Shown in pieces: positions 1 to 36,886 of a stretch of DNA of 36,886 nucleotides. The stretch is from the NCBI GenBank assembly GCA_902386255.1, contig CABMII010000033.1:1-36886 (forward strand), written 5' to 3'. The position numbers and the translations under genes are program-made. Positions within the stretch are counted from its first letter, which is position 1. The number at the start of each line of letters is the position of its first letter. Below the pieces are notes generated by a model, which was given only the letters and a program-made list of their open reading frames with translations, was not told the DNA's origin and searched no databases. Origin of the DNA: an uncultured archaeon. Lineage in GTDB: Archaea; Halobacteriota; Methanosarcinia; Methanosarcinales; Methanoperedenaceae.

Positions 1-2875
1 GCTGATAGCTTACGGTTACAGGCAGGCTGGATGCCCGCGCAATACTCACGCCAGTGGCTGTTGCTGTTCCGCCGTTAATCACTGACATGAATATGGTCAC
101 CGGCGTGCCGACCTGTGCATTCCTGCTTGTCGGCGTTATGGAAGATACCAATAAAGCCGCTGCAGTAGCTGATGGATTATTTAAATTTATTCTGATTGGA
201 ACCGCAGCATAATCTTCCGTCGAATCCTGAATTGCAAATATGAGGTCTGTTGTGTTCTGGGTTATTTGAGAGCCGTTTATCATAACATTTATCTGCCGTG
301 ATTCCCCTGAACCTAATGAAATCTGGGTTTCGCTCACCGATGCTCCACTCCACGGAACATTGTCTGTAAAATTGATTGTAAGATTATACGTCTCCGGGTT
401 TCCAGCATTTTTAATAAATACGCCAAAATCTGAATAGTTCTTGAGATACTGCTGGATATCCACGTTCTCCAGCCCTTCCCACGCCTGATTAAGCTGTGGA
501 TTATTGTGTGTTGATGCAAAGCGGGTCGCAAACCATCCAGTCCCATCATTATATGCAAGAAGCAAATCAAGATCGTTTGCAGGATTCACCCACTGCAGGG
601 TTGCATTCATATACCGCGTATTCTTAAGATTCATTCCACTTGAACCGGCATCCCATGCAAGCGAATAATTTGAACCCGTGTTGTTTACGGTGCCGCTTGA
701 AAAGTTATTCCCGCCTGGCATCAGTTTTTTAACACTCAGATTCAGATTCGACTTCGCAGTGGCATCGTTGATTATCGAGAATGTGAAATTCTTGACTTCA
801 TTGCTTGCTACTGCGCTTTGCAGTAAAGATGGATTTACAGCAAGGTTTCCTTTTGTTCCTCTGGGATAAGATACATTCAAATAGTAATTTACGTTGCTGC
901 CATTCAAATAAAATGCATGCACTGCAACCCAGTATTCATCATACACCATGTTATTGAGAGTTACGACCTCTGAGATGACACCCACCCCTTGCTCTGAAGA
1001 CCCCACAAGCTTGCCATTCGGCGCAAAAAGATATAAATCAAGGTCGCTGGTGTTGTCTGACCAGTTAAGATAGGCATTCAGAGTGGTGCCATTATATGAT
1101 TTCAGTTTGTAGTAAATCCAATCCCCTTTGTAAATATTAGACACGGTGGTGGCATTATTTACGGTTCCCTGAATAGAACCGCTGCCCATCAGCGGTATCG
1201 TGATAACCACAGGAATCCTGAGCGCTCCCGTTGTTGAGTTCGACACTATCAGGGTTGTGCCGTATATTGCAGGTTTTACCCCAGATGGAGGGGTAAAAGT
1301 TATATTGACGGTTTTACTGCTGCCTGCATCTATAATCACATAATCTGGAAGATTAAAGCTTGATACAGGTATGTTATTATATCTTTCAATATCAGTAATT
1401 GCCTCAAGGGAAAAGGTAAAATTGACGGAATAAGAGTTATTGTTGTTCAATACCAGATTTCCAATGGTGCTGAAACCGGGAATTACGCTTTCCTCCCACC
1501 TGTCGTTTCCATTAATGCTTGCACTGACGTTATATGTAAATGCATTTGTGAGATTTATTATTCCTGCACCTTTCTCAAATACATGAATATTTGAAGTTGT
1601 AAGATTGCTTGAGGTATGCATCAGGATAGCCCGGATTTGTACCGGGGTAAGTGATGGATTTTTCTGGAGAAGAAGAGCTGCTGCACCGGAAACCATCGGT
1701 GTTGCCATGGAAGTACCGGACAGAATCTTATAGCCAGAGGAGTCACAGAGCTCGCATGTACCTGTTGGAACTGTGGAGTTTATGTTCACACCAGGGGCAA
1801 CGACTTCGGGGTCAAGCCTACCAAAGGCAGAAGGACCGCGGCTACTGAATGAGGCTATCGTATCATCCGAAATCGTTACCGTGCCGGCACTGTTTGAAGC
1901 GCCGATTGTTATCACTTTTTTGGATGACCCTGGGGCATCTATTGTACCTGCACCCGGCCCCTCATTTCCCGCTGCCACTACCACTACCACGCCCTTATCC
2001 ACAGCAGCGTCGGATACTATATTTAATATATCTGCAAATTCGTCTGTAGGTTGAGTGGGGCTGCCAAAAGACATGCTTATTATATTGGCGCCGTGGGCTA
2101 TGCTCCAATCGATTCCTGCGATTACGTCTGAAGTGCTGCCTGAACCTGTACTGTCTAATACCTTGACTGCAAACAGGGTTGCGTTTGGCGCGACACCTTT
2201 TATCGTGCCGTTTGCAGCCACTATTCCTGCCACATGGGTTCCATGTCCCTGGTCATCCATCGGGTTTGCGTTGTTATTCACAAAATCATATCCGTCAGCC
2301 ACTTTTTTCCCGGAGCCGAATCCTCCCCCAAGATCCGGCTGATTGTAGTTTATACCTGTGTCTATAATCGAAACTTTGATTCCCGTACCGGTGTATCCCA
2401 GGGTATTCCACACATAGTTTGCTCCTATCGTCTGTGTGGAATTTGCCATTAAAATACTCTCTGAGGAAGGCTGCGGCGGAAGCGAAACGATTTCATCGTA
2501 GTATATTCTTTCAACTTCGGGCATTTCTGATAGCTTGGGAATTTTTGCAGCGGGCATCTTTGCAGAAAATGCATCAATAACATTATACTTGCGTCCTGTT
2601 TTTCCACCAACGGATTCTACTTCCGATGAAAGTAAGGACTGGAGTGCCGTCTTTGAAGTAATTTTATCAGTTTTTTTCATGAAAACAATCACTGGTATCT
2701 CATCTTCTGGCATGGCATTTGTGATTTTCAGTCCGAGATTCGAACTTATTTTTTCATCTGAACCGGACAGGCTAATCTTTTTTAAGTCATTTTTCACATC
2801 GCTTTGAACAATTTTAGCCGAAACTATGCTGATCGCGAAAACGCAGACCAGTAGAGTTACAAACAATCTATTCAA
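1..2875 (-). CDS. Secreted subtilisin-like serine protease (peptidase S8), C terminus cut by the window edge
   Basis: The frame is open from a TTG at 2875 to base 1, so about 958 residues are visible and the end is outside the window. Residues 1-20 form a signal peptide. Residues about 40-150 resemble an I9 propeptide. The catalytic triad is clear: Asp172 in IIDTGI, His211 in HGTHVAG and Ser389 in GTSMATP, with GNEGPGAG carrying the oxyanion Asn. Behind the catalytic domain lie beta-sandwich regions, including a PPC-like stretch with WVNPANDLDLLL, then a CARDB-like module that is nearly the same as one in the surface protein at 5540-9622. The start overlaps the stop of the PrcB-like lipoprotein gene by 8 bp, which implies translational coupling; a second TTG at 2866 is possible. 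Known role of the family: extracellular proteolysis. The substrate cannot be read from the sequence. Confidence 0.9.
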   Translation of the reverse strand, partial: MNRLFVTLLVCVFAISIVSAKIVQSDVKNDLKKISLSGSDEKISSNLGLKITNAMPEDEIPVIVFMKKTDKITSKTALQSLLSSEVESVGGKTGRKYNVIDAFSAKMPAAKIPKLSEMPEVERIYYDEIVSLPPQPSSESILMANSTQTIGANYVWNTLGYTGTGIKVSIIDTGINYNQPDLGGGFGSGKKVADGYDFVNNNANPMDDQGHGTHVAGIVAANGTIKGVAPNATLFAVKVLDSTGSGSTSDVIAGIDWSIAHGANIISMSFGSPTQPTDEFADILNIVSDAAVDKGVVVVVAAGNEGPGAGTIDAPGSSKKVITIGASNSAGTVTISDDTIASFSSRGPSAFGRLDPEVVAPGVNINSTVPTGTCELCDSSGYKILSGTSMATPMVSGAAALLLQKNPSLTPVQIRAILMHTSSNLTTSNIHVFEKGAGIINLTNAFTYNVSASINGNDRWEESVIPGFSTIGNLVLNNNNSYSVNFTFSLEAITDIERYNNIPVSSFNLPDYVIIDAGSSKTVNITFTPPSGVKPAIYGTTLIVSNSTTGALRIPVVITIPLMGSGSIQGTVNNATTVSNIYKGDWIYYKLKSYNGTTLNAYLNWSDNTSDLDLYLFAPNGKLVGSSEQGVGVISEVVTLNNMVYDEYWVAVHAFYLNGSNVNYYLNVSYPRGTKGNLAVNPSLLQSAVASNEVKNFTFSIINDATAKSNLNLSVKKLMPGGNNFSSGTVNNTGSNYSLAWDAGSSGMNLKNTRYMNATLQWVNPANDLDLLLAYNDGTGWFATRFASTHNNPQLNQAWEGLENVDIQQYLKNYSDFGVFIKNAGNPETYNLTINFTDNVPWSGASVSETQISLGSGESRQINVMINGSQITQNTTDLIFAIQDSTEDYAAVPIRINLNNPSATAAALLVSSITPTSRNAQVGTPVTIFMSVINGGTATATGVSIARASSLPVTVSYQ
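7..157 (-). repeat. Surface-protein module, copy A (in the protease gene)
   Basis: This stretch repeats 6118-6268 in the same orientation and reading frame. Counted by hand, bases 31-149 differ from 6142-6260 at 11 of 119 positions. The encoded segment (VGTPVTIFMSVINGG and following) is a CARDB-like beta-sandwich used as a stalk or adhesion module. Confidence 0.85.
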
Positions 2876-3434
2876 CTTTGAACTCAAGACCCTTCAACTC
2901 CTTTTCTGTTTCAATTACCTTGCTGCCATTTTTATCTTCGATTTCCCTCGTTACTTTTAACGATGCCTTATAAGTTCCCTTTTCCAGTTTCCCAATAGGT
3001 ATTATCGCAGTGGGCTGCGTAAACACTTCAGTTACAACCATCCCTTTTCCCGGGTCTGTGTAATTGGCATAAACTATAAACTCATTTCCCTGTTTCTCCA
3101 CCTGCTCGATTTTTATCCTGTATCCGCCCGTACTGAAAACACCCCTGAATACCACAAGATTCAAATCGTCGCTAACAGAAAAAGTAGAAGGTTGAGCCGC
3201 TTTTTTTATAACAATATCATTTAAATTCTTCTTAACGTCGGAAATACCGCCTTTTAATACCATAAACGCGCCGTCAGATTTCTCTGCGAATCCTCCAAGA
3301 GGATAATAATCTATCACTGGGACAACTTCCATTTTTTTGCCTGCTGGCGGTTGAGATATGCATCCGGGAAGAGACGTAATAATAACAAATACAGCAATCA
3401 ATAGGATTTTATTCTGCAGAACGATTTTTACCAC
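2868..3434 (-). CDS. Lipoprotein with PrcB-like (protease-complex) domain
   Basis: The 188-residue product starts at a GTG with AGAAGG directly upstream. Residues 1-25 are a lipoprotein signal with the lipobox LPGC, so the mature protein should be tethered to the outer face of the membrane by a lipidated Cys. Residues about 85-165 carry a pattern like the PrcB C-terminal domain: VVFRGVFSTGGYRIKIEQV, a strand, then PGKGMVVTEVFTQPTAIIPI. In Treponema denticola, PrcB is the lipoprotein partner needed to stabilise the subtilisin-like protease dentilisin. Here the gene precedes and overlaps a subtilase gene, which supports the same kind of partnership. The domain call is from pattern recognition only. 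It lies 52 bp downstream of the methyltransferase gene and may share its transcript. Confidence 0.7.
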   Translation of the reverse strand: MVKIVLQNKILLIAVFVIITSLPGCISQPPAGKKMEVVPVIDYYPLGGFAEKSDGAFMVLKGGISDVKKNLNDIVIKKAAQPSTFSVSDDLNLVVFRGVFSTGGYRIKIEQVEKQGNEFIVYANYTDPGKGMVVTEVFTQPTAIIPIGKLEKGTYKASLKVTREIEDKNGSKVIETEKELKGLEFKVE

Positions 3435-3486
3435 CTTCTATTATTTTAACTTGTTCATTTTTCCACACTGTAATAAGTTGTAAACA

Positions 3487-5322
3487 TTATACATTTTTAA
3501 TAATTCTTCCTTTATTTTCGAAGTATGGTTTCAGACTTAATAAATTTTTGTGTTGAACTGCCTTTTCTTTTTTCACTATAATTGTAATATTGCGAGAGAC
3601 CAATAATGATAGAAGTCTTTTCAGTTTAGGGGGATATTTCTTGACCATCGGCATTTCAAGCACCAGCCTATCAACAGGATTGACATCACATATTATAAGA
3701 GGTAAATTCCTGATAATTTTTTTGATGGAAAAATATGAGTATTCACCTTTCAGTAAATGCATTACGTGTAGTCTCGATCTATATTCCCCGGAAACGAGCC
3801 ACTTGCTACCAAAAATTGTTGCACAAAGTTTGGCGACATTTAAAGGAAGATAGGACATTAAAAATAGATTTCCGTGTGGTTCTACAGGATACAGTCGGTT
3901 AGGAAATTCTATTAAAGCTACTCCGCCTATCTTTAAAATCCTGTTTATCTCTCTAACCAGTTTATGTGGATCGGCAACATGCTCTAAGACATGAGAACAT
4001 ACACATATATCGAAAGCTGCGTCCGGAAAGGGAAGACAAAATCCATCCGCTTGAACGCAGTATGCGGTTTTTGAGGTTTTAAGACGAGAATTTGTTAATT
4101 TAATTAAACTCGGGTCAATTTCAATGCCAACCACAGTTGCTCCATATGATTCTAACTGTAGCAAGCTTCCACCGGACCCGCAACCAAGTTCTAAGACTGT
4201 AGATCCAGAAATAGTTTTAAATTTATTTATATAATCTGTATGTATTTTAAAGTGGTCAATCATTATATGCGCCATGAAATTCTTTTCATATAGCCGTCCA
4301 TTTCCGATAGCTTTTAGTCCGGATAGATACTTATCGAGAGTTTCGACAAAATCCTCAGTCACCCTAAACATTTCAGGATTATCGATTACTGCCTTAATCC
4401 CTATTTCTAAGTCCATCCATAGTTCCATTATTCTTAAATGCAGCCTGCATAGAGCTTCGCTGGAATTTTTGCCCCTGACTTCGTTTGAAATCGTTATGTT
4501 ATGTCTTCCTTTTGTCGTAACCTCAATTAAAAATTCACTATCCTGTATTTTATTTGTGCCGTTGCTTCGATGGGTCCCTATGTCTCCGACAAATTTATTA
4601 TCGAAATATATGCTGCCTCCGAATAGCAGGGTTTCCTGCAAGCCTGCAAGGGTTATAACATGTAGTTGACATAGTCCAACCATATCGAGGGTAAAGTCAT
4701 AGGATACATATGTGCATGGGTCCGGAGGCAATACTACCCAATTTCGCTCTTGCGTTTCGATGTTGCCAGAGCTGTCAGAGTATTCCGAACCGTGCAGTGC
4801 TAATACCTTTTTTGTGCGAGTACTCTTTTTATCCGATATTCTTGATATGCCCATTGTATGTGTCTCAAAAGTCCCTCGCTTGTCATCCATCACATACATT
4901 TCAGGATTGCGAGCCACTGACCTGAGCATATCGAAATATATTGAAATTCCCATTATCCTTAAATGCAGCCTTGTTTTTTCCCCTCCAACTTCGTTAGAAA
5001 TCGTTACGTTATGCCTTCCTTTGGTCTTAACCTCGATTATAAATTCAGTGTCCAGCATGTTATTCGTGCCATTGCTTCGATGAACCTTTATATCCCCCAC
5101 ATATTTTTTATCAAAATAGATGCTGCCTCCGAACAGGAGGGTTTCTTGTGAGCCTGCAAGGGTTTTTACCTGCAATAGGTATGTTCCAACCGTATCAAGG
5201 GTAACATCATAGGATGCTGATGTGTGTTGATCTGGATGCAACACAATCCAATTCTGCTCTTGCGTTTCGGCATTGCCAGAGCTATCAGAGTATTCCGAAC
5301 CATGCAGAGCTATTACTTTCAT
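3487..5322 (-). CDS. Class I SAM methyltransferase fused to a duplicated N-terminal beta-rich module
   Basis: The 611-residue product has no signal peptide, so it is expected in the cytoplasm. Residues 1-170 and 171-340 are two copies of one unit, each starting VIALHGSEYSDSSGN or VLALHGSEYSDSSGN and containing LLFGGSIYFD and HRSNGTN, then ending near NPEMY or NPEMF. The copies lie exactly 510 bp apart at their starts and are still similar as DNA. Their strand-rich pattern resembles a carbohydrate-binding jelly roll, but I do not recognise a family. Residues about 370-500 are a Methyltransf_11-type domain with the SAM loop VLELGCGSGGS and the later motif HVLEHV. The last 110 residues match nothing I know. 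Its place between surface-protein genes suggests action on a glycan or lipid precursor of the cell surface; the substrate is unknown. Confidence 0.75.
   Translation of the reverse strand: MKVIALHGSEYSDSSGNAETQEQNWIVLHPDQHTSASYDVTLDTVGTYLLQVKTLAGSQETLLFGGSIYFDKKYVGDIKVHRSNGTNNMLDTEFIIEVKTKGRHNVTISNEVGGEKTRLHLRIMGISIYFDMLRSVARNPEMYVMDDKRGTFETHTMGISRISDKKSTRTKKVLALHGSEYSDSSGNIETQERNWVVLPPDPCTYVSYDFTLDMVGLCQLHVITLAGLQETLLFGGSIYFDNKFVGDIGTHRSNGTNKIQDSEFLIEVTTKGRHNITISNEVRGKNSSEALCRLHLRIMELWMDLEIGIKAVIDNPEMFRVTEDFVETLDKYLSGLKAIGNGRLYEKNFMAHIMIDHFKIHTDYINKFKTISGSTVLELGCGSGGSLLQLESYGATVVGIEIDPSLIKLTNSRLKTSKTAYCVQADGFCLPFPDAAFDICVCSHVLEHVADPHKLVREINRILKIGGVALIEFPNRLYPVEPHGNLFLMSYLPLNVAKLCATIFGSKWLVSGEYRSRLHVMHLLKGEYSYFSIKKIIRNLPLIICDVNPVDRLVLEMPMVKKYPPKLKRLLSLLVSRNITIIVKKEKAVQHKNLLSLKPYFENKGRIIKNV
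4320..5322 (-). repeat. Internal 510-bp tandem duplication in the methyltransferase gene
   Basis: Bases around 4600-4810 and 5110-5320 align with a constant offset of 510 bp and read almost alike, for example TCAGAGTATTCCGAACC in both. Copy 2 carries a small insertion near residue 300 (GKNSSEALC). The second boundary near 4320 is approximate. Confidence 0.8.
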
Positions 5323-5347
5323 GGATTACGATGTACTTCGCGCACTG

Positions 5348-5357
5348 TATTTATAGC
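5348..5357 (-). promoter_or_regulatory. TATA box for the methyltransferase gene
   Basis: The minus strand reads GCTATAAATA here, a close match to the archaeal TATA box. Transcription would begin about 25 bases further on, near 5327. The ATG at 5322 has no Shine-Dalgarno sequence, so the message is probably leaderless or nearly so. Confidence 0.6.
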
Positions 5358-5495
5358 TACCCGTCGAGCATTAATCTTCTATTTTGCATTAAGAATGTGT
5401 TTTTGTTATTCTGAAATGCAATGTCATGCAAACTGGATAGATGCGTTAATACGCTTAAAAAAGACCTTTGATGAATTAAAAAAGAAAAAAGAGTT

Positions 5496-5517
5496 GGTGT
5501 TTATTTTCATAAACACC
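5496..5517 (-). terminator. Hairpin terminator behind the surface-protein gene
   Basis: GGTGTTTA and TAAACACC form a perfect 8-bp stem around a 6-base loop. On the minus strand it follows the stop at 5540 and is followed by two T-rich runs (CTCTTTTTTC then TTTTTT), the form of an intrinsic terminator. It would separate the surface-protein transcript from the methyltransferase operon. Confidence 0.65.
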
Positions 5518-5539
5518 TTTCTCTCTGCATTGTATTTTT

Positions 5540-8500
5540 TTACGTTGTGGATATTGCTACTGACTGTGCTCCGACTATTCTGCCGGTACCATCTACCAAC
5601 TGCAGCGTTATCCTGTTGTTTGTAGGATCAAAGGCTATCGGCTGTGTTGGCTGCAGGAACACTGCAAAGGTCGGCTGTGCGCCAGCATTGATGGTCAATC
5701 CGGTTGCCGGACCGATGATGGCTCCGGTTGTTGCATTGGTCTGGTTCACCTGATATGCCAGCCCTGTTATCGAAGACGGGACGACCACATTAAGGCTTAC
5801 GCCGGTTGCCGTTGCTCCGACATTCGATGTAGCTATTGCAAAGCTCGTTGCCGTGCTAACCGCTGTGCTTACATTCAGCGTTGTGGATATCATGATGATA
5901 TCCGGCAAGGGTGTTGCACTTGCTGAGATGGTCAGCGTGTTAACTCCGCTTATCGGAGCTGCTGCTGCATTGGTGCCGGACACATTGAACGTCAGCGACG
6001 AACTGCTAAATGCTGATGTTGCATTGATAGCCAGCACAAAGTTAGCCGTGCCGCCCGCTGCTATGTTTACAGGTGTGTTTGCCGGACCTGTGAATGCTGT
6101 GCCATTCCATGGCGTATAGCTTACATTTACTGGCAAGCCGGATGCCTGTGCAATACTCACGTTAGTGGCTGTTGCTGTTCCGCCGTTAATCACTGACATG
6201 AATAAGGTCACTGGTGTACCTACCTGTGCATTCCTGCTGTTCGGCGTTATGGAAGATACCAGTATTGGCACTCCAACTGTCGGAGTCAGGGCTAAGTTCA
6301 GGGTAGTTACACTGCCTGAGGTTACAACTACACCGGTAGTTGTTTTAGTCTGGTATCCGGTTGCGCTGGCTGTCACCGTGTATGTGCCTGCTGCAATGCT
6401 TATGCTGTAGTTGCCGTTGGTATCAGTTGTTGTCGATACTCCGGCTGATGTTACTGCTACAGTTGCTCCAGATATTGCTGCGCCTGAGGTGGCATTGGTT
6501 ACTGTACCTGATATGGTACCATTGGCTGCAGTTTGCGGCATGTTAACGGTCAGTGAAACGCTTGTTGGCGACATGCCGGATATGAAGGCTGTAACCATTG
6601 GCGATACTGCACCTGATGCGGTATTGGCGCTCAGGGTTACAGTCAACTGGCCTGTGCTGGCATTTGTCGTTCCACTTGATGCAGATAAGTTGCCTCCGGT
6701 AACTACAAAGGTTACTCCATTGGCTGAACCCACATTGTTTCCTGCCGAGTCCTTCAACTGTACGGTCACATTTGTACTGCTTACTCCAGCAGAGCTTGAA
6801 ATGGTGCCGTTAGTCAGTGTGAAGGTTGTCGGTGAACCTGTGAAGGTTATGGAACCAATCTGTGTCGCAATGGCTGGATTGTCTGTATCCGCTGCGGTCA
6901 GGGTAGCCGTTCCAACTGTTCCTGAGCCGTTGACCTGAGCCTGAGCTATGCCCGAGCTATTGGTTTGTACAACGATACTTGTACCGTTGTTAGTACCAAC
7001 AGTCCCATTGTTGGGATCGAATATGCTTCCGCTGGTTATCAGGAAGGTTACATTCACACCTGAAGCGCCAATCGGGCTGCCGCCTGTTGTTAGCTGCGCT
7101 GTTGCAACTATCGGGGCGCCATTGGTCGCATTAGCCGTGGTTGGCATGTTGGTCTTGTTCAGAGTCAATGTCATTCCATCCGGAACACCTATGGTCAGGG
7201 TAATATTGGTGATATTGCCCGGACTTCCTGGCAGTATCATGGTAGTTGAATTCGCCTGTATCACCACGGTTCCCGCAGTGCTGCCAGCAGTAAAGTTGGT
7301 ACCTGCTGTACCAGTAGTGTCTGTTAATGTGAAGTTTCGAGACAACGTACCAAGGCTTGCACCTGATATGATGCTGAATGTAACATTAACTCCGCTCACG
7401 TTTACCGCATTACCATAAACATCCTGGATGCTTGCATTTACGCTTGCTACCGTACTTGTTGCAAGTCCTGTCCTGTTTGCAGTCAATACGATCTTATTGG
7501 CTGAGCCGTTGGTGGTATTCACCCTCACATAGGTGAACAGCGTAGCATTGCTGGCTGAGGTTACGTTAATTATGCTGCTCAGGTTGGCTGCAACCGTGCC
7601 CGATGTAAAGGTCACGCTCGCAAAGCCTGTGCTGTTTGTGGTTGCAGACGTTGCGCTCAGGCTGCCGCTCCCACTCAGGGCGAAGTTGACAGTTGAGCTG
7701 GCTATCGTATGATTGCCATCGTCGGTCAGGAATACAGATATTATGGTAGTGTTGCCTGCCGCAAGGCTGTCAACGCTTACATTAGCTCCTGGTGAAGCTT
7801 TTCCAAGACCAATATAGCTCGTGCCTGCATTAGAACTGCCGTTAACGCTTGTGTTTACTATCATGAATCTTACCGGACCAGTGCCAACTGTGACCGTCAC
7901 TGTGTTAGTGTTAACAGCCGTAAGATTTTCCAGTTGAATAGTGGGCTGGAATGTCACTGTGCCTGCTGTTGTGGTGGATGTCACTGTGAAATTTATCATA
8001 CCGTTGGAGTCCGTATATCCAGCGGTAGAACCCAAGCTTGCTGCAGTGCCTGTCTGGGTTACTGTAACCAATCTGCCTGACTTGAGAACTACATTGCCGC
8101 TTGAATCTATCGCCTGTATCGAGAGATTCAAACTATCAGTTCCGTTAGCGACAAGAGTCCCTGATGTGGTCGTCGTGACACCATTAATACCTGCTGCACC
8201 ATTTGCCACAGCGGCTACTGCTGTTATCACGATGTCATTCGATGTGCCGTTGTAAGAAACCCTTATGGTCTTGGCTCCGGCGGTAGTAAATAATACATCA
8301 TTGTCTGTAACACTTTGACCGCCTGTTGAGTTAAGAGAATTTGTCTGTGCAGTCACTACAGTGGCTCCAGATGTTATTGCCTGCCATGTTACCACATTGT
8401 CCGCTCCACTTGCTCCTGCTCCTCTCGTATCAGCGGAGCCGTCCGGTTTGAGGAAGTTCGCAAAGATTTTAACTCGATCAGTGTTGTTCGCTGTTACGCC

Positions 8501-9622
8501 GCTTGTCCTGTTTGCCCCGAGAATAATCCTCGGCATGTAGAATGTTTGGGTTGTGGCATTGTATTCGTTTGTAGAATTGTCTCTGGCAATTACATACAGT
8601 GTATGTGCAGTGCCTGTTGTAGAGGCTGTCAGATTACCCAACGTTGCGAAATTAATGGTATTTCCATCGGCGCTTATAGTTACATTTCTTGTCCTGTTAA
8701 GGATCAAATTAGTGTTGTTGAGCGATGTATTTGTCAAACCTGCCATAGTAGTGTTTGTGTTTATTGCCAATACCGCACCTGGGCTTCCGTAGTCGAACCA
8801 TACCTGAATTGTGCTATAGTTAATGCCTGATGTAAATCCTGCGGTTGTCTCGTTTATGTCAAAGGTGTAGTTCAAATTCGAAATATTTCTACCAGTCTGA
8901 TACGGGAATCCACCTACAGTGTTGTTGATTACAAAGCTGCTTGTGTTCAAGCCGTTCATGGTCAGGTTTGTGACCGTGGGTGCTGTGCTGTCTGCAAGAA
9001 CCTGCAAAGTAACTGTTGTAACGTTTGTGCCAATACCAACCGTTCTGTTATAGGCATATATAGTGATGGTCACATTGCCTGCTGAACTCGGCATTCTTGC
9101 TTTTGTAACATTTACCCATAACAAAGCTGAACTATTTATTTCAGTGCCAACCGAACTTGCATTCGAAGTGAAATTAATAGACGTAGATGTTACTGAAACA
9201 TTTGTGTTCGTTTGGTTCCAACCACCATTTGCTTGATTCACATTTGGTATAAGACCTGCGGCTGTTGATAACAAAAGCGAAGAGTCCGCAACGCCTATAT
9301 TACTGAATGTAGGCAGAAGAGTTATACCAGTGCCGGTGAAATCAATAGAAACATTTGTAAGATTATTTGTACCCGCAGCTGTCGTGTTGATATTGATGGT
9401 AAAGTTCAATGCTTCAACCTTGTTTGTATATGTTTGATTGAAGTTATCCGTACCAAACGGACTTGTCGTTCCATTAATGGTAACGTTGGTTCCACCCGAA
9501 ACGTTCCGTTGAACCAATATATTTGTATCTGCTGCACTCGCCGGCCCTGCTGCAATCCCTAAAAGCAGCAGTGCCATAAGCACAGTTATTATATTTGTAA
9601 TTCTATTCAATTTTTTAGTCAT
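5540..9622 (-). CDS. Large secreted surface protein with Ig-like repeats and CARDB-like modules
   Basis: A 1360-residue secreted protein. The start is placed at the ATG at 9622: an earlier in-frame TTG at 9646 would translate the Shine-Dalgarno sequence AGGAGG itself, while the ATG gives a normal signal peptide (MTKKLNR, a hydrophobic run, then GPASAAD). The chain is rich in Thr, Asn, Ser and Gly, carries dozens of N-X-S/T sites and almost no Cys. Residues about 340-1020 look like tandem bacterial Ig-like (Big_1, invasin-type) domains, for example SSGIAQAQVNGSG and VTFTSGT patterns. Residues about 1030-1105 form a carboxypeptidase-regulatory-like domain (GTISGTVTNATSG to NGNYSISIAAGTYTVTA). 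Two CARDB-like modules finish the protein. No membrane helix or PGF-CTERM tail is present, so it may be an S-layer-associated or shed protein. Function beyond structure or adhesion is not visible. Confidence 0.8.
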   Translation of the reverse strand: MTKKLNRITNIITVLMALLLLGIAAGPASAADTNILVQRNVSGGTNVTINGTTSPFGTDNFNQTYTNKVEALNFTININTTAAGTNNLTNVSIDFTGTGITLLPTFSNIGVADSSLLLSTAAGLIPNVNQANGGWNQTNTNVSVTSTSINFTSNASSVGTEINSSALLWVNVTKARMPSSAGNVTITIYAYNRTVGIGTNVTTVTLQVLADSTAPTVTNLTMNGLNTSSFVINNTVGGFPYQTGRNISNLNYTFDINETTAGFTSGINYSTIQVWFDYGSPGAVLAINTNTTMAGLTNTSLNNTNLILNRTRNVTISADGNTINFATLGNLTASTTGTAHTLYVIARDNSTNEYNATTQTFYMPRIILGANRTSGVTANNTDRVKIFANFLKPDGSADTRGAGASGADNVVTWQAITSGATVVTAQTNSLNSTGGQSVTDNDVLFTTAGAKTIRVSYNGTSNDIVITAVAAVANGAAGINGVTTTTSGTLVANGTDSLNLSIQAIDSSGNVVLKSGRLVTVTQTGTAASLGSTAGYTDSNGMINFTVTSTTTAGTVTFQPTIQLENLTAVNTNTVTVTVGTGPVRFMIVNTSVNGSSNAGTSYIGLGKASPGANVSVDSLAAGNTTIISVFLTDDGNHTIASSTVNFALSGSGSLSATSATTNSTGFASVTFTSGTVAANLSSIINVTSASNATLFTYVRVNTTNGSANKIVLTANRTGLATSTVASVNASIQDVYGNAVNVSGVNVTFSIISGASLGTLSRNFTLTDTTGTAGTNFTAGSTAGTVVIQANSTTMILPGSPGNITNITLTIGVPDGMTLTLNKTNMPTTANATNGAPIVATAQLTTGGSPIGASGVNVTFLITSGSIFDPNNGTVGTNNGTSIVVQTNSSGIAQAQVNGSGTVGTATLTAADTDNPAIATQIGSITFTGSPTTFTLTNGTISSSAGVSSTNVTVQLKDSAGNNVGSANGVTFVVTGGNLSASSGTTNASTGQLTVTLSANTASGAVSPMVTAFISGMSPTSVSLTVNMPQTAANGTISGTVTNATSGAAISGATVAVTSAGVSTTTDTNGNYSISIAAGTYTVTASATGYQTKTTTGVVVTSGSVTTLNLALTPTVGVPILVSSITPNSRNAQVGTPVTLFMSVINGGTATATNVSIAQASGLPVNVSYTPWNGTAFTGPANTPVNIAAGGTANFVLAINATSAFSSSSLTFNVSGTNAAAAPISGVNTLTISASATPLPDIIMISTTLNVSTAVSTATSFAIATSNVGATATGVSLNVVVPSSITGLAYQVNQTNATTGAIIGPATGLTINAGAQPTFAVFLQPTQPIAFDPTNNRITLQLVDGTGRIVGAQSVAISTT
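6118..6268 (-). repeat. Surface-protein module, copy B (in the surface-protein gene)
   Basis: Direct-repeat partner of 7-157, offset by 6111 bp. It encodes VGTPVTLFMSVINGG and neighbouring strands, residues about 1118-1168 of the surface protein. Confidence 0.85.
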
Positions 9623-9640
9623 AATTATTCGTTTCCTCCT

Positions 9641-9693
9641 TTTCAAGAGCCTCCTTCATATTATTTGAGTGAAACAACCACAGCCTCTTGAAA
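9641..9693 (-). promoter_or_regulatory. Leader hairpin next to the ribosome binding site of the surface-protein gene
   Basis: TTTCAAGAG (9641-9649) and CTCTTGAAA (9685-9693) are a perfect 9-bp inverted repeat. In the mRNA the stem ends directly against the Shine-Dalgarno sequence AGGAGG (9635-9640), and a second GGAGG lies in the loop (near 9651-9655). The stem could protect the message or hinder ribosome access. It is seen in the sequence; its effect is inferred. Confidence 0.45.
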
Positions 9694-10018
9694 GAAGCTG
9701 CACAAGCCGAATCGTTCACCATCGAACTATCAGCAATTCGGTCGTGCCACCCGTCATGCGATACTACAGTATCTATACTTCATACATATATTAAAGTATT
9801 TTGGTAATAGGCATAAAGCCAATAAAATACAAATATGCCTCAGTATAGAAAATATTTCTGAACCATTTCCTCCTGCCCATCGATTTCAATGGGTTTGTAC
9901 ACTCTACTATCGTACACCATCTTAAATCTTTTGCGGTCAAAACATGAAAGGCTTCACTGTTTGACGATTCGGGATTCACTTATTGTCGAATTAAGAAAAC
10001 ACTGTTGGGAACCCTGTA
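9694..10018. other. Gene-poor interval upstream of the surface-protein gene
   Basis: No protein is recognisable in this interval between the sucD stop and the surface-protein leader. On the minus strand a TATA-like box (CTTTAATATATG, about 9785-9796) would start transcription near 9765 and leave a leader of roughly 140 bases. At that point lies an inverted repeat, GATACT-AC-AGTATC (9760-9773), a possible operator. A 62-codon minus-strand frame at 9791-9979 has no recognisable content, and I do not call it a gene. Confidence 0.4.
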
Positions 10019-10882
10019 TCACAAAATATCATTTACCTTCCGCACAATTTCTGCCGGGCTTTTTGCAACCAGGATGCCTGCTTTTTCAAAAGCTGCTATT
10101 TTTTCAAGCGCTGTGCCGCTGCCTGCTGAGGCAATCGCACCTGCATGACCCATTGTTTTTCCGGGCGGCGCAGAAATACCCACGATATAACCTATGACAG
10201 GTTTACTCATCTGTTTTATGAACCCGATTGAATCCTCTTCTGCCGTCCCGCCTATTTCACCCACCAGCACAACTGCATGGGTTTTCGGGTCTTTTTCAAA
10301 GAGTCCTAATACCTCCACGAACGATGTCCCGTTCACCGGGTCTCCTCCAATACCCACGGATGCGGATTGCCCGGTTCCGTTTTTTGATAAAAGGTCTATA
10401 ATCTCATAAGTAAGCGTACCGCTTCTTGAGACAATCCCGATATTGCCGGGTCTGTGAATAGAATTTGGCATTATTCCAACTTTTGATTCCCCAGGAGTAG
10501 TGATCCCCGGGCAATTCGGACCGATAAGCCTTGACGACGAGCCATCAAGGTAAGAGCACACACGCATCATATCATGTACGGGAATGCCTTCTGTTATGCA
10601 CACAATCAGTTCTATTCCGCCGTCTATGGCTTCGAATATGGCATCCGCCGCGAATTTTGGCGGGACAAAAATCACAGAAGCGTTGGGATTTGTTTTTCCG
10701 GCAACTTCCGACACAGAATCAAATACCGGAATGCCATATACCTCGCTGCCCCCTTTTCCCGGCGTGACCCCTGCCACAATATTAGTCCCGAATTCCTGCA
10801 TCTGTCTTGCCTGGAACGAGCCCTCGCGTCCCGTAATCCCCTGGACTAAAACTCGGGTGTCCTTATTTATCAGAATGCCCAA
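10019..10882 (-). CDS. sucD: Succinyl-CoA synthetase (ADP/GDP-forming) alpha subunit
   Basis: The 287-residue protein has the usual family length. It joins CoA and succinate to succinyl-CoA, or the reverse, with substrate-level phosphorylation, as an alpha/beta complex in the cytosol. The N-terminal Rossmann fold shows [12 protein letters not shown] for CoA binding. The phosphorylated active-site His is His246 in GHAGAI, and GEIGGTAEE is the conserved loop. The TTG start at 10882 is chosen because [14 protein letters not shown] matches the usual N terminus. It overlaps the end of sucC by 20 bp, so the subunits are translationally coupled. Confidence 0.95.
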
Positions 10883-11969
10883 GTCTGACCACTTCCGATG
10901 CGGCTTCTTCGCTTGATGAAACCAGGGTTACATGATATTTTTCAAGCATCGTCCGCCCTTCTTCCTCGTTTGTCCCCGCGAGCCTGATTACAAGCGGTAC
11001 ATTTAGTTCCGGAATTACATCAATAATCCCACGGGCGACCTCATCGCATTTTGTGAGACCGCCAAAAATGTTAATGATTATGGCTTTTACCTTTTTATTG
11101 GATGAGACTATCGTCAGGGCATTTTTCATCTGTTCTTCATTTGCCCCTGCCCTTACATCCATGAAATTGGCAGGCTCGCCGCCATATTGTTTAATCATGT
11201 CAAGAGTTGCCATGGCAAGACCGGCGCCGTTGACAATGCACCCGATATCCCCATCAAGCTCCACATAGCTCATACCGTTTTTCCTTGCCGTTTCTTCAAG
11301 AGACCCGGTTTCTTCCTCCCTGAAATCCTGCCTGAAAAGCGCATTGTCATCAATGACCATCTTGGCATCCAGTGCAAAAATTCCATCCTGTGTATCTGCC
11401 AGCGGATTAATTTCAGCAAGCGTGCAATCATAACCTATAAAAACACGGTATAATTTTTTTATAATATCAGCAATAATCACTGATTTATCCTTATTAAGAG
11501 ATTTTGCGAGCGTTCTTACCTGGTAATCATGTATCCCTGTTAGGGGATTGATGTGCATTTTCATAATCTTCTGTGGAGAGGTTTTTGCTATCTCTTCGAT
11601 ATCGATACCTCCTTCCGGGCTGACCATTATGAGCGGGCATTTTGCGGCTCTGTCTATGGTAATCCCGAGATACATTTCTTTATCGGGCTTTTTGTATTCC
11701 TCGACAAGGAGCTTATTCACATGCAATCCCTTGATGGACATGCCCAGAATCCGCTGTGCGCTCTGGTATGCCTCCTGGGGGTTTGATGCTTTTGCTATGC
11801 CGCCGGCTTTTCCGCGTCCCCCGGTCATGACCTGGGCTTTAATAACAACCTTCCCGAATTTTCTGGCTATATTTCCTGCATCTCCCGGGTCTGAGATAAG
11901 AATGCCTTCCGGAACCGGGATACCTTTTCTCTTGAAAATTTCCTTGGCATCATATTCATATAGCTTCAT
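10863..11969 (-). CDS. sucC: Succinyl-CoA synthetase beta subunit
   Basis: A 368-residue ATP-grasp subunit that binds the nucleotide and succinate and pairs with SucD. Visible motifs are the start [12 protein letters not shown], the nucleotide loop [15 protein letters not shown], the metal-binding region [21 protein letters not shown], and the succinate-side [14 protein letters not shown]. The ATG at 11969 is preferred over a TTG at 11990 because CGGAG lies six bases upstream and because family members begin MKLYEY. It diverges from argF across a 107-bp promoter region. Confidence 0.95.
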
Positions 11970-12026
11970 TACTAACTCCGTTTTCTCCAATAAACACCAT
12001 ATCTTATGATGACTTTATCAAAAGTA

Positions 12027-12036
12027 ATTTAAATAA
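12027..12036. promoter_or_regulatory. Shared divergent TATA element between sucC and argF
   Basis: ATTTAAAT at 12027-12034 is a perfect palindrome that reads as TTTAAATAA on the plus strand and TATTTAAAT on the minus strand. On the plus strand transcription would start near 12057, just before the AAGGAG of argF; on the minus strand near 12005, about 36 bases before sucC. One box could serve both genes. Confidence 0.45.
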
Positions 12037-12076
12037 GTATCTACATTTGTAGCATTAACCAAGGAGCGTCCTGATT

Positions 12077-12985
12077 TTGCCATCTCATTTATTATCCCTC
12101 GCAGATTTATCATACGCTGACATTATCAATTTACTTGATTCTGCATCCGATTTAAAAGAGAAAAGGGCGCGCGGGAAAATGTCCAGCACATTGAAATCCC
12201 GGACGCTTGCAATGCTTTTTGAAAAATCCTCGACCCGCACAAGGATATCATTCGAAGTGGCAATGACTGAACTGGGCGGGCATGCGATATACCTTAGCTA
12301 TAAAGATATCCAGCTCGGGCGCGGGGAATCTCTCGCCGATACAGCCCGTGTTATGTCGCGCTATGTTCATGCTATTATGGCGAGGGTGTATAAACATGAG
12401 ACCTTAATAGAATTGTCAAAAAACTCAACTGTGCCTGTCATCAATGGTTTATCAGACCTGGAACACCCATGCCAGCTCCTTGCCGACCTTCTTACAATAC
12501 GCGAATACAAAGGGAAATTCAAAGGGCTAAATTTTTCATGGATAGGCGATGGGAATAATGTCTGCAATTCAGCAATTCTTGCATGTGCGCTCACGGGCAT
12601 GAAAATGACCGTGGCTTGCCCGGAAGGATATGAGCCAAACCTGGAAATCATAGAAAAAGCAAAGGAACTCGGTGGAGTTGTCAATATTATCCGGGATCCA
12701 AAGAAAGCTGCGGGAAATGCCGATATCCTTTCTACAGATGTCTGGGTTTCCATGGGTGACGAGGAAGAATACGACCAGAGATTGCATGATTTCCGGCCCT
12801 ATCAGATCAACAGCAAGCTTTTAGAACAAGCTAAGCATGATGTGATGGTACTTCACTGTCTTCCTGCCCATCGAGGCGAGGAAATTACGGCAGAAGTGGT
12901 CGATGGGCCTAATTCAGCCGTATTCGACCAGGCCGAGAACAGGCTGCATGTCCAGAAGGCATTGCTGCTGAAACTGTTATGTTAA
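12077..12985 (+). CDS. argF: Ornithine carbamoyltransferase
   Basis: The 302-residue enzyme makes citrulline from ornithine and carbamoyl phosphate in arginine synthesis. Carbamoyl-phosphate residues are visible in SSTRTR (residues 51-56) and HPCQLLAD (from His130). The ornithine-side motif [10 protein letters not shown] lies near residue 264. The TTG start at 12077 is supported by AAGGAG at 12061-12066 and a start [12 protein letters not shown] typical of archaeal members. The stop is only 10 bp before tRNA-Leu, so the two may share a transcript. Confidence 0.95.
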
Positions 12986-12995
12986 TCAACCCCAT

Positions 12996-13080
12996 GCGGG
13001 GGTCGCCCAGTCCGGTCAAAGGCGTTAGCTTCAGGGGCTAATCTCGAAGGAGTTCGTGGGTTCAAATCCCATCCCCCGCA
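12996..13080 (+). tRNA. tRNA-Leu (anticodon CAG)
   Basis: An 85-base class II tRNA. The acceptor stem GCGGGGG pairs with CCCCCGC, with A73 as discriminator and no encoded CCA. The D stem is GCC/GGC, and the anticodon stem TTAGC/GCTAA encloses TTCAGGG, giving anticodon CAG. A long variable arm and a T arm with TTCAAAT follow. No intron. Confidence 0.95.
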
Positions 13081-13083
13081 TAT

Positions 13084-13509
13084 CTATTTCTTCCAGAATT
13101 CCCACCACTTCCTGACCTCTGTTAGAGCCAGCCTGCCGCTTATTTTCTGATATTCGAATTGCAAAAAACCAACCTGGTTTCGCATGTCGTTTATCCAATC
13201 ATTGGACATTTTTAAAAGCTCTTGCTTATGCGCCAATTCCGCTTTCAGTGACTCACTCTCTTTCAGGATATTCTGGACGTATTCAGAATTATTCAAATTG
13301 TTTTCTTGTTTATTCAAATCGTCTTCATGTATATTCAACCTGTCTTCACGTTTATTCAGACTGTCTTCGGTCTTATTCTGATTGTCTTCAGGTGTATTCA
13401 GGTAGTCTTCAATTAACTTACGATAAAATTCACTCTTTGATTTTAAGCCCCTCTGCTCTTCGATTTTATTGAATACATCGTCTTCAACCCGAATCGTGAT
13501 AGTTTTCAT
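13084..13509 (-). CDS. Ribbon-helix-helix protein with repeat coiled coil
   Basis: A 141-residue protein. Residues 1-38 (MKTITIRVEDDVFNKIEEQ to SEFYRKLIEDYL) fit a MetJ/Arc-type ribbon-helix-helix DNA-binding domain. Residues about 40-81 are heptad units of the form ED-x-LNK, encoded by 21-bp DNA repeats. A further coiled coil and the aromatic tail RKWWEFWKK end the chain. It is likely a dimeric DNA-binding protein with an extended coiled-coil arm; the target is unknown. It converges on tRNA-Leu with only 3 bp between them. A TATA-like AATTAATATAAG lies about 35 bp before the ATG, which lacks a Shine-Dalgarno sequence. Confidence 0.75.
   Translation of the reverse strand: MKTITIRVEDDVFNKIEEQRGLKSKSEFYRKLIEDYLNTPEDNQNKTEDSLNKREDRLNIHEDDLNKQENNLNNSEYVQNILKESESLKAELAHKQELLKMSNDWINDMRNQVGFLQFEYQKISGRLALTEVRKWWEFWKK
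13288..13413. repeat. Six tandem 21-bp repeats inside the ribbon-helix-helix gene
   Basis: Six units of 21 bp, each built around TATTCA-N5-TGTCTTC or close variants, run without a gap from 13288 to 13413. The length is seven codons, so copy-number changes keep the frame and alter coiled-coil length by whole heptads. Confidence 0.9.
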
Positions 13510-13592
13510 ATGTTTGCTTAATACGCATTGAATGCCTTATATTAATTGCTAATTATGGTATTAAAGAACAAATTTAAGACTATCTGGTATGC

Positions 13593-14138
13593 CTACCTTG
13601 TGTATTTGCCAATTAGTTCGCCTTTCGCAAGTATATGCCCCTTCATTGCAGCTTCCACGTCTCCTTTGGACGCTCCGGACGGTAAATCGAGCATTTTATC
13701 AATTGCATAAATTTTAAAAAAATACCTGTGAGGCTTTCCCGGAGGAGGACACGGCCCTCCGTATCCGGCTCTTCCGAAATCTGTCATTCCCTGAAGGCTC
13801 CCATCAGCCAGTTTTTCTTTCATTGGTATGCCTTTTGCCAGTTTTTGCGTGCTTCCCGGGATATTATATATAACCCAGTGAACGAACGCCCTTCCCGGAG
13901 CATCCGGGTCGTCTATTATCAATGCAATACTCTTAGTACCTGCGGGCAACCCTTGCCATGACAGAGGAGGTGAAATATCTTCACCTTCGCACGTATATTC
14001 GTCAGGTATCGTCCCGTTTTCTTTAAACGCCTCCGATGAAATAGAAAACTTTTCCATGTTATTTACCTCATTTTCCTTTGCGATGCATCCAGAGACTATC
14101 GCTATCAGGAGAATCAATAATAAGAGCTTCAAGCTCAT
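13593..14138 (-). CDS. PEBP-family (YbhB/YbcL-like) lipoprotein
   Basis: The 181-residue start at 14138 has GGAG four bases upstream and gives a clean lipoprotein signal (MSLKLLLLILLIAIVSGCIA, lipobox VSGC); a longer frame to 14216 has no such support. Residues about 35-180 are a phosphatidylethanolamine-binding protein domain with the ligand-site motifs DDPDAPGRAFVHW and YGGPCPPPGKPHRY. Bacterial YbhB-type proteins bind small anions, but their role is not settled. Here the protein would sit outside the cell on a lipid anchor. No partner gene is obvious. Confidence 0.85.
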   Translation of the reverse strand: MSLKLLLLILLIAIVSGCIAKENEVNNMEKFSISSEAFKENGTIPDEYTCEGEDISPPLSWQGLPAGTKSIALIIDDPDAPGRAFVHWVIYNIPGSTQKLAKGIPMKEKLADGSLQGMTDFGRAGYGGPCPPPGKPHRYFFKIYAIDKMLDLPSGASKGDVEAAMKGHILAKGELIGKYTR

Positions 14139-14243
14139 TTTGCTCCAATAAGCTTTAGTCACTTGTAGTATTATAGTTTTCTGCGGACTATTTTTAAAAT
14201 TGCCGGGATTGTCCAATAAAAAAAGATTTCTTGCTCATAAAAC

Positions 14244-14612
14244 TTAAATTAGACTCTTGACTTTTTCTGCAGCCTTTTTTAACTCATTAAGAATCAAACC
14301 GATATATCCCTCCTTTCCAACCAATACCACAATCAATGCATCCGGCCCTGCAGTATATGTTATGAGATGTTTATCCTCAGTTTCGACTATGATGGATTTC
14401 GGCTTCTGGTCGCTAAGACGCAGTGTAGTTGATTCTGCCGACATATACAGAGTAGCTGTTAACGCGGCAAACGCTTCACTATTAAGTCCGGCTACTGTTT
14501 CCTTGGAAACCATCAGCAACCCCTGTTTCGAAACAATGGCGGAAAATTCAATACCTCCGACTGTTTGCAGGTCGTTAAGTATTTTCTCAAGCATCTTCGC
14601 AATTGTTTCCAT
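14244..14612 (-). CDS. Roadblock/LC7-domain protein
   Basis: A 122-residue single-domain protein matching the Roadblock/LC7 fold: a helix, then SAIVSKQGLLMVSKE, a helix with EAFAALTATLYMSAES, then strands with SIIVETEDKHLITYTAG and a final helix. The ATG at 14612 has GAGG five bases upstream. In prokaryotes these proteins (MglB-like) regulate small Ras-like GTPases or act as dimer scaffolds. No GTPase gene is beside it. A possible micro-ORF ends on its start codon. Confidence 0.8.
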   Translation of the reverse strand: METIAKMLEKILNDLQTVGGIEFSAIVSKQGLLMVSKETVAGLNSEAFAALTATLYMSAESTTLRLSDQKPKSIIVETEDKHLITYTAGPDALIVVLVGKEGYIGLILNELKKAAEKVKSLI

Positions 14613-14683
14613 CAATGCCTCAGCAGATTTGATATCCTATACACAATCACCAAGAAATAGATTACCACAAACAACAGGTTCAC
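14612..14683 (-). CDS. Possible 23-residue membrane micro-ORF
   Basis: A GTG at 14683 opens a 23-codon frame whose product (NLLFVVIYFLVIVYRI in its core) is one strong hydrophobic helix followed by basic residues. Its TGA overlaps the ATG of the Roadblock gene (TGATG), the usual form of translational coupling. There is no clear Shine-Dalgarno sequence, and the frame may be chance. Confidence 0.25.
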   Translation of the reverse strand: MNLLFVVIYFLVIVYRISNLLRH

Positions 14684-14738
14684 CAGAATTGCACGCCCAA
14701 CAGAGTCGATTCAATAAAACTCATCTTTTTCCTGATAA

Positions 14739-15977
14739 TCAGGCAAACATTCCTTCAGAATGCAGGTTCGGTTTAGTAGTAGGTATCATCAATTTTTTTA
14801 TGGCATTGCGGAAATCATCCATACCTACATTGCACCGTTCTTCGCGTACTGCAAACATCCCGGCTTCCATGGCGATTGCCTTGAGATCAGAACCGTTAGC
14901 ATTTTCGGTAAGTGAGGCAAGCTCATCAAAATCAACATTCTCGGAAAGCTTCATCCTCCTTGAATGGATTCTCAAAATCACTGCCCTTGTTTCCTTATTG
15001 GGCATCGGAATTGAAATAAACCGGTCAAATCTTCCTGGCCTTAAAAGCGCAGAATCAAGAATATCAGGCCTGTTCGTAGCCGCTATAATCCTGACATTTC
15101 CTCTTGGATTGAAACCATCCATTTCAGAGAGGAGCTGCATTAAGGTGCGCTGGACTTCCCTATCTCCTGATGTTGCAGACTCGATGCGTTTGGCCCCTAT
15201 TGAATCAAGTTCATCAATAAATATGATGCTCGGTGATTTTTCCTTTGCCATTTTGAAAAGATCCCGGACAAGACGCGCGCCCTCGCCTATATATTTCTGT
15301 ACGAGCTCGGAACCAACAACCCTGATAAATGTGGCTTTTGTCTGATTCGCAACCGCTTTGGCAAGAAGCGTTTTTCCAGTCCCCGGCGCTCCATATAATA
15401 GTACGCCTTTCGGGGGCTCTATCCCTATCCGTTCAAACACTTCCGGTTTGGTAAGCGGCAACTCCACGGTTTCCCTCAACTCACGGATTTGCTCATCCAG
15501 CCCCCCAATATCCAAATACGTGACTGTCGGGGATTCGATAACCTCCATCCCATGAATGAAGGGGTCACGGGAAGAGGGAAGAATCCCTACCACCGCAAGG
15601 GTCTGGTAATTTAAAGACACTGCAGCTCCTGGAATGAGTTCTGAACTGTTAATAAACTGGGCAGCGCCAACCACGAACTGCGGACCCGTGCTGCTCCTTA
15701 TGATTACTTTCCCGTTTTCAAGAACGTCCACTACAGTCCCGACAACCAGGGGAGGCATTTTCAACCGTTCAAGTTCACTTTTTAATTGCCTTAATTCTCT
15801 CTCATACTTGAGGTTCTGGCTCTCTGTAAATCGCTTCTCCATTTCAACTTTATTAGCCTGTTCCCTGAGAAGATTGTTCCTTTCCTCAAGCGTTTTTATC
15901 CTGTCCATCAAATAGCGGGAAAAATCATTGTTTCCCATTGCTATTGGACTTTCCTGATTTTCCTGGGTTTCAGACAT
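14739..15977 (-). CDS. psmR: Proteasome-activating nucleotidase (PAN)
   Basis: The 412-residue AAA ATPase unfolds proteins and feeds them to the archaeal 20S proteasome. Residues about 25-73 are the N-terminal coiled coil and 75-140 the OB domain. The AAA domain follows with Walker A GAPGTGKT (196-203), Walker B IIFIDELD (about 254-261) and the arginine-finger region LRPGRFDR. The extreme C terminus is MFA, an HbYX-like end (hydrophobic, Phe in place of Tyr, any) that docks into the proteasome ring. Its ATG lies about 26-37 bases from the TATA-like CTCTATATACC at 16003-16014, so the message may be leaderless. It diverges from the MBF1 gene. Confidence 0.95.
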
Positions 15978-16034
15978 TATATAGAATGATATTTAAGCGT
16001 AGACGGTATATAGAGTTTTCGCCGAGATGATGTA
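15978..16034. promoter_or_regulatory. 57-bp divergent promoter region between PAN and MBF1
   Basis: On the minus strand CTCTATATACC (about 16003-16014) is well placed to start PAN transcription near its ATG. On the plus strand GATATTTAAGCG (about 15989-16000) is a weaker candidate for MBF1. The boxes interleave, so binding at one side could affect the other. Confidence 0.4.
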
Positions 16035-16520
16035 ATGCAATGCGAAATATGCGGCAGTGATATAAAAGGAAATCCGATTCGGGTGACAGTTGAAGGGAGT
16101 GTCCTGGATGTGTGCGGCAAGTGCGCTCACTATGGGAAACCTACTGATAAATGGACACCGGTTTCAAGGAAAATATCCCCGACAGAAAGAGTGATAGTTA
16201 CCCATAAGCCGCGAAGAGATGTTTTTGACAAACTCCAGGATGAGATAATCCCTGATTATGCCCAGATAATCAAGAAAGGAAGGGAATCATTAGGCTTGAC
16301 CATCGAAGAGCTTGCCTCGAAAATGATGGAGAAAGCCACGCTTCTTCGAAAGATCGAACGTGAAGAGCTTATACCTGAAGATGCGGTGCGGAAAAAACTT
16401 GAGACTGCGTTAAATATCAAATTGACCGAGAAAGTATCCTCCCAGGACCAGCGCGGAGGAGGGTTTATCAGGGGAACCACTCTCGGGGATGTTGCTATTA
16501 TCAGGAAAAAGGGGAAATAA
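16035..16520 (+). CDS. Multiprotein bridging factor 1 (archaeal MBF1)
   Basis: A 161-residue transcription factor of the archaeal MBF1 type. Residues 1-35 form a zinc ribbon with CEICG and CGKC. A linker leads to the Cro/C1-type helix-turn-helix at about 68-120 (IIKKGRESLGLTIEELASKM to ENR-like REELIPEDAVRKKLE). A basic tail ends with TTLGDVAIIRKKGK. In eukaryotes MBF1 bridges TBP and activators; archaeal forms associate with the 30S ribosomal subunit and stress responses. The ATG at 16035 has only a weak GAGATGAT upstream. Confidence 0.9.
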   Translation: MQCEICGSDIKGNPIRVTVEGSVLDVCGKCAHYGKPTDKWTPVSRKISPTERVIVTHKPRRDVFDKLQDEIIPDYAQIIKKGRESLGLTIEELASKMMEKATLLRKIEREELIPEDAVRKKLETALNIKLTEKVSSQDQRGGGFIRGTTLGDVAIIRKKGK

Positions 16521-16573
16521 TAGATTTCATAACATACGATATGAAAAAATGAAAATATTAGACTTAATGGTTT

Positions 16574-17731
16574 TCATTCAAGTTCCTTTATGAACTCTTC
16601 AAGCCTGCTGCACGAAACTTTTTTCTTGGCTTCGCTGCATTTTTTGACCTTATCAAGGAGCGAGCACATCTGCTCATGCGAAAGATCATAACCCATCTTC
16701 TGGACTACTCCCTTCAATGCTTTTGTACCTGTATGTTTTCCTATGATAATTTCCCGCTTCGCGCCAACCATTTCGGGAGCAAAAAGTTCGTAGGTCATGG
16801 GCTCCTCGAGCACGGCAGCCACATGTATTCCCGATTCATGTGCAAACGCATTTGCGCCTACAATGGGTTTAATTCGGGGAATCGCAAGACCTGAATATTG
16901 TTCCACCACCTTTGAAAGCCCCATCAACTGGCTCACATCGTATCTCTCGATACCGTACTGGACTCGTAAGCTTACAAGCAATTCTTCAAGCGATGCATTC
17001 CCGCACCGCTCGCCGATACCATTGACCGTGGTATGAAGCTGGAACGCTCCTGCCTCTGCCCCGCTGATTGTATTCGCCACAGCCATACCCAGGTCGTTGT
17101 GGCAATGAATACATATTTTTGTCTTAATCTCTTTTTTTATCTCGCTGACAATATAAAACGCGGTACTGGGGTTCAATATCCCTACTGTATCAGCGATGCT
17201 TACGTAATCAGCGCCGTGTTCTTCTGCAGATTTGAAGATGGCCTTAAGAACCCTAATATCCGTCCGTGTTGCATCCTCTGCAGCAAACCGCACAGTCAGG
17301 CCGTGATCTTTCGCATAATCAAGCACATCAAGAGCGCATGAAGTTGCTTCTTCAAACGTTTTATGATATTTATATTTCAGGTGCAAATCAGACGTGGCAA
17401 TAAAAATGCTCACGAAATCAACATCACATTTGAGCGCAACATCAACATCCTTTGCCACCGAACGCGCAAGGCAGCATATGCGGGCATCTAGCCCCAGATG
17501 CGCAATTTCACGCACCGTGGCTTCTTCAGCATGCGAGACCACAGGGAATCCCGCCTCAATCACTTCAATACCGATGCTGTCGAGTTTTTCTGCGATTGCG
17601 ATTTTCTCTTCTTTGGAAAAAGCCACCCCGGGCGTCTGCTCGCCATCCCTTAATGTGACATCGCATATCTCTATATCCCCGGGTTTTGATTTAATATACT
17701 GCATCAACGTGTTTTTAGAGTAATCGCTCAT
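16574..17731 (-). CDS. aksA: Homocitrate synthase (AksA type)
   Basis: A 385-residue DRE-TIM acyltransferase. It condenses acetyl-CoA with 2-oxoglutarate and longer 2-oxoacids toward the 7-mercaptoheptanoyl chain of coenzyme B. The TIM barrel shows CDVTLRDGEQTPGVAF, the metal-binding HCHNDLGMAVANT near residue 207, NGIGERCGNASLEE, and the subdomain motif VGANAFAHESGIH. It lacks the C-terminal allosteric domain of LeuA and CimA, which are about 500 residues, and this favours AksA. NifV, which has the same architecture, is the main alternative. The gene stands alone, converging with MBF1. Confidence 0.75.
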   Translation of the reverse strand: MSDYSKNTLMQYIKSKPGDIEICDVTLRDGEQTPGVAFSKEEKIAIAEKLDSIGIEVIEAGFPVVSHAEEATVREIAHLGLDARICCLARSVAKDVDVALKCDVDFVSIFIATSDLHLKYKYHKTFEEATSCALDVLDYAKDHGLTVRFAAEDATRTDIRVLKAIFKSAEEHGADYVSIADTVGILNPSTAFYIVSEIKKEIKTKICIHCHNDLGMAVANTISGAEAGAFQLHTTVNGIGERCGNASLEELLVSLRVQYGIERYDVSQLMGLSKVVEQYSGLAIPRIKPIVGANAFAHESGIHVAAVLEEPMTYELFAPEMVGAKREIIIGKHTGTKALKGVVQKMGYDLSHEQMCSLLDKVKKCSEAKKKVSCSRLEEFIKELE

Positions 17732-17806
17732 ATTAATCAGATTTAATTAACCATGTATAATCATTACTTATATCTTTCCATTTTCATGCCCTGAAAATCA
17801 AAAATA

Positions 17807-17878
17807 AGCCCCGGGAGGGATTTGAACCCTCGACCTCGTCCTTACCAAGGACGCGCTATACCCCTAAGCCACCGAGGC
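17807..17878 (-). tRNA. tRNA-Thr (anticodon GGT)
   Basis: A 72-base tRNA. The acceptor GCCTCGG pairs with CCGGGGC (one T-G pair) and discriminator T73. The anticodon stem CGTCC/GGACG encloses TTGGTAA, giving GGT. The T arm GAGGG/CCCTC carries TTCAAAT. No CCA and no intron. Confidence 0.95.
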
Positions 17879-17910
17879 GCATTTTCATTTCATATACATT
17901 TCAATACCGA

Positions 17911-17985
17911 CGGGCCCGGAGGGATTCGAACCCTCGACATCCGGGTTAGAAGCCCGGCGCTATATCCAAGCTAAGCCACGAGCCC
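17911..17985 (-). tRNA. tRNA-Arg (anticodon TCT)
   Basis: A 75-base tRNA. GGGCTCG pairs with CGGGCCC (one T-G pair), with G73 as discriminator. CCGGG/CCCGG encloses CTTCTAA, giving anticodon TCT. The T arm is GAGGG-TTCGAAT-CCCTC. It lies 32 bp upstream of tRNA-Thr in the same direction, so the pair is probably one transcript. Confidence 0.95.
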
Positions 17986-18031
17986 AGCGCGGAACTCCAA
18001 GATGTTTTGATTATTTAAAAAGCTTTGTGAA

Positions 18032-19075
18032 TCATACACCGTATTCTTTTTTCAGGGAATCGATTTCAGGCAGTAAAATATAATCCAGTGATGTGCCTTT
18101 TGCTTCTCTTATCTGCATTACCTTGATAAGTTCAGAATATTTCCCTCCTGCAAGACCATCCGCAATAAGCGCAGCTCCCTGGGCTGCTTCTTTAACATTT
18201 TTCACATCAAAACCCCCAAGTCTTCTTACAGGCGCAACATCTATTCGCCTTTTTAATTCATCAAAAAGCCCATTAACTCTTGAAATCCTGCCCGATACAA
18301 GGATTTCATCAGGTTTAACCGATGCTGTAAGCGCGAGAACATTCTTGATTGCGCCTTCAAGATAAGAATTCAAAGCCTCCTTGTTTTCCATCAATTTTTC
18401 AGGTATTTTTGCAAGAGTCTCAACGCCCCCTTTGAAAATAAGCTCTTTATCAAATCCTCCCATAAGATAAGCAAGCTCTGCGTCCATGCTGCCCAGAGAA
18501 AGAAAACCGATATTACCCGTGCTTCCCCCGATACCATCGACAATTTTTCCGTTTTTTACGGCAATTGCTGCCGTATATCCGAATCCCATTTCCAGTAATA
18601 TGAAACATGTTTTACTGTAACTCTTTTCATGCCTCAATGCCTGATCCCTAATCCCAAGTGCGGCACAGCATAGTTTATCAGCCGTACCCATATCGATTTT
18701 ATTGAATTTCCGGTAATTCGGGACTGTCGGGAGATGAATCACACCCGGAATGAAAAAGACAGGAAGATCATCTTTTTTCATCCGGTTAATCGATGCGCGC
18801 ATCCCGAGGTTACTTTTCTTGTCTTCTTTTTTGATAAGCGACATAAGGAACAATTCCCTTTCACCTATGTCTCTGATAGCGGTTAGCGGAATACCAAATC
18901 CCGATGGCCCTACCACAAGTTCTGCTCGGGTTTCTTTTATAATATCAGATAGCAATCCGGGATCTGTGATGACATCTCTGGTCGGTATTGAGGTATCAAG
19001 GATTACTGTGTCATCTTCCAGGCCGCAAAAATCAAAACTTTTCGTGCCCGGGTCTATGCCGATTACTCTGACCAT
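18032..19075 (-). CDS. DUF1464-family ASKHA-fold protein
   Basis: A 347-residue protein of the archaeal DUF1464 family, related to sugar kinases and butyrate kinase-like ASKHA ATPases. The phosphate-1 motif VIGIDPGTKSFDF is at the N terminus, FILLEMGFGYTAAIAV provides the second phosphate loop, and DEILVSGRISR and AAQGAALIADG match the adenosine side. The family is widely kept in euryarchaea, but its substrate is unknown. The start codon at 19075 gives the expected MVRVIGIDPG. It lies 32 bp behind the small Cys-motif gene and is probably co-transcribed with it. Confidence 0.8.
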   Translation of the reverse strand: MVRVIGIDPGTKSFDFCGLEDDTVILDTSIPTRDVITDPGLLSDIIKETRAELVVGPSGFGIPLTAIRDIGERELFLMSLIKKEDKKSNLGMRASINRMKKDDLPVFFIPGVIHLPTVPNYRKFNKIDMGTADKLCCAALGIRDQALRHEKSYSKTCFILLEMGFGYTAAIAVKNGKIVDGIGGSTGNIGFLSLGSMDAELAYLMGGFDKELIFKGGVETLAKIPEKLMENKEALNSYLEGAIKNVLALTASVKPDEILVSGRISRVNGLFDELKRRIDVAPVRRLGGFDVKNVKEAAQGAALIADGLAGGKYSELIKVMQIREAKGTSLDYILLPEIDSLKKEYGV

Positions 19076-19107
19076 ATCCCCAATTCATCATACTAGCTCT
19101 TTAAGGT

Positions 19108-19290
19108 TTATGTTTTTGCGGGCTTTCTTTCAACTACTTTCACCCAATGACCGGGGCTCACCTCTGCAAGAACCGGAACATTGGGTTCAAGTTCGTCAAA
19201 ATAAATTGTTTCATCACTGAGGGGATGGATTTCCCCGCCGCACACCGGGCATTTCTCCGAATACGTTTTTCTTTTTTTAAGAACTGGCAT
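19108..19290 (-). CDS. Small conserved-looking protein with one CPVCGG motif
   Basis: A 60-residue protein starting MPVLKKRKTYSEKCPVCGG. The ATG at 19290 is chosen over one six bases earlier because GGGAGG then sits eight bases upstream. It has one CxxC pair only, so zinc binding would need a dimer or other ligands. An acidic stretch (DELEPNVPVLAEV) and GHWVKVVERKP follow. I do not recognise the family. It sits between gatD (divergent) and the DUF1464 gene. Confidence 0.7.
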   Translation of the reverse strand: MPVLKKRKTYSEKCPVCGGEIHPLSDETIYFDELEPNVPVLAEVSPGHWVKVVERKPAKT

Positions 19291-19398
19291 TGACATAACC
19301 TCCCTTTGCATGTAATACTGTTGTGACCGCTGCAACATAATAGTATTGGTGAAGAGCATAGTTTTTTATTATCTTCTGCTATTATAAAACAGGATAAC

Positions 19399-20649
19399 AT
19401 GCAGGCAGAAGAACACGATAAAGTCAGGGTGGAAAGTAAAGGCGTTCGCTACGAAGGAACCCTCATGCCTTCGCAAACGGAGAGCATTGTTTTAAAGCTG
19501 AAAAATGGTTACAATATCGGGCTTAAACGCGAATCCGCATCCATAACCATGCTTGAGAAAAAAGAAGAGAAAAAACCTTCAAGGGAACCTGTTTGCGCCG
19601 GGAAAAAAAAGGGAAAGCTGCCAAACATCTCCATCCTTTCAACAGGCGGCACGATTGCCAGTAAGATAGATTACCGCACAGGAGCGGTGACTTCGCAATT
19701 CTCGGCAGACGACATACTTCGTGCAATCCCCGAACTTGAAGATCTAGCAAATTATAACTGCCGCATGATTTACAGTATCCTTAGTGAGAATATGCGCCCC
19801 TCCTACTGGGTAGAGCTTGCGCGCGCTGTATACGAGGAAATAAAAAACGGTGCAGAAGGCGTCATAATCACGCATGGCACTGATACAATGATGTACACGG
19901 CTGCTGCTCTCTCGTTCATGATAGAAACCCCAGTTCCCATAGTGCTTGTGGGTTCCCAGCGAAGCGCAGACAGGCCAAGCAGCGACAATGCCATGAACGC
20001 TATATGCGCCGCTTCTGTAGCAGTAAGCGACATTGCCGAAGTATGCGTAGTGATGCACGGCTCAGCTAGCGACGATTTCTGCTATATCCACAAGGGAACA
20101 AAGGTACGGAAGATGCACACTTCTCGCCGCGACGCATTCCAGTCAATCAATGCTAAGCCAATCGGCAGGGTCGAGTATCCCTCGCGCGAGATAAAAACAC
20201 AGACTTTATACGTTAAGCGGGGCGAGAAAAAACTGGCGATCCATGACAAACTTGAATCCAGATGCGCCCTTTTAAAGTACGTTACAGGCGCAAGCAGCGA
20301 GTCTCTTTTATTCCATTCGGGCTCGGGTTATAAAGGCATCATAATAGAAGGCACCGGTCTCGGGCACGTTTCAACAGAATGGGTTCCGGTTATCAAAACA
20401 ACAGTAGATGCCGGAATACCGGTTGTTATTACTTCGCAATGCATCAACGGGAGGGTATGCGACCGCGTATACGACACAGGGAGGGATATGTTAAAGGCGG
20501 GCGCATTCGAAGGAGAAGATATGCTTTCGGAAGTGGCGCTTGTCAAACTCATGTGGGTGCTGGGGCAGACACAGGACATTGAAAATGTAAAAAGATTGAT
20601 GCATACTAATATCGCAGGCGAGATAACCAGAAGCACATGCATACCATAA
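19399..20649 (+). CDS. gatD: Glutamyl-tRNA(Gln) amidotransferase subunit D
   Basis: A 416-residue asparaginase-like subunit of the archaeal GatDE enzyme. It releases ammonia from glutamine for amidation of Glu-tRNA(Gln). An N-terminal beta-barrel domain (residues 1-70) is followed by the asparaginase domain. Active-site motifs are STGGTIASK (Thr82, Thr85) and THGTDTM (Thr161, Asp162). [10 protein letters not shown] and [12 protein letters not shown] are typical of the C-terminal half. gatE is usually nearby in archaea but is not in this window. AGGA lies a few bases before the ATG. Confidence 0.95.
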
Positions 20650-20741
20650 TCTTATTATGATGATTATCATAATTATTTATATCATATAATATAAGCGTAA
20701 ATATTAAATACTATCAAATCCATCATTAATATTGTTGTAGA

Positions 20742-20808
20742 ATTAGGTATCTAATGCCTTTAGTACCCTCAGTCTCCTTCGACCCATCGTTTTTATTAGA
20801 TACCTAAT
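20742..20808. repeat. Perfect 14-bp inverted repeat between convergent gatD and moaC
   Basis: ATTAGGTATCTAAT (20742-20755) and ATTAGATACCTAAT (20795-20808) are exact reverse complements, with 39 bases between them. Each arm is itself nearly palindromic. It lies 11 bp past the moaC stop and could be a bidirectional terminator, a protein-binding pair or the ends of a lost small element. The 5' side (20660-20720) is very AT-rich. Confidence 0.7.
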
Positions 20809-20819
20809 CTCTACTCCTA

Positions 20820-21287
20820 TCAAACTTCTTTGAATTTCTCTAAGACCTTGATGCTTTTTATTATTGTAAACGGGTAATTGCCAGTCGCGTCTTTTTCCCG
20901 GGATTTCACCATATCCCATATTGTAAGCAGCGCCATACTAACTCCATGCAGCGCCTCCATCTCCACTCCTGTTTTTCCAATTGTTTTTACTTCGACTGTC
21001 GCAATAATTAAGTCCTCGTTTATTTTAAATTGGACATCTATTCCAGTTACAGGTATCGGATGGCACATCGGTATCACAAGAGATGTCTGCTTGACTGCCA
21101 TGATTGAAGCGATGCGCGCGGTTTCAAGCACCGCCCCTTTCTCTATTTGTTTGTTTTTAATAGCCTCGATGGTTCTGGGCTTCAACTGGATCTCACCGAC
21201 GGCCACCGCACGCCTTTTAACTTCTTTCTTATCGCTGATATCAACCATCCTTGCTCTGTCGTCCTGTATATGTGAAAACATTTTCAA
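20820..21287 (-). CDS. moaC: Cyclic pyranopterin monophosphate synthase
   Basis: A 155-residue enzyme that turns the 3',8-cyclo-GTP intermediate into cPMP in molybdopterin (or tungstopterin) synthesis. Motifs are MVDISDKKEVKRRAVA, the substrate-binding MCHPIPVTG, KTGVEMEALHG, and the catalytic Asp and Lys in IWDMVKS. The TTG at 21287 overlaps the TGA of the preceding 56-codon ORF; an ATG two codons later (21281) is also possible. It is the last gene of the nnr operon. Confidence 0.93.
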   Translation of the reverse strand: MKMFSHIQDDRARMVDISDKKEVKRRAVAVGEIQLKPRTIEAIKNKQIEKGAVLETARIASIMAVKQTSLVIPMCHPIPVTGIDVQFKINEDLIIATVEVKTIGKTGVEMEALHGVSMALLTIWDMVKSREKDATGNYPFTIIKSIKVLEKFKEV

Positions 21288-21454
21288 TCTATCCGGACTT
21301 GTTTTCTCTTTTCAAAATCCGACATGAGTTCATCCAGTTTTCCTGACAGGTCTCTGGCTTCATTCAGCTTTAACCGGATTATGGTTTCATCTTCATCATG
21401 CTTAAAGACCAATCTAATTCTATTTCGTTCTATATCTGCCAGTATTTCTCTCAT
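21284..21454 (-). CDS. 56-residue charged protein between nnr and moaC
   Basis: An ATG at 21454 opens a 56-codon frame (MREILADIERNRIRLVFKHD and on to KRKQVRID). Its ATG overlaps the nnr stop as ATGA, and its TGA overlaps the TTG start of moaC. Such overlaps at both ends strongly support translation. The product looks like a short strand pair (IRLVFKHDEDETIIRLKL) followed by a helix rich in Glu, Asp and Lys. I do not recognise the family. Confidence 0.7.
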   Translation of the reverse strand: MREILADIERNRIRLVFKHDEDETIIRLKLNEARDLSGKLDELMSDFEKRKQVRID

Positions 21455-22905
21455 GCTTTCATCACCGCCGGGATATAATCAATTACATCGGTCGCAAGAA
21501 GACCGTACCCAAATTCCAGAAACGCAAGGTCGCCCGCTGCGCCATTAATAAACGCTCCTGCGCATGCCGCCGCGAAAGCTTCATGTTTTGCATAAAGGGC
21601 ACCTGTCAGTCCTGCAAGCACATCTCCGGTCCCGCCGACGGTCATACCTGCATTTCCCGTCCTGTTGGCTCTTGTCTCGATGCCATCAGAGATTATATCA
21701 ATAGCGCCTTTAATCAGTACATTTACCTCATTTTCTCTGGCGAAATCCAGGACGAATTTGACTTTTTCTTTTTGGTCATGGGGGACATCAACACCTGATA
21801 ATCGTTTCATTTCACCTGCATGAGGAGTAATGATTATGTTCCTGTTCAGCAAGGGAACAAGCTCCGGCGTCAGGGCATCTGCATCGATTACGGCTTTTCT
21901 GCAAAACGGTACTATTTTTTTAACAGCCGAAAGGGTCTCATCTGAAGTCCCAAGACCCATCCCCATTACGACCACATCATGTTTTCCAATAAGTCCCGAA
22001 ATAACCGGGATGTCGTCTTCCACTAACCTGTCACCTGAAAGCGCTCGGACTATGAGATTGGGAGAAAAGGAGGCGATTATATCTGAAACATTCCGCGGCG
22101 CTGCCACCGTAACAATATCGGCGCCGGCACGGAGAGCCGCGAGTGCAGCAAGCGCAGGCGCACCCGAATAAGCGCCGCCTCCTATGATTAGCACCCTTCC
22201 CGCATCGCCCTTATGACTTTCGACAGGTCTTTTCAAGAAGGGCTGGATATCGCCGGGGCCGACAAAAAATTCAGCTTCCAGAGGAATACCTATATCAACA
22301 ACACGGATTTCACCTGCATATTTATGAGCGTTTTCTGACAGCAACCCCGCCTTCATTTTATGGAACGTAAGGGTCAACCCTGCATGAACGGATTTCTCAA
22401 ATTCGTCCCCGTCAGGGTCAAATCCGGATGGCACATCCACCGAGATGACAAAAGCGCCTGAGCTATTGATAAGATCGATGGCAGAAGATTCGGGTTCGTG
22501 TATTTTTCCGTGGATACCTGTCCCGAAAATACCGTCAATAATTACATCGGCATTTTTTATCATGGAACTATCAAATGCTGTTGAATCCGTGGCTTCAATG
22601 AGGGGAATGGATGTATTTTCAAGGGCTTTCCAGTTATGCGCCGCCTCCTGTGTTTTAAGCTCTTCTTTTTTTCCTATAAGAATCACAGAAACATCATATC
22701 CTGAGAGGTGCCGCGCAGCTACGAAGGCATCACCTCCGTTATTACCTCTCCCTGCCACTATTACGACTTTGCCCGAGCTTATCCTTTCTTTGACGGCACG
22801 GGCAGCGGCAGCGCCTGCATTTTCCATTAGCTGAAGGCGTCTTATCCCGAGATATTCGCAATTGGCGTCGATGGCTGCCATGCGGGATGAGGTTATTGCT
22901 TGCAT
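21451..22905 (-). CDS. nnr: Bifunctional NAD(P)H-hydrate repair enzyme (epimerase plus ADP-dependent dehydratase)
   Basis: A 484-residue fusion that repairs damaged, hydrated NAD(P)H. Residues 1 to about 215 are the NnrE epimerase, with LMENAG, VAGRGNNGGDAFVAARHL and DGIFGTG. Residues about 225-484 are the NnrD ribokinase-like dehydratase, with GDAGRVLIIGGGAYSGAPA, GMGLG, TPHAGEM and the nucleotide motif GGTGDVLAG. It is the first gene of a three-gene operon with moaC; the operon link to molybdopterin is common in prokaryotes and probably reflects shared transcription only. Confidence 0.95.
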   Translation of the reverse strand: MQAITSSRMAAIDANCEYLGIRRLQLMENAGAAAARAVKERISSGKVVIVAGRGNNGGDAFVAARHLSGYDVSVILIGKKEELKTQEAAHNWKALENTSIPLIEATDSTAFDSSMIKNADVIIDGIFGTGIHGKIHEPESSAIDLINSSGAFVISVDVPSGFDPDGDEFEKSVHAGLTLTFHKMKAGLLSENAHKYAGEIRVVDIGIPLEAEFFVGPGDIQPFLKRPVESHKGDAGRVLIIGGGAYSGAPALAALAALRAGADIVTVAAPRNVSDIIASFSPNLIVRALSGDRLVEDDIPVISGLIGKHDVVVMGMGLGTSDETLSAVKKIVPFCRKAVIDADALTPELVPLLNRNIIITPHAGEMKRLSGVDVPHDQKEKVKFVLDFARENEVNVLIKGAIDIISDGIETRANRTGNAGMTVGGTGDVLAGLTGALYAKHEAFAAACAGAFINGAAGDLAFLEFGYGLLATDVIDYIPAVMKA

Positions 22906-23051
22906 AAGATGATATTCTGCATGTGAACACTTATAATTTATTAAAAGAATATGAATGCAATCAAATCATGATTTCATATTTGTAAACTAAGTGATTCCAA
23001 ATAAAAGAAAGTTTATAACCTAATTGATAATATTATAAAGTAGTTAAAATT

Positions 23052-23393
23052 ATGCAAGAAAGAAATCGAATCAAAGAAGCAAAAAAAATCCTCGACAACA
23101 TCGTAAGCAGGCTCAGGCAGGATTATGAACCAGAGCAAATAATTCTATTTGGCTCGTATGCATACGGAAAGCCAACCGATGAAAGCGATCTCGATTTGCT
23201 GATAGTAAAAGAGACATGTGAACCAATTTTAGCCCGCTGGATGAGGGTTCGAAAAATGGTATCAGATTTAAGGAAAGGCATAGCATTCTCACCGATTATC
23301 GTTACTCCTTCGGAGCTTAAAAACAGGCTTGGGAAGGGGGACCCATTTTTTGAGGAGATTCTCCGGAGGGGCAAGAAACTTTATGTTAGATAA
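23052..23393 (+). CDS. Minimal nucleotidyltransferase (MntA-type antitoxin)
   Basis: A 113-residue protein of the DNA polymerase beta superfamily. The motif GS-x10-D-x-D is complete (Gly34-Ser35, then Asp46 and Asp48, in FGSYAYGKPTDESDLDLL). In the Shewanella MntA-HepT pair this motif is needed to add AMP to the HEPN toxin and silence it. The gene overlaps the HEPN gene by 11 bp. TATA-like and AT-rich sequence lies just upstream, with no strong Shine-Dalgarno sequence. Confidence 0.85.
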   Translation: MQERNRIKEAKKILDNIVSRLRQDYEPEQIILFGSYAYGKPTDESDLDLLIVKETCEPILARWMRVRKMVSDLRKGIAFSPIIVTPSELKNRLGKGDPFFEEILRRGKKLYVR

Positions 23394-23778
23394 AGAATCG
23401 AGCCTTCCAGAAGACTGGTTTAAAAAAGGAGAGGATGATAAGCAGGCAGTGGGGATTTTGTTAGAGCATGGGGGCAAAAGTTCGGTAGCTGCATTTCTCA
23501 TTCAGCAGATGTTAGAAAAATATATGAAGGGATTTCTGCTTTCAAAAGGTTGGAAACTTAAACGGACCCATGACCTTGAGGAACTTCTTGACGAGATGGT
23601 TGAATTTGATAAATCGTTTGAAATATTCAGGGAAATAGCTCAAAAAGCCACTGCGTTTTATTTTTTAGAGCGGTATCCATTTTTTTCGGAAGAATTAAAC
23701 CAAGAAGAAGTCAAAAATACTTTTCTTGAATCCTTGAAGTTAATCGGAAAAATTGAAAAATCCTTTCAGACTAGATAG
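23383..23778 (+). CDS. HEPN-domain protein (partner of the MNT gene)
   Basis: A 131-residue helical protein. The ATG at 23383 is preferred because GGAGGGG lies 11 bases upstream and because it gives MLDKESSLPEDWFKKGEDD, the usual HEPN (PF05168-like) start; the upstream extension only re-reads MNT sequence. Further marks are AAFLIQQMLEKYMKGFLL, THDLEELL and FLERYPFF. I see no canonical R-x4-6-H ribonuclease motif, so toxicity by RNA cleavage is not shown by the sequence. It may be a non-nucleolytic HEPN/MNT pair. Confidence 0.8.
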   Translation: MLDKESSLPEDWFKKGEDDKQAVGILLEHGGKSSVAAFLIQQMLEKYMKGFLLSKGWKLKRTHDLEELLDEMVEFDKSFEIFREIAQKATAFYFLERYPFFSEELNQEEVKNTFLESLKLIGKIEKSFQTR

Positions 23779-23792
23779 ATAAGGAAATAATC

Positions 23793-24284
23793 ATGCCACA
23801 GCATCAATCGAATCTAAAACGCGTCCGCGCCATAGCCGATTACCAGTTCGGGCGCGGTGCAGGCGAAGTACTTTTTCCTGACAACGTGGAATTCCAGTTG
23901 TCAACCACAAAAAGAATCCGCCAGATACTGCTTGATAATAACCGCATAGCCACGGTGAGGGCAAAGGACGGAATGCTGACGCTTAGTATCATGGGCGCTG
24001 GGAAGCTTCACGGCTTCATCGGTCATCCGGGGCGCAGAGTCGTGGTTAACAGCGATGCAGCACCTTTTGTGGCGAAAGGCAAAACCGCTTTTGCGAGGCA
24101 TGTGGTGGCTGCCGACCCAGATATCAGGGCTGGCGAGGAAGTTCTCGTGGTTGATGAGAATGACCGTCTGCTCGCTACGGGGAAAGCCGTGCTGTCTCCT
24201 CTTGAAATGCTCTCGTTTAAGAAGGGCATTGCTGTGGATGTGAGGAACGGGATTGATAGCGGGGATAAGGCAGATAGCGAGTGA
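23793..24284 (+). CDS. PUA-domain protein, resembling the C-terminal part of archaeosine tRNA-guanine transglycosylase
   Basis: A 163-residue protein. Residues 1-75 (RVRAIADYQFGRGAGEVLFP to TLSIMGAGKLH) resemble the domain that precedes PUA in archaeal tRNA-guanine transglycosylase. Residues about 80-155 are a PUA RNA-binding domain with RRVVVNSDAAPFVAKGK, FARHVVAADPDIRAGEEVLVV and LLATGKAVLS. In some Methanosarcinales, arcTGT is split into separate catalytic and PUA polypeptides; this may be such a PUA subunit or a free-standing paralogue. AAGGA seven bases before the ATG supports the start. It lies 14 bp behind a HEPN gene but is probably unrelated to it. Confidence 0.75.
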   Translation: MPQHQSNLKRVRAIADYQFGRGAGEVLFPDNVEFQLSTTKRIRQILLDNNRIATVRAKDGMLTLSIMGAGKLHGFIGHPGRRVVVNSDAAPFVAKGKTAFARHVVAADPDIRAGEEVLVVDENDRLLATGKAVLSPLEMLSFKKGIAVDVRNGIDSGDKADSE

Positions 24285-24308
24285 AATTATTGACTTTGAA
24301 ATCCACTA

Positions 24309-24731
24309 TCATTTACTCTTTTCTATGAAAATTTCTATTCTCTCCAGAAATTCTCTTGCGGAATTCAGTGCAGCATTTGCCTCTTTCTCGTCAATAGCGA
24401 AATCAAGCCCGTAAATTGCATCGTGCCTGAATCTTCTGTATGAATCAAGAATATTTGCCAGGGTCTCCAATTGCGGATACTTTTCCTTAAGATAAACAGG
24501 AATACATTCATGACTGCGCTCTTTTATACCGTCCCTGAAAAGGATGGCTCTTGCTGCATGAAACATGGATGAATAACTCGATATAGCGACGACCCTGTAA
24601 CGATGTATGGACATATTCCCAACAGCATCCTCTATATTACTCTTTGAAAGCTCAAGGGAACGAAGGGCATTTTCCATATCAGGCGATGTCCTTTTGAGCA
24701 GCCCCTTCTGGAAGCATTCTGCCATTTTCAT
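24309..24731 (-). CDS. HEPN-domain protein (second module)
   Basis: A 140-residue HEPN protein of a different subgroup from the one at 23383: SSYSSMFHAARAILFRDGIKERSHECI and SYRRFRHDAIYGLDF are hallmarks. The conserved RH of the last motif is present, but spacing does not give a clear R-x4-6-H. The start overlaps the stop of the winged-helix MNT gene as ATGA, so the pair is coupled. Likely the toxin-like or substrate-binding half of a toxin-antitoxin-like module. Confidence 0.8.
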   Translation of the reverse strand: MKMAECFQKGLLKRTSPDMENALRSLELSKSNIEDAVGNMSIHRYRVVAISSYSSMFHAARAILFRDGIKERSHECIPVYLKEKYPQLETLANILDSYRRFRHDAIYGLDFAIDEKEANAALNSAREFLERIEIFIEKSK

Positions 24732-25300
24732 TTTAAACCGCTCCCATAGAGCAGAATATGGTTATCGACAATCCTTTTATAAAATGCATCGCCTTTTTTT
24801 GCCATATCCCTCCATTCTGATAATTTTACTACTGATAAACTTACCTCTTTTTCCAGTTCTTCCTCCAGTATTTTTGCTGCATTTATGAGATTTTCTTTCC
24901 CGGCGTTTGTCACAACCAGAAAATCTATATCACTTTTTTCATCAAAACTGCCTTCCGCATAGCTTCCAAAAAGAGCAAGTGAGATGATATTCGGGTCTAT
25001 TTCAAGGAATCTTTCTTTTGGTTTTGATGAGAGTACGAAAGCGATACCGTATGCTTTTTTCAGCGGCGCAACCATGCTGTTATCTGAGTCCAGCCTGTAA
25101 ATATGAGCCAGCCCTTTTTCCTCCTTCGACAGCAGCCCGTCTTCCTCGAATGATTTTACAGCACTGCTCACGCTCGCGGGACTTACGTTTAGCATTCTGG
25201 CAAGCTGTTTTATGTGGAAAGATGTATTCGGGTTAGCCAGGAAATGAGACAGGATTTTCCATTTTACATATTGTCTGAATAGTTCAATCAACTGAACCAC
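24728..25300 (-). CDS. Winged-helix plus nucleotidyltransferase fusion (MNT with DNA-binding domain)
   Basis: A 190-residue protein. Residues about 8-70 form a winged helix (VKWKILSHFLANPNTSFHIK, LARMLNVSPASVSSAVK, a wing near LSKEEKGLAHIYRL). Residues about 95-185 are an MNT domain with complete GS-x10-D-x-D (Ser113, Asp124, Asp126, in FGSYAEGSFDEKSDIDFLVV). The GTG start at 25300 lies inside an inverted repeat, and TATA-like boxes upstream suggest a leaderless message. The DNA-binding domain probably controls this operon through the GTTCA sites at 25282-25331. Confidence 0.85.
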   Translation of the reverse strand: MVQLIELFRQYVKWKILSHFLANPNTSFHIKQLARMLNVSPASVSSAVKSFEEDGLLSKEEKGLAHIYRLDSDNSMVAPLKKAYGIAFVLSSKPKERFLEIDPNIISLALFGSYAEGSFDEKSDIDFLVVTNAGKENLINAAKILEEELEKEVSLSVVKLSEWRDMAKKGDAFYKRIVDNHILLYGSGLK

Positions 25301-25331
25301 CGTTCAGTATATTAAACGTAAGTTCAGTATA
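25282..25331. promoter_or_regulatory. Probable operator: GTTCA repeated every 20 bp over the start of the winged-helix MNT gene
   Basis: GTTCA occurs at 25282, 25302 and 25322, exactly 20 bp (about two helical turns) apart; the last two extend to GTTCAGTATA. In addition, ACTGAAC (25291-25297) and GTTCAGT (25302-25308) form a perfect inverted repeat whose centre covers the GTG start codon (25298-25300). The encoded protein has a winged helix, so autoregulation is the natural reading. Confidence 0.6.
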
Positions 25332-25449
25332 AAAAACTATCTGAGTGCATTTCACTCCAACCTAGATTCCCCAATCAGCTTACTGAGGATTTGACGCCAA
25401 TACAAATCCCTAACATTTTATTACCCCTGGTTATCTCCTCGCATGGTAA

Positions 25450-25462
25450 ATATTATATATAG
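25450..25462 (+). promoter_or_regulatory. TATA box for the threonine-synthase-family gene
   Basis: ATATTATATATAG lies about 35 bp before the ATG at 25493. Transcription would start near 25481. GGTGAAG (25482-25488) may act as a short ribosome binding site. Confidence 0.4.
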
Positions 25463-25492
25463 TAATGTTGTATAATGCCTCGGTGAAGTTTA

Positions 25493-26761
25493 ATGAGTCA
25501 CGTTATCGGATTGAAATGCAGGGAATGCGGCGCTGAGTACCCTGCCGTTATCCAGAATACATGTTATGAGTGCTTCGGTCCACTTGAAGTAAATTACGAC
25601 TGGGATTATATTTCTGACCATATCAGCAAAGAGAAAATCGCAGCAGGCCCAAAATCCATATGGAGATATGCAGACCTCCTGCCCCTTGAATCCGAGAGAC
25701 GCATCGACCTTGGCGCAGGTTTCAACACGCTTCATCACGCAGACCGCCTTGGCGCAGCGCTTGGCCTCGATGAACTTTATATCCTTGACGAATCCGTGAA
25801 TCCCACGAATTCCTTTAAAGACAGGGTAACATCAGTAGCCATTTCAAAAGCAATCGAATTCGATGTAAAAGCCGTGGGATGCGCAAGCACAGGCAACCTT
25901 GCGGCAGCCGTGGGCGCACATGCAGCGAAGGCCGGATTGCCCGCTTATATTTTCATCCCCGCCACAATAGAGCTTGGCAAGATTGTCCAGATGCTAATCT
26001 ACGGTCCCAAAGTCATCGCTGTGGAAGGCACGTACGACGACGCCAACCGCCTTGCAAGCGAAGTGGCAGACTCGCATCCGGACTGGGCCTTTGTGAACAT
26101 AAATATCCGTCCTTATTATACGGAAGGTTCAAAGACGCTTGCTTACGAAACAGCAGAGCAGTTGAAATGGCAGGTTCCCGACCATATCGTGGCCCCCATG
26201 GCAAGCGGGGCGCTACTGTGCGCCATATCCCGCGGCTACAAGGAACTTGAACGCGTTGGCCTTGTGGACAAAGCTGATGTCAGGGTTTCAGGGTCGCAGC
26301 CTCTTAATTGTTCACCAATATCCTGCGCAGTCCAGCAGAATAGCGAAGTAGTCCCTGTGAGGAACTTCGAAACTGTAGCGCACAGCCTTGCGATAGGCAA
26401 TCCTGCGGACGGGTACTATGCAAAGAAAACCATCCTGGATTCAGGGGGCTATGCGGCAACGCCTACCGATACCGAAATCATTGAAGCAATCCATCTTCTT
26501 GCAAGGACTGAAGGCATATTCACAGAACCCGCAGGAGGCACTACCATCGCAGGTTTGAAGAAACTTGTCGAGAGCGGACATATACAGCACGATGAACGCG
26601 TCGTTGTATATGTGACCGGAAACGGTCTCAAGGCGCAGGAGACTTTACTTAAGTCATTGCAGCGCCCGCCTGTGATAAAACCAATGCTTAGCGAGTTTGA
26701 AAAACTCACCGTGCCCGGTCTTGATATTCATAAACAGCAAGTGGCTCTTGCACATTCTTAA
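25493..26761 (+). CDS. thrC: Threonine synthase family PLP enzyme
   Basis: A 422-residue fold-type II PLP enzyme. An N-terminal zinc ribbon has Cys9, Cys12, Cys24 and Cys27. The PLP-binding lysine is Lys109 in NPTNSFKDR. CASTGNLAAAVGAHAAKAG provides the phosphate loop. Threonine synthase makes threonine from phosphohomoserine. In Methanosarcinales a paralogue acts as cysteate synthase in coenzyme M formation, and this cannot be excluded by eye. The gene is followed after 11 bp by a MoaD/SAMP-type protein, which raises the possibility of a sulfur-transfer role. The N-terminal ribbon and length fit threonine synthase best. Confidence 0.85.
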   Translation: MSHVIGLKCRECGAEYPAVIQNTCYECFGPLEVNYDWDYISDHISKEKIAAGPKSIWRYADLLPLESERRIDLGAGFNTLHHADRLGAALGLDELYILDESVNPTNSFKDRVTSVAISKAIEFDVKAVGCASTGNLAAAVGAHAAKAGLPAYIFIPATIELGKIVQMLIYGPKVIAVEGTYDDANRLASEVADSHPDWAFVNINIRPYYTEGSKTLAYETAEQLKWQVPDHIVAPMASGALLCAISRGYKELERVGLVDKADVRVSGSQPLNCSPISCAVQQNSEVVPVRNFETVAHSLAIGNPADGYYAKKTILDSGGYAATPTDTEIIEAIHLLARTEGIFTEPAGGTTIAGLKKLVESGHIQHDERVVVYVTGNGLKAQETLLKSLQRPPVIKPMLSEFEKLTVPGLDIHKQQVALAHS

Positions 26762-26772
26762 AGGTGATACAA

Positions 26773-27048
26773 ATGGTCAAAATAAGATTTTCATCTGCAT
26801 TGAGCAATGTTACCCATGCTCGCGAAACGACCCTGGAACTCGGCGATACGACAGTAAAAACCGTGCTGGATAAACTTGTTGAACAATTCGGCCCGGATTT
26901 TGAGCGCCGCATCCTTGACAAAGGCGAAGTGAGGCGGTTTGTCAACCTGTATGTGAACGGCGAGGATATCAGGCATTTAAATGGCCTGGCAAGCCCAGTT
27001 AAGGACGCAGATGAGATATCCATACTCCCGGCAGTGAGCGGCGGATAA
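26773..27048 (+). CDS. MoaD/ThiS-type ubiquitin-like protein (SAMP-like)
   Basis: A 91-residue beta-grasp protein ending in Gly-Gly (AVSGG), the residue pair that is adenylated or thiocarboxylated by E1-like enzymes. The ATG at 26773 has AGGTGAT just upstream, while a GTG at 26764 is inside that site. Members carry sulfur for molybdopterin, thiolated tRNA or amino-acid synthesis, or act as protein modifiers (SAMPs) in archaea. It is the second gene of a pair with the threonine synthase gene and converges on the Lon-like gene 10 bp away. No E1-like gene is in the window. Confidence 0.85.
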   Translation: MVKIRFSSALSNVTHARETTLELGDTTVKTVLDKLVEQFGPDFERRILDKGEVRRFVNLYVNGEDIRHLNGLASPVKDADEISILPAVSGG

Positions 27049-27058
27049 GACTACCGTT

Positions 27059-28897
27059 TTATTTTTTATTCAAACGTCTTACAATTAAGATTGCGGCGAC
27101 TGCAGCAATCGCTTCAAAAGCCGGAACTGGTTTTGTTGGTGTTTTTGCTGTAGCTGCCTGAGTGGGTACAAGCTCGGGTACGTAAGGAGTAACGGTAGGT
27201 TTTACAGGTACTTTATTCGAGGCTACGGCATGGGAATTAAGAATAACCGATGTTTTTGCTACCATTTTCGCATATGAATACTGGGATATTTCATCGAAGG
27301 TACTGTTCAGCGTTTCTGCATATTCATAAGCGCTTACCGCAAGCGTTGGTTCTACACCATTCATCCTTGCTTCGTTTATTGCGGCTTCCGCATCAGCGGC
27401 GCTCTGTTCTATCTTTTTGTTTGCATCATCAACCCCCAATAACCCTATGGCTGTACTTGATCTCACGGTGATTTGAAGGGAGTCGAATATAGCACCTGAA
27501 TAATACCCGCGCTGCATCTCCTGCTGGGCGAGGGTTATATCATTATCAGTACCTGAAATAACGGGATGCCCGCTGCTTTCAGTCAGGAGCGCCTGAACGT
27601 AGGTACTGATTGATTGCGCCTGGCTCAGGTACCAGCCTGCGCGGTCTTTCAACGTATTTTCAGGTATGATTTTTCCTGTAGGCAAGGCAAGCGTCAGCCA
27701 CCATTGTGCCGTGCGCGCCCTTTCATTTGCAAAAGCAAGGGATTGGATCTTTTCTGCAGAATCGTTAAGGCTTCTGGCGTCGTTCAGTCTTGCCCTTGCA
27801 GCCGTTATCCTGGATTCAGCCGCCCCAACCGCTCCCACATCGCTCACACCGTACAGTTTAAAATTTTCAAGGTCTTTCTCTGAACTCTGTATCTGGTTTT
27901 GAACACTATCGTCAAGCCCGGCAAGATATTGTTCTTTATTTGAAGCTTTGCTGTATCCGTAATTCCACTGGGCAATGCGGATGTCTATCATGGAGTTAAA
28001 ATAAAGAGAAGTCGCAGCGTAATATTTCTTTTCGTTATACATATTATTCGCATTCACCTGGATTTCTTTAGCCTGGTTCATGAAAGTATCATCCTTTACC
28101 TGTGAAGCAACTCCTTCGTACATATCGCCTGATTCATTTTTCAACCTGGCCGCAAGAGGTTCAAGCAAATTGAGATAATCCGGCGTAATGATAGTGCCAT
28201 TGTATGTCGGTTTATTGATATCATGGCCTGTAAACGCCAGAACAGCATCCTGAATAGTACCTACTTCTTTAACATCAACATTTAGTTTTTTCCCGAGTTC
28301 AACTACATCGACGTTTTCGGTCGTTACCTGGTTGACAATAAATGGACCATTTGTCCTGCTGGTGGTATTCTGGATGGTAACCGTGCTCTGCCCCTGCGGA
28401 ATGAGGAAAAGTGTGGCATTGCTTGCCGCCGCAGCCTCAAGCTTATAAGGAATACCTCCGACCGGTCCTATCGACTCATCCGGGTTTATCATGCCTGTCA
28501 TGACTACCCCGGGCTTCACCGTCCAGTTGTTTACGGCAGCAATTGTAGCCACGGTCAGAGCCCCGCCCGCCGATGGCCCTCCTATGATTGGCGAACTTAT
28601 ATCAATAATATAGTAAAAATCATACGCTTTTTCATCTATACCCAACACGTCAGAAGCCACCATCGCCGCAATCCTCGCCGAACCCTGCAAATCGACCTGT
28701 GTATAAGGATTCGTGTCCACAAAAACATGACCCGTACCGTTGGTGACTATCACCGTGGCGCCAAGAAGAATACCTTCATCACCGCCGTCCGTGGTTCTAT
28801 CAGCAACGAGCGGGATTGAGACGCCGCCTTCAAGTGCGTGAGCGCTGTTCAAAGTAGCCAGAAACACTAAAAATAACAACAAAAATTTATTGGACAT
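27059..28897 (-). CDS. Secreted Lon-type (S16) protease with C-terminal membrane/sorting tail
   Basis: A 612-residue protein. The ATG at 28897 has AGGA eight bases upstream and starts a clean signal peptide (MSNKFLLLFLVFLATLNSAHA); a start 24 bases earlier has neither. Residues about 25-230 are a Lon proteolytic domain with the Ser-Lys dyad Ser109 (GGPSAGGAL) and Lys152 (GGIPYKLEAA), 43 residues apart, the spacing seen in Lon. No AAA domain is present. Residues 250-560 are helical repeats with many Asn and Gln. A Pro/Thr-rich linker (VPVKPTVTPYVPELVPTQAA) leads to PAFEAIAAVAAILIV and RRLNKK, a tail much like PGF-CTERM signals of archaeosortase substrates. The protein thus acts outside the cell, tethered to the membrane or S-layer. 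Confidence 0.85.
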   Translation of the reverse strand: MSNKFLLLFLVFLATLNSAHALEGGVSIPLVADRTTDGGDEGILLGATVIVTNGTGHVFVDTNPYTQVDLQGSARIAAMVASDVLGIDEKAYDFYYIIDISSPIIGGPSAGGALTVATIAAVNNWTVKPGVVMTGMINPDESIGPVGGIPYKLEAAAASNATLFLIPQGQSTVTIQNTTSRTNGPFIVNQVTTENVDVVELGKKLNVDVKEVGTIQDAVLAFTGHDINKPTYNGTIITPDYLNLLEPLAARLKNESGDMYEGVASQVKDDTFMNQAKEIQVNANNMYNEKKYYAATSLYFNSMIDIRIAQWNYGYSKASNKEQYLAGLDDSVQNQIQSSEKDLENFKLYGVSDVGAVGAAESRITAARARLNDARSLNDSAEKIQSLAFANERARTAQWWLTLALPTGKIIPENTLKDRAGWYLSQAQSISTYVQALLTESSGHPVISGTDNDITLAQQEMQRGYYSGAIFDSLQITVRSSTAIGLLGVDDANKKIEQSAADAEAAINEARMNGVEPTLAVSAYEYAETLNSTFDEISQYSYAKMVAKTSVILNSHAVASNKVPVKPTVTPYVPELVPTQAATAKTPTKPVPAFEAIAAVAAILIVRRLNKK

Positions 28898-28946
28898 ATC
28901 AGTTTTCCTGCAAATACTCATATATTAGATAAAATACTTAAAACCA

Positions 28947-29837
28947 ATGTTTATGCACCTCAATGACCCTTATACTATCCCATACAAAGGTATTTACGCA
29001 GTGGCTGACCGAAAAAACGAATATGTTGAAATAATGGAACACTCCAACTGCTACGGGGGTTCTGCGTGGGCTTTATACCATTATTCAAAGAGCCCGCTCG
29101 TCATGAAAAGCCGCGCTGTGGGGGATATGATGCGTTACCTTGTAAAAGTGGGGAATTCGTCTCTTCTTCTTCGCTCTTCAACTGCCGCCGCGGGTATTGA
29201 ATCTGTTCTTGTAAATGATGACGAGATTGAAATAACCTACAGCGGTCTTGGCGGCGGCGGCGTGGGCGCAACGACATGCAGGGCATATGCAAACGGGGTT
29301 CTTCGATGCAATATTACAGAGTCAGGCGGAGGAAAACGCGCAAGCGGCACAATCGTTGTCCCACGGAGGGAAAGGGTGCTTATAGGAATCGATAATACCG
29401 ACTCAAAAGAGGTTGGAGCGACATGGACGCTGGCGCACAATATCGCAGACGCAGTTGATTCAAATGAGCATAAATACATCTCCCATACCCTTGTCCAGCT
29501 TTACCCGGTTCCTGATAAGACCCAGAACTGTGTGGCTACCGTACTTGAATTTGCCTGTACCCGCGGAGCAAGGGAAGAATTACTTGATATGATAAAAGAA
29601 GGACTCCTGGAATATAGCGTTTCGCAAGAGACCGGGATGGTGGCATTATCGGATTTTGATGCTTCCGCGCTCATGGAATACAGCAGGCTTTGCAGAAGTG
29701 AAATGATTTCAAAAGAACTTACTTTAAAGACCGCTCATGATAACGGCGTTGAGATTTGTATCGGGGGCAAAGGCATCATAGGCGCGCTCGCAGCATTGCC
29801 CTGGTTTTCCAGAAATGATGAATCGGTGGCGATATGA
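28947..29837 (+). CDS. Methanogenesis marker protein 11
   Basis: A 296-residue protein of the methanogenesis marker 11 family, found almost only in organisms with methyl-coenzyme M reductase. Marks are HSNCYGGSAWALYHYSKSP in the N-terminal part and GIDNTDSKEVGATWTLAHNI near residue 145, a nucleotide-binding style motif shared with the TiaS family. The function is unknown. A second ATG lies two codons after the first. The stop overlaps the next gene as ATGA. Confidence 0.8.
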   Translation: MFMHLNDPYTIPYKGIYAVADRKNEYVEIMEHSNCYGGSAWALYHYSKSPLVMKSRAVGDMMRYLVKVGNSSLLLRSSTAAAGIESVLVNDDEIEITYSGLGGGGVGATTCRAYANGVLRCNITESGGGKRASGTIVVPRRERVLIGIDNTDSKEVGATWTLAHNIADAVDSNEHKYISHTLVQLYPVPDKTQNCVATVLEFACTRGAREELLDMIKEGLLEYSVSQETGMVALSDFDASALMEYSRLCRSEMISKELTLKTAHDNGVEICIGGKGIIGALAALPWFSRNDESVAI

Positions 29838-31303
29838 AAACCGCTGTATTGGGCATTGATGCAGTTGTTTTGGGTCTTCTTGACAGCGGCGTAAGAAACG
29901 TGACAGGCGTCCCCGGCTTTCCTGTGACTGGACTTATGGATGCTCTCAAAGACACTGAATTCGGGGACTTAAGGCACGAATGGTCGGTCAATGAAAAGGT
30001 TGCGCTTGAAATAGCGCTTGGTTCATCTGTGTGCGGAGAACGCAGCGCGGTGATTACAAAGCATGTGGGAATGAATATACTCGCAGACCCGCTTGTGACT
30101 TCGGCAACGCACACCATAGGCGCAGGCGTGGTCATAATTGCGGGAGACGACCCCGGCATCCAGAAATCCCAGAACGAGCAGGATTCGAGATTTTACGGGC
30201 TTCTTGCTGAGGTTCCTGTATTTGACCCTTCGACAGCTGAAACTGCCTACCTTTGCATTAAAGAGGCGTTTCTTTTATCAGAAAAAGTGAGAACTCCTGT
30301 AATCATCAGGCTTACAGACAGATTACTGAAAAAAGAGGGTAAAATTACGCGGAAGAAAAGCGAAAATGCCGCGTCGCCTCTTGATAAGAAAATATGGCAG
30401 CTTACGATGCGGGGCAAGCACGAACGATTCCACAGGGAGTCCTATCCTGAAATGTGCAGGTATGCCGAAAATTCAAAACTGAACACATTCACAAAAAAAG
30501 ACGAAATCGGAATAATCTCATCAGGGTTTCCAGCATCACTTGTTGATTCTATCGTATCCCCCGATTTTTCCCACCTTTCCATCACAACTGTAAATCCTTT
30601 GCCTCTTGATTTGATTAACCGTTTCATAAGGGGGCATAAGCGCATCCTTGTCGTTGAAGAAACCGAACCAGTTATTGAAAAACAGATTTCAGGAAAGGTA
30701 TTGGGGAAACTGACCGGGCACCTGCCATTCGGAATTATTGAAGTAACTGATATCCAAAAAGCGATTGGAGATATGAAGAAAGATAATGTGTCACGCAAAA
30801 TAACCCCGGAGACTATAAAGAAGCGTGGAGCCCGCCCTTTATGCGAAGACTGTCCGTACCTGCCCCTGTATAAAGCTGTAAAAGAACTGGATGTGCCTGT
30901 CGCGGGCGACCTCGGATGCTCGGTATTGACATCATCACCGCCGCTATCTCTTCTTGACGCAGCTTTTTCCCTTGGCTCATCCATCGGCACAGCCTGCGGT
31001 TTTAACAGGAAAGGGATTGCGATTATCGGAGATTTCGGCCTCGCGCATTCAGGAATCCAGGGACTTATCAACGCAGTCCATAACGGGCATGAAGTGGTGG
31101 TGATTGTCCTGCAAAACGAGGTGGCTGCTATGACTGGCGGGCAGGCCGTTCCTGATTTGACAGAACTTGTCAGGTCTTATATTAACGATACTGAGATAAT
31201 ATACCCCCAGTCTGATATTGACATGAAAACGTTGCTTGAGAAAAAACTCAAAGCCAATGGGATTTCCGTAATTTTGGCAAGAGCGAAGTGCCCGAGATTT
31301 TGA
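29834..31303 (+). CDS. IorA-like thiamine-diphosphate enzyme without the ferredoxin domain
   Basis: A 489-residue protein like the alpha subunit of indolepyruvate:ferredoxin oxidoreductase. The Pyr-type domain is N-terminal (TGVPGFPVTGLMDAL, NEKVALEIALGSSVCGERSAV). RPLCEDCPYLPLY matches the cysteine motif before the TPP domain. The TPP domain shows GDLGCSVL and IGDFGLAHSGIQGLINAVHN, then AAMTGGQ. True IorA is about 600-650 residues with a two-cluster ferredoxin tail; here the protein stops at KCPRF with no CxxCxxCxxxC. No IorB gene is adjacent. The 4-bp overlap with mmp11 suggests a joint role in a methanogen-specific path; the substrate is unknown. Confidence 0.8.
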   Translation: MKTAVLGIDAVVLGLLDSGVRNVTGVPGFPVTGLMDALKDTEFGDLRHEWSVNEKVALEIALGSSVCGERSAVITKHVGMNILADPLVTSATHTIGAGVVIIAGDDPGIQKSQNEQDSRFYGLLAEVPVFDPSTAETAYLCIKEAFLLSEKVRTPVIIRLTDRLLKKEGKITRKKSENAASPLDKKIWQLTMRGKHERFHRESYPEMCRYAENSKLNTFTKKDEIGIISSGFPASLVDSIVSPDFSHLSITTVNPLPLDLINRFIRGHKRILVVEETEPVIEKQISGKVLGKLTGHLPFGIIEVTDIQKAIGDMKKDNVSRKITPETIKKRGARPLCEDCPYLPLYKAVKELDVPVAGDLGCSVLTSSPPLSLLDAAFSLGSSIGTACGFNRKGIAIIGDFGLAHSGIQGLINAVHNGHEVVVIVLQNEVAAMTGGQAVPDLTELVRSYINDTEIIYPQSDIDMKTLLEKKLKANGISVILARAKCPRF

Positions 31304-31357
31304 TTCATCACTTCACATGATGCTTTATCTATTATCAGGACTAAAATATAACTATAA

Positions 31358-33574
<2,217 letters not shown>

Positions 33575-33576
33575 AA

Positions 33577-34026
33577 ATGAAAAAAAATACGGATTTTGAT
33601 GAATTCCTGAAACAATTAGAAGAAGCCCTGGATAATATCATACAGGAAATCGATGAAGCAGATATTCCTGAAAATATGCCTGTTAGTATCAATATTTCGA
33701 TTAACCTGTTTCCGGTTATGATTCCAGGCGCAGGGAATATTGGTGCCAGGAAGCCCTCCAAAACCCCTGTCGATATACTTGAAACCAATGAAAAAGTCCA
33801 CGCAATAATCGGGATTCCGGGGATGGAATTGAATAATTTAAAAATCGTTGGTTCAGGAAAAATGCTTGAAATCATTTCGATCAATCCTGAAAGAAAGGTA
33901 ATAGAAAAAATCGAATTGCCCGCAAGGGTCAATAAAACAGGTATGAAAGCAGCATTGAAGAACGGTATTCTTGAGATTGTATTTAATAAATCAAAAAACG
34001 CAAGGAAAAACGCTAAAAGTCAGTAA
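33577..34026 (+). CDS. Hsp20/alpha-crystallin-like small heat-shock protein
   Basis: A 149-residue protein. Residues 1-70 are an acidic, helical N-terminal arm. Residues 70-140 match the alpha-crystallin core: VDILETNEKVHAIIGIPGME, LEIISINPERKVIEKIELPA and MKAALKNGILEIVFNK, the last being the hallmark end of the family. AAGGA precedes the ATG, and the gap to cdc48 is 2 bp, so both are made from one transcript: a holdase beside an unfoldase. Confidence 0.85.
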   Translation: MKKNTDFDEFLKQLEEALDNIIQEIDEADIPENMPVSINISINLFPVMIPGAGNIGARKPSKTPVDILETNEKVHAIIGIPGMELNNLKIVGSGKMLEIISINPERKVIEKIELPARVNKTGMKAALKNGILEIVFNKSKNARKNAKSQ

Positions 34027-34062
34027 AGCTTTTAATCAGTGAATTCCTGTTAAGGGGGTATT

Positions 34063-34935
34063 ATGATTGATATCGCTCTCCCAAAAGGCAGTCTTGAAGA
34101 GCAGACTCTTCTTTTATTCAAACAGGCTGACCTTGAGATTCGCAAAACTGACCGCGAGTATAACCCTACAGTGAAAGACCCGAGAATCAGGAAGGTTAAA
34201 ATCCTCCGGCCCCAGGAAATCCCAAAATACGTTGAGGAGGGTTACTTTGACCTGGGCATATCAGGCAAGGACTGGGTAATGGAATCGGATTCTGACGTGG
34301 TTGAGGTCGCGGATATGTTTTACAGCAAAATGGGGGAGGGAATCGTGAAAATCGTGGTTGCGGTGCCGAATGAGCGGGATATCAGGACTGCAAAGGATAT
34401 TAAACCCGGAAGCAGGGTCTCGACAGAGTATCCCAAACTCACGAAGAGATTTTTTGAGAACCTTGGAATCCAGGTGGATATCCGCTATTCGTATGGCGCA
34501 ACTGAGGCAAAGGTTCCCGAACTTGTGGATGTGATTGTTGATTTGACAGAAACCGGTTCAACGCTGCGCAAGAACGGGTTAAAAATCGTGGATATCATTC
34601 TTGAATCCAATACAAAGCTCATTGCGAATAAAAAATCATGGAAAGACCCGGTGAAACGCAGGGAAATCGAGGAGATAAAAATCCTCCTGCAGGCAGTACT
34701 TGAAGCGCGGGGCAAGGTCTATATTGTTATGAATGTCCCGGAGTCCAGGCTGGACAGCGTTGTGAGCGCCCTACCTGCCATGAAAAAACCCACTGTATCA
34801 AAACTCTATAAATCTGATTATTATGCTGTGGAAACCGTGGTAAGCAAGAGCGAAATCAATATACTTATCCCGAAACTCAAGAGCCTCGGGGCAGAGGATA
34901 TTCTTGAGATGGATATTGCAAAGATTGTGCATTAA
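34063..34935 (+). CDS. hisG: ATP phosphoribosyltransferase, long form
   Basis: The 290-residue enzyme catalyses the first step of histidine synthesis, PRPP plus ATP. The periplasmic-binding-like catalytic half shows IALPKGSLEEQT, FDLGISGKDWVME, DVIVDLTETGSTLRKNGLK. Residues about 215-290 form the ACT-like regulatory domain of the long form that binds histidine (AVETVVSKSEINILIPKLKS). GGGGGT lies four bases before the ATG. The other his genes are not in the window. Confidence 0.95.
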   Translation: MIDIALPKGSLEEQTLLLFKQADLEIRKTDREYNPTVKDPRIRKVKILRPQEIPKYVEEGYFDLGISGKDWVMESDSDVVEVADMFYSKMGEGIVKIVVAVPNERDIRTAKDIKPGSRVSTEYPKLTKRFFENLGIQVDIRYSYGATEAKVPELVDVIVDLTETGSTLRKNGLKIVDIILESNTKLIANKKSWKDPVKRREIEEIKILLQAVLEARGKVYIVMNVPESRLDSVVSALPAMKKPTVSKLYKSDYYAVETVVSKSEINILIPKLKSLGAEDILEMDIAKIVH

Positions 34936-34985
34936 GAACAGTAGTAGGGCTGATAAAAACGGTTAAAGCCCAGCGTGTACTAACA

Positions 34986-34995
34986 TTTATAAATA
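34986..34995 (+). promoter_or_regulatory. TATA box for the AbrB gene
   Basis: TTTATAAATA is a near-consensus archaeal TATA box. Its expected start site about 25 bases on falls at the GTG at 35017, so the message is probably leaderless. Confidence 0.6.
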
Positions 34996-35016
34996 TCCAA
35001 GCCATTAGTTTAATTG

Positions 35017-35250
35017 GTGTTTACCTTGGAAGTTTCTCATAGCAGAATAACCCAAAACAAACAGATTAAAATTCCAGACAAAATACTGGATATGCTGGGT
35101 CTGAAATCCGGAGAAGAAATTAGAATGACTGTAGTGAATAAGAAACTGATAGTAGAGGCATCATCTGACCCTGTTGACGGACTTTCAGGAATAATTGAAA
35201 TCAAAGAGACTGAAGCTGAAAAGCTTATAGAATCTGAAGAGTGGTATTGA
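35017..35250 (+). CDS. AbrB/MazE-like antitoxin (VapB type)
   Basis: A 77-residue protein with a swapped-hairpin AbrB domain at its N terminus (LEVSHSRITQNKQIKIPDKI, LGLKSGEEIRMTVVNKKLIVEA), followed by a short acidic tail (IKETEAEKLIESEEWY) of the kind that binds a toxin. Start choice is uncertain: TTG at 35014, GTG at 35017 or TTG at 35026; the TATA spacing favours 35017. It would normally bind its own promoter and neutralise the toxin encoded directly behind it, but that gene appears to be collapsed. Confidence 0.8.
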   Translation: MFTLEVSHSRITQNKQIKIPDKILDMLGLKSGEEIRMTVVNKKLIVEASSDPVDGLSGIIEIKETEAEKLIESEEWY

Positions 35251-35331
35251 TTGTCTCTAACCCAAGTTCCAAGTGGAACAAATATGTATATTGATGCAAA
35301 TATACCGGGAATAACTGCCTGGATGCCTTAA
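35251..35331 (+). pseudogene. Remnant of a PIN-domain (VapC) toxin gene
   Basis: Directly after the antitoxin stop, a TTG opens 26 codons reading LSLTQVPSGTNMYIDAN then IPGITAWMP and a stop. The first part fits the N terminus of archaeal PIN toxins, including the first catalytic Asp in YIDAN. The last part fits the way such proteins often end (IPGITVW-like). The rest of the domain, about 110 residues, is missing, so this looks like an in-frame internal deletion. I infer this from family patterns; no alignment was run. Confidence 0.6.
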
Positions 35332-35346
35332 CACCGTGCATTGAAG

Positions 35347-36285
35347 ATGCTAAAAATAAACACCCCATCGCGCCTGCATTTAACCCTTATCGACATGAAT
35401 GCCAGCATCGGACGCGTTGATGGGAGCATCGGGCTCACGCTTGATGAGCCTTCTATTATCATCAAAGCCGAAAAATCAGAGACGTTCGAATTAACAGGGA
35501 ACAGCGAGCATCTTGAACGCATGAGAAATAGCGCCGCCTTGCTTCTGCCTGCGGGTAAGGGAATTCATATCAGCATAGAAAAAGATTATCCCTCGCATGT
35601 CGGTCTTGGCTCAGGGACGCAGGCTGCTCTTGCGGCTAGCATGGCTGTGAACAGGATATACAACCTCGGCCTGGGCGTATATGACCTGGCAATAAAAGTG
35701 GGGAGAGGTGGAACAAGCGGCATCGGTGTGGCTGCATTTGAGAAGGGCGGTTTCATACTCGACGGCGGGCATAAATTCAGCGAGAAAAAGGCATTTCTTC
35801 CTTCAGCGGCAAGCAGGCTCCCGCCGGCACCGGTTTTGTTGAGAAAAGACTTCCCTGACTGGGATATCGTAGTTGCAATACCCGAACAGAAAGGAGCATC
35901 AAGTAAAAAAGAGGTAAATATCTTCCAGGAAAAATGTCCTGTGCCGCTGCGGGAAGTGGAAGAACTGTCACATATCATCCTGATGCAGATGCTTCCGGCG
36001 CTGGCGGAGGAAGACATCGCGACTTTCGGGAAGAGCATCAACTCCATCCAGGAGACTGGATTCAAGAAAAGAGAGGTTGAACTCCAGCCTGTTTCTATAC
36101 AATTGATGCAGGCGCTGCGGGAAGGGGAAGCTTACGGAGCAGGTATGAGTTCTTTCGGCCCGACCGTGTACGCATTCGGCGAGGATGCCGGGAACCTCGG
36201 GAAAATAGCGAAGGAATTTTTGGGGGATAATGGAAATGTCTTTATCACGAAGGCGAGGAACGAAGGGGCAGGAATAGAGATATAG
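35347..36285 (+). CDS. Beta-ribofuranosylaminobenzene 5'-phosphate synthase
   Basis: A 312-residue GHMP-kinase-fold enzyme that joins 4-hydroxybenzoate or p-aminobenzoate to PRPP, the first committed step toward methanopterin. MLKINTPSRLHLTLIDMN is the family start, HVGLGSGTQAALAASMAVN the glycine-rich loop, and RGGTSGIGVAAFEKGGFILDGGHKF the family signature. The ATG at 35347 is favoured, although a TTG at 35341 is in frame; no strong ribosome binding site is visible. Confidence 0.9.
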   Translation: MLKINTPSRLHLTLIDMNASIGRVDGSIGLTLDEPSIIIKAEKSETFELTGNSEHLERMRNSAALLLPAGKGIHISIEKDYPSHVGLGSGTQAALAASMAVNRIYNLGLGVYDLAIKVGRGGTSGIGVAAFEKGGFILDGGHKFSEKKAFLPSAASRLPPAPVLLRKDFPDWDIVVAIPEQKGASSKKEVNIFQEKCPVPLREVEELSHIILMQMLPALAEEDIATFGKSINSIQETGFKKREVELQPVSIQLMQALREGEAYGAGMSSFGPTVYAFGEDAGNLGKIAKEFLGDNGNVFITKARNEGAGIEI

Positions 36286-36298
36286 AACAAAAAATAAA

Positions 36299-36317
36299 AG
36301 AGGGATTTGCTCCCTCT
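36299..36317 (-). terminator. Hairpin terminator for the minus-strand beta-helix gene
   Basis: AGAGGGA and TCCCTCT form a perfect 7-bp stem with a 5-base loop. On the minus strand the stem is followed by TTTTATTTTTTG. It lies between the convergent beta-RFAP synthase and beta-helix genes. Confidence 0.65.
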
Positions 36318-36338
36318 CAAGTTTTACGGATGGTTACC

Positions 36339-36842
36339 TCACCTATGCTGTATGCGGAAACGTGCTGCTAATAACAGCATCATTATGAAAAGAACCGCCT
36401 CAAAACCCGGAATTGCATGCTTGTATGCAAGTGGCAGATAGTCGGTATTGTTATTATCGAGTTTATATGGCGAATCGCATATCCCATTTTTATCCACATC
36501 CGCACAGGTCTGGCTGAAGCCTTTGCCGTTCGGATATGCCCAGACATTGCCGCCGAGATTGCGTCCACCGACGATGTTCACGCCCGGGGTTTTGGAGGTA
36601 TTCCAGTTGTTTGAAGAATTAACTATTGCAAAGTTGTTGGTATTATTGAAAAAGTTGTTAATAATGTTGTTGCTGTTGGAAGATTGGAGGAGGATTCCAG
36701 AGTTGCCGTTCGAGCTTGCGGTGTTGCTAGCGAGGTAGTTGTTGCTGCTGGAAAAGTAGAGGAAGATTCCATGTTCGCTGTTCGAGCTTGCGGTGTTGCT
36801 GGTGAGGTTGTTGTTGCTGGAAGAGACAAGGTCAGTACTTCG
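36339..36842 (-). pseudogene. C-terminal part of a NosD-like beta-helix surface protein with PGF-CTERM-like tail
   Basis: Read on the minus strand, the frame is open from 36842 to the stop at 36339 (167 residues). It shows right-handed beta-helix repeats (SSSNNNLTSNTASSN, SSSNNYLASNTASSN, SSNSNNIINNFFNNTNN), the usual end GVNIVGG and CDSPYKL, then AIPGFEAVLFIMMLLLAARF and a basic tail, a PGF-CTERM-type signal for archaeosortase. Upstream, the same frame has stops at 36843, 36858 and 36870, and no start codon serves the repeat part. The 5' end is therefore lost, either by frameshift or by an insertion that begins near 36845. Confidence 0.7.
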
Positions 36843-36886
36843 CTAAAAAATCTTTCAAAATCTCTCATCTCAAACACTCCACAGCA

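Follow-up and report, generated by a model that had tools for sequence, protein, structure and literature searches.

Tandem palindromes two helical turns apart over the promoter and start codon of an archaeal wHTH-MNT/HEPN operon: probable operators of its own winged-helix protein

Analysis of positions 25282-25331 in a 36.9-kb stretch of DNA from a methane-oxidising archaeon (the whole of which is called the window here) indicated that this block is probably the operator-promoter of a toxin-antitoxin-like wHTH-MNT/HEPN operon, repressed by dimers of its own wHTH-MNT protein on tandem palindromes; we put the probability of this reading at about 0.85. An autoregulatory switch had been proposed in a preliminary description of the DNA, and is supported by the two-turn spacing found before homologues of diverse lineages and by site sequences that track the recognition helix. 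On these sequence comparisons autoregulation by the encoded wHTH-MNT protein appears well supported, and from conservation and the association of helix and site we infer that the protein binds the block and represses the operon.

Read on the coding (minus) strand, the block is TTTTTTATACTGAACTTACGTTTAATATACTGAACGGTGGTTCAGTTGATTGAAC. GTTCA occurs at 25282, 25302 and 25322, exactly as first described and with the 20-bp period claimed there; no other GTTCA triple of the window is equally spaced at 10 to 60 bp, and none of 100 dinucleotide shuffles gave a triple at 20 bp. The perfect ACTGAAC-N4-GTTCAGT repeat also reported there occupies 25291-25308 as ACTGAAC-CACC-GTTCAGT, its 4-bp spacer lying over the GTG codon (25298-25300, minus strand). 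The tandem dyads are TGAAC-N4-GTTtA (25313-25326) and TGAAC-N4-GTTCA (25293-25306), with centres exactly 20 bp apart, while no arm is paired at N4 spacing with the GTTCA at 25282, which is therefore a half-site in coding sequence; the claim of three sites thus holds for the two dyads but the third was rejected as a full operator. Candidate operator site 1 (25313-25326, minus strand) is TGAAC-TTAC-GTTTA, one mismatch from TGAACN4GTTCA, with an imperfect right arm, and adjoins a TATA-like box. Candidate operator site 2 (25291-25308, minus strand) is the perfect dyad, which reads ACTGAAC-GGTG-GTTCAGT on this strand, and the third TGAAC half-site (25282-25286, minus strand) lies 20 bp further on. 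Placing the sites on one face of the helix, as had been done, is approximately right, 20 bp being 1.9 turns at 10.5 bp per turn.

Only two matches to TGAACN4GTTCA with at most one mismatch were found in the 36.9 kb, exactly 20 bp apart, and the composite tandem site has a single occurrence in the 2.6-Mb Candidatus Methanoperedens genome even when three mismatches are allowed. The perfect inverted repeat was rejected as a signal by itself, since perfect N4 repeats with 7-bp arms in the window numbered four versus 2.9 expected, which is not significant; the unusual feature is the tandem arrangement and its conservation rather than the single 7-bp-arm dyad. A genome-wide regulon motif was rejected for the composite site, which is unique in the genome. 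Exact single TGAACN4GTTCA sites were found 12 times in the whole genome (G000) versus two for the reversed control, an excess that may point to further targets of the protein or to further readers of the motif. Several of these 12 sites read TGAACCGTGGTTCA or the complement of it and might belong to a dispersed element.

The putative TATA-like box, TTTTTTATA (25328-25336, minus strand), is directly upstream of site 1 and conserved in orthologues, and its centre is about 32 nt from the GTG. In archaeal promoters a box in this position places the transcription start within a few nucleotides of the GTG, so that a leader of a few nucleotides is as likely as strict leaderlessness. The GTG at 25300 is invariant in 19 orthologues; a rival start is the TTG at 25291, three codons past the GTG, which is ATG in two orthologues (L013 and L021), and the GGTG at the GTG could be a Shine-Dalgarno sequence for this downstream TTG. 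Strict leaderlessness was rejected as a reading because the GTG and the downstream TTG/ATG are not distinguishable; of the leaderless start claimed in the preliminary description, 'nearly leaderless' is fair.

The wHTH-MNT gene, identified with Pfam and PADLOC, spans 24728-25300 (minus strand) and codes for 190 amino acids from the GTG (alternative start TTG 25291). The fusion of a winged helix to an MNT domain, proposed from the letters only, was borne out by Pfam matches to MarR_2/HTH_24 and NTP_transf_2 and by an AlphaFold model (mean pLDDT 92.8) in which a helix-turn-helix, recognition helix and wing come before the MNT fold. The best PDB structural matches of the model were MntA antitoxins of solved HEPN-MNT complexes, archaeal and MarR-type wHTH regulators ranking lower. 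The recognition helix, residues 41-53 (PASVSSAVKSFEE; 25142-25180, minus strand), corresponds to AlphaFold helix 38-50 in model numbering and is followed by the wing strands. The MNT motif GSYAEGSFDEKSDID (24923-24967, minus strand) has the form GSX10DXD, the active-site motif of HEPN-MNT type VII, which is intact here, and its six residues are invariant in a 17-row family alignment (A1). The PADLOC PDC-M05A profile PDLC04368 matched full-length over residues 7-183 (E 2.1e-26), and paralogous wHTH-MNT proteins likewise matched PDC-M05A. The curated MntA family NF047752 gave 35.6 bits, below its cut-off of 60, and the AbiEi profile only 5.3e-4, over the wHTH part. The labels 'antitoxin' and 'enzyme' are putative and rest on homology.

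The HEPN gene (24309-24731, minus strand; Pfam HEPN PF05168, 3.1e-13) overlaps the wHTH-MNT stop by 4 nt, and a HEPN gene usually comes after the paralogous wHTH-MNT genes too. Its match to PDC-M05B was weak (8.8e-4), and the canonical RX4-6H was not found in the 140-aa sequence as read by eye, the region reading YRRFRHDAIYG; altered motifs have been described in PF05168 members (PMC3710099). A second HEPN-MNT pair at 23052-23778 (plus strand), without a winged helix, is convergent to the first pair and is separated from it by a TGT_C2/PUA gene (23793-24284). In Methanoperedens BLZ2 (L037 3570-6569, also L009) the HEPN position is taken, with the same 4-nt overlap, by an ORF of 1000 aa or more which looks like a type I restriction subunit, and the upstream operator is intact. 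The second wHTH-MNT/HEPN locus of the genome of the window (L136, G000:C163:168-1592) has a GTAAACT tandem at 20 bp and begins right at the end of a DNA-methyltransferase-like ORF, the stop of which lies within the operator.

Alignment of 19 close orthologues (drawn from Methanoperedens, from a sister family and from two archaea further removed, with L024 left out as its start is truncated) revealed conservation of both dyads, of the TATA-like box and of the start with zero indels, while DNA further upstream is unalignable. With positions numbered from codon 4, the majority-base fraction was 0.89 over -46 to -1 versus 0.46 over -100 to -47. Site 1 is in register in the 19 orthologues and the site 2 core, TGAACGGTGGTTCA, is nearly invariant, as are codons 5-6 (ATT GAA) at the third half-site. 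The spacer GGTG of site 2 is invariant while that of site 1 is variable, which indicates that the start codon or the Shine-Dalgarno-like GGTG adds constraint. Synonymous change was lower in the first codons than over the remainder of the gene (p = 0.0002), though general constraint near starts, among other causes, could account for this. The motif was absent from one distant orthologue (L021). A decaying second copy of the wHTH-MNT gene of the window was also seen (L098, G019:C19:14300-15300), with 71% identity over the wHTH and an internal TAA.

A search for the same spaced motif before homologous genes, proposed with the initial claim, was positive, and the two-turn spacing recurs before wHTH-MNT genes. 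Homologues were picked by protein similarity only and the lag of the strongest self-match was determined within the region from -75 to +30. The best lag was 20 in 65 of the 85 wHTH-MNT genes of the order, 22 in nine and 21 in three; for clusters below 45% identity, lag 20 was favoured by 12 of 16, lag 22 by two and lag 21 by one. Of a further 56 genes, fetched once the pattern was known and belonging mostly to other families of the class and phylum, 51 had lags of 20-22 (28 at 20, 15 at 21 and 8 at 22). Representatives below 45% identity were at lag 20-22 in 27 of 30 cases, as against a mean of 4.3 and a maximum of 7 when these sequences were dinucleotide-shuffled, and the mean lag score over representatives peaked at 20 and 22 only. 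Among 20 MNT genes without a winged helix, lag 20 was found in none and lag 21 in two. The bacterial plasmid homologues (Comamonas, Cupriavidus, Sulfuricella, Bradyrhizobium and uncultured) carry tandem palindromes of the CCC/GGG or GCC/GGC type at 21-22 bp that touch the start codon in 5/5, this lag ranking first in two of the five and within the top three in all. Among distant wHTH-MNT genes half-sites differ and the two-turn spacing is the same.

The half-site differs between wHTH-MNT paralogues even inside one genome, and the same recognition-helix type goes with the same half-site across genomes. The SPAS/SPGSVSxAVK type is paired with TGAAC, SPMTVKRxLD with GATACA, SPGSAKTYCD with TTGAACGAT and NxNAVRREL with TGAATAC, while the pairings of SPMTVKR with GATACAATTGTATC and of KGLVSRYL with GTAAACA hold in genomes of different families. 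Operator similarity correlated modestly with recognition-helix identity (r 0.29); with MNT-domain or rest-of-wHTH identity controlled for, the partial r was 0.21 (p 2e-4, from a permutation that treats related proteins as exchangeable and is not phylogeny-aware). Identity over the rest of the wHTH correlated with operator similarity about as well as helix identity, and relatedness also contributes to the correlation. Such tracking of the recognition helix by the half-site is expected if the encoded protein regulates its own gene, and speaks against a common external regulator. Across a phylum of archaea and on five bacterial plasmids the spacing is kept while the site sequence is particular to each subfamily, which strongly suggests that every one of these antitoxin enzymes represses the gene that encodes it. 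In one Methanoperedens genome (G006) the wHTH-MNT protein had 14 matches, and several of these combine different half-sites with the same spacing.

The putative antitoxin thus carries a DNA-binding domain, the wHTH, and the candidate operators overlap its own TATA-like box and start. In the mechanism that we propose, winged-helix dimers of the MNT protein would bind the two tandem palindromes, and as the palindrome centres are 20 bp (about two turns) apart, adjacent dimers would sit on nearly the same helix face. The dimers would cover the DNA from the TATA-like box through the start codon and exclude the archaeal transcription machinery, by which the protein would repress its own operon. Nucleotidylation of the HEPN partner by the MNT domain is very probable, so that one polypeptide would be both enzyme and repressor, and HEPN might bridge or tune the repressor. 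Cooperativity between dimers, AMPylation and the possible HEPN role in tuning are, like binding and repression, predicted steps. A wider rule, to which we give somewhat less than even odds, is that wHTH-MNT (PDC-M05A) proteins of archaea and bacteria share operators of two to three tandem palindromes at 20-22 bp over the promoter and start, with half-sites of each subfamily's own; as the repressor would itself be the modifying enzyme, HEPN binding or modification could directly set transcription. If true, toxin neutralisation and gene control would be joined in a single polypeptide.

Repression might also be exerted by a HEPN-containing complex, in which HEPN bridges the dimers and the toxin:antitoxin ratio or AMPylation state sets transcription (conditional cooperativity). 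This is an extension of self-repression rather than exclusive of it, and we regard it as possible though somewhat doubtful: the two-turn spacing fits neighbouring dimers and known HEPN-MNT complexes are oligomeric, (HepT)6-(MntA)2 or 1 MNT : 4 HEPN (PMC7641770, PMC11586414), but the BLZ2 operator is intact with the long ORF in the HEPN position, so that retention of the site does not depend on HEPN.

A different host regulator could read the tandem dyads in place of the encoded wHTH and control several HEPN-MNT operons, which the 12 single exact TGAACN4GTTCA sites of the genome, that of the window included, would suit. Such a regulator is nevertheless very unlikely, for the composite tandem site is found solely at this locus in the genome, wHTH-MNT paralogue operons of one genome have different half-sites at the same spacing, half-sites go with the encoded recognition helix even between families, and the pattern is absent at MNT genes without a wHTH. 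Less probable still is that the repeats work on the transcript or on the start of translation, as an RNA hairpin or ribosome-binding control, and not as DNA operators. Although site 2 spans the start codon and its spacer is the invariant one, the expected transcript start is downstream of site 1, which is next to the TATA-like box; many relatives have both palindromes upstream of the start codon, and a hairpin has no need of direct repeats 20-22 bp apart. That the repeats arose by chance in an AT-rich promoter has a negligible probability; a single 7-bp-arm N4 repeat is ordinary in the window, but the tandem is unique in the genome, the arrangement recurs across families, and the comparative data contradict chance.

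PDC-M05 is an archaeal-enriched phage-defence candidate of probable archaeal origin, its antiviral role being unconfirmed (PMC12988326), and the M05A gene is reported to be up during phage infection in Burkholderia (PMC12584637). No description of PDC-M05 operator architecture and self-regulation was found in the papers examined, nor any report of two-turn tandem operators, subscription papers being mostly outside the search, and a search on type VII autoregulation gave no relevant papers. The arrangement described here offers a testable model for PDC-M05 switching. With a DNA-binding part fused to the enzyme, operators are directly readable for many paralogues; the many protein-operator pairs would allow winged-helix specificity and insulation between paralogues to be studied, and the tandem operator is a motif for annotating start sites.

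The operon of the window resembles the PDC-M05 system of PADLOC (PDC-M05A nucleotidyltransferase and PDC-M05B HEPN) full-length in its wHTH-MNT protein and weakly in its HEPN. With HEPN-MNT (HepT/MntA) type VII it shares an MNT gene first and an overlapping HEPN second, GSX10DXD and an MntA-like model, and it differs by the N-terminal winged helix, a HEPN without canonical RX4-6H and the two-turn tandem operators. The MNT-HEPN survey of 2009 saw no DNA-binding component and proposed one in trans (PMC2701414). In the SO_3165/SO_3166 system of Shewanella oneidensis the MNT antitoxin acts as a repressor, bound to its own promoter; MNT self-repression, predicted here, and two palindromes, there near -10 and -35, are shared features (PMC4621449), but no DNA-binding domain is recognisable in the Shewanella MNT protein, and the two Shewanella palindromes do not resemble each other. 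AbiE type IV is alike in its wHTH antitoxin and tandem inverted repeats: AbiEi and Rv2827c, both wHTH antitoxins, control their own expression from inverted repeats that recur across the promoter (PMC7319586). In AbiE, however, the nucleotidyltransferase (AbiEii) is a separate toxin protein and the repeats are of 23 bp with 3-13 bp gaps, whereas here wHTH and nucleotidyltransferase are in one protein and the partner is HEPN.

Follow-up and report, generated by a model that had tools for sequence, protein, structure and literature searches.

A short IorA-like TPP enzyme encoded beside methanogenesis marker 11 as a candidate 2-oxosuberate decarboxylase of coenzyme B biosynthesis in part of the Halobacteriota

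The stretch of DNA analysed here (the window) comprises 36,886 nt of an uncultured Methanoperedenaceae archaeon (GCA_902386255.1, contig CABMII010000033.1, positions 1-36,886, forward strand) and encodes methanogenesis marker 11 (MMP11) and a short IorA-like TPP enzyme, the two genes being joined by a stop/start overlap (Table 1). This arrangement had been proposed in a first-pass annotation, and both open reading frames were indeed found at these coordinates. A secreted Lon (S16)-like protein (27059-28921) is the divergent neighbour of MMP11, likewise in the related genome G104 (locus L206), and a threonine synthase gene (25493-27048) lies directly upstream of that of a SAMP1/ThiS-like protein with a GG end. 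The threonine synthase and the SAMP1-like carrier were considered as pathway genes and rejected, since they are not kept beside MMP11 in G104. The genome of the window (G000, 96% complete) gave no mcrA match, an absence that is probably an assembly gap of the MAG because three relatives carry mcrA.

Table 1. Features of the window discussed in the text, with the evidence for each.
Feature	Coordinates	Strand	Basis
AksA-type short synthase, 385 aa	16574..17731	-	664 bits to AksA alignment A8
MMP11 (methanogenesis marker 11), 296 aa	28947..29837	+	TIGR03280 355.8 bits, cut-off 255.8
ATGA stop/start overlap, 4 bp	29834..29837	+	sequence; same 4-bp overlap in many relatives
Short IorA-like TPP enzyme, 489 aa, candidate 2-oxosuberate decarboxylase	29834..31303	+	Pfam TPP_enzyme_N and TPP_enzyme_C
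Catalytic Glu54 codon, NEK motif	29993..29995	+	invariant in alignment A4; aligned with IorA and ALS-type Glu
Cys337-x2-Cys340, like the OFOR CxxC proximal-cluster motif	30842..30853	+	invariant in 29 sequences; also in IorA
Cys362 codon (GDxGC), proposed third cluster ligand	30917..30919	+	invariant in 29 short enzymes; IorA alignment
Cys486 codon, proposed fourth cluster ligand, close to the protein end	31289..31291	+	invariance; IorA alignment

The pairing of MMP11 with the TPP gene is not due to chance. Every one of the 26 f1 and f2 loci among L003-L032 has it, often with an identical 4-bp overlap, and it occurs in f4 too; in f3 the TPP gene is placed elsewhere. Restriction of the pair to this genome, which the first-pass annotation had named as grounds for abandoning its proposal, is thus excluded, the two genes being kept together across Methanosarcinia. 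The TPP protein was matched in 120 of 120 sampled Methanosarcinia genomes, although canonical IorA may account for some of the matches where genomes are incomplete. The direct pair is confined to part of the Halobacteriota, the combination of the TPP gene with AksA being the deeper constant.

Against the IorA profile TIGR03336 the TPP enzyme, in which both TPP domains are recognised by Pfam, scores 334.8 bits and does not reach the curated equivalog cut-off (650.9); the match ends at position 474 of 595, and therefore the ferredoxin tail is absent. No IorB (TIGR03334) was matched in four genomes of the family (G000, G104, G113 and G106), each holding the IorA-like gene as a single copy. The earlier description of an enzyme with both catalytic domains but with neither the tail nor the IorB partner is therefore upheld, and no subunit restoring an IOR complex was found in these four genomes. 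Other Halobacteriota genomes often hold both a short enzyme (about 390-565 aa, lacking the C-terminal CxxCxxC) and a canonical IorA (about 590-650 aa), the latter adjoining IorB where looked at, e.g. in G136. The C-terminal 2x[4Fe-4S] ferredoxin domain is found in all 20 canonical IorA proteins and in none of the 30 short-type rows. Likewise, a 50-protein tree places the 20 canonical proteins on one side of a branch (support 100/99) and all short forms outside it, among them the 565-aa protein of L203, which was called IorA by the length cut-off yet has no ferredoxin tail and groups with the short forms. The TPP enzyme and IorA share the Pyr/PP domain order, the NEK Glu, the GD..N TPP motif and the four proximal-cluster cysteines, whereas the former lacks the C-terminal ferredoxin domain and IorB, belongs to a separate clade and has a different gene neighbourhood. 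In the Methanomicrobia forms the middle domain is mostly lost too, and a decarboxylase-like Pyr-PP core remains. Foldseek matched the predicted model of the TPP enzyme to OFOR alpha subunits and acetolactate-synthase-type enzymes; a single-sequence search of the PDB with the TPP enzyme returned no match.

Comparison of the TPP-site residues, a check suggested with the first-pass annotation, showed that Glu54, Asp400 and Asn428 of the short enzyme occur also in IorA, ALS-type and ComDE-like enzymes. All 29 short enzymes compared have Cys337, Cys340, Cys362 and Cys486, which align with cysteines of IorA, and the CxxC pair corresponds to the CXGC motif of 2-oxoacid:ferredoxin oxidoreductases, where it binds the proximal cluster (PMC5020499). 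Since these four ligands, so assigned by homology, are kept, the short TPP enzyme probably retains a [4Fe-4S] cluster next to TPP. Therefore, the missing tail does not by itself imply non-redox chemistry, as had been argued for this protein; tailless OFORs, e.g. StOFOR, can still be redox enzymes (PMC5020499). On the other hand, non-oxidative decarboxylation by StOFOR1 needs neither the cluster nor CoA (PMC5020499), which makes a cluster-bearing decarboxylase chemically reasonable. It is the gene context that favours a non-redox reaction of the TPP enzyme.

In Methanomicrobia one operon comprises MMP11, a radical SAM protein, the TPP gene, AksA, AksD, AksE and DUF7714. DUF7714 (L073:8710-9510, L123:11811-12770, L196:14054-14890) is recurrent in aks operons and next to paired MMP11 and radical SAM genes, and distantly resembles XcbA of bacterial coenzyme M synthesis. 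The TPP gene adjoins AksA and/or AksD/E in families f3, f6, f13 and f28, even where MMP11 lies elsewhere, and it adjoins AksA in Methanosarcina (L203). The AksA proteins linked to it are short (about 375-407 aa) and differ from the LeuA encoded next to IlvB. NCBIfam profiles do not separate AksD/E from LeuC/D; the small subunits linked to the TPP gene in Halobacteriota carry YLR[T/S/R], which we read by an assumed YLRT rule. In the window itself AksA is not adjacent to the TPP gene but about 11 kb away, which counts against a role as decarboxylase; alignment A8 includes this very AksA, scoring 664 bits, and the longer LeuA-like paralogue of the genome reaches 439.9.

A different solution was observed in Methanomethylicia, where the gene order is AksA, Mmp4/MtxX, AksD, AksE, an ALS-type TPP enzyme, MMP11 and a GMC oxidoreductase, and L137 and L138 likewise hold MMP11, AksA and the ALS-type enzyme together. 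Thus, in Methanomethylicia and Methanofastidiosa-like genomes the slot of the short TPP enzyme between the aks genes and MMP11 is occupied by an unrelated acetolactate-synthase-type protein, which scores under the acetolactate synthase cut-off, belongs to a different TPP subfamily and, unlike the short enzyme, has a TPP_enzyme_M domain and no cluster cysteines. Two distinct TPP families in one pathway slot indicate a TPP-dependent step on the product of the pathway, and the ALS-type enzyme likely catalyses the same reaction as the short one. Mmp4/MtxX and the GMC-type FAD oxidoreductase recur in the Methanomethylicia aks-MMP11 cluster (L101:3555-12083 and similar loci). The idea of a short TPP enzyme universal in methanogens was rejected, as none of the tested genomes of Methanobacteriota and Methanomethylicia has one. 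In the Methanobacteriales and Methanococcales tested, neither a short TPP enzyme nor a linked TPP gene was found, which counts against a decarboxylase role, and an AksD/E-MMP11 linkage in Methanobacteriales was set aside as evidence owing to YLIY/YLVL-type small subunits and ambiguous annotation of the large subunit.

The co-occurrence survey proposed along with the first-pass annotation revealed that the short TPP enzyme follows AksA. In a set of 34 Halobacteriota genomes searched for both proteins, it was found in 12 of the 13 with an AksA-type protein above 500 bits and in 1 of the 21 others (Fisher p 3e-7, counting related genomes as separate and making no correction for phylogeny). The two exceptions both count against the association: G291 has AksA without a short TPP enzyme, and G244 a divergent short enzyme without AksA. 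Families f9 and f11, which we take to be probably ANME-1 and Methanonatronarchaeia, are mcrA-positive and yet largely without MMP11 (a weak match in G185), short TPP enzyme or AksA above 500 bits; G195 has an ambiguous 385-aa synthase at 411 bits. Examples from these families are G123, G170, G125 and G143, with mcrA and no clear AksA-type synthase, short TPP enzyme or MMP11; the joint absence speaks for the decarboxylase reading. The radical SAM protein scored at least 381 bits in 12 of 12 AksA-positive Halobacteriota genomes tested for it. In f9/f11 it gave weak, paralogue-level matches only (at most 125 bits in four genomes tested), and nothing above 80 bits was found in the non-Halobacteriota genomes tested; as a universal enzyme of coenzyme B synthesis it was rejected, there being no ortholog-level match outside Halobacteriota among the genomes tested.

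Methyl-coenzyme M reductase takes its electrons from coenzyme B, which is needed for methane formation. White reportedly found that alpha-ketosuberate is decarboxylated to 7-oxoheptanoate in cell extracts. The pathway passes through 2-oxosuberate and a semialdehyde, with enzymes described as unidentified (PMC3087415), and the route was termed still unknown in 2025 (PMC12068725); the literature searched assigned no gene to the steps after 2-oxosuberate. A decarboxylation of 2-oxosuberate is chemically expected, and the genomic association with aksA/D/E which its enzyme should display is present for the short TPP enzyme. Because its gene travels with the carbon-chain genes of coenzyme B, this protein is the best candidate for the step, and we consider that in part of the Halobacteriota it is likely to decarboxylate 2-oxosuberate (alpha-ketosuberate) on the way to coenzyme B. 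The chain is extended from 2-oxoglutarate to 2-oxosuberate by AksA, AksD/E and AksF, and the TPP enzyme would convert 2-oxosuberate to 7-oxoheptanoate with no oxidation; the aldehyde would then become a thiol and be coupled to threonine phosphate, and MMP11 would, less certainly, act via its TiaS-like kinase domain in a later ATP-dependent step (threonine joining or phosphorylation). We infer the substrate, the product and the non-oxidative course of the TPP reaction from sequence. The first-pass annotation had already suggested a coenzyme pathway specific to methanogens for the enzyme: its tracking of the aks genes and the non-redox TPP family in the same slot elsewhere speak for a TPP reaction in a coenzyme pathway.

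It appears unlikely that the TPP enzyme instead oxidises 2-oxosuberate via the [4Fe-4S] cluster, with ferredoxin as the electron acceptor, and releases an acyl (pimeloyl-type) product in place of the aldehyde. The match of its four cysteines to the OFOR proximal cluster, the redox activity of tailless OFORs such as StOFOR (PMC5020499) and the co-occurring radical SAM protein would suit such a reaction, but in the family of the window the IorB partner is missing, in the Methanomicrobia forms much of the middle domain is also gone, and the ALS-type enzyme fills the same slot without these cysteines. That the protein is a vestigial or alternative indolepyruvate/aryl-pyruvate ferredoxin oxidoreductase served by some other partner would agree with IorA being the closest described family; this is nevertheless very improbable given the sub-threshold score, the position outside the canonical IorA clade (100/99), the separate canonical IorA kept in most other Halobacteriota examined, beside IorB where checked, and the linkage of the TPP gene to aks and not to aromatic metabolism. 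It is likewise very improbable that the enzyme serves coenzyme M synthesis as a second sulfopyruvate decarboxylase, for all the similar chemistry, the similar Pyr-PP layout of the short Methanomicrobia form and the closeness, in L066, of MMP11 to genes for cysteate synthase and ComDE, because nothing matched TIGR03845 or TIGR03846 at 1e-3, identity to the ComDE-like L066 protein is about 20% with no cysteine in common, and comDE of M. acetivorans is located elsewhere (PMC12068725). ComDE is better regarded as a functional analogue of the TPP enzyme, performing a TPP-dependent decarboxylation in a thiol-coenzyme pathway, yet lacking the cysteine motif and linked to coenzyme M genes rather than aks.

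Besides the putative 2-oxosuberate decarboxylase, the locus provides a clue to MMP11, for which phrase searches of the literature found no paper. Residues about 141-295 form a TiaS-type TCKD/FLD ATP-dependent kinase domain (Pfam TiaS_TCKD 6.8e-14), and in the predicted model (pLDDT 93.6) this C-terminal half superimposes on TiaS (3amt_A) with Z 20.7 and rmsd 2.2 over 152 residues. D149, T151, D152 and T159 are invariant and the DDTD motif is kept, the copy in the window having Asn at position 150. The Thr aligning with Thr18 of TiaS is retained; we take the latter to be the autophosphorylated catalytic Thr, the equivalence resting on the alignment and on what is known of TiaS. In the TiaS domain ATP phosphorylates a carbonyl oxygen, followed by attack of an amine. 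MMP11 therefore has the TCKD fold, DDTD motif and Thr18 position in common with this tRNA(Ile2) 2-agmatinylcytidine synthetase but lacks the rest of it (NF040849 20.5 versus a cut-off of 600 bits); contig C46 of the window genome encodes another, weaker match, which is probably the real TiaS. We suggest, tentatively, that MMP11 serves a later phosphoryl-transfer or ligation step of coenzyme B synthesis.

MMP11 is not methanogen-specific, as had been supposed: homologues are present in Archaeoglobaceae with no mcrA match and in Actinomycetota, and it exceeds the TIGR03280 cut-off in genomes without an mcrA match, e.g. G140 and G149. Since those Archaeoglobaceae also lack AksA, its role may be a wider thiol-cofactor chemistry. 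Pairs of MMP11-like and radical SAM genes that are linked to neither AksA nor a short TPP gene occur in Archaeoglobaceae, Bathyarchaeota and Actinomycetota (L065, L066, L083-L089, L093, L094, L096, L100, L102 and L106). In L066 (6777-11794), from an Archaeoglobaceae-like genome with no mcrA match, MMP11 and radical SAM genes are followed by a cysteate-synthase-like and a fused sulfopyruvate-decarboxylase-like gene. Several Methanomicrobia have tandem MMP11 genes (L064, L074, L076, L077), the second copy being divergent and below the TIGR03280 cut-off.

It is tempting to extend the decarboxylase proposal to a scheme, in our view rather doubtful as a whole, in which the TPP enzyme, MMP11, the radical SAM protein and perhaps DUF7714 would act in coordination as the second half of the coenzyme B pathway of Halobacteriota. 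The cluster-bearing IorA derivative would decarboxylate, a LipS2-like radical SAM enzyme would insert sulfur and the TiaS-like MMP11 would join or phosphorylate using ATP, while in Archaeoglobi and Actinomycetota related MMP11-radical SAM pairs would produce different thiol cofactors.

Our analysis names a candidate decarboxylase for one group of methanogens and methanotrophs and a non-homologous one for another, and offers a first mechanistic reading of MMP11. The mcrA-bearing families f9 and f11 seem to be without this route.
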